Source: Candidatus Peregrinibacteria bacterium CG1_02_54_53 (GTDB lineage: Bacteria; Patescibacteriota; Gracilibacteria; Peribacterales; Peribacteraceae). Taken from it: a stretch of DNA of 49,579 nt. Below, piece by piece: positions 1-49,579 of the stretch. The stretch lies in NCBI GenBank assembly GCA_001872575.1, contig MNWP01000033.1, positions 62,249-111,827 on the forward strand. The letters run 5' to 3'. A program made the translations under genes and the position numbers. The notes beneath the pieces are model-generated. The model did not search any database, had not been told where the DNA came from, and saw only the letters and a list, made by a program, of their open reading frames with translations. Position 1 is the stretch's first letter. Each line of letters starts with the position of its first letter.

Positions 1-78
1 TCCTCTTCTGCGGGACTTCGGCGGGCAGGCCCACCTCGCTCCTCTTCTGCGGGACTTCGGCGGGTAGGCCCACCCTGC
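1..78. repeat. Two 39-bp tandem repeat units inside the kinase gene
   Basis: Bases 1-39 and 40-78 are two near-identical 39-bp units beginning TCCTCTTCTGCGGGACTTCG. They differ at a few positions near the unit end. The unit length is a multiple of three, so on the minus strand each copy adds 13 residues (GGPxRRSPAEEE-like) without breaking the frame. More copies may lie beyond the window edge. Confidence 0.85.
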
Positions 79-341
79 TCTTCTCCACTAGACCGGCGCG
101 CAACTTCTGCTTCAATTGTCTCGCGGATCTTCTTGCCCAATACTCCCGCGCCGTGTTCCTCACGCAGGCGGTTTCCCACGTTCTGCAGGTGGTCGCGCGT
201 GTGTTCAAGCCCCTGCTTGGTAGCCTCGTTTCGCACGGCATCCGAGAGTGAGACGTATGTGTAACCGCGTTGCTGCAGCATTTTGACCAGTTCACCTTTT
301 CCGCTGCCGAGGTAGCCGGTGAGTCCGACGATCTGTGGCAT
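1..341 (-). CDS. P-loop kinase-like protein (dephospho-CoA/nucleotide kinase-like), 3' end beyond window
   Basis: The protein starts MPQIVGLTGYLGSGKGELVK, a Walker A P-loop (GxxxxGKG) right at the N-terminus. It continues with SLSDAVRNEATKQGLEHTR and GNRLREEHGAGVLGKKI, which resemble the AAA_18-type nucleotide or dephospho-CoA kinase-like ATPases of archaea and CPR bacteria. It probably phosphorylates a small nucleotide-like substrate; the exact substrate cannot be told. The start ATG at 341 sits directly before the P-loop, as usual in this family. The last visible codons, from about residue 88, are an in-frame tandem repeat rich in Gly, Pro, Arg and Glu (see 1-78). That stretch is not expected of the family and looks like an insertion. 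The C-terminus lies outside the window. Confidence 0.7.
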   Translation of the reverse strand, partial: MPQIVGLTGYLGSGKGELVKMLQQRGYTYVSLSDAVRNEATKQGLEHTRDHLQNVGNRLREEHGAGVLGKKIRETIEAEVARRSSGEEQGGPTRRSPAEEERGGPARRSPAEE

Positions 342-386
342 GGAGCTTATCTAATGCTTCTTTTACCTTTCTGACAAGTACACATG

Positions 387-421
387 AAAAACTCTCGCCT
401 GCAATGGGTGAAACAGGCGAG
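387..421 (-). terminator. Rho-independent terminator of the 487-945 gene
   Basis: On the minus strand an 8-bp stem (CAGGCGAG paired with CTCGCCTG, positions 414-421 and 394-401) is followed two bases later by five Ts (387-391). An outer stem, TGTCAG/CTGACA at 425-430 and 371-376, could extend it. It lies 66 bases after the stop of the minus-strand gene ending at 487. Confidence 0.6.
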
Positions 422-486
422 GTGTGTCAGATTCATCTGCGCGATGGAGAGAATGGTTGGCCATCACCTTGGCCAGGCTTCACGGC

Positions 487-945
487 TTAGCAGAGTGCTA
501 CGCCGTGTTTCTCGAACATCTCATCGACGGAACTGCAGCCGAGATCCTCGGCCACTTCTTCGGCGCCGCCATCCCATGCCCATGGACTATTCGACATGGA
601 GGACGGAGGGATGGGGACCATGCGCACGTTCCGCGGAGTGCAGAAGCGCAGGGTCCCGTTCGAGACGACAGTAGCGTCAAGCTGGAGAAACGCAGCCCTA
701 TCGACCAACGGCAGGCCATTCGGGAAGTCCACGGGACAATCCGGAATGGAGCCCTCGCCGTGAGCCTTGACGGACTTGACCACAACCCGTGACGGGCAGA
801 AGTGAGCAACGGTTGCCCGACGTGTCGTTCCTGCGGGCGTGACACCAACGACGACGTTCGCCGTGACTTTCGAGCCATGGCGGATACCGGCTAGCTCAGC
901 TCGGTACTGTGCAGAGTGTGCTTGCGAGACAAGTACTTTCCGCAT
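487..945 (-). CDS. Hypothetical protein, 152 aa
   Basis: I do not recognise this protein. The start at 945 is chosen because a strong Shine-Dalgarno (AAGGAG) lies just upstream of ATG; the frame stays open further upstream but without a comparable site. The sequence begins MRKVLVSQAHSAQYRAELAG and has no obvious signal peptide or membrane helix. It has scattered cysteines and ends in an acidic segment (EEVAEDLGCSSVDEMFEKHG). It is one of only two genes here with a clear Shine-Dalgarno. A terminator follows it, so it is probably transcribed alone. Confidence 0.6.
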   Translation of the reverse strand: MRKVLVSQAHSAQYRAELAGIRHGSKVTANVVVGVTPAGTTRRATVAHFCPSRVVVKSVKAHGEGSIPDCPVDFPNGLPLVDRAAFLQLDATVVSNGTLRFCTPRNVRMVPIPPSSMSNSPWAWDGGAEEVAEDLGCSSVDEMFEKHGVALC

Positions 946-987
946 CTCAGATCTCCTTGCATTGTTGCGCAGATGTGAAAGGACACG

Positions 988-1001
988 GCGTATCAATACG
1001 C
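988..1001. promoter_or_regulatory. Perfect palindrome upstream of the 487-945 gene, possible operator
   Basis: GCGTAT-CA-ATACGC is a perfect 6-bp inverted repeat with a 2-base spacer, 43 bases before the ATG at 945. On the minus strand it overlaps a weak -10-like TATTGA that has TTGCAT 16 bases upstream. A repressor site is possible but unproven. Confidence 0.25.
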
Positions 1002-1042
1002 TAATTTGGCATTCATGCAAACAGATTTGATCGTTCCTTATT

Positions 1043-3421
1043 CTATCGCTTCAGAACTGCAATATAACTCTCTTCCATGAGATCATTTGCACGTGCCGTG
1101 ACGGTGATCTCGCCCGGTTCGGGTTTCCATTTCATGCGAAAATCCGGGGCTTTGGCCGTTCCCACTTTCTCGCCATCCACGTACCAGTCGATCGTTTGGA
1201 TATCGGAGGAAGCGTGAGCCTCGAAGATCACAAGTTCCTGGTTATCGGGAATGAGAGGATCTAAAAGGTAACTTTCGTTGGGTTGGGGATGGGTAATTTC
1301 CAGCCAGGAAGATTGGCGATTTGCCGGTTTTTCCATTGGCGATTGTGCTCCGCAGAGAGGGGATTCTTTCGTGGGAGGAGTGGGCCAGCCCTGTTCGCGC
1401 GCCCACTGTTCGACCTCCCTTGGAAACACAGCGAGCCCTTTTGGCTCAGTAAAAGTCTGATCACATTTTGTGTTCGCAAGAAGGCCGTTACGGGTGTCGA
1501 TCAGGAAGGATTGGTAGATGGAATCCGGTTCTGTTGGCTCTGTCCCTTCAATAAACCATTCCTCAATCATGTGTGGGCAGAGTGGGGTAGGGAGCAATCC
1601 CGAGAGTCGACAGACAGTTTTCTGCACCAATCCTGCGGGTCGCTCAAAAATACGCTCGGGAATGTTCTCGGTCGCGGCCAGCATGGCATCGTGGAATATC
1701 GGTCCTGCGCCCGTGATGCCCGAGGTGCCCTTCATGGGGCTGTTATCGGCATTGCCCACCCACACGCCCACGATGCGATCGGGCGAAAAGCCCACGGTCC
1801 AATTATCACGGGAGTTGCGGGTGGTGCCGGTTTTGGCGGCGACGGGGAAGTCGAAATTCAAGGGTCCGGATTCACCGAACTCTGCCAGGCGTGCCGTCGG
1901 GTCACTGAGAATATCGGTGATGAGCCAGGCCACTTTCGGATCGAGAATGTTTGTACCGTCCGACATGGAATCGGCAAGAAGCGTGCGTACCGGCAGTGTC
2001 TTGCCTCCGCGCGCGAAAATGCCGTACGCCTGGGCCAACTCCAATAGACGCACTTCGGCATCACCCAGCGTGAGGGCCAGACCGTAATGATCCGGTGTCT
2101 GCGTGAGCGTGCTCAGGCCGGCTGACCGCAGGAAGCCGAGGAGAACATCGATGCCCACTCGTTCCGCCACCCGGACGGCGGCAATGTTGTACGAGTTCGC
2201 CAGAGCCTCGCGGTACCGCACGAGGCCGTGCTCGAGGTAGTCGTAATTGCGGGGGGCGTAGGGCGTTCCCTCCTGTGTGAGAAACTGAACGAAGGTATCG
2301 GCGACGGTCGAGGCCGCGGTATCTCCGTGACTGAGGGCCAATGCGTAGGTGAAGGGCTTGAGGGCCGATCCCGGCTGGCGTGCGGCGAGGGCAACGTTTA
2401 CGGCGCCGTCGTGTTCCGTATCAAAGTAATCGGCAGATCCCACCATCGCCAGTACGTCACCGGTGTGCGCATCGAGCACGACCACCGCCGCCGAGGTGAC
2501 GTTCTTGTCTGCAAGCTCCTTCAGTTTGCGTTCAACAATCCGCTCCACCGCGGTCTGCAGGGTGAGATCGAGCGTCGTGCGAACGGCGGGGCCTGCAAGT
2601 TCTTGCATTCTTTCTGTGAGGAGCCACATTACGAAATGCGGTGCACGAATCTGTGTACGGTCCTCCGTGAGTGTCAGGGTTTCTCGGGCGGCTAGCTCGG
2701 CTTCATCCTGCGACAGAATATTGGTTTCGCGCATTGCGTTGAGAACGCGTTTCTGGCGCATGCGCGCGGCATCGAGATCCACAAACGGGTCGAGTGTCGA
2801 GGGTGCCTGTGGCAGACCTGCGAGCAGGGCGCATTGTGCCGTCGAAAGCTCGGCGACCGAAGTGCCGAAGTAGGTCTGCGCCGCGGCCGCCAAACCGTAT
2901 GATCGGTGCCCGAAGTATGCCTCGTTGAAATAGCGTTCGAGGATCTCATCCTTCGTAAGTGATTGTTCCAGCTTCAGCGCCAGCAGCGTCTCGAGAATCT
3001 TTATCGTAAACGTGCGCCGCTGCGCACCGAGCGTGATGCGCGCAAGCTGCTGTGTGAGCGTGGAGCCTCCCGAGACGGTGCGTCGTGCCGTGAGATTCTG
3101 CCACAGTGCGCGTGCTATGCCCTTCAGGCTGATGCCGGCGTGTCCGTAGAAATTTCGATCTTCAATGGCTACCAGCGCGGCGATGCAGGAATGCGGAATT
3201 TCGTGCAGAGATGTCCACCGCTGCGAACCGTGATGGGACTTTTGCACCTCGTAGAGCTCTTCACCGTTTCGATCGAGAATGCGTACGGAGGATGAGCCCC
3301 GATCGAGCAGGTGTGCAGGCAGGGGGATCACGATGATGATCGCGAGCGTGACGAGAGGAACGAGCCAGAGGAGATGGCGCTTTCGTAAACGCATGAAGAC
3401 GTGAGTGAGCTTCCGAGGCAT
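1043..3421 (-). CDS. pbpC: Penicillin-binding protein 1C (bifunctional transglycosylase/transpeptidase)
   Basis: This protein polymerises and cross-links peptidoglycan on the outer face of the cytoplasmic membrane. One membrane helix lies at about residues 17-34. The GT51 glycosyltransferase domain carries EDRNFYGH (catalytic Glu about 87) and GGSTLTQQ (118-125). The transpeptidase domain has all three motifs: SALK (Ser352), SYN (410-412) and KTG (530-532). A C-terminal BiPBP_C-like beta domain covers about 705-792, typical of PBP1C. At 792 residues it has the usual family length. Its ATG shares one base with the TAA of the upstream alpha-2-macroglobulin gene (TAATG), so the two are translationally coupled, matching the known pbpC/yfhM pairing. 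Confidence 0.95.
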   Translation of the reverse strand: MPRKLTHVFMRLRKRHLLWLVPLVTLAIIIVIPLPAHLLDRGSSSVRILDRNGEELYEVQKSHHGSQRWTSLHEIPHSCIAALVAIEDRNFYGHAGISLKGIARALWQNLTARRTVSGGSTLTQQLARITLGAQRRTFTIKILETLLALKLEQSLTKDEILERYFNEAYFGHRSYGLAAAAQTYFGTSVAELSTAQCALLAGLPQAPSTLDPFVDLDAARMRQKRVLNAMRETNILSQDEAELAARETLTLTEDRTQIRAPHFVMWLLTERMQELAGPAVRTTLDLTLQTAVERIVERKLKELADKNVTSAAVVVLDAHTGDVLAMVGSADYFDTEHDGAVNVALAARQPGSALKPFTYALALSHGDTAASTVADTFVQFLTQEGTPYAPRNYDYLEHGLVRYREALANSYNIAAVRVAERVGIDVLLGFLRSAGLSTLTQTPDHYGLALTLGDAEVRLLELAQAYGIFARGGKTLPVRTLLADSMSDGTNILDPKVAWLITDILSDPTARLAEFGESGPLNFDFPVAAKTGTTRNSRDNWTVGFSPDRIVGVWVGNADNSPMKGTSGITGAGPIFHDAMLAATENIPERIFERPAGLVQKTVCRLSGLLPTPLCPHMIEEWFIEGTEPTEPDSIYQSFLIDTRNGLLANTKCDQTFTEPKGLAVFPREVEQWAREQGWPTPPTKESPLCGAQSPMEKPANRQSSWLEITHPQPNESYLLDPLIPDNQELVIFEAHASSDIQTIDWYVDGEKVGTAKAPDFRMKWKPEPGEITVTARANDLMEESYIAVLKR

Positions 3422-6400
3422 TACTCCACAATCGTCACGAGCTTGCCGGAGGTCTGTCCGAAGACCTCGGGGAAGTACATTTCGAAGACGCGTGCAGGAC
3501 GCTCGTGGAACGTACCGGGGGTCGTGGCGCGCATGAGGTAGGTGAGCTGATAGACGCCGGCGGGGAGCTCATCGGCGAAAGCGAAGAACATGTCATCCCT
3601 CAGTTCCCGATGCGTGAATCGCCAGAGCCCGCTTTGCCAGTAGTTCTCGTCCCACATACGGGTGGTGTCGTCCGAAAGCAGGGTCTTCTGTGCCGTCTCG
3701 AGACTGACGTCCACAGGTTCGAAACCCGCGGGGAACGGGCTTTCCACCGCAACGAAGTGCCAATCCTGCGGCACGCTGATCGTGAGTGTTGCGCGGTAGG
3801 TATTGCCGACGGTCAGCGATTTCGAACTGCCTGCAATCGGTTCTATCGATCGGAGCACGCTGATGCCTTCTTCGGCAGGCGGAATCACATCCGTTGTCGA
3901 GAAGTACGAGAGTACGGCATCGTAGTATAAACGTCCGGTTCCTTCCTTGCCGATGCGTACCGTGCTCTCTTCGCCACGGAGCAGATCGTCGAGGGCGACG
4001 ACAACCTCGTTACGTGAAAGGACGTTTTGTTTCGTCACGTTCCAGTCGAGAATCTGCGTTCCATCCACCTGTACCCCGGCGGTGAATCGGGCATCAAGCT
4101 CTTTCGTTTGTTCCAGATACTCAATGAAGGCCAGCAAAGCCTGTACGGTGGACTGTGTCGTATCCCAGTGCCCGTCCCTGCGTGCGGCAAGAAGACTGCG
4201 TACCGTATTGGCGATGAGCGGGTTCGTCGGATCAATGCGTAGCATCGCCTGCAGCACGAGGGCCGATGTGCGGTCATTGGTCTGCATGAGTGCGCCGAAA
4301 CGATCGATGTCTTTCTCCTCAAAGTGTGTTCCGCGCCCGTCCACTTTTGCCGAACGCAGAATCTCGTTAAGAATGTCACGGGCCTTGGCCGAGGACTTGC
4401 TGCGTTCAAATGCCATGGCGAGCTGCGCTTTGGCGAAGAGGGGGAGCGTCTCGCGCTGCTCATCCAGGTTTGCAAGCAGGCTTGCATCCACGGTGCCCGT
4501 TTCGGCCAGAACAAAGAGGATCTGCGCACGGGTGGCGTCATCCAGCTTATCATGAGCATCCGAGGTGTGGAGTGCGGCATCGAGATACTGCCTGGTTCGG
4601 GCAATGGACGTTCCGTCCACGCTAAATCCGCTGTTGCGGATGAGTGACAGGGCGTGCAGTACGTACGCGCTGAGGGCCGGATAACTGCGGTTGCTTTCCT
4701 GCCAGTAGCCGTATCCTCCGTCACTGCGCTGGAAGGTGTAGAGACGTGTGAGTCCGGTGGTCACCCTATCGTTGAGAGTGCTCTTTTCGACAATGCGGAA
4801 TGCATCGAATCCCTGTAATCGTGTGAGAACGACGGCAGGGAGCACGCTCGAGAGCGTCTGCTCCGCACATCCGTAGGGATAGTGGGCGAGGAACGAAAGT
4901 CCACTCGGAAGGTACGTGGCGATGGAGGGAGAAACACTGATGGAGAGTGATCCGTCGCGCGCATCGTTCGCGGTCGGTACGAGGACTTTCTCCGTGACCA
5001 CATCTTCTGTGACACCGGTGGTGGCGACACTTTGCGGTGTTCCATAGTCCAGAACGGGGATCGATTCTTCCACTTCGTCGCGGGACGTTTCACCCACCTT
5101 CGCCGAAGCTTCGGTGGTCAAGTGTTGCGCAAGGAAGGTCATTGTCGCTTTGTCGGTGCGGGCAATGTTCACGGGGAACATCACCTTCGTCTGCGCTCCG
5201 GAGGCAATGGTGATTTGTTGAACTTGCGGTCCCGTGAGTGCGAAGCCGCTGCCGCTGAGTGAGACAGAGAACGTGGCGGACTCGTCAAGGAAATTGTGGA
5301 CGATGGCGCCCAGATTCACATGATCGCCGATTACGGCGAAACGCGGACGCACGGGGCGCACAATCACACGCTTCGTCTCAATGACGGTGTCTTCCGCTGC
5401 GCCGAAGGTCGAGGTGCTCGTATTGCCGATGGCGAGCAGGTGCCATGTGGTCAGATTATCGGGCAGCGTGAACGAAACTTCCGCTTCGCCGTTTGCTTGC
5501 GTGAGAATGGTCGGGTTCCAGTAGGCCGTGTCTTTGAAATTTCCGCGCTTTTTGGCTGCGAGATCTGCGCCACCGCCACCCTTCGAGCCCGGCTTGAAGC
5601 GGTCGATGAGGTACGTCAGCATCTCGGCAGTGAGCACGCCCAGCGGTCGCTGTCCGTAGAAGCGCTCGATGAGGTCGGGGAGTTCGAAGCCTGTGATCGC
5701 AAGAACACTCATATCGACGACTCCCAGAGAGAGCTCTGCCCGTACGGGTTTGCCTTGCCAGTCCGTCGCCGTGAGTTTCACAGTGACCTTCTCGCCGGGA
5801 AGGTATTTCTCTTGATCTGTCTGCACGTCGATCGTGAGACGCTTGCGCGTGGTTTCGATGGGGAGTTTGGCATATCCGATACGGAAGGCAGGCACTCCTG
5901 TATCAAGATTATTTTCATCAAATGTTTCGCCGATGCGCGGTTTGAGAATAACAACCGAAATGTACGCCGTTGGTGCGAGATCTTCGGTAATGGGCACCGA
6001 GATCTGCCGTGCGTTGCTCTCGATCGTGATTACCTTTCGCGTGATGATCTGCTCGCGCTCCACCGTCACGAGGGCTTTGACATTCTCGCCCTGAAAGGGC
6101 GATTGAATGAGGATCGTTGCCGTATCGCCGATGCGGTACTCGGGCTTGTCGGGTTTGAGGTCGATACGATTATTGTTGTCGTGCGGCCAGTTGACGTAGG
6201 TGCTGGACCACGCGAACAGGCTCGTCCCCGCTTTCGCCTCGCGACCATCATCATCCTTTACAATGGCCACAACACGGAATTCTCCGCCCTCATCGGGGCG
6301 TACCTTCGCCTTCGCCTTGCCGTTGCCGTCCGTTTGGGTCTTTACGGCGCGAATGAAGGTGTCTTCGGGCGTGTTGTCATAGTAGTACTCGCCGTCCACA

Positions 6401-9400
6401 CCTTTCTTCTTGATGGTGTTCCATTTGCGACTGTAGAGATTGAGGGTGACCTTCGTATTCGGCAGAAGTGAGCCATCGGGCTTGACCGTAATGACAGACA
6501 CCGTTGCATCGGTACCCGGCGTGACGACGTAATCTTCCATGCGAACCCCCACGTACGCATCGGCCTTGTGTACGGGTACCGAGACTCGATTGCTGACAAC
6601 CTGGTTATTCGGATCCGTGATATCCGCTTCAATGGTGAGAATCTGACTTACGGGCTTATTGGCGATTTGCGCCGGTACCCGAATATCGAGTTGCCCGGCG
6701 GCATTGAGATGCCCTTCGCCCTCGGCAAGCAGGTTCGTCTGACGCTCGCAGTTGATCCAGCACCACGCCTCTTCGAGACCGAAGGAGTACCAGCCTTCGC
6801 CAAGGCTACGGCCGGCAGGCCACTCGTCTCGCACCTTGTTGAAGAAGTAGTCGGTGGTTTGCGCGCGCCACTTCACCGCTGCACCATCCATGGGCGCGCC
6901 GAAGTAGTAGGCGCCTTCGATGATGGCTTGCACCGTGTCATCCTGAAAGTAATCCTCCTGCTTGGTCGTGAGGTCAACGCGGTATTCCGGCTTGCGATAG
7001 GCGAGAACCTCGAACGAGCCGAAGGCATCACCATAGGGGCTGTCTTGAAGCGAGGCGGTTATCTGGAAAGTGCCGAGGGGTGCTTTGGCATCGACGGGAA
7101 AGGCTCCGGCAAAGCTGCCGAACTCGGTGAGGGGCAGACTCGCATTCTGAACTTGATTGCCAGTCGCATCGGTGATCGTCACGGTGACCTTACGGTTGCT
7201 TGCGGGCACGGAGAGCACGCCGTCACGATTGCGTGAACGCAGGATCCCCTTGTAGTGCACGGTGTCGCCGGCGCGGTAGACGGGGCGTTCGGTGTACAGG
7301 TAGGCGTGGATACGCTCGGGGCGTTCCGTAGGATTCCAGAAATCCGTATACGTGCCGAACATGTCGGGACGAATGCCGTCGTGCCAGCGGCTGCCGACGA
7401 ACGCAAAATCATCCTTCGTCTCGGCCGTCACCCAGAATTCCGGTTCCCATTCATTCATCTCGGTGGCGAAGCGCTTCAGGTCAATGGGGGTCTCGAAGAA
7501 CCCTTCTGCATCGGTTTTGCCGGTGATCACTGTCTCGCCGTCGAGTGCATGAATGCCGATGCGTGCCCCTGCGACAGGCGCACCCGTGCGCAGATCCACC
7601 GCCCAGACAAGAGCGCGGTTGCCCGAGTACTTGAGGGTGAGAGTGGTGTTGGTGATGGCGAAGATCTGGGTGTGTTGCAGTTCTTTTTTGTCGTATCCCT
7701 CCTCATTCGGAGCACGCACCTTGAGTGCGTAAAGCCCCGAAGACAGTGGCTGTTTCGATTCTTTTTGCAAATCGAAGGCGTGCGTATCCCACATATTCTT
7801 CTTCGTCTGTGGGATGTACGACCACGACTGCAGCGGTGTAAGGTTGGCCGGGATGGCATTCCACGTCTGGTGTGTGCCGCGGAAAGCGAGGAAATCTTGC
7901 AGGTTCACCGACGAAAGCTCCACTTCCGCCCGTGTGATATTTACGGATTTCAGGTAGTAGACGGGAAGTTTCTCGCGCTCGAATATTCCGAATTCTCCTT
8001 TCGATTCAAATCGGAGTTCCGGCTGAAGCGCCTCTGTCGTAAAGGTGAAGCTCGTCGGTTCGGCGGGTGCCTGCCCGAAGGTATCGGTAATGCCCGTGCC
8101 GAGGAGAATCGTGTACTGGGTCGAGGGTGTGAGGGGAAGGTAAGCGCTGAGTTCGCGGTTATCCGCCCACGAGGCGAGGTGCCACGATGCCTCATTCCAC
8201 TTCTCAACGGCGGGTGTGATCGAAATTTGCCCCTTCAACGATTCTTCCAAGAGGGGATTACTCCACTGAAAAACAACGCGACCATACTCGAATGTCGATT
8301 TCTCGACTTTCAGCGGTCCCACGGTCGAGAAGTGCAGAGTAAAGCCTGTGCCGTTGCCCAGTGTTCCTTGCGCTCCTGTCATTCCGGGTGCGACCGAAAG
8401 TGCATAGGTTGAGGAGAATGCAAGCGGAACCGAAGGGGTGATGACGAGCGTTTTTTTGTCTGTAACGGATCGTTTTTCCACCTCGATGGTTCCGAACGAT
8501 ACGGAACGAATACCGACGTTTTCAGAAGCCGCGTTCTCTTGGGTGCGCACGAGAGAGAGAAATTCCTTCGCGGTAGCGGCATTCATTTCCTGATTGAACG
8601 TGAGCGAGAGTGTCGTGGTGGGTCCGGCGAAGGCAAAGTCTTCTTGCGGGTCACTCGAGACAACCTGCGGCCGTGCTGTTTCGAAAGTCCACGAAAAGTC
8701 CTCTTCGGTACTGTCACCGGAAACCGTGGGAATCCCGGCGGGAATGCTGACCGTGTAGCGCGTGCTCGGCGCGAGGCTTTTTTCAGGAATGAATTCCACG
8801 GCGACCGTCGAGAGCCAGCGCCACCGACCGGCCGTATCGGGTGCGATGCTGACGGGCCAGTGTGCGAGTCGCGTCTGTGCCGCTTCGCCTTGCACTTGCG
8901 TGAGCGGAATCATCGGACGATCGAAAATAATGGTGATTTTGGATGATGTCGATACATCCCGTGCGCCCACTTCAGGGATACGTGCGGCGATCTGAGGCGG
9001 GCCCGCAACGATGAAAGTGAAATCAAGATCCTGTCCAAGGGACGCGCCATCGGATTTCTGCGCCTGGCGATCGAGGCGGAAGATGAGAGTTTTGCCGCCG
9101 GGTAGGGGAGCGGACGGTTCGAAGATCAGTGTTTCGTTCTGCCACATCCAGGATCCGGTCATGGTGTTCGGTACGGCCATGTGCTCCTCTGTGCTTCGGT
9201 GATTCATGAGTGCGGGGAAGCTGAACTGCAGCGTGGATGCTGCAGATACGCGCTGGCGCAGGGCGAAATCCATCGTCGTCTGCCGACTGGGAATATGCAC
9301 GGTGCCCGTGACGAAGAGGGCAATGAGCGTGATCGTGACGATCAGAACGGTTGCAAGACCAATCGGTCGTCGGCTGATGGTGGCGGCAACGTACGCAAGG

Positions 9401-9450
9401 CGTTGGGAGGCAGACATGCTGAGGTGAGAAGAGAAGAGTTGAAAAACCAT
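3421..9450 (-). CDS. Bacterial alpha-2-macroglobulin (YfhM-like), thioester type
   Basis: This 2009-residue envelope protein is thought to trap attacking proteases, while its partner PBP1C repairs the wall. The N-terminal hydrophobic helix (about 32-50) is a signal anchor. Big_5/MG-type beta domains follow. A glycine-rich stretch, KGGGGADLAAKKRGNFKDTA, lies before the central A2M domain. The thioester motif PYGCAEQ is intact (Cys1528, Gln1531), followed by the alpha-helical complement-like domain and a C-terminal receptor-like beta domain. The first ATG at 9450 is preferred because CATACC lies six bases before it, as in other genes here; Met12 is an alternative. Around 6789-6825 there is a short GC-rich repeat-like sequence inside the frame. 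Confidence 0.93.
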   Translation of the reverse strand: MVFQLFSSHLSMSASQRLAYVAATISRRPIGLATVLIVTITLIALFVTGTVHIPSRQTTMDFALRQRVSAASTLQFSFPALMNHRSTEEHMAVPNTMTGSWMWQNETLIFEPSAPLPGGKTLIFRLDRQAQKSDGASLGQDLDFTFIVAGPPQIAARIPEVGARDVSTSSKITIIFDRPMIPLTQVQGEAAQTRLAHWPVSIAPDTAGRWRWLSTVAVEFIPEKSLAPSTRYTVSIPAGIPTVSGDSTEEDFSWTFETARPQVVSSDPQEDFAFAGPTTTLSLTFNQEMNAATAKEFLSLVRTQENAASENVGIRSVSFGTIEVEKRSVTDKKTLVITPSVPLAFSSTYALSVAPGMTGAQGTLGNGTGFTLHFSTVGPLKVEKSTFEYGRVVFQWSNPLLEESLKGQISITPAVEKWNEASWHLASWADNRELSAYLPLTPSTQYTILLGTGITDTFGQAPAEPTSFTFTTEALQPELRFESKGEFGIFEREKLPVYYLKSVNITRAEVELSSVNLQDFLAFRGTHQTWNAIPANLTPLQSWSYIPQTKKNMWDTHAFDLQKESKQPLSSGLYALKVRAPNEEGYDKKELQHTQIFAITNTTLTLKYSGNRALVWAVDLRTGAPVAGARIGIHALDGETVITGKTDAEGFFETPIDLKRFATEMNEWEPEFWVTAETKDDFAFVGSRWHDGIRPDMFGTYTDFWNPTERPERIHAYLYTERPVYRAGDTVHYKGILRSRNRDGVLSVPASNRKVTVTITDATGNQVQNASLPLTEFGSFAGAFPVDAKAPLGTFQITASLQDSPYGDAFGSFEVLAYRKPEYRVDLTTKQEDYFQDDTVQAIIEGAYYFGAPMDGAAVKWRAQTTDYFFNKVRDEWPAGRSLGEGWYSFGLEEAWCWINCERQTNLLAEGEGHLNAAGQLDIRVPAQIANKPVSQILTIEADITDPNNQVVSNRVSVPVHKADAYVGVRMEDYVVTPGTDATVSVITVKPDGSLLPNTKVTLNLYSRKWNTIKKKGVDGEYYYDNTPEDTFIRAVKTQTDGNGKAKAKVRPDEGGEFRVVAIVKDDDGREAKAGTSLFAWSSTYVNWPHDNNNRIDLKPDKPEYRIGDTATILIQSPFQGENVKALVTVEREQIITRKVITIESNARQISVPITEDLAPTAYISVVILKPRIGETFDENNLDTGVPAFRIGYAKLPIETTRKRLTIDVQTDQEKYLPGEKVTVKLTATDWQGKPVRAELSLGVVDMSVLAITGFELPDLIERFYGQRPLGVLTAEMLTYLIDRFKPGSKGGGGADLAAKKRGNFKDTAYWNPTILTQANGEAEVSFTLPDNLTTWHLLAIGNTSTSTFGAAEDTVIETKRVIVRPVRPRFAVIGDHVNLGAIVHNFLDESATFSVSLSGSGFALTGPQVQQITIASGAQTKVMFPVNIARTDKATMTFLAQHLTTEASAKVGETSRDEVEESIPVLDYGTPQSVATTGVTEDVVTEKVLVPTANDARDGSLSISVSPSIATYLPSGLSFLAHYPYGCAEQTLSSVLPAVVLTRLQGFDAFRIVEKSTLNDRVTTGLTRLYTFQRSDGGYGYWQESNRSYPALSAYVLHALSLIRNSGFSVDGTSIARTRQYLDAALHTSDAHDKLDDATRAQILFVLAETGTVDASLLANLDEQRETLPLFAKAQLAMAFERSKSSAKARDILNEILRSAKVDGRGTHFEEKDIDRFGALMQTNDRTSALVLQAMLRIDPTNPLIANTVRSLLAARRDGHWDTTQSTVQALLAFIEYLEQTKELDARFTAGVQVDGTQILDWNVTKQNVLSRNEVVVALDDLLRGEESTVRIGKEGTGRLYYDAVLSYFSTTDVIPPAEEGISVLRSIEPIAGSSKSLTVGNTYRATLTISVPQDWHFVAVESPFPAGFEPVDVSLETAQKTLLSDDTTRMWDENYWQSGLWRFTHRELRDDMFFAFADELPAGVYQLTYLMRATTPGTFHERPARVFEMYFPEVFGQTSGKLVTIVE

Positions 9451-9498
9451 GCTACTGGTATGCCCGAAGTTCTCTCAATGCGGAGTGTGTGTCTTACG

Positions 9499-9526
9499 TT
9501 GACTAATTGACAAATTAAGTTATATC
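9499..9526 (+). promoter_or_regulatory. Possible promoter for the 9716 gene
   Basis: TTGACT (9499-9504), a 16-base spacer and TATATC (9521-9526) form a plausible sigma70-type promoter in an AT-rich gap. It would give a leader of about 180 bases, in which I see no recognisable structure. The gap also has to hold the divergent promoter of the alpha-2-macroglobulin gene. Confidence 0.25.
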
Positions 9527-9715
9527 AGTAAGATGGGTTGGCTCAGAGGACATGTTTTCTGAGTATTGATCTTTGGCAGGCACAGCAGATTTTTTTGAAG
9601 TGAGGGCGACTCTCAGTGTCTTTCGTAAGATATTGGGAGTTGCTCTCGTCTTCGAAGAATAAGGATCACGAATGGTTCGTGATGAAGGTGAGATACATTC
9701 TTGAATGGAGTAAAC

Positions 9716-10183
9716 ATGAGAAAGCGAACGAATGTTTTTCTGTCGAAGGGTGCCAATGCACCCTTGTACTTTCATCTCGTTGGAATTGCGAAGGGTCACA
9801 CAGTACGCATTGCACATCTGCGCGATTGGTCTGTGTATCATTGTCCGGGATGGGATGCGCCCATTGCGATGACCTGGGATCGGCTCGGTCATGAACGTTT
9901 GTTTGTCACCAGTATTCAACAGCCGATGACTCATGACGAGGCAAAAGCTCGAATTGATCAATGGCAAGAACAGGATGACTGGACGACCCACCGTCATGAA
10001 TACAGCGGTTTGGTCATCCCTCTCGTTGCCCACGAGAAATTCGTTATCGTTCCTGAAGATGGCGATATCGAGGAAGGAGAGGGGACGAAAATTCTTACGT
10101 TCGAGCCTTCGTGTCTGTTTTGGCACGAATGGCAGAAGGACGGCCACGAGGCGGCAACTGCCGCTACGATCATCATTCGCTGA
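9716..10183 (+). CDS. Hypothetical protein, 155 aa
   Basis: I do not recognise this protein. ATG 9716 is chosen because GGAG lies five bases upstream; an in-frame TTG at 9701 is less likely. The sequence (MRKRTNVFLSKGANAPLY...) looks soluble and mixed alpha/beta, rich in His and Trp (WSVYHCPGWD, FWHEWQKDGHE), with no signal peptide or membrane helix. It ends with a strong terminator and stands alone between two oppositely oriented transcripts, so it is probably a single-gene unit. The opposite strand has a long but compositionally implausible open frame. Confidence 0.65.
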   Translation: MRKRTNVFLSKGANAPLYFHLVGIAKGHTVRIAHLRDWSVYHCPGWDAPIAMTWDRLGHERLFVTSIQQPMTHDEAKARIDQWQEQDDWTTHRHEYSGLVIPLVAHEKFVIVPEDGDIEEGEGTKILTFEPSCLFWHEWQKDGHEAATAATIIIR

Positions 10184-10205
10184 TCCAACTGCTTCTGCTG
10201 AAATC

Positions 10206-10246
10206 GCCCCGAGACCGCCGCGTGCGTGTCTCGGGGCTTTTCTTTA
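10206..10246 (+). terminator. Rho-independent terminator of the 9716 gene
   Basis: A perfect 10-bp stem, GCCCCGAGAC/GTCTCGGGGC (10206-10215 and 10228-10237), is followed by TTTTCTTT. It overlaps the stop codon of the convergent minus-strand gene at 10244. Confidence 0.9.
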
Positions 10247-12166
10247 ACGTTGTCTGTCTATTTGCCGCAGTGCCGCTCTTGCCTGCGCGTTTGTCGGATC
10301 GAGCTGCAGAATTTGTTCGAACTGTTCCGTTGCCGCTTTGGCATCGTGTGCGTGGTTGAACAGCAGGATCCCAAGGTTTAAGCGTGCCGCGGTAAATTTT
10401 GGCTGCAGGCGTACGGCCTCGCGGTAGGTGCCAATGGCTTCGTCATTGCGGCCCAGTTTTGCCAGCGCAACGCCCAGGTTGTAGTGCGACTGGGGAAAGA
10501 ACGGATTGAGTGTCAGTGCCGTGCGATACTCGGTGATGCCCTCTTCCAGTTGCCCCGTATTGACGAGCAGGGCACCCAAATTCAGATGTGCGGGAGCGAA
10601 TGCCGTATCGACTTCGATGGCTTCGCGGTACCAACGCTCGGCTTCACTTGCAGATCCCTGCTGGCCGGCAACGGTGCCGAGCCCCAACAGGGCGTATACG
10701 TTTTTCGAATTCAAGCGCAGTGCTTCTTCGTACGAGGAACGAGCAGTGATCAGATCGCCCTGTTCCCGCTGGGCCGATGCAAGGTTGCTCCATATCTTCG
10801 ATTGAGAACGTATGAGGCCCGGTCCTGCGCGTCCGTGCTCGCGCAGGAGAGTGAGGGCTGTACGGTACGAGGCAATCGCCTGATCCTCCTCGCCGCGGTA
10901 GCGCTCCACGTTGCCCAGATTCACGTGTGCGACGTAAGCATCGGGAGAGATCCTGAGAGATTGCGAAAAGAGCGCCTCACTATTTTTCCACGTCCGGGCT
11001 TGAATTGCTGCAAGGATACCTAAAACAACAAGTATCACTGTTGCACCTATCACGCATATGGATTTCCGCCGTTCACCGCAGAGCTTCGTAAGTGCGAGTG
11101 TGACGAGAAAGAAGATGCCGATACTCGGAACGTAGGCGTAACGATCGGAGGCGAAGTAGAAGAAATCCCCCTTGGCAAAATTAAAGAGAGTGGGCGAGAC
11201 CGTGATGAGGAAAAAAGCGATGCCGAAAAAAACATTCCTGCTCCACTTCAGTGAAACCAGAGCGGTTACGAGCAGTGCAAAAAACAGCAAGAGGGGAATG
11301 AGAATATCTGCGCGCCTGAGTGTGACATCGCCGACGAATGGATACAGCACCGAGAGGCCGACGGGTGCGAAGATTTTTTCGAGGTAGAAGACTGCGCTCT
11401 TTGGGGCCATGAATAATTTTTCATTCAGACCGGATGAGCCGAGAACATCGGTTTTTCCGATCCAGGCAATGATGCCAAAGATCAGCGAGAGCGCGAAGAA
11501 GGGGATTTTTTCGATGAATATGCTCCGGTTCCACGTGCGTTTCTCTCGCCAGTCGAGCAGGAGCAGGATGACAGGAAGGGTCACTACGGTAACCTTGGCC
11601 AATAGTCCAAGTGTGTAAGCTCCAAGACTGAGAATGAAAGTTCGTCGTTGATGATCAGATCGGTACGCAAGATAGGCGATGAGACTTGCAAGAAAAAAGA
11701 ACGTCGAGAGCACATCTTTACGCGCACTCGCCCATGCAACAGCTTCGGTGTGCAGCGGATGAAGTGCAAAAAGCAGCCCTACGAAGAGTGCGGCCCATCG
11801 TCGTCGTGTAAGAAGGAGCATGAGCCAGGCAACGAGCAGGGCATTGAATGTGTGCCAGAGTAAATTCTGCACATGGTAAATCGTGGCGTTCGTTCCTGCC
11901 AGCAGGTAATCGATTTGGTAGCTGAAGAATGTGAGCGGAATGTAAAGCTCGGGATCATATGTTGTGAAAATCGTTTTGAGTGTCGTTGGGGTGATGGCGC
12001 GGATAGCGGGATTTTCGTAGATGAGTAGCCCGTCATCCCATCGTACGAAGCCGTTGGTGAGTGAGCTGCCGTAGACGAGAATGCTCACGAAGAAGAACAC
12101 ACCCACAATCCACCAACGCAGTGTTGGCGGGGGCAGGGCGGAAGGGGATTCATCGATAGTTCGCAC
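10244..12166 (-). CDS. TPR-containing multispanning membrane protein, TMTC/PMT-like
   Basis: Its architecture resembles TMTC-type GT-C proteins, which transfer mannose or other sugars onto proteins. The N-terminal two thirds have about ten membrane helices with a loop motif FVRWDDGLLIYENPAI (acidic DD pair in the first outer loop) and HPLHTEAVAWASARKDVL, both typical of TMTC-like enzymes. The C-terminal third, from about residue 410, holds about six TPR units (for example APAHLNLGALLVNTG). The start is GTG at 12166, six bases after a -10-like TACAGT. It is the last gene of a co-oriented run with the cupredoxin, cohesin and dockerin genes, 65 bases behind the first of these. A role in glycosylating the surface proteins encoded upstream is inference. 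Confidence 0.75.
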   Translation of the reverse strand: MRTIDESPSALPPPTLRWWIVGVFFFVSILVYGSSLTNGFVRWDDGLLIYENPAIRAITPTTLKTIFTTYDPELYIPLTFFSYQIDYLLAGTNATIYHVQNLLWHTFNALLVAWLMLLLTRRRWAALFVGLLFALHPLHTEAVAWASARKDVLSTFFFLASLIAYLAYRSDHQRRTFILSLGAYTLGLLAKVTVVTLPVILLLLDWREKRTWNRSIFIEKIPFFALSLIFGIIAWIGKTDVLGSSGLNEKLFMAPKSAVFYLEKIFAPVGLSVLYPFVGDVTLRRADILIPLLLFFALLVTALVSLKWSRNVFFGIAFFLITVSPTLFNFAKGDFFYFASDRYAYVPSIGIFFLVTLALTKLCGERRKSICVIGATVILVVLGILAAIQARTWKNSEALFSQSLRISPDAYVAHVNLGNVERYRGEEDQAIASYRTALTLLREHGRAGPGLIRSQSKIWSNLASAQREQGDLITARSSYEEALRLNSKNVYALLGLGTVAGQQGSASEAERWYREAIEVDTAFAPAHLNLGALLVNTGQLEEGITEYRTALTLNPFFPQSHYNLGVALAKLGRNDEAIGTYREAVRLQPKFTAARLNLGILLFNHAHDAKAATEQFEQILQLDPTNAQARAALRQIDRQR

Positions 12167-12231
12167 CGACCCACTGTAAATCCTTCGCGCGCATGGTCAT
12201 AGGCGCAGTTTTAGTTGAACAAAATATTTAT

Positions 12232-13281
12232 TCAAATATACGGCTTTTGCAGAGCCCTTCGTGAAACGAAGAACAGTAAACCAAATGTGCCGAAGATCGT
12301 AACCCAGAGTGCGGGTCCTGTCGAAGGTTGTGCAAGGGGACGAGGCGCTCCTCCGTGCAGCGATATTGCAGACGAAGCGTTTGCGACCGATTTTCCCTCG
12401 CTATCGAAAGGGTGAGTGCGGGTGGCATTCACTGTATACGGATTTACCGGCAGCTGCGTGATGGGCGCGCCAGGAGAGGACTTTGTTCCGGCAGTGGTTC
12501 CGCCAAACGGAAGACTGTCCCGGCTTCCATCATTCTGCACTTGGTCGCCGAACTGCGAGGCAGAGTCGTTTTCGGTCAGGATGGACGTGATATCAATAAA
12601 ATCATCGTCACCTTCAGTGGCGAGTGCGAAGGCCATTGCTACTGCGCGAGAAGAAACGGACGAGGTCGTGGCTGCATTTTGTGAGAAAGACGAGCTTTTC
12701 TGTACGCCTGCGAAAGGTGCCGCTTTTGCGAGGTTCTGTTCAAGAGATGGTCTCACGGCGGTTGGTGTTGATTCGGATGTTCCCGCAAGCACGGTGATGC
12801 TGGCTTCCATTCCCTGTGCACTGATGCTGTAGTACAGGTATGTGCCGGCTATGAAGTCGTCGGTAACGCTCAATGATGCCGTTTCACCCGGAGCGACGGA
12901 AACCATCGAGAAACACTGTCGGTCGCCTGAGCATGGAGCATCCGATTGCAGCACATGTGTGCGATCCGTCTCATTGATCCACTGAATGGAATTTCCGGGC
13001 GTTACAGAGATGGCCTTGGGAGTAAATCCTTCTTGTGTGATGCGGACGGTTGTTGCCGCACCACGATCGATACCGAAGAAGAACGAAAGGCCGATGCTCA
13101 CGGCGAGCAGCATTCCTGCAATCGCGGCGGGCTGACGTGAAAGACGTCGTACACGAGGCTGCAAAACAGTCTGCGTTGGTATCTGGTTTGCCGGCTTCGG
13201 CTTCTCGACAACGCGCACAGGCAGACTCTGTTCTTCGGACGCGTTGTCTGTAGCCTGCCAGTTGGGATGTATATCCGTCAT
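12232..13281 (-). CDS. Secreted cupredoxin-like surface protein with C-terminal sorting-like tail
   Basis: This 349-residue protein has a cytoplasmic tail, a membrane helix or signal anchor (53-70), a cupredoxin fold (about 75-166), a long Ser/Thr-rich low-complexity linker, and a C-terminal helix followed by SRRALQKPYI. The pattern VTPGNSIQWINETDRTHVLQ fits plastocyanin-like proteins and His109 is kept. The usual C-terminal ligand loop (Cys-x-x-His-x-x-x-Met) reads YYSISAQGM, so Cys and His are Ser152 and Ala155 and only Met158 remains. Copper binding is therefore doubtful. QPSTGP before the C-terminal helix resembles a sortase sorting signal. Its ATG shares one base with the upstream TGA (TGATG), so it is coupled to the cohesin-like gene; an in-frame GTG at 13284 is ignored. 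Confidence 0.75.
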   Translation of the reverse strand: MTDIHPNWQATDNASEEQSLPVRVVEKPKPANQIPTQTVLQPRVRRLSRQPAAIAGMLLAVSIGLSFFFGIDRGAATTVRITQEGFTPKAISVTPGNSIQWINETDRTHVLQSDAPCSGDRQCFSMVSVAPGETASLSVTDDFIAGTYLYYSISAQGMEASITVLAGTSESTPTAVRPSLEQNLAKAAPFAGVQKSSSFSQNAATTSSVSSRAVAMAFALATEGDDDFIDITSILTENDSASQFGDQVQNDGSRDSLPFGGTTAGTKSSPGAPITQLPVNPYTVNATRTHPFDSEGKSVANASSAISLHGGAPRPLAQPSTGPALWVTIFGTFGLLFFVSRRALQKPYI

Positions 13282-14915
13282 CACGCACGTGGGGGATTGA
13301 TTGTGGCCACCAGTTGCCTGCGTGATGCAAGTGCCGTTCCGGTTACGGCGGAGATCGTCAGAATGAGCGCAATGACTGATGGCATGCCGGTCTCACCGGG
13401 CACCGTGACGGGCTTTCTCGTTGACAGCAGATCGCCGGTGAGCGGCGCGGTGGATGTCTGGGGACTTCCCACCTCGACAGCCACTTCCTGACTGAAGGCA
13501 GATTCCTCGTCCTGCGAACTGAGAGCGCGAATGGATACAAAGTAGGTGGTCTTCTCGGGCAGGCTGCGAATGGCCATGCTCGTACTCTCCGGCGAGATGG
13601 TCTTGCGCTGAATGTAACGACCCGAGGTCGTTCCATAATAAAGGTTGTATCCTTTGAGCTGTGAAGAGGCGAGCGGATCCCATGCGACGTAGAGGCTGGT
13701 TCCTTCGGTGGTGATGCGCACGTTGCGAACCTGCAGCAGGGCGAATGCCGTTCCGCCAATCGGTGCGGTGAGCCCCGAAGTGGACGAAGATGACTGCGTT
13801 GCGACGGCACAGCGATTGTTCTCACATATGCCGCTGAGACAATTGCCGGAGGCCATGCATGCATTGCCGTCTTCCACCTTAAGAATATCTCCGCGGCAGA
13901 TTCCTCCGCTGCAGAGCCCTCCTCGACAATCGCTGTGAGAGCTGCAGACGGTGCCGTCAGGCAGCAGGGCCACGGAACTCTGCGCACTGGTGACGGAAGA
14001 AGAGCCTGAGCCTGTCATGATGCTTGAACTCGATTGCACTTCGTTGGAGCAGGCGATGGAGCATCCGTCACCGGCGATGAAGTTACCGTCATCACACTGC
14101 TCACCGGCTTCTTTGATGCCGTTGCCGCAGACTGCGGCAGCCGCGGAGGAACGAGAAGATGAGATCGCCGAGCTGCCGCTCCCCGCACCGTGCATCACGC
14201 TACTGACGCTCGAGCCGCTTTCGGATGCATGTGATGTGGAGCTGGAGCCCGATCCCGTCGCAACAGAGGAAACCGACGAGCCGCTTGCTGTTTCTTCGAA
14301 GGCTACAAGGAGTGAGCCGGGGTTCTGAGTCAGGATGTCTTCGTTGCCGCCTCCTGTCTTCAATGCAATGACTCGCGTGTGACCTGTGGGTTGCACGTCG
14401 TAGAAGCTGAGTACGTCGGACTGCGTCTGCGGCACCGATTTCACCGTGAGCAGCAATCGGCCCACCACGATTTCTTCATCGGCCGGTTCTTCTCCCGTCT
14501 TTGCGGAAACATCAATTTTGACAAGACCGTCCGTTGCCGAGAATTCCAGTTCACCCGGAGTAGGTGTCGGCAGAGTCGCTCCTGCGGTGATGCCCTTGCC
14601 TTCCAGAACAACAGAGTTGTACTGCAGCCAGGCACGCACGCGGGCAATCTGACGTTTTCCGGGGTTCGAGAGCACGAGATCCATGTGCATTTGACTGTTC
14701 AATTTTTGCGGAGCCGTCTGCAAGGTGTCCGGGTCCTTCACGGTGTACGTTGCACACGTCGTCGCATCATCTGCGCAGTGTGGACGGAGAAAGAGATTCG
14801 GTTCAGCTCCCTCTTCGGCACTGAATCCGTGTGGGATCAACAGTGCCATAAGCAGGCACAGCGGAAGCAGCATTCTAACGGTGGACAGCCGACGATGAGT
14901 GGCAGTGTGTGTCAT
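13281..14915 (-). CDS. Secreted multidomain protein: cohesin-like, DUF4215-type Cys-rich, fibronectin III
   Basis: This 544-residue secreted protein has a signal peptide (about 11-32) and a beta-sandwich at about 70-205 that resembles a type I cohesin (MDLVLSNPGKRQIARVRAWL, then GELEFSATDGLVKIDVSAKT). A Ser-rich linker follows, then a DUF4215-type repeat with CGNGIKEAGEQCDDGN at 263-278, a second Cys-rich segment (324-369) and an FN3 domain (about 395-483). The C-terminus has VPGETG (505-510), a hydrophobic helix (512-530) and SRR, which looks like a sortase sorting signal. The gene directly upstream encodes a dockerin, which supports the cohesin reading. The start ATG 14915 is preferred over TTG 14930. 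The cohesin call is by pattern only. Confidence 0.65.
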   Translation of the reverse strand: MTHTATHRRLSTVRMLLPLCLLMALLIPHGFSAEEGAEPNLFLRPHCADDATTCATYTVKDPDTLQTAPQKLNSQMHMDLVLSNPGKRQIARVRAWLQYNSVVLEGKGITAGATLPTPTPGELEFSATDGLVKIDVSAKTGEEPADEEIVVGRLLLTVKSVPQTQSDVLSFYDVQPTGHTRVIALKTGGGNEDILTQNPGSLLVAFEETASGSSVSSVATGSGSSSTSHASESGSSVSSVMHGAGSGSSAISSSRSSAAAAVCGNGIKEAGEQCDDGNFIAGDGCSIACSNEVQSSSSIMTGSGSSSVTSAQSSVALLPDGTVCSSHSDCRGGLCSGGICRGDILKVEDGNACMASGNCLSGICENNRCAVATQSSSSTSGLTAPIGGTAFALLQVRNVRITTEGTSLYVAWDPLASSQLKGYNLYYGTTSGRYIQRKTISPESTSMAIRSLPEKTTYFVSIRALSSQDEESAFSQEVAVEVGSPQTSTAPLTGDLLSTRKPVTVPGETGMPSVIALILTISAVTGTALASRRQLVATINPPRA

Positions 14916-14935
14916 GGTGTGAAGAGCCAACGCAA

Positions 14936-15250
14936 TTATGGCAAGGTGCGCAGAATGCGCAGAGCGTCATCAATCGTGAGCGTGCCGTCCTGGTTGGGAT
15001 CGGCAAGCAGTTGATCGGGGGTAGCCTGTCGGTACCCCTGCACCACCTCGAGGATGGTGATGACGTCCTGCACATCGGTGCTGCCGTCGCCAGTGAGGTC
15101 GCCCCTCTGGCTTACGGATCCCGCTTCGATGAGTGCGATGGGCTGCACTTCTCCGGCACTCTGAATGCCGATGAGGAATGCGGCCGTTACGCAAATCCCA
15201 CTGAAGAAGAGAACTCGTAGGAACTGCCGTGAACGGTAGGAAATGCGCAT
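14936..15250 (-). CDS. Small exported dockerin type I protein
   Basis: This 104-residue protein consists of an N-terminal hydrophobic export helix (about 11-29) and a dockerin type I domain. Two calcium-binding loops are clear: DLTGDGSTDVQD (51-62) and DPNQDGTLTIDD (84-95), each followed by the expected helix (VITILEVV and ALRILRTL). Dockerins bind cohesin modules. The next gene of the operon carries a cohesin-like domain 20 bases downstream, suggesting that the two products form a surface complex. The ATG lies eight bases after a -10 box (TATACT), so the mRNA is probably leaderless. Confidence 0.85.
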   Translation of the reverse strand: MRISYRSRQFLRVLFFSGICVTAAFLIGIQSAGEVQPIALIEAGSVSQRGDLTGDGSTDVQDVITILEVVQGYRQATPDQLLADPNQDGTLTIDDALRILRTLP

Positions 15251-15264
15251 TTCGTATTAGTATA
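15251..15264 (-). promoter_or_regulatory. -10 box of the dockerin/cohesin operon (leaderless)
   Basis: TATACT (15259-15264 on the minus strand) lies eight bases before the ATG at 15250, so transcription should begin at or next to the start codon. No clear -35 is seen. Confidence 0.6.
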
Positions 15265-15417
15265 GAAGATTTTCCCTTTTTCCTCTACTGCAGAGACATT
15301 GACTGCAATATATGAATAGTTTCTAGATAGCGAACACTGCAATAGCATTACACGATAAGCCGATCATCAGTAAAGTATCAGGAAAACCAATCTGTGCGTA
15401 CACTTAAGGCTCCTTCA

Positions 15418-16455
15418 ATGGAAAATGTATTTCTCTTTACGGGCGAGAGTACCTTCGCGCTTCAACAGGAGCTCATCCGCTGGATCCGCGAGTTTTGCGA
15501 GCGTCATGGTGAGGAAAACCTGACACGCCTCTCTGCGACGGGTTTATCAGCTTCATCACTGATCAATGAAATAGCCTCCTCCCCCTTCATTGCCGAGCGA
15601 CGCCTGGTCGTCATTGACGGCATTCCGTCCTTTTCAGCAGACGATGCTTCATCTGCAAGACGCAAGGCCTCCAAGGGTGCGCAGAGCATGCAGGCGGTAC
15701 TGGAGAATATGCACCCGCAAGTCATAGTGCTCTTTGTTGCGTCCAAACCCGACCGACGTCTCTCGGCGACCAAGGATCTTCTTGAGTTGGCAACCGTGCA
15801 GACGTTTACCCCGCTCTCCGGTGATACGCTTCTTCGCTGGATTCAGGAGCAGTTTCTTGCAGCGGGCGCCGAGATTGAACCCGCTATCCCCACGCTCCTT
15901 CTTGATCGTGTGGGTGAAGATCAGCAGGTTCTCGCCCAAGAGATTGCCAAACTGTCGCTGTTTACCTTCGGCCGTACGGTCAAACCGCAGGACATTGAAA
16001 TTCTTGTATTTCCATCTGCTGAGCAGTCTGTGTGGAGACTTCTTGATCTGCTGGGAGAGGGACGTGCAGAAGAGGCAGTGCTCTTTTGCCGCATGTTGAT
16101 CAAGAGTGGAGAAAGTGCACAGGAGGTCTGGAGTATCTTTCTCTGGATCGTGACGAGTCTTGCCTCGGTGGTGTCTGCGGTGAGCGAGGGCACCACAAGC
16201 GTACAGAGCATTATGCAGGCAACCGGCGTGAAATTCGGTGCCGCCCGGGCACTGTTACCCCTTGCCCGCTCCTGCAAAAAGGAACAGCTGAATGATTTGC
16301 TCGTACGTGTTGCCGATGCGGATATCGGTCTGAAAACGGGTGTATGGAAGGCCGGTGCGGACTCGGAAGAAGAACTCTTTGCACTTCTCGATCGTTGTCT
16401 GCTGGCATTTCCGCGACGCGGTAACTTCGAACGGGCCGTCGCTCATTCGTCCTGA
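15418..16455 (+). CDS. holA: DNA polymerase III subunit delta
   Basis: The delta subunit is part of the clamp-loader complex that opens the sliding clamp at replication forks. The N-terminus MENVFLFTGEST fits the family pattern (hydrophobic strand, then a degenerate P-loop region). LVVIDGIPSFSADD and the helical middle and C-terminal domains (for example LLDRVGEDQQVLAQEIAKLS) match HolA. At 345 residues the length is normal. ATG 15418 is chosen because TACACT lies 13 bases before it and the family starts here; an in-frame GTG at 15394 would add eight residues. Its 3' end overlaps the convergent gene at 16443 by 13 bases. Confidence 0.85.
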   Translation: MENVFLFTGESTFALQQELIRWIREFCERHGEENLTRLSATGLSASSLINEIASSPFIAERRLVVIDGIPSFSADDASSARRKASKGAQSMQAVLENMHPQVIVLFVASKPDRRLSATKDLLELATVQTFTPLSGDTLLRWIQEQFLAAGAEIEPAIPTLLLDRVGEDQQVLAQEIAKLSLFTFGRTVKPQDIEILVFPSAEQSVWRLLDLLGEGRAEEAVLFCRMLIKSGESAQEVWSIFLWIVTSLASVVSAVSEGTTSVQSIMQATGVKFGAARALLPLARSCKKEQLNDLLVRVADADIGLKTGVWKAGADSEEELFALLDRCLLAFPRRGNFERAVAHSS

Positions 16456-16823
16456 ATTTTACCGAGAATTTCCGCAGCCTTGGCGTTCTCCTGCTCACGT
16501 GATTGCTCTTCTTTCTGGAGACGGTTCTCACGCCGCTTGCGTCGCTCGTCGTCCACTTTCTGCAGAAGCTGCGTCTCGCCGATGCGCTCGATTTCCTTGG
16601 CGTACTTGCGATCGATTGCAGCCAGCTGCTCCTTTTCGTTCGTCAAGATGTCTTGAAGGTTCTGAATTTGTTCCGGAGTCATGACGGGCAGGATATTCAC
16701 CCAGTACTGGCGCTCCTCATCATTCATACTCTCGGATTTCAAAACGAGTTGTATCAACTCGGGATACTTCTTCTGCAATTCCTCAGAAATCTGCACGGTA
16801 GAAGATGTCTTGGGATCGGCCAT
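16443..16823 (-). CDS. Hypothetical coiled-coil protein, 126 aa
   Basis: Function unknown. The N-terminal half (SEELQKKYPELIQLVLKS, then MTPEQIQNLQDIL) looks helical. The C-terminal half is a highly charged, Lys/Arg/Glu-rich coiled coil (VDDERRKRRENRLQKEEQSR). There is no signal peptide or membrane segment, so it is probably cytosolic. It lies just downstream of and co-oriented with greA (56 bases apart) and converges with holA. Confidence 0.65.
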   Translation of the reverse strand: MADPKTSSTVQISEELQKKYPELIQLVLKSESMNDEERQYWVNILPVMTPEQIQNLQDILTNEKEQLAAIDRKYAKEIERIGETQLLQKVDDERRKRRENRLQKEEQSREQENAKAAEILGKIQDE

Positions 16824-16879
16824 GGGTGCAGCCTACGCGGAGCGTACGCAATGCTCAAGGTGAGAATGGGCTTGCGGTC

Positions 16880-17428
16880 TTACGAGACTTTGAGGATCTC
16901 ATACCGAAACGTGCCTCCGGGCGCATTCACGTCGACATTATCACCGCTTTTTTTGCTGAGAAATGCTCTGCCGAGAGGGGATTCGTTGCTGATCTTATTT
17001 TCGATGGGATCGGCCTCCGTCGCACCGACGATGGTGTAGCTCTCGGGATCGTCGCGGTTGGTCTTGTTGCGTACGGTGACGGTGGAGCCGATTTCGACAG
17101 TTTTGTGCGCAGTTTTTTCAGTGATGATCTTGGCGTTCTTGATTTTGCGTTCCAATTCCAGAACACGGCCCTCAACGAATGCTTGTTCGTTTTTGGCTTC
17201 TTCGTACTCCGAGTTCTCAGAGAGATCGCCGTATGAAATGGCCTCTTTCAGTCGCTGAGCGACTTCCTGTCGGCGGGTTTTCTTCAGATAATCCAGTTCA
17301 TCCTGCAGCTTTCTGAGACCCTCGCGGGTGACGAGAGTCTGCTCATCATCTCCAGATGATGCGCTTAAACCACTTCCTCCTGAGGGGAGTGAATCTTCCG
17401 GAAGGGTGAAATCATCCATATCTGGCAT
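16880..17428 (-). CDS. greA: Transcription elongation factor GreA
   Basis: GreA enters the RNA polymerase secondary channel and stimulates cleavage of backtracked transcripts. The N-terminal coiled coil carries the catalytic tip GDLSENSEYEEAK with the acidic residues intact. The C-terminal FKBP-like domain follows (VEIGSTVTVRN... YTIVGATEADP... SPLGRAFLSKKSGD). The protein has about 30 extra Ser/Gly/Asp-rich residues before the usual start (VTREGLRKLQDEL), making it 182 residues against about 158. ATG at Met4 is an alternative start. Confidence 0.93.
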   Translation of the reverse strand: MPDMDDFTLPEDSLPSGGSGLSASSGDDEQTLVTREGLRKLQDELDYLKKTRRQEVAQRLKEAISYGDLSENSEYEEAKNEQAFVEGRVLELERKIKNAKIITEKTAHKTVEIGSTVTVRNKTNRDDPESYTIVGATEADPIENKISNESPLGRAFLSKKSGDNVDVNAPGGTFRYEILKVS

Positions 17429-17500
17429 AGCAAAAGCGGGGGACGAGTGAGCGACATGCTATGCGTACATTGCTCATCTGGCAAGGAATTCCTGGCTTTC

Positions 17501-20500
17501 TCACCGTTCTTCCCTGAGCAGTTGAGGCCAGGCGAGCAGAGGAAGGCTCTCGGGAGTCTCGCGCTGAAGCGCCTCTTCAACGCGTTTGACCAGCTGGACG
17601 TTCGTGATAAGGGGAATGCCGTGATCCGTTGCCAATCGACGAATGAAGTAACCGTCGGTCTGCTCAACAGAGCTGGAATGCGTAGGGACGTTGATGACCA
17701 AATCCACGCGTTTCTGTTCGAGGTATTCGCGGATATTCGGGCTGCGCGGTTCCGAAATCTTGTGCAGCAGCACCGACGGAATGCCGCGGGATTCCAGAAA
17801 TTCGTGCGTGCGCTGGGTGGCGAAGAAGGAAAAGCCGCGATCAGCCAGCCGTTTGATGGAGGGGAACAGATCCAGTTTGTCCTCGATGTGCCCGACGGTG
17901 ATGAGAATGTTCTTCTTGGGTAGCCTGAATCCGACCGCAATAAGTGCGAGTAGCAGTGCCTGCTCGGCATTGGTTCCGAAACAAGCGACTTCACCCGTAC
18001 TTGCCATTTCCACTCCCAGACGCGGATCTGCACCACGCAGTCTGCTGAAGCTGAACTGTGCAGCCTTCACACCGACGTGATCCAGATCGATGGTCTGGTA
18101 GCGCTTGTCCTTTGGTGCTTTTTTCAGCAGAGCTTGCGTGGCGAGAATGATGAAGTTCACACCGGTCACCTTGCTCGCAAATGGAAAGCTTCGGCTTGCG
18201 CGCAGATTGCACTCAATAACCTTGAGGCGGTTTTCTTTGGCGAGAAACTGGATGTTAAAGGGCCCGGAAATGTGCAGGCCGCGGGCGATTCCCTTGGCAA
18301 TGTGCTTCACCCGTCGCAGCGTTTCGAGGTTCACACGCTGAGGCGGCAGAACGAGAGTGGCATCACCGGAGTGCACGCCGGCGTTTTCAACATGTTCCGA
18401 GATCGCGTAGAGAAGCAGTTGGCCATCTTGGGCCACGCCGTCGAAGTCGATTTCTTTTGCGCCGATCTCGAATTTTGAAATGACAATGGGAGCTTCTTTG
18501 TTCACGAAGGCTGAACGTTGCACGTAATCGGTGAGGTCGTCGTGTGAATGAACGACGGCCATCGATGCGCCCGACAGTACGTAGCTCGGTCGAACGATTA
18601 CCGGGTAGCCGACGGACTGCGCAAAGGAGGAGGCCCCCGAGAGTTCCGAGAATTCTTTCCATTCGGGTTGGTCGATCTTCAGTTCATCCAGAAGCAAACT
18701 GAACTTGTGTCGGTCTTCGGCGCGATCGATGTCTTTGGGTGACGTGCCGAGAATAGGCAGCCCTGCAGCGGCAAGTTTGGGCGAGAGAGAATTGGGAATC
18801 TGGCCGCCCATCGAAACGACGATGCCTGCGGGCGCCGTGAGGTCGGCGATGTCACGCACACGTTCTTCCGTAAGCTCGTCGAAGAACAGTGCGTCACATT
18901 CATCGTAGTCGGTGCTTACGGTCTCGGGGTTCGAATTGATCATGAGCACTTCATAGTGCTGTTGCTGCAATTCATGAGCGGCTTGTACACAGCACCAGTC
19001 GAATTCCACGGAAGATCCGATGGAGTACGGGCCTCCGCCGAGAACGATCGCACGTGGCGCATTTCCCGCAAACGTCATGTCGTGCTCGGTGCCGTGATAG
19101 GTGAGGTAGAGATAGTTCGTCTGTGCGGGGAACTCTCCGGCGAGTGTGTCGATCTGTTTGATGACGGGGGTGACACCGTGCTCAAGGCGAAGGGCGCGCA
19201 CCTCGTTTGACGAGAGGTCCGTCAGCAATCCGATGGCCTGATCCGAAAAACCGGTCCGTTTCGCCTGTCGCAGGAGTGAGGAAGTCAGAGGTGATTTGGC
19301 GCGCGTGCGCTGAAGATCGGCGGCAATGGTGACGCACGTGCGGATCCGCTCCAAAAACCAGCGGTCGATGCCCGTGGCGATCGATACCTCCTCTACGGAC
19401 CACTCACCGGCGAGTGCGGCGGCGACGGCGAACAGGCGTCGCGGGGTTGGGCGTTTGATTTCCTTTCCGTGATCGGAGAATTTCATGGAGCATGGCACGA
19501 GCCCTTCCTCGCCGATATTGAGCATACGAATCGCTTTCTGCAGCGCCTCTTCAAATGTTCGTCCCAGCGCCATCACTTCACCCACCGATTTCATCTCACT
19601 CGTCACGGTATCACTCACATGGCGGAATTTCTGCAGATCCCACCGAGGCATCTTCACGGCGACATAATCCAATGACGGTTCGAAGTCCGCACAGGTTACT
19701 TGCGTGATTGCATTGCGCAGATCGGGCAACGTGTATCCCAGAGCGAGTTTGGCTGCGATGAACGCAAGAGGATACCCCGTTGCCTTCGAAGCGAGTGCCG
19801 AACTGCGGCTGAGACGCGCATTCACTTCAATCACGCGATATCGTCGCGACCGGGGATCGAGCGCGTACTGAATGTTACATTCGCCGACGATACCCAGGTG
19901 CCGAATGACTCGCAGGGCGATTGACCGAAGCATCTGGTAATCCTCATTGTCGAGTGTCTGGCTGGGTGCAATGACGATGGATTCTCCCGTGTGGATGCCA
20001 AGAGGATCCACGTTTTCCATATTGCAGACAGTGATGCAGTTATCGGCGCAATCGCGCACCACTTCGTATTCGATTTCTTTCCATCCGGTCAGGTCTTCTT
20101 CAATCAGCACTTGCGGTGATTCAACGAAGGCGACCTTGCAGATTTCGTGTAGCTCCTTCTCATTCATGGCGCGTCCGCTCCCTTTGCCGCCCAGAGCGAA
20201 TGCTCCGCGGATGATGACGGGAAATCCGATTTCCTTCGCCGCGCGCAGAGCGGCATCAAGCGACTCGCATGCCTGCGATCGAGGAACATCGACGTTTATG
20301 GACGCAAGTTCGGCATTGAAAAGGGCGCGGTCTTCCGTTTTGCGAATACTCTCGACCGGGGCGCCCAGTACTGCCACGTTGTGTTTCTTCAATACCCCGG
20401 AGTCGGCGAGTGCCAGCCCGCAGTTGAGCGCCGTCTGCCCTCCAAAACTCAATGCGATTGCCTGCGGGTGCTCCTGTGCGATGATCCGCTCGACGAATTG

Positions 20501-20791
20501 CGGAGTGACGGGTACGAAGTAGACGCGGTCTGCCAGATTCCAGCTGGTCTGGTTGGTGGCGATGTTCGGATTCACGAGGACCACGTGTGCCCCCTCTTCC
20601 TTAAAAGCTTTGATAGCTTGGCTCCCCGAGTAATCGAATTCTCCCGCCTCGCCGATCTTGAGTGCGCCGGATCCGAGCAGGAGGATGGTTTTATCCTTCA
20701 GGCGCCGGGGATCAAGACTCGGAATTTCAGAAAACGGCGTCCCCTTGCCCTTGAGTGGGCCACGGGGGCCTGAAGCTTTTGATCCGGTCAT
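17501..20791 (-). CDS. carB: Carbamoyl-phosphate synthase large subunit
   Basis: CarB makes carbamoyl phosphate for pyrimidine and arginine synthesis. Both ATP-grasp halves are present: GSGALKIGEAGEFDYSGSQA opens the first and GGGPYSIGSSVEFDWCCVQA the second. An oligomerisation segment lies between them and an MGS-type allosteric domain ends the protein (NILITVGHIEDKLDLFPSIK onward). The start at 20791 (MTGSKASGPRG) gives 1096 residues, slightly longer than the usual 1070 or so. In-frame ATGs further upstream would add residues unlike the family. No carA (glutaminase subunit) is visible in this window. Confidence 0.93.
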   Translation of the reverse strand: MTGSKASGPRGPLKGKGTPFSEIPSLDPRRLKDKTILLLGSGALKIGEAGEFDYSGSQAIKAFKEEGAHVVLVNPNIATNQTSWNLADRVYFVPVTPQFVERIIAQEHPQAIALSFGGQTALNCGLALADSGVLKKHNVAVLGAPVESIRKTEDRALFNAELASINVDVPRSQACESLDAALRAAKEIGFPVIIRGAFALGGKGSGRAMNEKELHEICKVAFVESPQVLIEEDLTGWKEIEYEVVRDCADNCITVCNMENVDPLGIHTGESIVIAPSQTLDNEDYQMLRSIALRVIRHLGIVGECNIQYALDPRSRRYRVIEVNARLSRSSALASKATGYPLAFIAAKLALGYTLPDLRNAITQVTCADFEPSLDYVAVKMPRWDLQKFRHVSDTVTSEMKSVGEVMALGRTFEEALQKAIRMLNIGEEGLVPCSMKFSDHGKEIKRPTPRRLFAVAAALAGEWSVEEVSIATGIDRWFLERIRTCVTIAADLQRTRAKSPLTSSLLRQAKRTGFSDQAIGLLTDLSSNEVRALRLEHGVTPVIKQIDTLAGEFPAQTNYLYLTYHGTEHDMTFAGNAPRAIVLGGGPYSIGSSVEFDWCCVQAAHELQQQHYEVLMINSNPETVSTDYDECDALFFDELTEERVRDIADLTAPAGIVVSMGGQIPNSLSPKLAAAGLPILGTSPKDIDRAEDRHKFSLLLDELKIDQPEWKEFSELSGASSFAQSVGYPVIVRPSYVLSGASMAVVHSHDDLTDYVQRSAFVNKEAPIVISKFEIGAKEIDFDGVAQDGQLLLYAISEHVENAGVHSGDATLVLPPQRVNLETLRRVKHIAKGIARGLHISGPFNIQFLAKENRLKVIECNLRASRSFPFASKVTGVNFIILATQALLKKAPKDKRYQTIDLDHVGVKAAQFSFSRLRGADPRLGVEMASTGEVACFGTNAEQALLLALIAVGFRLPKKNILITVGHIEDKLDLFPSIKRLADRGFSFFATQRTHEFLESRGIPSVLLHKISEPRSPNIREYLEQKRVDLVINVPTHSSSVEQTDGYFIRRLATDHGIPLITNVQLVKRVEEALQRETPESLPLLAWPQLLREER

Positions 20792-20917
20792 GATTCCGCG
20801 GAAGCCTACCGTTTGCATTGTGTCATGGCAAGTTTTTTCATCACTCCGTGCGTCCACACCTCCGATGCACTCTGTCAATTGCCAGCTGAGGCAGAACACG
20901 ATTCACTGGTACACCGT

Positions 20918-21760
20918 ATGCGTCGAAGGATCATTGCCGTTGCGTTGAGCCTGCTGTTGCCTTCACTCGCCGTTGCAAGTGCTCTCGATGATGTAGTGCA
21001 TGATGCGGACGCTTTTTCCGATGTTCTCTTGCAGATGCAGGCTGAACAAGACGGTCAGACCGATGATCTTCTTCGTGAAGAGGGTGATGAAATGTTTCCG
21101 TCAACCGGACAAAGCAGTTCGACCAGCCGACAATCAACGCTCGAAGAAGATCCCGATTTTCTGACAGCGCGCGTGGATGGTGTGCCGGTGATCTTTCGCG
21201 ATATTCCCAGGGATGCCTGGTTCGCGCCGTACGTTCGCGATGTAGTGGGAGAGGGGATTGTGTCGGGCTATCGTGAGGCGAACGGTGCGCTGATGGGCCT
21301 TTTTGGTCCGGCGGATTCTCTGACCATCGAGCAGTTGGCAAAGATTGCGGTGCAGGTTGCCCGTGTGGATCTCTCGGCCTGCGGCACGACACTCAAGAAC
21401 GATGCTGCGGACGGCACATGGTCCGAACAGTACATTCGCTGTGCTGAGCACCGGGGCTGGGCGGTGTATGCAGATGGTTCAGTCGATATTGGCAGACCCG
21501 CACGCCGTGCCGAAGTCGTTGCAACACTTCTCCAGGCGTTGGGCGTCAAGACCGAGCAGAGAACAGGCGGCATTTTCACGGATGTCGACAGTTCGGTTGA
21601 ATTCGCGGCGGCGATCGAAATGGCTGCACGTGCGGGCGTGATCTCGGGCGACAGCGATGCCCGGGGAAGCCCGTTGGGAACATTTCGCCCCACAGACCCC
21701 GTCAATCGGGCGGAAGTCGCAAAGATCGTGACAATGGCTTTGCAGGTATACGGCCTGTGA
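20918..21760 (+). CDS. Secreted S-layer homology (SLH) domain protein
   Basis: This 280-residue protein has a signal peptide (MRRRIIAVALSLLLPSLAVA) and then an acidic linker with a Ser-rich patch. Three SLH-type repeats follow: one starting FRDIPRDAWFAPYVRDVVGE, a degenerate middle one (GRPARRAEVVATLLQALGV) and one starting GIFTDVDSSVEFAAAIEMAA and ending in FRPTDPVNRAEVAKIV. SLH domains usually bind cell-wall polymers, so this is probably a wall-attached surface protein. The start is placed at the ATG directly before the signal peptide. A weak promoter (TTGCCA, 17 bases, TTCACT) ends ten bases before it. It converges with the EamA gene eight bases downstream. Confidence 0.82.
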   Translation: MRRRIIAVALSLLLPSLAVASALDDVVHDADAFSDVLLQMQAEQDGQTDDLLREEGDEMFPSTGQSSSTSRQSTLEEDPDFLTARVDGVPVIFRDIPRDAWFAPYVRDVVGEGIVSGYREANGALMGLFGPADSLTIEQLAKIAVQVARVDLSACGTTLKNDAADGTWSEQYIRCAEHRGWAVYADGSVDIGRPARRAEVVATLLQALGVKTEQRTGGIFTDVDSSVEFAAAIEMAARAGVISGDSDARGSPLGTFRPTDPVNRAEVAKIVTMALQVYGL

Positions 21761-21767
21761 ATGTGTT

Positions 21768-22769
21768 CTACCAGTGCAGGTGGTGTGTCTCGAGATAGTG
21801 TCGCACGTGGTCTTGGATTTTGCGCAGATTTCTTCCCTGCATAACGGCTGCCCCGGCGATGATCAAGGATGCGCCGATCCCTTGGTACCAAGTCACCGGT
21901 TCCCCGAGATAGAGATGAGAGAACAGTAATCCCGAAGCGACGGTGAGTGTGCCGAGCAGCGATACGGTGGTGAGAGGAAGTCTCTCAATGGACTCGTAAT
22001 AACTGAAGACCAGCAAAAAACGTGAAATGAGTCCGTACCCGATCAACACCCCCAATAATTGGAGCGGGAACCTGCTGACCTCGAACGCGAACGGATGGGT
22101 GATGAAGGGGGAGAGCAGAAAGAAAAACCCAATGGCGCAACATGAGCGTACGACGATAATCACCTGTGGTTCGAGTTTGCGCAGGTACTTTCGAATAACG
22201 ACGCCGCCGATGGCGAAGAGACATCCCGCAAGAACGATGTATCCGTCACCGATTGCGAATGTCAGTCCTTCGGTGAATCCCCGTAGGGCAACCGTCAAAA
22301 GCCCCAGTAGGATCATGCCGCCGCCTATCCACTGAATGCGCTTCGGATAGGTGTGCATTGCCAGCATGGCGAACACAATGAGGAAAATGGTTTCCGAATT
22401 TGTGAAGAGCTGAGAATTAATTGCATAAGTGCGTTCGAGGCCCGAGAACCAGAAAATGGGTGCGAGAACACCGTTGAGAACGCCTGCCACTGCGAGTGGC
22501 AGAATCAGATGTGATCGTACGCGCCTCAACCTTTTGATTATGGGAAAAAATCCGAACGTCAGTACTGCGAAGAGCAGCAGCATGATTTCACTCAGGAAGA
22601 GCATCGAGAGCGGCGAGAAATATGCTGTCAGCTGCTTTCCGAATGCCACCGTCGTGGAACCTGCCGCAACCATTGTCGCCAGCGCGATCCATCCGATGGT
22701 GGCCGAACACACGCGCCGTCTGTGCATGTGCACGACCGGCTGCCGCAGAATGGCGGGGAGGGATGTCAT
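21768..22769 (-). CDS. EamA/DMT-family membrane transporter
   Basis: This 333-residue protein has about ten membrane helices in two homologous halves, as in the drug/metabolite transporter superfamily. The second half shows the family's end pattern (SLLGTLTVASGLLFSHLYLG, then EPVTWYQGIGASLIIAGAAV). The substrate cannot be predicted. The ATG lies eight bases after a perfect TATAAT, so the mRNA is probably leaderless. Confidence 0.82.
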   Translation of the reverse strand: MTSLPAILRQPVVHMHRRRVCSATIGWIALATMVAAGSTTVAFGKQLTAYFSPLSMLFLSEIMLLLFAVLTFGFFPIIKRLRRVRSHLILPLAVAGVLNGVLAPIFWFSGLERTYAINSQLFTNSETIFLIVFAMLAMHTYPKRIQWIGGGMILLGLLTVALRGFTEGLTFAIGDGYIVLAGCLFAIGGVVIRKYLRKLEPQVIIVVRSCCAIGFFFLLSPFITHPFAFEVSRFPLQLLGVLIGYGLISRFLLVFSYYESIERLPLTTVSLLGTLTVASGLLFSHLYLGEPVTWYQGIGASLIIAGAAVMQGRNLRKIQDHVRHYLETHHLHW

Positions 22770-22783
22770 TTTTATTTATTATA
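22770..22783 (-). promoter_or_regulatory. -10 box of the EamA gene (leaderless)
   Basis: TATAAT (22778-22783, minus strand) is followed by AAATAAAA and then ATG at 22769. A second TATAAT-like box (CTATAATG) lies about 15 bases further upstream. Confidence 0.65.
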
Positions 22784-22790
22784 CAATAAA

Positions 22791-23045
22791 TCAGACATTA
22801 TAGCTAATATCATCCTGGCATTGCTGACCGGTCATGCAAAGGCCGATTTGGATTTCGCATTTGCGGGCTTCGGATTTTGTTTCGAATAGAGGGGAGATAT
22901 ACGTAAGCCTGAGTGCTCCTTGGTCTTTGGAAAACTTTGCTCCTCGTCCTTCATTGTGATCGAGTATCCTTTGTGGAGGATCTTCGGTAATGCCAGTGTA
23001 GTACCTTCCTGTCTTTGCCTGTGCGATGTAGACGAACCAAGTCAT
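22791..23045 (-). CDS. GIY-YIG nuclease superfamily protein (YhbQ/UPF0213-like)
   Basis: This 84-residue single-domain protein starts MTWFVYIAQAKTGRYYTGIT, with the GIY-YIG core (FVYI...YYTGIT), then ERILDHNEGRGAK-like residues (PPQRILDHNEGRGAKFSKDQ) and SEARKCEIQIG, where the catalytic Glu is expected. The C-terminal end (GLCMTGQQCQDDISYNV) departs from the usual Lys-rich helix and may be degenerate. The ATG at 23045 is the family's natural start. It lies between the EamA gene and tRNA-Leu. Confidence 0.72.
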   Translation of the reverse strand: MTWFVYIAQAKTGRYYTGITEDPPQRILDHNEGRGAKFSKDQGALRLTYISPLFETKSEARKCEIQIGLCMTGQQCQDDISYNV

Positions 23046-23154
23046 GGTAGTTGATGGTAGCAGACTTGGTTTTGATGTGTATCGGGCAGTTCGACTCCGC
23101 TTTGCTCTGCTCACTGTCATTCGACTCGTCCTGTGTGTATGTGGGAGGGTCGAA

Positions 23155-23242
23155 TGGTGCCGCCGGCTGGAATCGAACCAGCATGCCCGGTAAGGGGCAG
23201 GGGATTTTAAGTCCCCCGTGTCTACCATTTCACCACAGCGGC
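23155..23242 (-). tRNA. tRNA-Leu (anticodon UAA), CCA encoded
   Basis: The minus strand reads GCCGCTG...CGGCGGC-A-CCA with a seven-base acceptor stem (one G-T pair). It has a D-arm (GTGGTGAAATGGTAGACAC), an anticodon stem and loop (GGGGA-CTTAAAA-TCCCC, anticodon TAA), a long class II variable arm and a T-arm around GGTTCGATTCC. Length is 88 bases with CCA. Confidence 0.95.
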
Positions 23243-23309
23243 TTGGAGGATCATTGAATAGAGTATAGAACGGGAGAAACAAAGTCAGCAGGTTGCAAAA
23301 GTGAGGAAA

Positions 23310-23371
23310 GGCAGAAAAGTAAGGAACGTAAGGACATCTGAAAGAAAAGAAACCTTCCTGCCTTTTCTGCC
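23310..23371. repeat. Purine/pyrimidine inverted repeat, possible sortase terminator
   Basis: GGCAGAAAAG (23310-23319) and CTTTTCTGCC (23362-23371) are perfectly complementary. The flanks (AAGTAAGG and CCTTTCTTACCTT) add more imperfect pairing. It lies between the sortase stop and tRNA-Leu and could fold in the sortase transcript, but there is no clean T-run. Confidence 0.45.
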
Positions 23372-23390
23372 CTTTCTTACCTTCTTTCCT

Positions 23391-24647
23391 TTATATGGGG
23401 AGCATCTCCATCTTGTACTTCGGCATTTCGCGCACGGGCTGCTCACCCACTCCCAGCGGTTCGCCGGTTTCGGGATCCACCTCTTCGGAGGAAACGATGA
23501 AGCGTCGTAAGGTCGTGCCCACGGGTGTGCAGGTCATCAGGGTCGAGAGACGACGATCGGCGGGCTGATCGAGCACGTCAACGTTCGAGGGTTTTACCTC
23601 GTAGGTCGAGCGTACGGTGTAACGGTGCTTGTCGCCGCCGTAGTACACCCAGTAGTCATCACCTTCCGAGAGCATATGCAGTCGTGCGAAAACGGTCTTG
23701 TATGCCCCCGGTGCCCAAGGGTAGTAGGAGCTGTGACCCGTGACGAAGAAGTTGCCTGCCTGACCGGGCTTGGCGGTTCCGGGATAGTGAACGACGCCCT
23801 GCTCGAGTGCATTCTGAATATCGCTTTCCACTTCAACCCAATCCTCGCGCAGCAGTGCATCGTAGGAGGGGACGACAATGGGTATATTAAGGTTGAGTTT
23901 CGGAATAATCAGGCGGTTCTCGGGCGGACCGACGGGCGGGAGAAAGCTCAAGAGATTTCCTTCGTCCTCCCCCCCGGCCGTGGTGAGCATCGGTGACTTG
24001 AGTAGCTTGTCACGCAGCTCGGCAGTCGTTCCTGCTCCAACTCCCGTTTCTGTACGAATCTCTTGCAGCGGATCGAGCCTTGTTTGAATGATTTGCCAAA
24101 AACTCTGATAGTTAAGTGTTACGAAAAGCGCAACGAACAGTGCGGCGAACGTCCCGCCGAAGCGAACGGTATCGAGCAAGAAGAGCGTAATTCTGCTGTA
24201 ACGCTTGGGCTCTTTGCGCGGTCGAACCACCCAGACCGGCTGCACGAGAAATGTCCAGGTTTCGTGCAGGACTTCCAAAAAAAACCGTTTCAATCTCTGC
24301 GCTACCGATGCACAGTCTTCCGCGCTTTCGCGGTACTGTCGTGCCCCTTCGGCCAGCAGTTCATTCGCTCCGCTTTTTGCCTGCAGCGGCAAGGTGCTCA
24401 CATGTGATCGCAGTTGAGAAATCCATGACGGTGAAGACCTTTTTTTCTTCTCGGGCAGGGCTTCCTTGAATTTATCAGGGATGGGTTGTGATTCCGAAAC
24501 ATTGATCTTCTTCTGCACGGACAACGTCTCCTCGCTGGCAGGAAGGATGATGTTCCCTTCCGCATCATACGAAGCTGCATGTTGCCGTTGAGGGTGTCGT
24601 TCGAGTGGTATCATGACAGTATACCGCAGAATGCCGTTTTGAGCCAT
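23391..24647 (-). CDS. Sortase-family transpeptidase with long N-terminal cytoplasmic region
   Basis: Sortases cleave C-terminal sorting signals and attach proteins to the envelope. A helix-rich charged region (1-150) precedes one membrane helix (about 153-178). The sortase beta-barrel spans about 245-395 with catalytic His305 (TGHSSYYPW), Cys373 (TLMTCTPVG) and Arg381/382. The N-terminal region is longer than in typical class C, D or E sortases. The start may be ATG 24647 (418 aa) or ATG 24614 (407 aa); neither has a Shine-Dalgarno. Two surface proteins in this window (12232 and 13281) carry candidate sorting signals. Confidence 0.88.
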   Translation of the reverse strand: MAQNGILRYTVMIPLERHPQRQHAASYDAEGNIILPASEETLSVQKKINVSESQPIPDKFKEALPEKKKRSSPSWISQLRSHVSTLPLQAKSGANELLAEGARQYRESAEDCASVAQRLKRFFLEVLHETWTFLVQPVWVVRPRKEPKRYSRITLFLLDTVRFGGTFAALFVALFVTLNYQSFWQIIQTRLDPLQEIRTETGVGAGTTAELRDKLLKSPMLTTAGGEDEGNLLSFLPPVGPPENRLIIPKLNLNIPIVVPSYDALLREDWVEVESDIQNALEQGVVHYPGTAKPGQAGNFFVTGHSSYYPWAPGAYKTVFARLHMLSEGDDYWVYYGGDKHRYTVRSTYEVKPSNVDVLDQPADRRLSTLMTCTPVGTTLRRFIVSSEEVDPETGEPLGVGEQPVREMPKYKMEMLPI

Positions 24648-24683
24648 GGCAAGCGGTAACGAATGGTACCAGATTCCTATACG

Positions 24684-25787
24684 TTACGTTGAACGCTTTT
24701 GTCTGTCTGCTGCGATGATTTGTCCACTTCCCACAATCTCCCGGCCTTGATAGAGCACGATTGCCTGGCCCGGCGTGGGGGCACTGACGGGATGCGAAAA
24801 CCGAAAGAGCCCTGTAGATCCACGAAAAGTCAGTATTCCATCTGCCTTCTTTGTCTGCAGGCGTATGCGGGCGGCGAGGTGATGCTTTCTGCCCTGTGCG
24901 AGCTTCCTGCGGGTAAACGTCAGGTGATTCATGTAGACATCATTAGTAAGAAGAGCCCTAGCAGGAGCCACAAAAATTGTATTACTTTTTTGATCAATAG
25001 ATATGATGTGTACCGGAGACTTCTGCCCCCCCACGTGAAGACCTCTGCGCTGGCCCAGAGTGTAGAAAGGCAGGCCTTCGTGCGTTCCTATCGTTTTTCC
25101 GTCCAGTGTTTTAATAGGACCGGGTTTTGCATCGGTAATTGAACGTCGTAGGAATGCCGCCGGTGATTTCTCGGGAAAGAAGCAGAGATCCTGACTTTCA
25201 CGGTAACTGACAGGATCGAGTGGAATTTCATACTTCTTCGCCAGTACGTATGTCTCTCGTTTGGTTTTTGCTCCCAGTGGAAGCAGGGTACGTGCAAGCT
25301 CTTTCTGAGTAAGGCGTGAGAGAAAATAGCTCTGGTCTTTCGTCTTATCCTTTGCCTCAAGCAGCGCGTAGTCTTCGTCTCTGCGCACAATACGTGCGTA
25401 GTGGCCCGTTGCGATTTTGTCGCATCGCAGCTTCTTGCCCAGCAAAAGCAGATGCTTAAACTTGAATGTCTTATTGCAGAGCACGCAGGGATTAGGCGTC
25501 ATCCCCTTGCGATGATCACGGATAAACGGATCGACCACTGCACATTTGAAGGCATCTTGCAGGTCGAGCGTATGCAGCGGAATGCCGAGGTCTTGCGTGA
25601 CGCGGCGGGCACGCGCCAGTGTTTGCGCATCGCAGCACTTGGTTGGCAGCACTTGAGCGATTGCGGGGGCCAGTGGATCCTGCCACAGCTGAAAACGGGC
25701 ACCGATGACTTCGTGGCCTTGCTCTTTGAGCAGGCACGCGACCACACTAGAATCGACCCCACCCGACATTGCAACTAGTATTCTCAT
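24684..25787 (-). CDS. mnmA: tRNA-specific 2-thiouridylase MnmA
   Basis: MnmA thiolates U34 in the wobble position of tRNAs for Lys, Glu and Gln. The start [20 protein letters not shown] carries the PP-loop SGGVDSS. NPCVLCN holds the first catalytic Cys, ATGHYARI follows, and the second Cys lies in the segment SQDLCFFP. FYTLGQRRGLHVGG is the family's conserved GQR motif. At 367 residues it is full length. The start at 25787 directly precedes the PP-loop strand, and residues added by the earlier in-frame start are not family-like. Confidence 0.93.
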   Translation of the reverse strand: MRILVAMSGGVDSSVVACLLKEQGHEVIGARFQLWQDPLAPAIAQVLPTKCCDAQTLARARRVTQDLGIPLHTLDLQDAFKCAVVDPFIRDHRKGMTPNPCVLCNKTFKFKHLLLLGKKLRCDKIATGHYARIVRRDEDYALLEAKDKTKDQSYFLSRLTQKELARTLLPLGAKTKRETYVLAKKYEIPLDPVSYRESQDLCFFPEKSPAAFLRRSITDAKPGPIKTLDGKTIGTHEGLPFYTLGQRRGLHVGGQKSPVHIISIDQKSNTIFVAPARALLTNDVYMNHLTFTRRKLAQGRKHHLAARIRLQTKKADGILTFRGSTGLFRFSHPVSAPTPGQAIVLYQGREIVGSGQIIAADRQKRST

Positions 25788-25817
25788 CAGTGCACGAAGT
25801 ACGATGTAAGTATTGCA

Positions 25818-25850
25818 CAAGGCCTTGAGCGGAGCCGAAAGGCGGACATG
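25818..25850. repeat. Dispersed-type repeat between mnmA and prfA
   Basis: The sequence GGCCTTGAGCGGAGCCGAAAGGCGGAC (minus-strand translation PPFGSAQGL) matches a short motif that I recall as often dispersed in CPR genomes. Only one copy is seen here, so its repeat status rests on memory, not on this window. Confidence 0.35.
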
Positions 25851-25932
25851 GCGACGAGAATGCGCATGGAGTCATCCTACCTCTGTCTGGTCTCTCTTCA
25901 ACAATGTATGTCACTTCTGCCATAATGCCTTC

Positions 25933-26991
25933 ATGATTGAAAAACTTCGTGCACTGGCGACCGAGTACGCCCAGCTTCAAAAGGACCTGCAAAATCCTGA
26001 AATGTATGGTGACCCAAAAAAGCTTGCAGAACTCGGGCGTCGCTCGCGGCAATTGGAGCCGCTCATTGATTTGCTGAACGAGTACGACCAATGCGAGAAA
26101 GCAATTGCGTTTGCGAAGGAGTCGCATGATGCGGATCTTCATGATCTTGCACAGGATGAAGCGCGGCAGGCTGCGCGCCGTAAGGAGGAATTGTTGGAAC
26201 AAATGCGTTCATTCCTTGTGCCTGTTGATCCTCTCGATCAACGGAATGTCATTCTGGAGGTACGTGCGGGAACGGGTGGTGAAGAGGCTGCACTCTTTGC
26301 TGCAGAACTTCTTCGTATGTATTTGCGATATGCGGAGGTGAAGAGATGGAAAACCGATCTCGTCAGTAAGACGGATGCTGAAGCCGGCGGCATTAAAGAG
26401 GCGGTCGTTCGCATTGAAGGTCCGGCGTTTGGTGACTTTAAGTTTGAGTCGGGCGTGCATCGCGTTCAGCGCATTCCCGAAACCGAGAAAAAGGGACGTG
26501 TACATACATCGGCCGCGACCGTGGCCGTATTGCCTGAAGCGCAGAAGGTGGATATTACTCTGCGTCCGCAGGATTTGAAGATCGATACGTTTCGGGCCGG
26601 AGGGGCCGGAGGGCAAAATGTGAACAAAGTGGAGAGCGCGATTCGCATCACGCATGTTCCTACAGGTGCGGTTGTAGCCTGTCAGACCGAGCGAAGTCAG
26701 GCACGTAATCGTGAGATTGCCATGAGCTTGCTGCGAAGTCGTATTTACGAAGCCGAACGTGAAAAGCTGGCAAAGGAGCGTGGTGATATGCGTGCGGGGC
26801 AGATCGGTTCGGGTGATCGCAGTGAAAAGATCCGCACCTACAACTTTCCACAAGACCGTGTGACGGATCATCGCGTGAATCAGAACTACAGCAATCTTCC
26901 GGCGATCATGGAAGGCGACATCGGCGAAATCATCGACGCTCTCAAGACGTGGAATACCGAGCAGCAATTATCGCGCTTAGGCGCTTCCTGA
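25933..26991 (+). CDS. prfA: Peptide chain release factor 1
   Basis: RF1 terminates translation at UAA and UAG. The protein starts [19 protein letters not shown]. It has a stop-codon reading loop of RF1 type ([14 protein letters not shown], so PxT is PET rather than the SPF of RF2) and the catalytic GGQ (226-228) in [16 protein letters not shown]. The RF1 C-terminus ([20 protein letters not shown]) is intact. At 352 residues it has normal length. The ATG at 25933 lies six bases after CATAAT, suggesting a leaderless mRNA. An upstream in-frame extension runs through repeat sequence and is rejected. No RF2 gene is visible here. Confidence 0.95.
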
Positions 26992-27291
26992 TCATTTCAT
27001 CAATGCCCGTATCGCGTCGGTGGTGGCGACACACAGATCACCGACGGTTTTTGCTTTTTCGATCATAGTGTCGGTGAGATGAAAGTGTGTCGGGTGATTG
27101 TCCAGTGGCGGAAGACGTTCGCATTGATCTTCAACTTCCATGAGAGCCTCCGCAAACTGCTGTTCATCCAGCTCATCCAGCGCCATTGCAGGCTGCACCG
27201 CATCGGGATCCACGCCTATCGTCACGCCGATGGCATCTTGAACAATCGCAAGCACTTCGCTCTCCAGATCAAATTCATCAAAAGTCGACAT
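26992..27291 (-). CDS. Small acyl-carrier-protein-like protein lacking the phosphopantetheine serine
   Basis: This 99-residue acidic, helical protein has a layout reminiscent of acyl carrier proteins: ESEVLAIVQDAIG, then ALDELDEQQFAEALMEVEDQ, then TVGDLCVATTDAI. In true ACPs the second segment reads DSL with the modified Ser; here it is DEL, so no attachment site is present. The resemblance is weak and function is unknown. A TATAAT lies 13 bases before the ATG. It converges end to end with prfA. Confidence 0.6.
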   Translation of the reverse strand: MSTFDEFDLESEVLAIVQDAIGVTIGVDPDAVQPAMALDELDEQQFAEALMEVEDQCERLPPLDNHPTHFHLTDTMIEKAKTVGDLCVATTDAIRALMK

Positions 27292-27325
27292 AGTAATATT
27301 CTACATTATATGCGTTAATAGTCAA

Positions 27326-28654
27326 TTAACGTGGCCGCAAGGAGTGCATGGTTTCACATCTCATTCTGATCAGTTCTTCCGTACCAATATCCTCCCGATG
27401 TCGCACGGGACCCCCGACACTGCTGCAGTACGATTCCGCAATACGCTCGGCCTCGGCAATGCTCGCACCGATGCCGACGATGCCTGCGGTGCGCGAACCT
27501 CCCAAGTGCAGGTTGCCTTCGTCGTCCTCCGCAATGTCACCAAAGAAAAGGTGCGCATCGGCTGGCACAGGCGGGAATGTGACGAGGGCGCCTTTCTCAT
27601 CTTTGCTCACAGGGTAACTCTGAGGTGTGAGGTATTTACATACGGTGGCTTTCTTCGCGAATGTCACGAGGTCCGGGGTCAGCTTTTCTTCGGTGATGGC
27701 CATGCAGATGTCAACGAGGTCGGAAGTGAGGAGCGGCAGAACATTGAGCGCTTCAGGGTCGCCGAAACGCGCGTTGTACTCGATCACCTTCACTCCGTTC
27801 TCAACTGCGATGAATCCGCCGTAGAGAATGCCTTTAAACGGTTCGCCGCATTCCTGCAACAGAGCTTTGGCCGTGATGCGGTTCAGTTCGCCAGCACGGG
27901 CGAGATCCCTCTCTTCGAGAAAGGGGAGTGAGTGATTGACATCGGAGTAGGTACCCATGCCGCCGGTATTGGGGCCGGTATCGCCCGCGTAGGCACGCTT
28001 GTGATCCTGAATCGCCGGCATATCCACGACCTGCGTGCCCGAGGTGAATGAAAGCAGGCTGAACTCAACACCCACGAGTTTCTCTTCGATGACGACGCGC
28101 CCGCCTACTTCAATGCATTCTTTGGCGTACTGCAGCCCCTCTTCGATGGTCATGAGGTGTTCGCCGCTCACTTTGACGCCCTTGCCGCCCTTAAGGGCAT
28201 CGAACTTCACCACGTAGTTGCCCTTCAATTCTTGTTCAATAAATGTGTTCAGTTCTTTTGGCTCGAATGAGGTAAATACACGATATTTTGGTAAAGAATC
28301 TGGAGCCACTTTGAGCAGGAGATCGCGGGCGAAGCTCTTACTCGATTCGATGCGCGCGAGGGATTTCTTGGGAGCCATGGTGGGGATACCTGCTGCTTCC
28401 AATAGGTCGGCGAGCCCGGCACCGATGGGATCATCAGGACCGACAACGGCGAGATCGGGCTTGGTCTTCTTCGCGATCTCCATCACCCAAGAAAAATCGA
28501 GAATCTCACCAACATAAAGTTCGCTTGAGAGTTTCTTCAATCCGGGATTCTTGGTCGTGCAGACGGAGACGATCTCGGGATGATGGCGGCTGCGTGCCAG
28601 GGCATCGGCGATGGCATGCTCACGGGCACCGGATGCGACAAGGAGAATTTTCAT
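27326..28654 (-). CDS. purD: Phosphoribosylamine-glycine ligase
   Basis: PurD joins phosphoribosylamine and glycine, the second step of purine synthesis. MKILLVASGAREHAIADALA is a variant of the family's GGREHAL start. PDLAVVGPDDPIGAGLADLL and the ATP-grasp core follow (NYVVKFDALKGGKGVKV, then GPNTGGMGTYS and EYNARFGDPEALNVL). At 442 residues it is close to family length. CATACT lies six bases before the ATG, so it may have its own leaderless promoter. It follows the cysteine-rich gene by 42 bases and is co-oriented with purF. Confidence 0.93.
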   Translation of the reverse strand: MKILLVASGAREHAIADALARSRHHPEIVSVCTTKNPGLKKLSSELYVGEILDFSWVMEIAKKTKPDLAVVGPDDPIGAGLADLLEAAGIPTMAPKKSLARIESSKSFARDLLLKVAPDSLPKYRVFTSFEPKELNTFIEQELKGNYVVKFDALKGGKGVKVSGEHLMTIEEGLQYAKECIEVGGRVVIEEKLVGVEFSLLSFTSGTQVVDMPAIQDHKRAYAGDTGPNTGGMGTYSDVNHSLPFLEERDLARAGELNRITAKALLQECGEPFKGILYGGFIAVENGVKVIEYNARFGDPEALNVLPLLTSDLVDICMAITEEKLTPDLVTFAKKATVCKYLTPQSYPVSKDEKGALVTFPPVPADAHLFFGDIAEDDEGNLHLGGSRTAGIVGIGASIAEAERIAESYCSSVGGPVRHREDIGTEELIRMRCETMHSLRPR

Positions 28655-28696
28655 GGCTGCAGTATGCAGTATGCTTTCGGTGTGCGGAAGTGTTTC

Positions 28697-30385
28697 CTAG
28701 TACACCTCTTTCAGGTAGCACTCCTCGCAGTACACGATCTCAGGGCGCTCCGGCGCATATGTAGTTTCGATATCTTTGCCGCACTTCATGCACGGCCTCT
28801 TCCAGAGTTTTCTCGGATTTCTCATGGCCATTCTTTTCCTGTGCCTGTCATCTGGGTGGAGGCGTGGGATGGGGAGTCGCATTGTCCGATAGAAATCGAG
28901 CTCTTGCTTGATGATTTTGAAGGGTCGCTTCGTTGCTTCACACTCTATGGCCCAGTTCAGGACATCATCGGGAATGTCTGCGATGTTCACCGGCAGTTTA
29001 TTTGCCGGGATGGTTCGTGTTACCTGCGGCAGTTCGTCTTTTTGTTCCTTCCACGTCCATCCTCGTTTCAGAACTTCCTCCTTCGTGAGCGGAAAGTACT
29101 CCTGCGCTACGGTCTCGTTGTACGCAAACGGCGAAAGATTTGCCGGAAAGAATTCACCCCATTCATCGGTTTTCTTCATGTGTTCGATGATACGTGGAAC
29201 AAGCTTTTCGTACTCCTCTTTCGTGTACTGCTTGTTGAGGATGCAGTACTGCTTTTTTCTGAGTCCGAAACAACCGAAGCAATTGGAGCACGAAAAACAA
29301 TATTCGCTCAAATGTACGTTATTACATTCGTAGCTCTTGGAGCATACCGAAAGGTTGTATCCCAGATTGCAGCCGTGCGTCTCATACTGCAGTTCGCCAT
29401 GGTACGGTTCCAGCGCGTCCATCGAGCTTTTGGTGTCGCCACAGTCGTAGCAGTGGGCGCATTGCTGGCAATCGAACATATAGTAGGAGTCGCGAACGTC
29501 TTTGCATTGAACGATGTGGTCGCCCGAGCAATGCTCGCTCTGTTTCATAAGGGTGCCTCTGTGAATTGCCTGTTGCTCGATCGATTGCGTAAAAGAACGC
29601 TGACATGCGTCCAATTGATTCCATGACGTGACGTTGATGGACTGCAGTTTCCGTTGATACTCCGTTTTCGTGAGCTGCGTATTCTGAAAGCAGAATTGTG
29701 TGTGGCGGAGGTTCCAACAGCCAAAACAATTGCTGCACGATTGGCAGTCGTAACAGAAGGAGCAGTCAGCACAGTTCTCGCATTCGAGAAGATGCGTCGA
29801 GGACGTGCACTGCTTGCAGTCCACGCATTCGACACAACGTTCGCAGTGTTGTATGGCTAGGCAGTCGGCGCAATCTTTATTGTGGACGCTGAAGCTAGTG
29901 ACGTAGAAGCAATCCTGATTGTAGCCGGAGTTGATACACATATAGCAGTTCTTGTTGTATGGCGCATGGTGCGTATATTCGGAATTTTCGCTCCCCATGT
30001 TCATGATGCAGGGACGAGGAGCCGCCATGCTGAGTTCATAGAACTGTCGGAAAAACGGTTGAGTTTCGTCGAACGCTCGGCCTGTTGCCAATTGGTCCCA
30101 ATCGTCGGACCACCAGACGGTTTGATCGTAGACGGTGCATGGTTTTTCCGCAGAGTAGATCGAGATCACATCCTTCCACGTCTTGTTGCATGGACGACGA
30201 TAAAATACTCGCTCATTGCGATATATCAGCCTGCGTTGCTGCCGGCACTCCTGGCAGAGCGTTGGGGGAGGGAGTGGGGATTTCTCTCCTCCAATCACAG
30301 GTGAAACCATGTCGAGCAGTGCGAGGTCGTCTTCCGTGATCTCGAACGATTGTTTGCACCAAGGATTGCGGCAAATTTGCTGCAT
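28697..30385 (-). CDS. Cysteine-rich CxxC-repeat protein of unknown function (46 Cys in 562 aa)
   Basis: Function unknown. I count 46 cysteines, mostly as CxxC or CxxxC pairs, suggesting many zinc sites or Fe-S centres. The N-terminus has CRNPWC and CQEC treble-clef-like pairs and the C-terminus a zinc ribbon (CMKCGKD...YCEECY). A module is duplicated: CSNCFGCWNLRHTQFCFQNT followed by TKTEYQRKL, and again CSNCFGCFGLRKKQYCILNK followed by TKEEYEKL. Similar proteins occur widely in CPR genomes without known role. There is no signal peptide, so it is presumably cytosolic. TAGAAT lies six bases before the ATG. It sits between purF (31 bases) and purD (42 bases). Confidence 0.88.
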   Translation of the reverse strand: MQQICRNPWCKQSFEITEDDLALLDMVSPVIGGEKSPLPPPTLCQECRQQRRLIYRNERVFYRRPCNKTWKDVISIYSAEKPCTVYDQTVWWSDDWDQLATGRAFDETQPFFRQFYELSMAAPRPCIMNMGSENSEYTHHAPYNKNCYMCINSGYNQDCFYVTSFSVHNKDCADCLAIQHCERCVECVDCKQCTSSTHLLECENCADCSFCYDCQSCSNCFGCWNLRHTQFCFQNTQLTKTEYQRKLQSINVTSWNQLDACQRSFTQSIEQQAIHRGTLMKQSEHCSGDHIVQCKDVRDSYYMFDCQQCAHCYDCGDTKSSMDALEPYHGELQYETHGCNLGYNLSVCSKSYECNNVHLSEYCFSCSNCFGCFGLRKKQYCILNKQYTKEEYEKLVPRIIEHMKKTDEWGEFFPANLSPFAYNETVAQEYFPLTKEEVLKRGWTWKEQKDELPQVTRTIPANKLPVNIADIPDDVLNWAIECEATKRPFKIIKQELDFYRTMRLPIPRLHPDDRHRKRMAMRNPRKLWKRPCMKCGKDIETTYAPERPEIVYCEECYLKEVY

Positions 30386-30416
30386 GGCAGGATTCTACAT
30401 CCGAACAATAATGGCG

Positions 30417-31925
30417 CTACACCAATGACAGCATTTTCTGGCTGTCGTTGTCCTCCTCATCATGCTCGTACGATTCGCGTGTGGTGTTGCGACAATTTCC
30501 AAGTTCCCTCAGGAGCTTGGGCGTCACCTCGGGCGTGGGGTACTTCTTGGTAAAACAGCCCTCGCTGAAACGCTTGATCTTGGCGTTGCCGTATTGGATG
30601 GATTTGCGCAGGTCCTCGATGGTGCCGTAGAAGAGGCCATCGGCTTTGATGTACTTGCGGATTTCCTCTACCGACATGTTGGCGGCAATGAGTTCCTGCG
30701 TGGTGGGCAGGTCGATGCCGTAGGGATCCGGGCTGATGATGGGGGGAGCCGCCGAGGCGAAGTAGACCTTCTTGGCACCTGCCTCGCGCACGAGCTCCAC
30801 GATCTTTTTGCTGGTGTTGCCGCGCACGATCGAATCATCGACCAGCAGAACGCTCTTGCCTTTGAATTCCAGCTCGATCGGGTGCAGTTTGAAATGCAGG
30901 CTGCGCTTGCGCATCGACTGACCCGGCATGATGAATGTGCGATGAATGTAGCGGTTCTTGATGAGGCCCTCGCGGTAGCGCACGTTCAGTTTGCCCGCGA
31001 GCCCCGCGGCAACCGGTCGGCCCGTATCGGGAACGGGAACAACAGAGTCGATGTGAATTCCGGCTTTCTTGATTTGCTTGGCCAATGCCTCGCCCATGCG
31101 CACGCGAGCTTTGTAGACGTTTACGCCGTCGATCGTGGAATCCGGAGCGGCGAGGTACACCCATTCGAAGATGCAGGGATTGAGATCGCCGTGACGCACC
31201 TGTCGTGAATGCAAACGGTTTTTGTGATCGATGAATACCGCTTCGCCGGGACGCACATCGCGAACGTATTTAAATTCCAGTGCGGGAAGTGCGGAATCTT
31301 CCGAAGCGAGAATGTACTCCTCCTTCATGCCGAACTTGCGCTTGCCGATGAGAAGCGGGCGAATGCCGTGCGGATCACGAAAGCCGAGTATGCCCTGGCC
31401 GCCGATGAGCGCAACGGCGGAGTAGGCACCCTTGCATCGTTTGAAGACACCCTTCATGGCACCGAAGACCTGATCGGGAGTGATTCGACCTTCTTTCGGG
31501 CGCTGATTGCGCAGCGCAACGGAGAGCACATTGAGCAGAACTTCGGAATCGGAATTCGTGTTGAGGTGGCGATACTCCTTTTCGAGCAGGAACTTGCGCA
31601 GTTCACCGGAATTCGTGAGGTTGCCGTTATGTGCGAGAGCAATGCCGAACGGTGTCGACACGAAGAACGGCTGTGCTTCAAACTCACTGCTGCATCCCGC
31701 GGTAGGGTAACGCACATGACCGACGCCCATGGTTCCGCGCAGGCGGAGCAACGACTTATCATGAAAGACATCTTGTACGAGACCGTTGGCTTTTTTGAGA
31801 TGGAATTGGCTGTTGTAGGTGATGATACCCGCTGCGTCCTGTCCCCGATGCTGGAGAAGAATGAGGCCGTCGTAGAGATCCTGAATGACGTCACGGAACC
31901 CGGCGACAGCGATTATTCCACACAT
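30417..31925 (-). CDS. purF: Amidophosphoribosyltransferase
   Basis: PurF catalyses the first committed step of purine synthesis, from PRPP and glutamine. MCGIIAVAGF places the catalytic Cys at position 2, so there is no propeptide. The glutaminase domain has LLQHRGQDAAGI, GHVRYPTAG and HNGNLTNS. The phosphoribosyltransferase domain carries the PRPP motif VLLVDDSIVRGNTSKKI. At 502 residues it is full length. Its neighbours purD and folD (source of folate one-carbon units) fit purine synthesis. Confidence 0.95.
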   Translation of the reverse strand: MCGIIAVAGFRDVIQDLYDGLILLQHRGQDAAGIITYNSQFHLKKANGLVQDVFHDKSLLRLRGTMGVGHVRYPTAGCSSEFEAQPFFVSTPFGIALAHNGNLTNSGELRKFLLEKEYRHLNTNSDSEVLLNVLSVALRNQRPKEGRITPDQVFGAMKGVFKRCKGAYSAVALIGGQGILGFRDPHGIRPLLIGKRKFGMKEEYILASEDSALPALEFKYVRDVRPGEAVFIDHKNRLHSRQVRHGDLNPCIFEWVYLAAPDSTIDGVNVYKARVRMGEALAKQIKKAGIHIDSVVPVPDTGRPVAAGLAGKLNVRYREGLIKNRYIHRTFIMPGQSMRKRSLHFKLHPIELEFKGKSVLLVDDSIVRGNTSKKIVELVREAGAKKVYFASAAPPIISPDPYGIDLPTTQELIAANMSVEEIRKYIKADGLFYGTIEDLRKSIQYGNAKIKRFSEGCFTKKYPTPEVTPKLLRELGNCRNTTRESYEHDEEDNDSQKMLSLV

Positions 31926-32009
31926 TTAGGGTGTGTGGTGGAGGGATAATAATCTGATTGCACGCTCAAACAGACCCTACGGAACGAAGTCCGGAAGGCC
32001 GAAAACGGA

Positions 32010-32024
32010 GGAAACGGTGTTTCC
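32010..32024 (-). terminator. Possible folD terminator
   Basis: On the minus strand GGAAAC-ACC-GTTTCC forms a 6-bp hairpin followed by TCCG and four Ts. It lies about 47 bases after the folD stop, before purF. It is weak. Confidence 0.3.
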
Positions 32025-32070
32025 ACGGAGGCATTTTACTCGGAATCTTTTGTATAGCAAGATATTGCAC

Positions 32071-32919
32071 TTATTTCTGAAGTTGCCGCTCCTTTGCTCT
32101 CACACAATTGCGGATGAGTGAGGCGACGGTCATGGGGCCGACCCCTCCGGGAACGGGAGTAATGGCCGACGCCTTTTTCGCCACCGTCTCAAAATCACAA
32201 TCACCTGCCAGTCCTTTTTCTGCTTTGTTCATGCCCACATCAATCACAACGACGCCCTGCTTCACCATGTCGCCGGTAATGAGATTGAACTTGCCGACCG
32301 CCACAATAAGGATGTCGGCCTGCCGTGTGATCGCAGCGAGATCCTGCGTGTGATGGTGGCAGACCGTCACGGTTGCATCACGGTTGAGGAGCATGATGGC
32401 GACAGGTTTGCCGACGGTGTTGCTGCGTCCGACGACCACGACGTGTTTTCCTTTGATCGGAATTTTATAATGCTCGAGCAGAGCCACGATGCCGCCGGGA
32501 GTGGCGGGCGGAAGATGTTCAAATTCCGTCGACAGGAACATCTTGCCCAGGTTGTATGCACCGAAACCATCGATATCTTTTTTCGGATCAATGGCGCGGA
32601 TGATTTCGGGAATGTGTGATTGGAGCGGGGCGGGGAGGGGGACTTGTACGATGAATCCGGTGACATCGGGGTCGGCGTTGAGTTTCGCAACGGTATCCAT
32701 GAGAGTTTCGAGCGTCGTGTTCTCCGGCAGATGGATGTGAGAGCTTCGCATACCCACAGCCTCGCAGCTCTTGAACTTCTGCTTGATGTAACTCGTGCTT
32801 GCCGGATCATCGCCCACCTGCACGACGACGAGTTTGGGGTCGAGGTTTTTGACGGTGGGTTTCAGCGTGGCGAGCAGGGCATCGGCTGCTTCTCGGCCGG
32901 AGAGGATCTGAGCCGTCAT
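32071..32919 (-). CDS. folD: Bifunctional methylenetetrahydrofolate dehydrogenase/cyclohydrolase
   Basis: FolD interconverts methylene-, methenyl- and 10-formyl-tetrahydrofolate, feeding purine and formyl-Met synthesis. Key motifs are VGDDPASTSYIKQK (catalytic Tyr/Lys), GFIVQVPLPAPL, KDIDGFGAYNLG, the NADP site VVVGRSNTVGKPVA and the C-terminal PVPGGVGPMTVASL. At 282 residues it has normal length. TACACT lies eight bases before the ATG, so the mRNA is probably leaderless. Confidence 0.95.
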   Translation of the reverse strand: MTAQILSGREAADALLATLKPTVKNLDPKLVVVQVGDDPASTSYIKQKFKSCEAVGMRSSHIHLPENTTLETLMDTVAKLNADPDVTGFIVQVPLPAPLQSHIPEIIRAIDPKKDIDGFGAYNLGKMFLSTEFEHLPPATPGGIVALLEHYKIPIKGKHVVVVGRSNTVGKPVAIMLLNRDATVTVCHHHTQDLAAITRQADILIVAVGKFNLITGDMVKQGVVVIDVGMNKAEKGLAGDCDFETVAKKASAITPVPGGVGPMTVASLIRNCVRAKERQLQK

Positions 32920-32961
32920 GTGTCGTTAGTGTAGAGAATGCATCGGTGCATTGAAAAGCAC

Positions 32962-33552
32962 TTACGTTCGTGAAATGGCTGCTGCGAAGATCGTACGTGC
33001 AACCTCCTGAGGAGCTCCCGCCGTATCGATGACAATGATGGATGGATCTTCCTTCGCGAGTGTGCGATACGCCTCGTACACGTTGCGTTGCAGTTCCGTC
33101 TGCTCCAGTACATCGGTGCGGTCACGACGGCCCATGCGTTCCGTCAGAACTTCAAACGACGGGAGAAGGAATATTGTTTCATCTGGTCGAATAAATTTTG
33201 TGTTCATCGCGTTCAGTGTTTCGCGATCAATCCCCAAAGCTAAGCCGTAGGCGAGTGTGGAATGAAAGTACCGGTCGGAAATGACCGTGGCGCTCTTTGC
33301 GAGTGCCGGCTCAATGACATGCTCAATGTGCCAGGCTCGGTCCTCGCAGAAGCGTCTCTGTAGATCGAGCGGCGTAAAGGAAACTCCTGCCCGCAAGTCA
33401 CTGCGGATGGCGGATCCGACGGGGCCGTCTGTAGGTTCGTGTGTGCGGAGTACCTTCTTTCCTTCCTGCGTCAGGCGTTCTGCCAGCAGGGCGCAATGTT
33501 TGGTGGTTCCGGAGCCGTCGGGGCCTTCGATAACGATAAAAAATCCACGCAT
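32962..33552 (-). CDS. tmk: Thymidylate kinase with variant P-loop
   Basis: Tmk phosphorylates dTMP to dTDP. The start MRGFFIVIEGPDGSGTTKHC aligns with the family's EGxDGxGKST, but the invariant Walker Lys is Thr16, followed by Thr17 and Lys18. The DRYFHSTLAYG motif matches the family's DRY/FxxS nucleoside site. At 196 residues the length is slightly short. THEPTDGPVG matches the EP motif. The ATG lies eight bases after TATACT, so the mRNA is probably leaderless. Whether Lys18 or a later residue compensates is unknown. Confidence 0.88.
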   Translation of the reverse strand: MRGFFIVIEGPDGSGTTKHCALLAERLTQEGKKVLRTHEPTDGPVGSAIRSDLRAGVSFTPLDLQRRFCEDRAWHIEHVIEPALAKSATVISDRYFHSTLAYGLALGIDRETLNAMNTKFIRPDETIFLLPSFEVLTERMGRRDRTDVLEQTELQRNVYEAYRTLAKEDPSIIVIDTAGAPQEVARTIFAAAISRT

Positions 33553-33604
33553 TGGGCGAGAGTATACGCTATTTCGGGAGATTGAATAATAAGCGGAAAT
33601 GTTG

Positions 33605-33610
33605 TATAAT
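33605..33610 (+). promoter_or_regulatory. -10 box for the 33627 gene and Clp ATPase
   Basis: A perfect TATAAT lies 16 bases before the ATG at 33627. The expected leader is about ten bases and has no Shine-Dalgarno. Confidence 0.5.
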
Positions 33611-33626
33611 TACTCGAAAGACACAC

Positions 33627-34064
33627 ATGAACTTTCTGCGCGCCATTGCAGGCATTCCGGCACTGCTCAAGCGTCCGACATTCGTGGCGCAGATCATCGC
33701 AACGGACTTTTTGCCGTGGGTCCTGTGGCAGGAGCCGCTCAACATTCTTCGGGCGTATTTTGACTATGCGAAGGCTTTCGCTGAAATTCTGTCGGTTCCG
33801 TTTTTATTCAAGACACTCGCAAGTCCATGGAAAGGCATTGCCGAGGAAATGCCGAGCGCACTTCAGTGGGACAAATTTCTACAGGCGTTCTTCGTCAACC
33901 TGGTGACACGCATGATCGGCATGGTCATTCGACTGATTGCGATCGTCGCCTCACTGATTCTGCAGATTCTTCTCTTCGCCATTTTCCTCGTGCTGTTCGT
34001 GGGATGGTTCGTCTTCCCGCTCATTGCCATCGTCGTATTTGCCATCATCTTCATTCTTGTCTGA
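33627..34064 (+). CDS. Small integral membrane protein, 145 aa, operonic with the Clp ATPase
   Basis: I do not recognise a named family. The N-terminal half is amphipathic (ATDFLPWVLWQEPLNILRAY). The C-terminal half holds two long hydrophobic helices rich in Ile, Val, Leu and Phe. The start is the first ATG after the promoter. The stop lies one base before the ATG of the membrane-anchored Clp ATPase, so the two are almost certainly co-translated. It may be a membrane partner or adaptor of that ATPase; this is inferred from position only. Confidence 0.75.
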   Translation: MNFLRAIAGIPALLKRPTFVAQIIATDFLPWVLWQEPLNILRAYFDYAKAFAEILSVPFLFKTLASPWKGIAEEMPSALQWDKFLQAFFVNLVTRMIGMVIRLIAIVASLILQILLFAIFLVLFVGWFVFPLIAIVVFAIIFILV

Positions 34065-34065
34065 C

Positions 34066-36573
34066 ATGGGCAGAACACTTGATATCACCGGCACGCGTTC
34101 CTGCCTCGCAGCCATTCTCGTGGGCATGTTCTTCAGCCTGGCGACGTGGGTGCTGACCGCAGCCGCACTCGTACTGCTGTTGGTCTACGCCGAGAAGGGG
34201 AGTCATTGGCTGGCGGGGGGGCTGTTGGCGACTCTGTTGCTTGCGGCACTCTTCATCATTCGTCTCTTCATTGCCGACCGCCTGAGCAACGATGCTCACC
34301 TCGCCGAAACGGCAAAGACTTCCATGGATCGACTGCCGCTCGATCTCGTGGTGCATCTGCACGACTTCACCACGGTTTCCACACCGGAGATGTTGCGTGC
34401 CGCGTTGGATTCTTCGCGCGGGAAGTTCTTCATTGCGCAAATGGCGGCCCGCTCCGATGTGGTGTGGGAATGCCTTCGCGAGACTGCCGAATCGTTCGAT
34501 GCATCCGTGTTCCTCGACGATGCCGCGAAGCGACTGCCGGAGTTCAACAAGAAGATGATCTCGGCGCCGTTCATCCTGTATTTGCTCTTTGAGAAAAGTC
34601 CCCAATCCGCCGAGCTTCTCAACGGGCTCGATCTCTCACTGCAGGATCTCAAAGAAATGCTCACGTGGGAGAAATTCCACACCCTTATGCCCAAGAAGCA
34701 CGCGTTCTTCAGTCCCCACGTGCTCATCCGCACGTTCGGCGGACTCGAGAAATCGTGGATGCTGGGGTACACGAGTGCATTGGATCGCCTGACGACCGAG
34801 GTTACGAGTTCGATTCTGTGGAAAGACGATCGTTCGGTCATCTTGCATGCGTCGCTCATCGAAGAGGCGCATCGCATTCTTGCCCGCGCAGCCAACCACA
34901 ATATTCTCGTGGTGGGTCCGCAAGGTGTGGGTAAGACGACGTTCGTTGAGAATGCGCTCTATCAATTGCGCAGAGGTGAGGTGAAGGAATCGAAACACAC
35001 GACGCGCGTGCTCACGCTCAAGACGGCGGAATTGCTTTCGGGTGGAGCCCCTTCCGATGCGTTCCTGTTGCAGGCGCTGCGTCAGGCCGAACGTTCGGGG
35101 CACTACGTGCTCATCGTCGAAAATATTGCACTGTTGCTCGCTTCGTCCGATTCGAAGGCACTCACCGTTCTGCAGAAACTGCTCGAAACGAAGAACATCT
35201 CCGTGATCGCCACGGCGCGCACCGATGACTACCACAATGTGATCAAGCGCACGTCTGTCGTCGAGAGTCTCTTCTCGGTATTGCCGCTCGATGAACCGAC
35301 TGATCGTGAAGTGCTCGCGGTACTCATGGAGCAGCACTTCCGACTGGAGCATGCTTTTCATGTGACGGTCACGTACAAGGCGCTGCAGTCCGTGCTCACG
35401 CTGACACGTCGCTACCTTGGCAAGGGGGCGTTTCCCGGCAAGGCGGTCGCCGTGATGGCCGATGCCATGGCGGCCGCACGAAAAGCGAAGGTTGATGCCG
35501 TGATCGAGCCGCACATTCGCGAGATCGTCTCGCGCGCATCGCATGTGGATGTGACGGATGTGAAGGAAGGGGAGCGTGACCGGCTGCTCAAAATTGAAGA
35601 CATCATGCGTACGCAGGTGATCGGGCAGGATGCCGCCGTGCACGCCGTTGCCAGTGCGCTCAAGCGGGCGCGACTGGATGTGGGTGCCGGCAAGAGGCCT
35701 CTGGGGACATTCCTCTTCTTAGGCCCTACGGGAGTGGGCAAGACGCAGACCGCCAAAACGCTGGCCGAGGTGTATTTCGGGGCAGCAGACCCGTCCGTAC
35801 CCGCCCGAACGATTCCGCCCGGATCGGGCGGGCCGGCCAACGGCCAGCCCGACAAGTCGGTACTGGCGGGCCGGGCGGGCCGCATGATCCGTCTCGACAT
35901 GAACGAGTATTCAACGGAAGCCAGCACAGAGGGGATTCTCGGCTCGCCGCATGCGGGCCAAGAGCACGCGGAGGGATTCCTCACCAAGCGCATTCAGGAT
36001 CAGCCGTTCTCTCTCATCCTCCTCGATGAAATCGAGAAGGCGCATCCGTCGGTGATGAATCTCTTTCTGCAGGTGCTGGATGAAGGCACGCTTACCGATC
36101 ACCACGGTATCAAGACCGACTTCCGCAATACGATCATTATTGCGACATCAAATGCCGCCGCGCTCTTCATCCGTGATTACGTCGCCAAGCATTCGACCAT
36201 TGACCCGGTGGCCTTTAAACAGGAAGTGGTCAACGCCGTGCTCGCCCAAAAGATCTACTCACCCGAGTTCCTGAACCGGTTCGACGAAGTGGTGCTGTTT
36301 CACCCCCTTTCTCTTGCCGATGCGCAGCAAGTGGCGCAGCTGCAGATCAAGGAGATCCTTGCAGATGTTCTGCAGAAGCACGGCATTGTCGTGACAGTTG
36401 ACGAGGCGCTGGTGCGTCAGATCGTGGAGCGTGGGTACAGTGCCGAGTTCGGCGCACGGGCCATGCGACGTGTGATCACACAGGAGGTGGAGGATCGCAT
36501 CGCCGATGCGATGCTTAAAAAGAACCTCAAGCGCGGGGATGTGCTGACGATCGGAGTAGAGGCGCACACCTAA
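34066..36573 (+). CDS. Membrane-anchored ClpB/ClpC-like AAA+ ATPase with degenerate first ATPase site
   Basis: This 835-residue protein has two N-terminal membrane helices in place of the Clp-N substrate domain. The first AAA+ module has Walker A GPQGVGKT (284-291), but its Walker B reads VLIVENI instead of hhhhDE, so it is probably not catalytic. The second module has Walker A GPTGVGKT (553-560), Walker B SLILLDEIEKA, sensor ATSN and Arg-finger LNRFDEVV. The usual pore loop GYVGYEEGG is replaced by SPHAGQEHAEG, without the aromatic residue. A 31-residue Gly/Pro/Arg-rich insert occupies about 576-606. No ClpP-binding IGF-type loop is obvious. A membrane-localised unfoldase or remodeller is a reasonable guess. 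Confidence 0.85.
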   Translation: MGRTLDITGTRSCLAAILVGMFFSLATWVLTAAALVLLLVYAEKGSHWLAGGLLATLLLAALFIIRLFIADRLSNDAHLAETAKTSMDRLPLDLVVHLHDFTTVSTPEMLRAALDSSRGKFFIAQMAARSDVVWECLRETAESFDASVFLDDAAKRLPEFNKKMISAPFILYLLFEKSPQSAELLNGLDLSLQDLKEMLTWEKFHTLMPKKHAFFSPHVLIRTFGGLEKSWMLGYTSALDRLTTEVTSSILWKDDRSVILHASLIEEAHRILARAANHNILVVGPQGVGKTTFVENALYQLRRGEVKESKHTTRVLTLKTAELLSGGAPSDAFLLQALRQAERSGHYVLIVENIALLLASSDSKALTVLQKLLETKNISVIATARTDDYHNVIKRTSVVESLFSVLPLDEPTDREVLAVLMEQHFRLEHAFHVTVTYKALQSVLTLTRRYLGKGAFPGKAVAVMADAMAAARKAKVDAVIEPHIREIVSRASHVDVTDVKEGERDRLLKIEDIMRTQVIGQDAAVHAVASALKRARLDVGAGKRPLGTFLFLGPTGVGKTQTAKTLAEVYFGAADPSVPARTIPPGSGGPANGQPDKSVLAGRAGRMIRLDMNEYSTEASTEGILGSPHAGQEHAEGFLTKRIQDQPFSLILLDEIEKAHPSVMNLFLQVLDEGTLTDHHGIKTDFRNTIIIATSNAAALFIRDYVAKHSTIDPVAFKQEVVNAVLAQKIYSPEFLNRFDEVVLFHPLSLADAQQVAQLQIKEILADVLQKHGIVVTVDEALVRQIVERGYSAEFGARAMRRVITQEVEDRIADAMLKKNLKRGDVLTIGVEAHT
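35791..35883. repeat. GC-rich in-frame insert inside the Clp ATPase gene
   Basis: About 93 bases between the Walker A helix and the conserved strand MIRLDMNEYS have no counterpart in Clp proteins. The DNA is very GC-rich and palindromic (CCGCCCGGATCGGGCGG, GGCCGGCCAACGGCC). It keeps the frame and encodes a Gly/Pro/Arg-rich stretch. This looks like an inserted repeat element. Confidence 0.6.
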
Positions 36574-36582
36574 GGGCGTACT

Positions 36583-37197
36583 TTATTGGCTCAAGAAGAA
36601 CCTGATGCTTTGATAGGTCATATCAATGGCAAAATACACAAATGTACATGCAAAGATTTTAAATACGATTGGAACTACTTTTGGTTTGGAGAGCAGTGAT
36701 CTGAATTTGGAGAATAGAAGGGCAACAGCCGAAGTGGAAAAAAGCCATCCGATTTCTACCAGAGCGAGAAAGATAAAAGCGCCAAGGTACATCTGTTCTC
36801 CAAGAAAAATTGCTTTCGGCACACATATTGTTATCCAGAATGTCCACAGGACACCATTGGCAAGGATCATTGCCGATATTTTCCAAAAGCCAAAATGTAC
36901 CTGTTCTCCGGTATCTATCTTTTTGATCTTCCAAATGGAAGTTGCGATCCAAACAAGTATTCCTGCGCCAATAAATGAAAGCCCTCTGAATACTGTCTCG
37001 GAAAGATTGAGTGATACTAGCAGTAATAAGCTTGTGAGAGCAATTACTGTCTCCGTGAATATGGCCATGAAAATGATGCGGAAGCTCCGCAAAAAACTCG
37101 ACTGAAGTATTTCGGTGAAAATCGCAGTGAGAACGGGGCCGGGAATTACCCCTCCAATTAAACCTAATACAAAGGCAGTGATTAATTCATCAGCCAT
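36583..37197 (-). CDS. LysE/RhtB-family exporter-like membrane protein
   Basis: This protein of 204 residues has about six membrane helices. The N-terminal pattern MADELITAFVLGLIGGVIPG, followed by PVLTAI, resembles the GxxPGP start of LysE-type amino-acid exporters. ATG 37197 is chosen over TTG 37233 because the first helix begins here. The gene is visibly richer in A and T than its neighbours, suggesting horizontal acquisition. Its substrate is unknown. Confidence 0.72.
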   Translation of the reverse strand: MADELITAFVLGLIGGVIPGPVLTAIFTEILQSSFLRSFRIIFMAIFTETVIALTSLLLLVSLNLSETVFRGLSFIGAGILVWIATSIWKIKKIDTGEQVHFGFWKISAMILANGVLWTFWITICVPKAIFLGEQMYLGAFIFLALVEIGWLFSTSAVALLFSKFRSLLSKPKVVPIVFKIFACTFVYFAIDMTYQSIRFFLSQ

Positions 37198-37279
37198 AGT
37201 GTTGAGAAGAAGAAAGGTATGCAAATCATACAATTGTTCAGAGGCACTATATCAGAGATATTTTGCCATTTCGCACAAC

Positions 37280-38530
37280 TCACACCTCATGGAACACCTG
37301 CGTGCTTTTTCGTCTGAAAACGAAGACGAACAGCATCCACGCGAGAAAGATCAAACCGCTGCCCACGATTGTCGGCAGACCGGGATGGAGTGAGGCGATG
37401 AATCCGGCGATCATGGGCGGGAGCATCATGCCGAGAGATTGAATCGACTGATTGATGCCGAGGATTTCACCCTGTGATTCGGGACCGGCGAGGTTCGAGA
37501 CGATGGCGACGGCATTGGGATGTGTGAGACCGTTACTGATGGCGATGAACGGAAAGATCAGATAGATGAATCCGGCGCGGTCGGGCAGCAACAGAAAGGG
37601 GAGTGCAGCGGCGAGCGTGAATGCCGAGACACTCACGATCTGTTCCGGTTTGAACCTGCGCGAGAGCGGTCGGTTGATGAAGCCCTGCGTGATGGCGATC
37701 CACAGACCCATGTAGGCGTACAGATTACCGATGTCACTTTGCGAGAAGCTGAATCGCTCAATGAGCATCACCTGAAAGAACTGCGTGAAGAAGTTGAATC
37801 CCAGTACGAGCAGAAACGAGACCAAGAGGATCGTGCGCAGGTGCGCGATGCCAAATGCCCGTCGAATATTCCTCAATCCGGTGAAGAGGCTTAGGCGCGT
37901 GGTTACCTTTGTGCGCAGCGTTTCGGGCAGGAAGAACCACACCGAGAGGATGTTGAGACTTGCGAGGAGCGCGGCGGCCCAGAAGGGTGTTGCCGAGTTG
38001 AACCACGAGACAACGGCCGGATCGGCCAGCTTGCCGCCCATGAAAGGACCTAAGATGAAGCCGAGGCCGAAGGCCATTCCGATGAGCCCGAAGTTGCGCG
38101 CCTTCTCTTCCTGCTTACTCACATCGGCGATGGCCGATTGTGCGGCCGAAATATTGCCTCCGGTGAAACCGTCCAATGCGCGACTGAGGAAAATAATCCA
38201 CACCCGCCCCGTTACGATGCCGTACCCCGTGAGCAGATAGCCGCAGACCGTGCCGATGAGTGAGAAGATCAGAATTCTGCGGCGACCGTAGTGATCGGAG
38301 AGCGCTCCTAAGATCGGCGCGCCGAAGAACTGGAAGAACGGGTACGTGGCGACGAGAAAACCGTAGAGAATGGTCTTGGTTTGCAGGCTCATCTCTGCAG
38401 GCAGAATCCCGAAGGGGCTGATCATGAGCGGCGCCAAGATCGGAATCGCCAGACCCATTCCCAGGAGATCCAGGAAGATCGTGAAGAAGAGGGTAGGGAG
38501 CACGGTAGCTGAGCGTTTCGGTTCCGTCAT
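37280..38530 (-). CDS. Major facilitator superfamily transporter (TetA-like)
   Basis: This 416-residue protein has about twelve membrane helices. The loop between helices 2 and 3 reads GALSDHYGRRRILIF, the MFS signature motif in the form found in TetA-type multidrug/H+ antiporters. The second half repeats the pattern weakly. The start at 38530 (MTEPKRSATVLP) is followed directly by helix 1 and has TACACT 12 bases upstream. The longer open frame runs through repeat DNA and is rejected. The substrate is not predictable. Confidence 0.88.
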   Translation of the reverse strand: MTEPKRSATVLPTLFFTIFLDLLGMGLAIPILAPLMISPFGILPAEMSLQTKTILYGFLVATYPFFQFFGAPILGALSDHYGRRRILIFSLIGTVCGYLLTGYGIVTGRVWIIFLSRALDGFTGGNISAAQSAIADVSKQEEKARNFGLIGMAFGLGFILGPFMGGKLADPAVVSWFNSATPFWAAALLASLNILSVWFFLPETLRTKVTTRLSLFTGLRNIRRAFGIAHLRTILLVSFLLVLGFNFFTQFFQVMLIERFSFSQSDIGNLYAYMGLWIAITQGFINRPLSRRFKPEQIVSVSAFTLAAALPFLLLPDRAGFIYLIFPFIAISNGLTHPNAVAIVSNLAGPESQGEILGINQSIQSLGMMLPPMIAGFIASLHPGLPTIVGSGLIFLAWMLFVFVFRRKSTQVFHEV

Positions 38531-38602
38531 GGGTGAGCCGGCAGTGTAGCGGGAGAGGGAAGTGTGCGCTCTTGATTTGGGCAGGGATTGTTGGTTGTGT
38601 GA

Positions 38603-38746
38603 GTTCGACCTCATCCCCAACCCTTCTCCTCTCTGGAGGAGAAGGGAGCTGTTTTTGTTTGTTGTGAAAGAACATCCACAGAAACAACCAACACAAACAA
38701 CTCCCCTCTCCTGCGCACAGGAGAGGGGCTGGGGGTGAGGTCGAAC
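38603..38746. repeat. 144-bp inverted repeat of two hairpin units
   Basis: The ends GTTCGACCTCA (38603-38613) and TGAGGTCGAAC (38736-38746) are perfect inverted repeats. Each arm holds a hairpin of its own: CTTCTCCTCTCTGGAGGAGAAG-like in the left arm and CCCCTCTCCTGCGCACAGGAGAGGGG-like in the right arm. The arms flank an AT-richer core. There is no open frame for a transposase, so it is MITE-like or a paired intergenic repeat. It lies upstream of the MFS gene. Confidence 0.85.
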
Positions 38747-38800
38747 AAAACAGCACACAAAACAAACCCCCGTCTCGAAGGGCGACACGTGTCAGGGATT

Positions 38801-39475
38801 CTACTCTCTGGTTATTTCATGTTGTGAATCTGACTTATTTCTGTTGCATTGTTTGCATTTCACTTGAAGGTTCGATTCAGTCGTCGGTCCACCTTTTGAG
38901 AAAGGAATGATGTGATCAATTTCTATTTCATGATCCAGTAATTTCTTTCCACATTTTTGGCATGTCGAATCGTCCCTTCGTACCACCCTGAGCAATACAT
39001 GTCTTGGAATTTTTCGACCAGCCTTTCTTCCTTCCTTTGATTCAGTAAAGGGTTCTGCATGGAAGAAAACTGGGCACAGGTGTCCGAATTCTGTACAGGA
39101 CATCTCAACTATTTCTTTTGGAATAGATTCTAAATAATTTTCAGGCTGAAATGATGAAACTTCTTCTTCAAACCAACGCCTTCGTGACTTATCTAGCTTC
39201 GTTCCATCATCAAGAGTGCCTGTTTTAAGACATTTTTTTAGATACTCATTATGTTCAATCGCCTTACTTCTTTGGATAGAAGGCAAGGGGAATCCCTCAA
39301 CAAGTCCCCCGTAAGGACAATACTTTAATTCCCAACAGGGCTTGCAGATCGGAACTGATTTTTTAATAAATTTGCGTAGGTCATCGAGAGAAAATTCTTG
39401 ATCAAAACCTACTCCTCCTTGATCTAAGGGATTGAAATGAAGCTTAATGCGCGAAGAACCTTTAGATTTCTTCAA
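38801..39475 (-). CDS. HNH endonuclease domain protein
   Basis: This 224-residue protein has a C-terminal HNH domain: CQKCGKK, then EIEIDHIIPFSKGGPTTESN and CKQCNRNKSD, with two zinc-binding CxxC pairs and the catalytic His in DHI. The N-terminal 150 residues also contain CKPCWELKYC, possibly a second metal site. The start is TTG at 39475, since no early ATG exists in frame; this is uncertain. The gene is AT-richer than its surroundings and sits alone between groEL and the inverted repeat, so it may be a recently acquired nuclease, possibly mobile. Confidence 0.8.
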   Translation of the reverse strand: MKKSKGSSRIKLHFNPLDQGGVGFDQEFSLDDLRKFIKKSVPICKPCWELKYCPYGGLVEGFPLPSIQRSKAIEHNEYLKKCLKTGTLDDGTKLDKSRRRWFEEEVSSFQPENYLESIPKEIVEMSCTEFGHLCPVFFHAEPFTESKEGRKAGRKIPRHVLLRVVRRDDSTCQKCGKKLLDHEIEIDHIIPFSKGGPTTESNLQVKCKQCNRNKSDSQHEITRE

Positions 39476-39491
39476 AACAGTGGTGAAACTT

Positions 39492-39523
39492 CCCCCGTCC
39501 CTCGCTCTCGCTCAGGACGGGGG
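39492..39523 (-). terminator. Hairpin after groEL
   Basis: A perfect 9-bp stem, GGACGGGGG/CCCCCGTCC (39515-39523 and 39492-39500), starts ten bases after the groEL stop. The following T-run is weak (GAAGTTTC), so termination may be inefficient. The stem overlaps the region upstream of the HNH start. Confidence 0.55.
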
Positions 39524-39532
39524 CTTAGTACC

Positions 39533-41167
39533 TTAGAAATCCATTCCTCCTCCTCCGCCCGGCATTGCTGGCATCGGCTCTTCCTTTTTGGGGATCTCCG
39601 TCACGGCGACTTCGAGGGTTAAGAACATCGAGGCGACTGAGGCAGCGTTCTCTAATGCAGAACGTGTGACCTTCTTCGGGTCGATCACGCGAGCCTTGAC
39701 GAGATCCTCGTACTTGCCCGTGAGCACGTTGTAACCCTCGGCACCTTTAAGACCCTTCACCTTTTCGTACACGACTTCACCGGTCACTCCGGCGTTGTCG
39801 GCGATCTGGCGGCAGGGAGCCGAAAGCGCATCGCGCACGATATCGATGCCGATCTGCTCATCTTCGTTATCCGCTTTCAGTTTGCTCAGCGTACCCATGG
39901 TGCGGATGTACGCCGTTCCGCCGCCCGGTACGATGCCTTCTTCAGCGGCTGCGCGGGTGGCCGAGAGCGCATCTTCGACACGGTGCTGCTTCTCTTTCTG
40001 CTCCACTTCGGTGGCGGCACCGACTTTGATGACGGCCACTCCGCCCGAGAGCTTGGCGAGGCGCTCCTGCAGTTTTTCTTTGTCAAAGTCGGAGGTGGTC
40101 TTGTCGAGCGAGATCTTGATCTCTTTCATGCGGTGCTCGATGTCCTCTTTCTTGCCGTGGCCGTCGATGACGATGGTTGAATCTTTATCTGCGACGACTC
40201 TGCGCGCACGGCCCAGATCATCGACAGTGGCGTTCTCGAGCTTCAGGCCCACTTCTTCGCTGATTACGCGGCCTCCCGTGAGGGCGGCGATATCCTTGAG
40301 GATCTCTTTGCGCCTATCGCCGAAGGCGGGGGCTTTCACCGCGAGGGCGGAGAAGGTTCCGCGAAGCTTGTTCACCACGAGGGTGGCCAGTGCCTCACCC
40401 TCCACGGTCTCGGCGATCATCACAAGCTCCTTTCTGCCTTTCTGGGCGAGAGCCTCGAGCAGCGGCAGGATTTCTTGAATCGAGGTGATCTTTTTGTCGG
40501 TAATGAGGATGTAGGGGTTGTCGTAGGCCGCCTCCATACGGGCGGGATCGGTGATGAAGTAGGGCGAGATGTATCCGTTCTCGAACTGCATACCCTCGAC
40601 GAATTCCTTCTCAATGCCCAGTGTCTGGCCGGCCTCCACTGTTACCACACCGTCCTTACCCACCTCGTCGATGATCTCGGCGATCACATCACCGATCTCA
40701 CTGTCCTGCGCCGAGATGTTGGCGACGGCGGCGTACTCCTCCTTCTTACTGACGACTTTCTTCATACTCTCCAGCTCCGTATTCACTGCAGCCACGGCTT
40801 TCTCGATACCCTTTTTGATGGCGATGGGATTACTGCCCGAGCTCAAGTGCTTGAGACCTTCTTCCATGATGGCGTAGGCCAGTACGGTGGCCGTGGTCGT
40901 GCCGTCGCCGGCGGCGTCGTTGGTCTTGGTCGCGGCCTCGCGCACCAGCTGCGCACCCAGATTCTCAAACGGATCTTCCAGGTCGATCTCTTTGGCTACC
41001 GAGACGCCGTCTTTGGTGACGGTCGGCCCGCCGTATTTCTTCTCAATGACGGCGTTGCGGCCCTTGGGACCCATGGTGGCGCGGACGGCTTGCGCAAGTT
41101 TCTCGACACCCACGAAGATTTTCTTGCGTGCGTCGTTTCCGAAGAGGAGTTGTTTTGCGGCTGACAT
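39533..41167 (-). CDS. groEL: Chaperonin GroEL (Hsp60)
   Basis: GroEL forms the double-ring folding chamber. The sequence is full length (544 aa): [17 protein letters not shown]-like start ([20 protein letters not shown]), the ATP site [14 protein letters not shown], the apical domain, and the C-terminal Gly/Met-rich tail ending GGGGGMDF. It lies 39 bases downstream of groES in the same transcript. The spacer is pyrimidine-rich and has no Shine-Dalgarno. Confidence 0.97.
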
Positions 41168-41206
41168 GACGAGAGGGGGGAGGGGATAGGAGGTAGGGCG
41201 TAGGGA

Positions 41207-41545
41207 CTATTTGACTTTGCCGAGGATGGAATCGAGGTGGAGCACTTTTACCTCCACGTCCTTGCCGGCGGTGTCTTTCAGCTTCACGTCATCACCGGCG
41301 TATTTGCCGAAGAGCACGCGGTCACCCACTTTCAGAAAATCGGCGGGATTCGCAACGGGCTTGCCCTCGTTCATGATGCCGCCTTTACCCAGTGCAATGA
41401 CGACGCCTTCCTGTGGCTTTTCGCCCGAGGCGGTATCGGGAATGACGATGCCCGAGGATGTGACCTGCTCTTGGGGCAGGGGATGCACGACCACGCGATC
41501 GCCGAGAGGTTCGATGTTCACTTTGAGCTTCGGAACAGATGCCAT
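41207..41545 (-). CDS. groES: Co-chaperonin GroES (Hsp10)
   Basis: GroES caps the GroEL chamber. It has the family start (KVNIEPLGDRVVVHPL), the mobile loop (QEQVTSSGIVIPDTASGEKP) and the end LKDTAGKDVEVKVLHLDSIL. At 112 residues it is slightly longer than usual owing to N- and C-terminal extensions. It is the first gene of the groESL operon, under CIRCE control. Confidence 0.97.
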   Translation of the reverse strand: MASVPKLKVNIEPLGDRVVVHPLPQEQVTSSGIVIPDTASGEKPQEGVVIALGKGGIMNEGKPVANPADFLKVGDRVLFGKYAGDDVKLKDTAGKDVEVKVLHLDSILGKVK

Positions 41546-41578
41546 AGTGCTGAATGGGGAAGGAAGAAGCAGAAGACG

Positions 41579-41620
41579 CTTGTCCTGAGGAGCCCGCCGT
41601 GGCGGGGTGACGAAGGATTA
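41579..41620. repeat. Dispersed-type hairpin repeat in the groES leader
   Basis: TGAGGAGCCCGCCGTGGCGGGGTGACGAAGGA contains the palindrome CCCGCC-GT-GGCGGG and resembles intergenic repeats (CTGAGGAGCCCGCCGTGGCG) that I recall from CPR genomes. It lies in the 5' untranslated region of groESL and would fold into a hairpin in the mRNA. Confidence 0.4.
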
Positions 41621-41644
41621 GCAGTCGGCATTTTAGAGTGCTAA
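41618..41644. promoter_or_regulatory. CIRCE operator (HrcA binding site)
   Basis: TTAGCAGTC-N9-GAGTGCTAA matches the CIRCE consensus (TTAGCACTC-N9-GAGTGCTAA) with one mismatch. It overlaps the groESL promoter, so HrcA repression relieved by heat is expected. Confidence 0.95.
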
Positions 41645-41657
41645 TCGTGCGCGTCAA
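41630..41657 (-). promoter_or_regulatory. groESL promoter
   Basis: On the minus strand TTGACG (41652-41657), a 16-base spacer and TAAAAT (41630-41635) form a good sigma70-type promoter. Its spacer and -10 are covered by CIRCE. The leader to groES is about 78 bases. Confidence 0.8.
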
Positions 41658-41734
41658 GTCTTCATGGCCCAAAGATGCTCGATGACTGAAATAATTGCGG
41701 AAAGGATCAAAGAGGATTTCGCACAAGCTGTCAC

Positions 41735-41764
41735 TTGCAATAGCGCTGCGGGAATTCGCATAAT
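41735..41764 (+). promoter_or_regulatory. Promoter of the SLH/Calx-beta gene
   Basis: TTGCAA (41735-41740), an 18-base spacer and CATAAT (41759-41764). The leader of about 25 bases is pyrimidine-rich and has no Shine-Dalgarno. Confidence 0.5.
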
Positions 41765-41796
41765 CACCTGAATTTCACCTTTTTCCCACCTTCTTT

Positions 41797-43230
41797 ATGC
41801 AGTTATCATCACGTACGATCCGATGGACATCATTGTTCCTCTCGGGTGCGGCTCTCGGGGCCGTCAGCTTCGGTGCTGTTGCCGCAATTCGCGGTTCGGC
41901 CATCTTCCCCGATGTGGTCGAGGGTTCCTACTACGACGAAGCCGTGGGAGAAATGTATTCCGCCGGAGTCATCAAGGGGTACAGCAACGGAAACTTCGGA
42001 CCCAATGATTTCGTCACGCGCGGTCAGGTGGCGGTGATGATGCAGAGGTTGCGTGACGACATTCTGGGATCCGGTGGTGCGCAGTCGAGCTCCCGCTCTT
42101 CATCGAGCAGCTCTTCGAGCAGTTCCAGCTCCTCGAGCAGCTCAGAGTACAACGAATTCGGTGCCTTCCGCTTCACGAGCGACAGTTTCAGTATCCCTGA
42201 GACGGTTTCTTCGTTCACGGTGAGTGTTGAGCGTGAGGGCGGGACGGATGGTGCGGTTTCGGTGAAGTACTCGGTGAAGTCCGGCACGGCAACGTCGGGA
42301 GATGATTTTGTTGCTGTGGATCAATCAACACTCTCATTTACCGATGGACAGGCGAGCAGAACTTTTACGATCTCACTCAAAGACGATGAAATCGGAGAAG
42401 GATCAGAGACCGTGCTCATCGAACTCTCGGCACCCACCGGTGATGCCACGCTTGGCTCTCCAAGCACGGCAACGCTGACGATTCTCGACAACGAGGCTCC
42501 TTCAAGTGGCGGATCCTCCAGTTCTTCTTCCAGCTCTGCGATGTCGGGGGCCGGCACATTGGGTTTCAGCGCTCTCTCTTACGAAGTACGTGAGAATTCC
42601 GCCGCCGCCACCATCACCGTTCTCAGAACCGATGGGTCGAGTGGACAGGTGGATGTGAGTTACGCCACGAGCAACAATACGGCGCAGTCCGGTACGGAGT
42701 ACACCGCAACGAACGGTACGCTGACCTTTGCGAGTGGTGAGACGAGCAAAACATTCACCGTGCCGATCATTGATGATACGGCTGTGGATGGAAAGAAAAT
42801 CCTCACACTCACCCTAAGCGCACCTTCGGGTGGTGCGGTTCTGGGGGTAACACCGGTCTCGCTGAACATTGCGGATAATGAGATCGGTTCCTTTGGAACC
42901 GGATCCTTCATGTTCAGTCACTCCGAGTTCGATGGCACAGAGGGTTCGGGCATCGCCACGGTTACGGTGAACCGTGTGGGGGGAACTCTCCATACGGCCA
43001 GCGTGTCGTATGCGACCAGTAACGGCAGCGCAGGACCGGGATTGGATTACACCACGACAAACGGCACGCTCACATTCGCTCCGGGCGAACAGAGCAAGAG
43101 CTTTACGGTGCCGATCATCAAAGACAGCTTCAACGACAGTGGCGAGTACTTCACGGTTTCACTCTCGAGCCCCACGGCCGGGTCCTCACTCAACAACCCC
43201 AACACGGCGCAGGTGAATGTCTATGAGTAG
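41797..43230 (+). CDS. Secreted surface protein: SLH domain, poly-Ser linker, three Calx-beta domains
   Basis: This 477-residue protein has a signal peptide (about 12-30) and one SLH repeat (IFPDVVEGSYYDEAVGEMYS, then GPNDFVTRGQVAVMMQRL). An almost pure Ser tract (about 97-115) follows, then three Calx-beta-like domains separated by short Ser linkers. Each has the SxxExxxxxxxxVxR...VxYxTxxGTA...TF...G pattern (for example VSVKYSVKSGTATSGDDF). Calx-beta domains often bind calcium in adhesive proteins. It is probably wall-bound through the SLH domain. A strong terminator follows. Confidence 0.88.
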   Translation: MQLSSRTIRWTSLFLSGAALGAVSFGAVAAIRGSAIFPDVVEGSYYDEAVGEMYSAGVIKGYSNGNFGPNDFVTRGQVAVMMQRLRDDILGSGGAQSSSRSSSSSSSSSSSSSSSSEYNEFGAFRFTSDSFSIPETVSSFTVSVEREGGTDGAVSVKYSVKSGTATSGDDFVAVDQSTLSFTDGQASRTFTISLKDDEIGEGSETVLIELSAPTGDATLGSPSTATLTILDNEAPSSGGSSSSSSSSAMSGAGTLGFSALSYEVRENSAAATITVLRTDGSSGQVDVSYATSNNTAQSGTEYTATNGTLTFASGETSKTFTVPIIDDTAVDGKKILTLTLSAPSGGAVLGVTPVSLNIADNEIGSFGTGSFMFSHSEFDGTEGSGIATVTVNRVGGTLHTASVSYATSNGSAGPGLDYTTTNGTLTFAPGEQSKSFTVPIIKDSFNDSGEYFTVSLSSPTAGSSLNNPNTAQVNVYE

Positions 43231-43247
43231 CGTAAACGATGCTTAAG

Positions 43248-43275
43248 AAAGGACGGCCTCGTGCCGTCCTTTTTC
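43248..43275 (+). terminator. Rho-independent terminator of the Calx-beta gene
   Basis: AAGGACGGC/GCCGTCCTT (43249-43257 and 43263-43271) forms a 9-bp stem whose 3' arm runs into five Ts, 18 bases after the stop. Confidence 0.92.
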
Positions 43276-43321
43276 CTATGGTTCACCATGAGCGAGTCCC
43301 ATACATGCGAGGCGAGTCGAA

Positions 43322-43379
43322 TGGTGCCGATGGAGAGAATCGAACCCTCATGACCTTGCGGTCACACGCTCCTGAAGCG
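43322..43379 (-). pseudogene. 3' fragment of a tRNA-Leu(CAG)
   Basis: The minus strand carries the 3' half of a tRNA-Leu, from the anticodon stem (CGCTTCAGGAGCG) through the variable arm and T-arm to CCA. Its middle is identical over about 42 bases to the intact tRNA at 43456, but the acceptor 3' strand (CATCGGC) differs. No 5' half is joined to it, so it cannot form a tRNA. Confidence 0.85.
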
Positions 43380-43455
43380 CCTGTCCGCCGCAGCTCTGCG
43401 AACTTCGTGAGCGGAACGAAGGTGGATGCGCGCCCGCCTGTGTGCCGAAGTGTAT

Positions 43456-43542
43456 TGGTGCCGTGGGAGGGAATCGAACCCTCATGACCTTGCGGTCACA
43501 CGCTCCTGAAGCGTGCGCGTCTACCAGTTCCGCCACCACGGC
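43456..43542 (-). tRNA. tRNA-Leu (anticodon CAG), CCA encoded
   Basis: The minus strand reads GCCGTGG...CCACGGC-A-CCA with a perfect acceptor stem, D-arm (GGCGGAACTGGTAGACGC), anticodon stem and loop (CACGC-TTCAGGA-GCGTG), long variable arm (TGACCGCAAGGTCA) and T-arm (GAGGGTTCGATTCCCTC). Length is 87 bases. Confidence 0.96.
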
Positions 43543-43559
43543 TTGGCACTACGGTGGGC

Positions 43560-43582
43560 AGGTCTACCAATTCCGCCACGGC
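43560..43582 (-). pseudogene. 5' fragment of a tRNA-Leu
   Basis: The minus strand reads GCCGTGGCGGAATTGGTAGA, the acceptor and D-arm start of a tRNA-Leu almost identical to the intact gene, then diverges. It lies 17 bases upstream of the intact tRNA. Confidence 0.8.
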
Positions 43583-43605
43583 ACGTCACTCGCGGGTGAC
43601 GTGCC
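43580..43605. repeat. Perfect 10-bp hairpin abutting the tRNA 5' fragment
   Basis: GGCACGTCAC-TCGCGG-GTGACGTGCC; its first arm begins inside the last bases of the tRNA fragment. There is no T-run on either strand, so it is not a typical terminator. Confidence 0.7.
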
Positions 43606-43648
43606 ACGTCGGCAACGGACGGGAGTGTAGCACAATGGCCGTGTGAAG

Positions 43649-43852
43649 CTATTGTCCGCCCCGCAATCTCGTGCGTGCGGCCGAGGCCAGATCGGCGACC
43701 GCTGCGCCTCCGCAGATCAATGCAGTGCCGATGGCGAATCGCGGATAGGCAAAGAGCTCAACGAGTGCCTCCTCCACTTTCTTCTGCGGGGGAAGCTCCC
43801 TGCGGAATTCCTGCATCATGTCCCACATTTCGCGTGTGTGCTTCCATTCCAT
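43649..43852 (-). CDS. Small hypothetical protein with one membrane helix, 67 aa
   Basis: Function unknown. The sequence MEWKHTREMWDMMQEFRREL is amphipathic. A charged segment and then a hydrophobic stretch (FAIGTALICGGAAVADLA) look like one membrane-embedded helix, followed by an Arg-rich tail. The start at 43852 is supported by TACACT six bases upstream, the same leaderless arrangement as elsewhere. It is divergent from the O-antigen ligase-like gene. Confidence 0.6.
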   Translation of the reverse strand: MEWKHTREMWDMMQEFRRELPPQKKVEEALVELFAYPRFAIGTALICGGAAVADLASAARTRLRGGQ

Positions 43853-43858
43853 GGTGGA

Positions 43859-43904
43859 AGTGTACTCCGAGAGGGTTTCCTGCAAGAAGGATTTTCGGCA
43901 TACT
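43859..43904. promoter_or_regulatory. Divergent leaderless promoters
   Basis: TACACT (minus strand, 43859-43864) lies six bases before ATG 43852, and CATACT (plus strand, 43899-43904) lies seven bases before ATG 43912. Only 59 bases separate the two start codons, so the -35 regions must overlap or be absent. Confidence 0.5.
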
Positions 43905-43911
43905 GGGCGGG

Positions 43912-45933
43912 ATGTTTGCACAAGCCCTCGCGCGCCTTCGGCGCGCACCTTGGGAGCGTTACAGCCAGGCTGCACTCCTTCTCCTCATCGCGTTCGCAAT
44001 ATTCTGGCGGGGCGGTCGTACCCTTGATGTGACGTTGCTCTTGGGGCTCGTTGCGAGTGCCGTGGTGTTGATGCCCGGTCATCGCAGATACGAGGATGAT
44101 CGATCGATATCTGCCATTGTCTGGTGGCTGACGATTGCCTTCGTGCTTTGGACGGGCTTGAGTTACATATTCACAACGACCATGAATTACGGATTCGACC
44201 AGGTAGTGCAGACGGCGGCTTTTGCACTGCTCTTTCTGTGGATGGCTCGTCAGCCCGCCGATGCGCGCATCCGCACGTCGGTTCTCAGGGTGCTTGTGGT
44301 ATCGGTGCTGGTCGCTTGTCTCGTGGGCGTTTTCGTATACGCCATGGGACCGCTCAATCGTTTCGTGGGGATATTCCTCGACATCCGTGCTCCGTGGAAG
44401 CATGCGTGGCCCAATGCATGGGCCGAACTCCTCCTCCTCGCCTGGCCGGTGGCGCTTTTGCTCTCGCGAGCACAGCATGAACAGGGCAGTACAAATCTGA
44501 GGACCTTTTGGAAGATCGCCAAGCGCACGACCCCGGCAGGCGTTATGGTGGGATGTCTGCTTTTAAGCTTTTCGCGTGCGGCAATCGTGGCGTTTGTGGG
44601 GCAGGGGATCATCCTGCTCTTTTGGTCGTACCGTCGTCGTGTGTCATGGAGGCGCATTGCCGCAGTCGTCACCGGCACTCTTGTCGTCGGGCTCCTGATC
44701 TTTGGCCTCAGCAATCACCTGCGCGCACGTGCGCACGCCGTACAGTCGCTTTCGGAGCGCGTACTTTTTCTCACGCCCGAAGGCTCCGGCTCGCTAACCG
44801 AGCGCGTCAGTTTCTGGCGTCAGGCCGTGCAATTATCCGTCGAGCATCCGCTCTTCGGTTGGGGGCCGGGCAGTTTTCGTTTCGCGCAAATGCCACTTAT
44901 GGATGACGTGCTCGCAACATCCGATCACGCACACAATCTCTACCTTCACGTTGCCGCGGAGCGCGGGTTGCCCGCGGTATTCATCCTTCTTGCGCTCACG
45001 CTTGTCCTTCTCCTTCCGCTCCTCAAAGGATTACTTCCGCCTCTGCGTTGTTCTTTTACGGGCTGCCCGATTACCTGCGCATTGGCACGTATTCAACGTC
45101 ATGAGCTCACAACGGATCAGGTGCTGCTGCTCACCGCTCTGCTCGGCGTCTTTGCCCATAATCTGGTCGACTTCAATCTGCATTACATCGCCGTCGCTCT
45201 GCCGGCAGTGCTGATACTCGCACTCCTCGAGGATGGGGGAGCGGAAAGTACGAACAAAAAATTTGTTCATAAAATCGAATACGCCATTGCCATCATTTTG
45301 CTCGCGGCCGTCATGCGTGAAAGTTACTATGCCGTGACTTCGACACTCGCCCGACGCGCCGATGCACAGGGAAAGACAGCTCAGGCGCTTACGTGGTACG
45401 AGCGTTCGGCAGGGGAGTGGTATAGCCGCGATGGATTGTTGTCATACGCACGTTTGCAGATGCGCGCCGGCGTGCCGCAGGCAGCACAGCGCACCGTTCA
45501 TCGCTATACCCAGACGATCAATCCCGTGGATGCACGCGGATGGGCCCTGCAGGCCGAGATGGCTTCTGCCGTGAGGAACACAAATGAATCCCGGATTTCG
45601 TATGAGCGCGCACTCTCTCTGGGTCGTTACACGGATCTGCGCATCCTTCACGGACTTCTCGTGCTCCTCTCGCTCGAGAGTACGACAGCGATGGCCGAGC
45701 GCCAGAAGGAATTCGATGTCATTGTGCAGCACTATTACGATGCCATCCTTCGCAATGCTCACTACATCGCCCTCTCGTCGAATGTCGAGGAGTTCCTCGC
45801 CGTAACCGAGGTCATGGCACTGGCGTTTCCTGACGATGCCCCGCGCTACCAGGTCATGGCTGCCGGAGCCGATCGACAGGCAAAAAGCGAGCGTGCGCGC
45901 CTTTCCGCGCTTGTCTCGCAAGATCTCTGGTGA
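43912..45933 (+). CDS. O-antigen ligase/polymerase-like membrane protein (Wzy_C)
   Basis: This 673-residue protein has about ten to twelve membrane helices in its first 460 residues. A large outer loop is followed by GWGPGSFRF and SDHAHNLYLHVAAERGLPAV, the family signature (HAHNxxL) of WaaL/Wzy/PglL-type O-antigen ligases. The C-terminal 200 residues are helical and resemble TPR units (AQALTWYERSAGEWYSRDGL). It may polymerise or transfer lipid-linked glycan. The start at 43912 follows CATACT by seven bases. The upstream extension of the open frame overlaps a convincing opposite gene and is rejected. Confidence 0.82.
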   Translation: MFAQALARLRRAPWERYSQAALLLLIAFAIFWRGGRTLDVTLLLGLVASAVVLMPGHRRYEDDRSISAIVWWLTIAFVLWTGLSYIFTTTMNYGFDQVVQTAAFALLFLWMARQPADARIRTSVLRVLVVSVLVACLVGVFVYAMGPLNRFVGIFLDIRAPWKHAWPNAWAELLLLAWPVALLLSRAQHEQGSTNLRTFWKIAKRTTPAGVMVGCLLLSFSRAAIVAFVGQGIILLFWSYRRRVSWRRIAAVVTGTLVVGLLIFGLSNHLRARAHAVQSLSERVLFLTPEGSGSLTERVSFWRQAVQLSVEHPLFGWGPGSFRFAQMPLMDDVLATSDHAHNLYLHVAAERGLPAVFILLALTLVLLLPLLKGLLPPLRCSFTGCPITCALARIQRHELTTDQVLLLTALLGVFAHNLVDFNLHYIAVALPAVLILALLEDGGAESTNKKFVHKIEYAIAIILLAAVMRESYYAVTSTLARRADAQGKTAQALTWYERSAGEWYSRDGLLSYARLQMRAGVPQAAQRTVHRYTQTINPVDARGWALQAEMASAVRNTNESRISYERALSLGRYTDLRILHGLLVLLSLESTTAMAERQKEFDVIVQHYYDAILRNAHYIALSSNVEEFLAVTEVMALAFPDDAPRYQVMAAGADRQAKSERARLSALVSQDLW

Positions 45934-45974
45934 GAGGCCAATGTGCCTGCTAGAGTGCTTTTCCTCTTCACTCT

Positions 45975-46481
45975 ATGAGAAACCTTTTTCCTTTCTTCAT
46001 CGCTTCTGCGCTCCTGCTCACAGCCTGCGGGTCCGATACGAGTATCAATGCACCGCTCGGCTCAGAAACCTTTCAGTACAACATGCCATCCGGTGCGGTG
46101 CAGGATGCACGATTTGGTAAAGAGGAATTCTTTGCATACGGCGCCATCATGGGCACGCCAAGCGTACCGGCAAACGGGCTCGCCAAGGTGCATGTGTTCG
46201 AGAAGGGAACGTCGCTCCATACGCTCCAGGTCAATATCACCCTCCCGAAGGATGGCTATTTCTACGAGGGATGGTTGGTGAATCCCAAAACGGACGAGCG
46301 TATCTCTACAGGCCACTTACGGAGCCTCTTTGGGGATGTGCGACACAATCTCGACTATCAGGCGGATCGTGATTTGCGCGTCTTCACAAAGGTGATCATC
46401 ACATTGGAAAAGGACGATGGCAATTCCGCCTTCGCAACGGAGGTGGCAACCGGTACGCTCAAGGAATTGAAGCGCGATTGA
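45975..46481 (+). CDS. Exported lipoprotein, 168 aa
   Basis: MRNLFPFFIASALLLTACGS has a lipoprotein signal peptide with lipobox LTAC (Cys18). The mature part is beta-rich. It contains VNITLPKDGYFYEGWLVNP and FTKVIITLEKDDG, which resemble anti-sigma-K C-terminal or similar extracytoplasmic beta domains, but I cannot name the family with confidence. It follows the O-antigen ligase-like gene by 41 bases and may share its transcript. Confidence 0.78.
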   Translation: MRNLFPFFIASALLLTACGSDTSINAPLGSETFQYNMPSGAVQDARFGKEEFFAYGAIMGTPSVPANGLAKVHVFEKGTSLHTLQVNITLPKDGYFYEGWLVNPKTDERISTGHLRSLFGDVRHNLDYQADRDLRVFTKVIITLEKDDGNSAFATEVATGTLKELKRD

Positions 46482-46629
46482 GAATAGTTTTCGGCAATTT
46501 AGAGTCAAAGAAGCCGCCCGACCTTGCGCACGAGGCGCTCAAGGAGGCGGTGATAGGGGACTGCGAGGCAGTGTTTGTATGTTGTGGTGCCTGCAGGATG
46601 CGAAGCTCCGACCTCTTCCGTTTCGGCGA

Positions 46630-46761
46630 TCAGCCGAGAACCGGGAGACTCATCACCATCGCGATGGATAGAAAGGTGATGAGCAGCGCGTGCATGAGCA
46701 CGAGCGGGGCGGAAGCACAGTGAAGATGTTGCTTCACGGGTTTTATCGTAGTGGTAGCCAT
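46630..46761 (-). CDS. Possible small membrane peptide, 43 aa
   Basis: Reading the minus strand from ATG 46761 to TGA gives a 43-residue peptide starting MATTTIKPVKQHLHCASAPL. A hydrophobic helix at about 19-40 follows (LVLMHALLITFLSIAMVM). It has a good promoter, TAGACA-N16-TACACT (46773-46800), ending 11 bases before the ATG. No family is recognised. The rest of 46481-47022 shows no other convincing gene; 46800-47020 is AT-rich and featureless to my eye. Confidence 0.42.
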   Translation of the reverse strand: MATTTIKPVKQHLHCASAPLVLMHALLITFLSIAMVMSLPVLG

Positions 46762-46772
46762 AAGAGCGCGGC

Positions 46773-46800
46773 AGTGTACTCAGGCCCGACATGTTGTCTA
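46773..46800 (-). promoter_or_regulatory. Promoter of the 43-aa ORF
   Basis: TAGACA (46795-46800), a 16-base spacer and TACACT (46773-46778) on the minus strand. Confidence 0.5.
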
Positions 46801-47022
46801 GATATCTTTGACTCATATTTGTGCTCGGTATTCTAATACTTGTCAAAAAACGTACTGTTTCTGGCTTCATAGAGGGAAGAACTCGCTAAATATCTGTGGA
46901 CGTAGAAGAAGAGTAAGTTTGTACAAATTTAGTGTTCAATAAAAGGTTATCTGTATAGTATTTAAAACATGTAATTAATCATATGGCAATTATTCATGGA
47001 GTGCGCAGCGCCGTTTCGCAAA

Positions 47023-47045
47023 AAACGAAAAAGCTTTTCAAAAGC
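47023..47045 (-). terminator. cimA terminator
   Basis: GCTTTT-G-AAAAGC (47033-47045) is followed by TTTTTCG on the minus strand, directly after the cimA stop. Confidence 0.65.
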
Positions 47046-47047
47046 GC

Positions 47048-48706
47048 TTAGGCTTCAGTAGTTGCTCGTATGCGTTCCAACTGAAGCCTGTATTCCATGG
47101 CATCAACGATGCACTGCCAGCCGGCGTCGATAGAGTTTGCGCTGACACCGGTGGTTGTCCATCGCCGCTCGCCGTCCGTCCAATCGACGGTAACCTGCAC
47201 GACCGAGTGCGTTCCCTTATGGGATTTCGGTGATTTATCGAGGTGATAATCGAGGAGCTCAACGCTCTGAGGCAGTAAAGGGAAGCGTTCCTTAAGCGCT
47301 TTTACCAGCGCCTCACAAAGTGCACCGATGGGACCGTCATCTTTTGCAACAGTATCATAATCTTCTTGGTCTCCGTTCACACGAACCGAGACGATGGCAC
47401 GGGTATTCTTATCCTTCCCGTTTTGCATTTCGGATGTAATCGAACCCGGATTATGCACACTCAGCGTACTGTGAACCTCAGATGAGAGGACACAGATTTG
47501 AGGATGGAGCTCATTCAGCGCTCGCAACATCAGAAGTTCCACGGAGGCATCGGCGCGATCCATGCAAAATCCACTGGCCTCCTTGGTTTCGATGGCTCTC
47601 AGAATGCGTTGTTGTAGCTCTTTGCTTTGGAGGACCTGACCTTTTACCATTTCGGACAGAAGAGAGGAATTGCTGACGAGATTCCGCACATTTGAGAGAC
47701 CGGCCTGTTTGGAGCCGACGATGATACGGCTATTCCCCCATGTTTCCGGAGATGATCCTTCGTAGAGTCGTGGATTTTTGGCAACGGCCGATACGTGCAT
47801 TCCTCCTTTGTGGGCAAACGCATTCCTGCCAACAAATGGTTGCGTGGGATGGCGGCTAACGCGCATCTGTCGAGCAGCGTCTTCGGAGGCGATTGTCAGG
47901 AGGTGCAGATTTTCTTCCGGAATGGTGGCATATCCCTCCAAATGCAGGTTCGCGATGATCGATTCGAGTTTTCCATTGCCAGTCCGTTCGCCCGCGCCGT
48001 TCCATGTGCCGTCTACGTGACGGGCGCCGGAATACACGGCTGCCAGTGCATTGGCGACGGCAAGGTCTCGATCGTTATGAGGATGGATGCCGATAATGAG
48101 CTGCGGGAATGTGCGACGGACTTCCTCCGTCATCTGTGCGATATGATGAGGAACGGAGTATCCATTGGTATCACACAGGATCACGCGTATTGCACCTCCT
48201 CGAACGGCGGCTTCTATGGCGGCGAGGGGATACTCGGGATCCTCCTGAAATCCATCGAAGGCGTGCTCCGCATCGAAGTGGAGTCGGTCATGTCCTTGGG
48301 AACGGAGAAACGCAAAGGAATCCGTAATGAGTTCCAGATTCTCCTGAGGAGTAATGCCCAACGCCTCTTTCACTTGAAAACGGGAGGCCTTGCCCACGAG
48401 TGTCAGTACGGGGGCCCTTGAGTTATGCAATGCGTTGAGTATGGAATCCTGTTCTGCAGGGGTGCCTTTGCCGTGTGTCTTGCCGAATGCGGAATACGTG
48501 ATCCCTGCAGGCGGATGTTCACGAAGATGAGAAAAGACGGCGTTATCCACTCGGTTCGATCCTGCGAACCCTGCTTCGACGCCATAGAGACCAAGTGAGC
48601 GGTCTTTCTCTATGAACCAAAGTTTGTCTTCCGTACCCATGCCAACGCCGAAGCTTTGATCTCCATCGCGTGGAGTGACGTCGTTGATTTCTATGAATTT
48701 TTCCAT
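47048..48706 (-). CDS. cimA: (R)-citramalate synthase (CimA), LeuA-like
   Basis: CimA condenses pyruvate and acetyl-CoA to citramalate, the first step of the threonine-independent isoleucine pathway. The TIM-barrel starts MEKFIEINDVTPRDGDQSFG; DVTPRDG matches the DxTxRDG catalytic motif. GIHPHNDRDLAVANALAAV supplies the metal-binding HxH region, followed by DGTWNGAGERTGN and FAHKGGMHVSAV. The C-terminal LeuA-type regulatory domain (about 430-552) is typical of CimA and usually senses Ile. At 552 residues the length is as expected. The start at 48706 precedes the first barrel strand; the frame is open further upstream across the leader but reads unlike the family. An apparent Ile attenuator precedes it. 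A related 2-isopropylmalate or homocitrate synthase is less likely. Confidence 0.88.
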   Translation of the reverse strand: MEKFIEINDVTPRDGDQSFGVGMGTEDKLWFIEKDRSLGLYGVEAGFAGSNRVDNAVFSHLREHPPAGITYSAFGKTHGKGTPAEQDSILNALHNSRAPVLTLVGKASRFQVKEALGITPQENLELITDSFAFLRSQGHDRLHFDAEHAFDGFQEDPEYPLAAIEAAVRGGAIRVILCDTNGYSVPHHIAQMTEEVRRTFPQLIIGIHPHNDRDLAVANALAAVYSGARHVDGTWNGAGERTGNGKLESIIANLHLEGYATIPEENLHLLTIASEDAARQMRVSRHPTQPFVGRNAFAHKGGMHVSAVAKNPRLYEGSSPETWGNSRIIVGSKQAGLSNVRNLVSNSSLLSEMVKGQVLQSKELQQRILRAIETKEASGFCMDRADASVELLMLRALNELHPQICVLSSEVHSTLSVHNPGSITSEMQNGKDKNTRAIVSVRVNGDQEDYDTVAKDDGPIGALCEALVKALKERFPLLPQSVELLDYHLDKSPKSHKGTHSVVQVTVDWTDGERRWTTTGVSANSIDAGWQCIVDAMEYRLQLERIRATTEA

Positions 48707-48725
48707 TGGAAGAAAGAAGGAATAC

Positions 48726-48748
48726 AAAAAATCCCGCCGGGCGCGGGA
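48726..48748 (-). terminator. Attenuator terminator in the cimA leader
   Basis: TCCCGC-loop-GCGGGA (48743-48748 and 48732-48737) is followed by six Ts (48726-48731), 20 bases before the cimA ATG. An intrinsic terminator upstream of the gene in its own leader is the hallmark of transcription attenuation. Confidence 0.8.
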
Positions 48749-48757
48749 GAGTAGGGG

Positions 48758-48812
48758 ATCATCAGCTACTTCCTCACGCCGTTTGGGCGGGGGTGATAAT
48801 CGAGCTGATGAT
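48758..48812 (-). promoter_or_regulatory. Attenuator 1:2 stem overlapping the Ile codons
   Basis: ATCATCAGCT (48803-48812, minus strand), which spans the first two Ile codons of the leader peptide, is perfectly complementary to AGCTGATGAT (48758-48767). Alternatively CCCGCC (48786-48791) can pair with GGCGGG (48733-48738) of the terminator, giving a possible antiterminator. The two pairings look mutually exclusive. Confidence 0.7.
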
Positions 48813-48827
48813 GGCGCGCTGTGCCAT
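48774..48827 (-). CDS. cimA leader peptide, 17 aa, Ile-rich
   Basis: The minus strand encodes MAQRAIISSIITPAQTA followed by TGA. Four of 17 residues are Ile, in two adjacent pairs (ATC ATC and ATT ATC). Its ATG lies nine bases after the -10 box, so its translation would be near-leaderless. Ribosome stalling at the Ile codons when Ile-tRNA is scarce would control the downstream hairpins. It is too short for homology tests; the call rests on position, codon content and structure. Confidence 0.7.
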   Translation of the reverse strand: MAQRAIISSIITPAQTA

Positions 48828-48836
48828 GTTGTGCGC

Positions 48837-48864
48837 ATTGTAATATCGCGTTTCGGTTTGTCAA
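48837..48864 (-). promoter_or_regulatory. Promoter of the cimA transcript
   Basis: TTGACA (48859-48864), a 16-base spacer and TACAAT (48837-48842) give the best sigma70-type promoter in the window. Transcription should start near 48830, just before the leader peptide ATG at 48827. Confidence 0.85.
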
Positions 48865-48889
48865 TGAAAAGCTCTCTTCAGGCGCTCGT

Positions 48890-49222
48890 TCACTGTTGGG
48901 CGCCTTGCCTGTTCTGTTGCCACACGGCATATGCGTCTTGAAACGCTGACAGCAACGCATCCACGCTTTCTTGCATTCGTGCATCGAGGCGTGCCTGCTC
49001 TGTCAGATAAGGAAGAGCGTCATTGTGCACACTCTCTACGAATTGCGGACGCATGCGTTGCAGGGTTCCATCACGCAACGATTGGAGTGCGCCACTAAAA
49101 ATATTTTTCTGCACGCGGGCCTTCGTGGCACCTGTTTGCACGGCATAAATGGCGCGCGAAAGATCCTGTTCGTATCCGTTGTGTCTGGCCGGATTCAAGT
49201 ACGTTTGAGGTCGCTCGTTCAT
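48890..49222 (-). CDS. Hypothetical helical protein, 110 aa
   Basis: I do not recognise this protein. From MNERPQTYLNPARHNGYEQD on, it is predicted by eye to be mostly alpha-helical and soluble, with a Gln-rich C-terminus (AVWQQNRQGAQQ). The start at 49222 is chosen because the upstream extension covers the promoter. A promoter TTGCTA-N16-TATAAT (49248-49275) precedes it. It ends 25 bases before the -35 box of cimA. Confidence 0.6.
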   Translation of the reverse strand: MNERPQTYLNPARHNGYEQDLSRAIYAVQTGATKARVQKNIFSGALQSLRDGTLQRMRPQFVESVHNDALPYLTEQARLDARMQESVDALLSAFQDAYAVWQQNRQGAQQ

Positions 49223-49247
49223 TTCTTGTGAAGAGGATTCATTATTG

Positions 49248-49275
49248 ATTATAAAAGTTATTCTAAAAATAGCAA
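49248..49275 (-). promoter_or_regulatory. Promoter of the 48890-49222 gene
   Basis: TTGCTA (49270-49275), a 16-base spacer and TATAAT (49248-49253) on the minus strand, about 25 bases before the ATG at 49222. Confidence 0.6.
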
Positions 49276-49300
49276 CTATCAACTCTCCTAGTCTGTAATC

Positions 49301-49579
49301 TCAAACGCATAATTGTGTTGAAATGACACTATTCAACACTTCTGCGGGTGTCCGGTAGTTGAGGGATCGGCGAGGACGAGTATTGATGAGCTCAACGGCT
49401 CGATCAAGCTCTTCCTGAGAAATGGCACGAAAATCCGTCCCCTTCGGGAAGAAATCCCGCAACAGTCCGTTCGTATGCTCGTTGAGTCCTCGTTCCCAGG
49501 CGTGGTACGGACGCGCGCAGTATACCGTGATCCCCAATTCCTCGGTGATGTTCTGATGACAGCAGATCTCCCTGCCGTT
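49301..49579 (-). mobile_element. IS30-family transposase, C-terminal 92 residues (continues beyond window)
   Basis: The visible part begins NGREICCHQNITEELGITVY and continues with CARPYHAWERGLNEHTNGLL and RDFFPKGTDF. It closely matches the IS30 DDE-domain end, with catalytic Glu in GLNEHTNG, followed by NTRPRRSLNYRTPAEV. The first visible residues belong to the DNGxE motif around the second catalytic Asp, which lies just outside. The stop is at 49301. The element's terminal inverted repeat should lie just downstream (around 49280-49300), but with only one end in view I cannot define it. Confidence 0.92.

Follow-up and report, generated by a model that had tools for sequence, protein, structure and literature searches.

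A predicted ribosome-mediated isoleucine attenuator ahead of cimA and other genes in one bacterial family of the Candidate Phyla Radiation

The ilvBNC leader of Corynebacterium glutamicum (MTIIRLVVVTARRLP) resembles the element described here in its branched-chain codons and in its terminator, antiterminator and anti-antiterminator hairpins, and the start codon of its leader lies 1 nt from the transcription start site (PMC11857589, PMC10272879). However, C. glutamicum belongs to another phylum, no sequence similarity was seen, and its leader reads Val, Leu and Ile ahead of a complete ilv operon, whereas the element described here reads Ile only and precedes cimA, ilvA or leuA without the pathway. 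Leaders of Streptomyces (LeuL, TrpL and others; PMC8079986) and of other Actinobacteria (PMC1262725) share leaderless ORFs, runs of regulatory codons and biosynthetic targets including leuA, but some have no obvious terminator, and they belong to another lineage and control other targets. The ilvL, leuL and pheL leaders of E. coli follow the classical his/trp/ilv-type logic of a leader peptide and a terminator, but their targets are complete operons. E. coli leader mRNAs carry a 5' UTR with a ribosome binding site. For the present lineage, our non-exhaustive search of the open-access literature found no description of such attenuators, in agreement with an earlier prediction made from the letters of this DNA alone (hereafter the original prediction), and the element appears to be the first amino-acid leader-peptide attenuator described in this part of the Candidate Phyla Radiation.

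The window, which is the whole 49,579-nucleotide stretch of DNA that was analysed, comes from the genome containing the cimA leader under study (G000; its own taxonomic family is called f1). Within 160 bases of its minus strand (48706-48864), a promoter, a 17-codon ORF and a terminator are followed by cimA, and the features are as follows.

48837-48864, minus strand: promoter, sigma-70-type, 11 of 12 consensus bases
48864-48859, minus strand: -35 element TTGACA, with a 16-nt spacer to the -10 element
48842-48837, minus strand: -10 element TACAAT
48774-48827, minus strand: leader ORF MAQRAIISSIITPAQTA, ATG at 48827, stop codon TGA at 48776-48774
48803-48812, minus strand: arm 1, AUCAUCAGCU, the first Ile-Ile pair; its partner is 48767-48758, giving a 10-bp protector (anti-antiterminator) stem
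48766-48780, minus strand: arm 2, GGCGUGAGGAAGUAG, 5' half of the predicted antiterminator; holds the leader stop codon
48740-48754, minus strand: arm 3, CUACUCUCCCGCGCC, 3' half of the predicted antiterminator; overlaps the 5' arm of the terminator
48748-48732, minus strand: intrinsic terminator TCCCGC-GCCCG-GCGGGA, stem 48748-48743 with 48737-48732, followed by the U tract TTTTTT at 48731-48726
47048-48706, minus strand: cimA, the controlled gene, ATG at 48706, citramalate synthase type with HMGL-like, HCS_D2 and LeuA_dimer domains (Pfam)

The original prediction had named a strong promoter, a 17-codon peptide with two Ile-Ile pairs, a 10-bp stem with the first Ile pair as its first arm, and a GC stem with six Ts before the cimA ATG, and all of these are present. 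The leader start codon lies 9 nt past the -10 box, and the Ile codons are codons 6, 7, 10 and 11; two or more Ile-Ile pairs occur in just 3 of 4021 random ATG ORFs of 15-20 codons from G000. The leader RNA folds more stably than its shuffles (z = -2.36), and the pairing of arm 1 with 48767-48758 is clear in its minimum-free-energy fold. CimA scores 411 bits (E 4e-123) against TIGR00977, under the curated cut-off of 450 bits, and retains the RDG..Q and HxHND motifs. Upstream of cimA and of a 130-aa ORF without a family match, at the contig end (window 49301-49579, minus strand), lies the C-terminal part of an IS30-family transposase.

At the level of sequence, the element has the defining features of a classical his/trp/ilv-type attenuator, and it very probably acts as a ribosome-mediated attenuator of cimA transcription, with charged tRNA-Ile as the sensed signal. 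From the parts and from their conservation and covariation in the sequence, we infer a transcription start, ribosome stalling, termination and a response to Ile that would proceed as follows. Transcription would start 0-4 nt 5' of the leader AUG, and loading of a ribosome at the 5' end would need no Shine-Dalgarno sequence. When Ile-tRNA is scarce, the ribosome would stall at Ile codons 6-7 or 10-11, covering arm 1 and leaving arm 2 free to pair with arm 3, so that no terminator forms and cimA is transcribed. When Ile-tRNA is plentiful, the ribosome would reach the stop codon and block arm 2, and the terminator would end transcription; if the leader is not translated, arm 1 would pair with 48767-48758 and the terminator would form too. 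If this holds, translation is coupled to transcription in these bacteria, their ribosomes initiate on leaderless leader mRNAs, and no regulator protein is needed to sense a single amino acid.

To compare the leaders of related cimA genes, we searched 191 relatives and found cimA in 20 genomes, 11 of them in f1; cimA loci from distant phyla were left out of the comparison because their identity was just ~40%. All 11 cimA genes of f1 have an Ile-rich short ORF directly after a promoter and a terminator ahead of cimA, keeping peptide, Ile codons and terminator as the original prediction would have it, and such a leader was not found at the nine same-class cimA genes outside f1 (L012-L020). At E<1e-6, a covariance model (R1) built from the 11 leaders picks up the element in ~30 genomes of f1, among them many with no close cimA relative. 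Over 380 genomes sampled across the phylum, every match at E<=0.001 falls within f1 except four weaker ones in f38 and f133, and matches outside f1 at E above about 0.01 were counted as chance. Each of the 32 f1 leaders inspected has 3-6 Ile codons (88 ATT, 66 ATC and 1 ATA in total), and 31 of the 32 homologous leaders have a promoter of the same type as that of cimA with a 16-nt spacer. The predicted attenuator is a regulon across f1 and more than a single case. Since the ORF starts 4-12 nt past the -10 box in 32/32 leaders (7-12 nt in 31), the leader mRNA is probably leaderless or nearly so, and this distance is compatible with that of Streptomyces start sites, which lie on average 6.3 nt past the -10 box (range 4-9; PMC8079986). 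Genome G058 carries an additional, incomplete copy of the element (L125:2065-2155), where an ilvA leader may be supplied by the C-terminal end (..NGTIIPASSTA) of the small protein that precedes it.

The antiterminator differs from the one in the original prediction, which had paired 48786-48791 with 48733-48738. Given 11 leaders, RNAalifold chose, unprompted, a helix of GGCGUGAGGA with a segment ending CUCCCGCGCC, and on 33 leaders it again took arm 2 with arm 3, so that the conserved pairing is that of 48780-48766 with 48754-48740 and the earlier candidate was rejected. In the 33-sequence alignment A3, which was fitted to the model structure with pair counts biased towards it, 86.6% of the cells of this helix are paired. 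Its covariation score is 0.230 against 0.175 for shuffled alignments, with 0/500 shuffles reaching 0.230, and all slid versions of the helix score below this value. The arm 2/arm 3 duplex has a mean energy of -16.6 kcal/mol compared with -11.4 kcal/mol for shuffled arms. An initial test of the antiterminator across species had given p=0.13, partly from an arm of G040 placed in the wrong hairpin, and is superseded by the larger covariation alignment. By sequence and by folding, antiterminator and terminator are mutually exclusive. The protector pairing of arm 1 across 11 species has p=0.025 and is weak in G047 and G017.

The spacing of the parts fits the proposed switch. Arm 2 follows the end of the last Ile codon by 8-14 nt in the 11 cimA leaders, and it contains the leader stop codon, so that a ribosome that has reached the stop would block arm 2 and one at most of the Ile codons would not. 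We folded the leaders with a ribosome mask that covers 17 nt before and 12 nt after the start of the A-site codon. For the G000 leader, the modelled terminator probability was 0.91 when free, 0.00-0.09 with the ribosome stalled at Ile codons (antitermination probability 0.90-0.99) and 0.98 with the ribosome at the stop codon. The modelled switch was seen in nine of the 11 species, and G056 and G041 showed none. The mean switch was 0.82, compared with 0.41 (sd 0.10, maximum 0.71) in 100 sets in which arm 2 and the linker were shuffled. For the G000 leader by itself, 4% of the shuffles of arm 2 and linker do as well, and 22% when only the linker is shuffled, and the modelled switch is thus suggestive for this single sequence and convincing for the set of 11 species. 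Of the Ile attenuator as first proposed, then, the mechanism is supported by conservation, covariation and mask folding, the antiterminator is another pairing, and the pathway rationale, as described below, does not hold for G000.

IlvA and CimA each open a route to 2-oxobutyrate, and both lie behind the Ile leader. The targets of the 32 f1 leaders are cimA (12), threonine dehydratase ilvA (10), LeuA-like genes (3) and others (7), i.e., first-step enzymes of branched-chain synthesis in 25/32 and unrelated or unknown small proteins in the remaining seven. Six of the ilvA genes follow the leader directly and four follow it past a small ORF, three of these four being assigned from the N-terminus alone. 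Within the genus of G000, the element precedes ilvA in G001, G003 and G004 and a LeuA-like gene in G002. Outside f1, Ile leaders stand ahead of ilv-type operons in G182 and G177. Ile leaders also stand ahead of proteins of ~70-250 aa without a known family, in several f1 genomes (L102-L131, L172, L174) and in f38/f133 (L263, L265-L267). Because none of the six such proteins tested has a Pfam match and only two similar pairs occur among them, no shared function can be claimed for them. The Ile leader flags genes annotated without a function as putatively isoleucine-responsive.

The original prediction had argued that CimA opens an isoleucine route, so that Ile sensing fits. The enzyme type of the controlled gene does fit Ile, and the remaining Ile pathway was not found in G000. 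With curated pathway models (positive controls 14/14), ilvB, ilvC, ilvD and LeuC/aconitase were not found in G000, and among the 44 f1 genomes sampled, of which G003 is a single contig, the models returned no ilvD, no full-length ilvC and no IlvB above cut-off, and LeuC/aconitase in only two. A tblastn search with E. coli proteins over 1.32 of the 1.37 Mb of G000 found LeuA and CimA, and no ilvA, ilvE, leuB or leuD. The pathway argument therefore fails for G000. Complete Peribacteria genomes are likewise reported to have few amino-acid biosynthesis genes, and their amino acids were inferred to be taken from outside (PMC4736985). The organism, which the original prediction placed among the Peregrinibacteria, is a tiny, probably host-dependent bacterium; in-frame TGA occurs in other genomes of its class, which would be compatible with the class Gracilibacteria. 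Tightly controlled, isolated first-step enzymes in bacteria inferred to import amino acids (PMC4736985) make a testable puzzle.

Leaders of other amino acids were found in f1 as well. In G000, leuA is preceded by a Leu-rich, leaderless ORF (MHQRNLLALSVARPDVVRYGRVEGLLGLALLLLTAEGRLRA / LLGLALLLLTAEGRLRA; contig C38, L190, around 11757-11966), and such a leader precedes leuA in 5/5 f1 genomes, the four others being close versions such as MHQRNLLLGLALLLLTAEGRLRA; no Leu-rich leader was found at leuA outside f1. Leaders rich in Phe, Tyr or Trp precede DAHP synthase in 6/6 f1 genomes, and chorismate synthase (aroC) is absent from those six. Contig C37 of G000 carries, on the minus strand, a Phe-rich leader MPVQTFTFGFYAFPFSAGQEPMCLN before prephenate dehydratase (30771), the leader MAHRQSYFYGFFFTPYLAGKEPYDLK before DAHP synthase (29695) and the leader MSLSVTLSGNILTPPKAGEVLPA, with a Pro pair, before glutamate 5-kinase (28106). 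In the mask model, the glutamate 5-kinase leader did not switch and the outcome for the leaders of leuA and DAHP synthase in G000 was not clear, and the case for these three is thus one of peptide conservation. The Leu and aromatic pathways of G000 look likewise incomplete. Across these cases, the amino acid of the leader matches the type of gene, which supports codon-based sensing.

It is possible, though unlikely, that the attenuator works and the enzymes are vestigial leftovers of lost pathways, a reading compatible with the attenuation mechanism. The gene content agrees with it, as LeuA, CimA or IlvA, DAHP synthase, prephenate dehydratase and ProB are kept in genomes that lack ilvB/C/D, LeuC and aroC, but open frames, catalytic motifs and leaders are kept in many genera, and the target gene changes between congeners while the Ile leader stays, suggesting selection. 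Another reading of the same presence and absence of genes and their matching leaders, which we consider rather doubtful, is that the orphan first-step enzymes of these amino-acid-dependent bacteria do not serve to complete a pathway inside the cell but act on a partner's pathway when an amino acid is short, for example by handing over the product of a feedback-controlled step. A leaderless attenuator would then be set over CimA or IlvA for Ile, LeuA for Leu, DAHP synthase and prephenate dehydratase for the aromatics, and perhaps glutamate 5-kinase for Pro.

The likeness of the leader peptides across f1 (..IIS.IIITP..) could also point to a TnaC-like arrest peptide, one whose nascent chain would halt the ribosome on binding free isoleucine, or a different small molecule, inside the exit tunnel. 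However, the peptides vary outside the Ile runs, the leaders of other genes share codon runs and not peptide sequence, and 17 codons are short for an exit-tunnel sensor, making this explanation very improbable. A pair of terminator and antiterminator fits any sensor, including a metabolite-binding riboswitch or T-box with an incidental short ORF, but none of the curated families in Rfam 15, T-box included, matches the cimA leader or comes near threshold, the leader is just ~125 nt long without a conserved aptamer, its conserved part is the Ile coding frame with ATT/ATC exchange, and the leader residue tracks the target (Leu for leuA, aromatic for DAHP synthase), so that such a sensor is scarcely credible. 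A terminator that acts constitutively between cimA and the gene upstream of it, together with a chance ORF, is practically excluded, for although intergenic terminators are common and a consensus scan alone gives no terminator excess at the locus, the promoter lies upstream of the terminator, the arrangement is kept in at least 32 genomes with several target genes, and ORFs with two Ile pairs are as rare as given above.

Scanning G000 for leaders returned 9 candidates compared with 4 and 1 in two Markov controls, and in view of these control counts no claim is made for weak single candidates, for example on C5, C20 and C26. Val/Leu-rich leaderless ORFs with terminators precede a small ORF and a UvrD/PcrA-like helicase in G000 (C37, plus strand, 22462), G015:C8, G017:C2 and G054:C39. 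Outside f1, the leader MKLSWLSSATYYYPPLGGG, with three Tyr codons, precedes a biopterin-dependent aromatic amino acid hydroxylase (G134:C2:96921-97043, L186). We also noticed a Met-rich short ORF in G000 (VIQRKSALGTCGERNRTMMHMMMHSLRGRRLA; contig C17, minus strand, 2414), which has a promoter and a terminator and is followed by another short ORF and by histidyl-tRNA synthetase.
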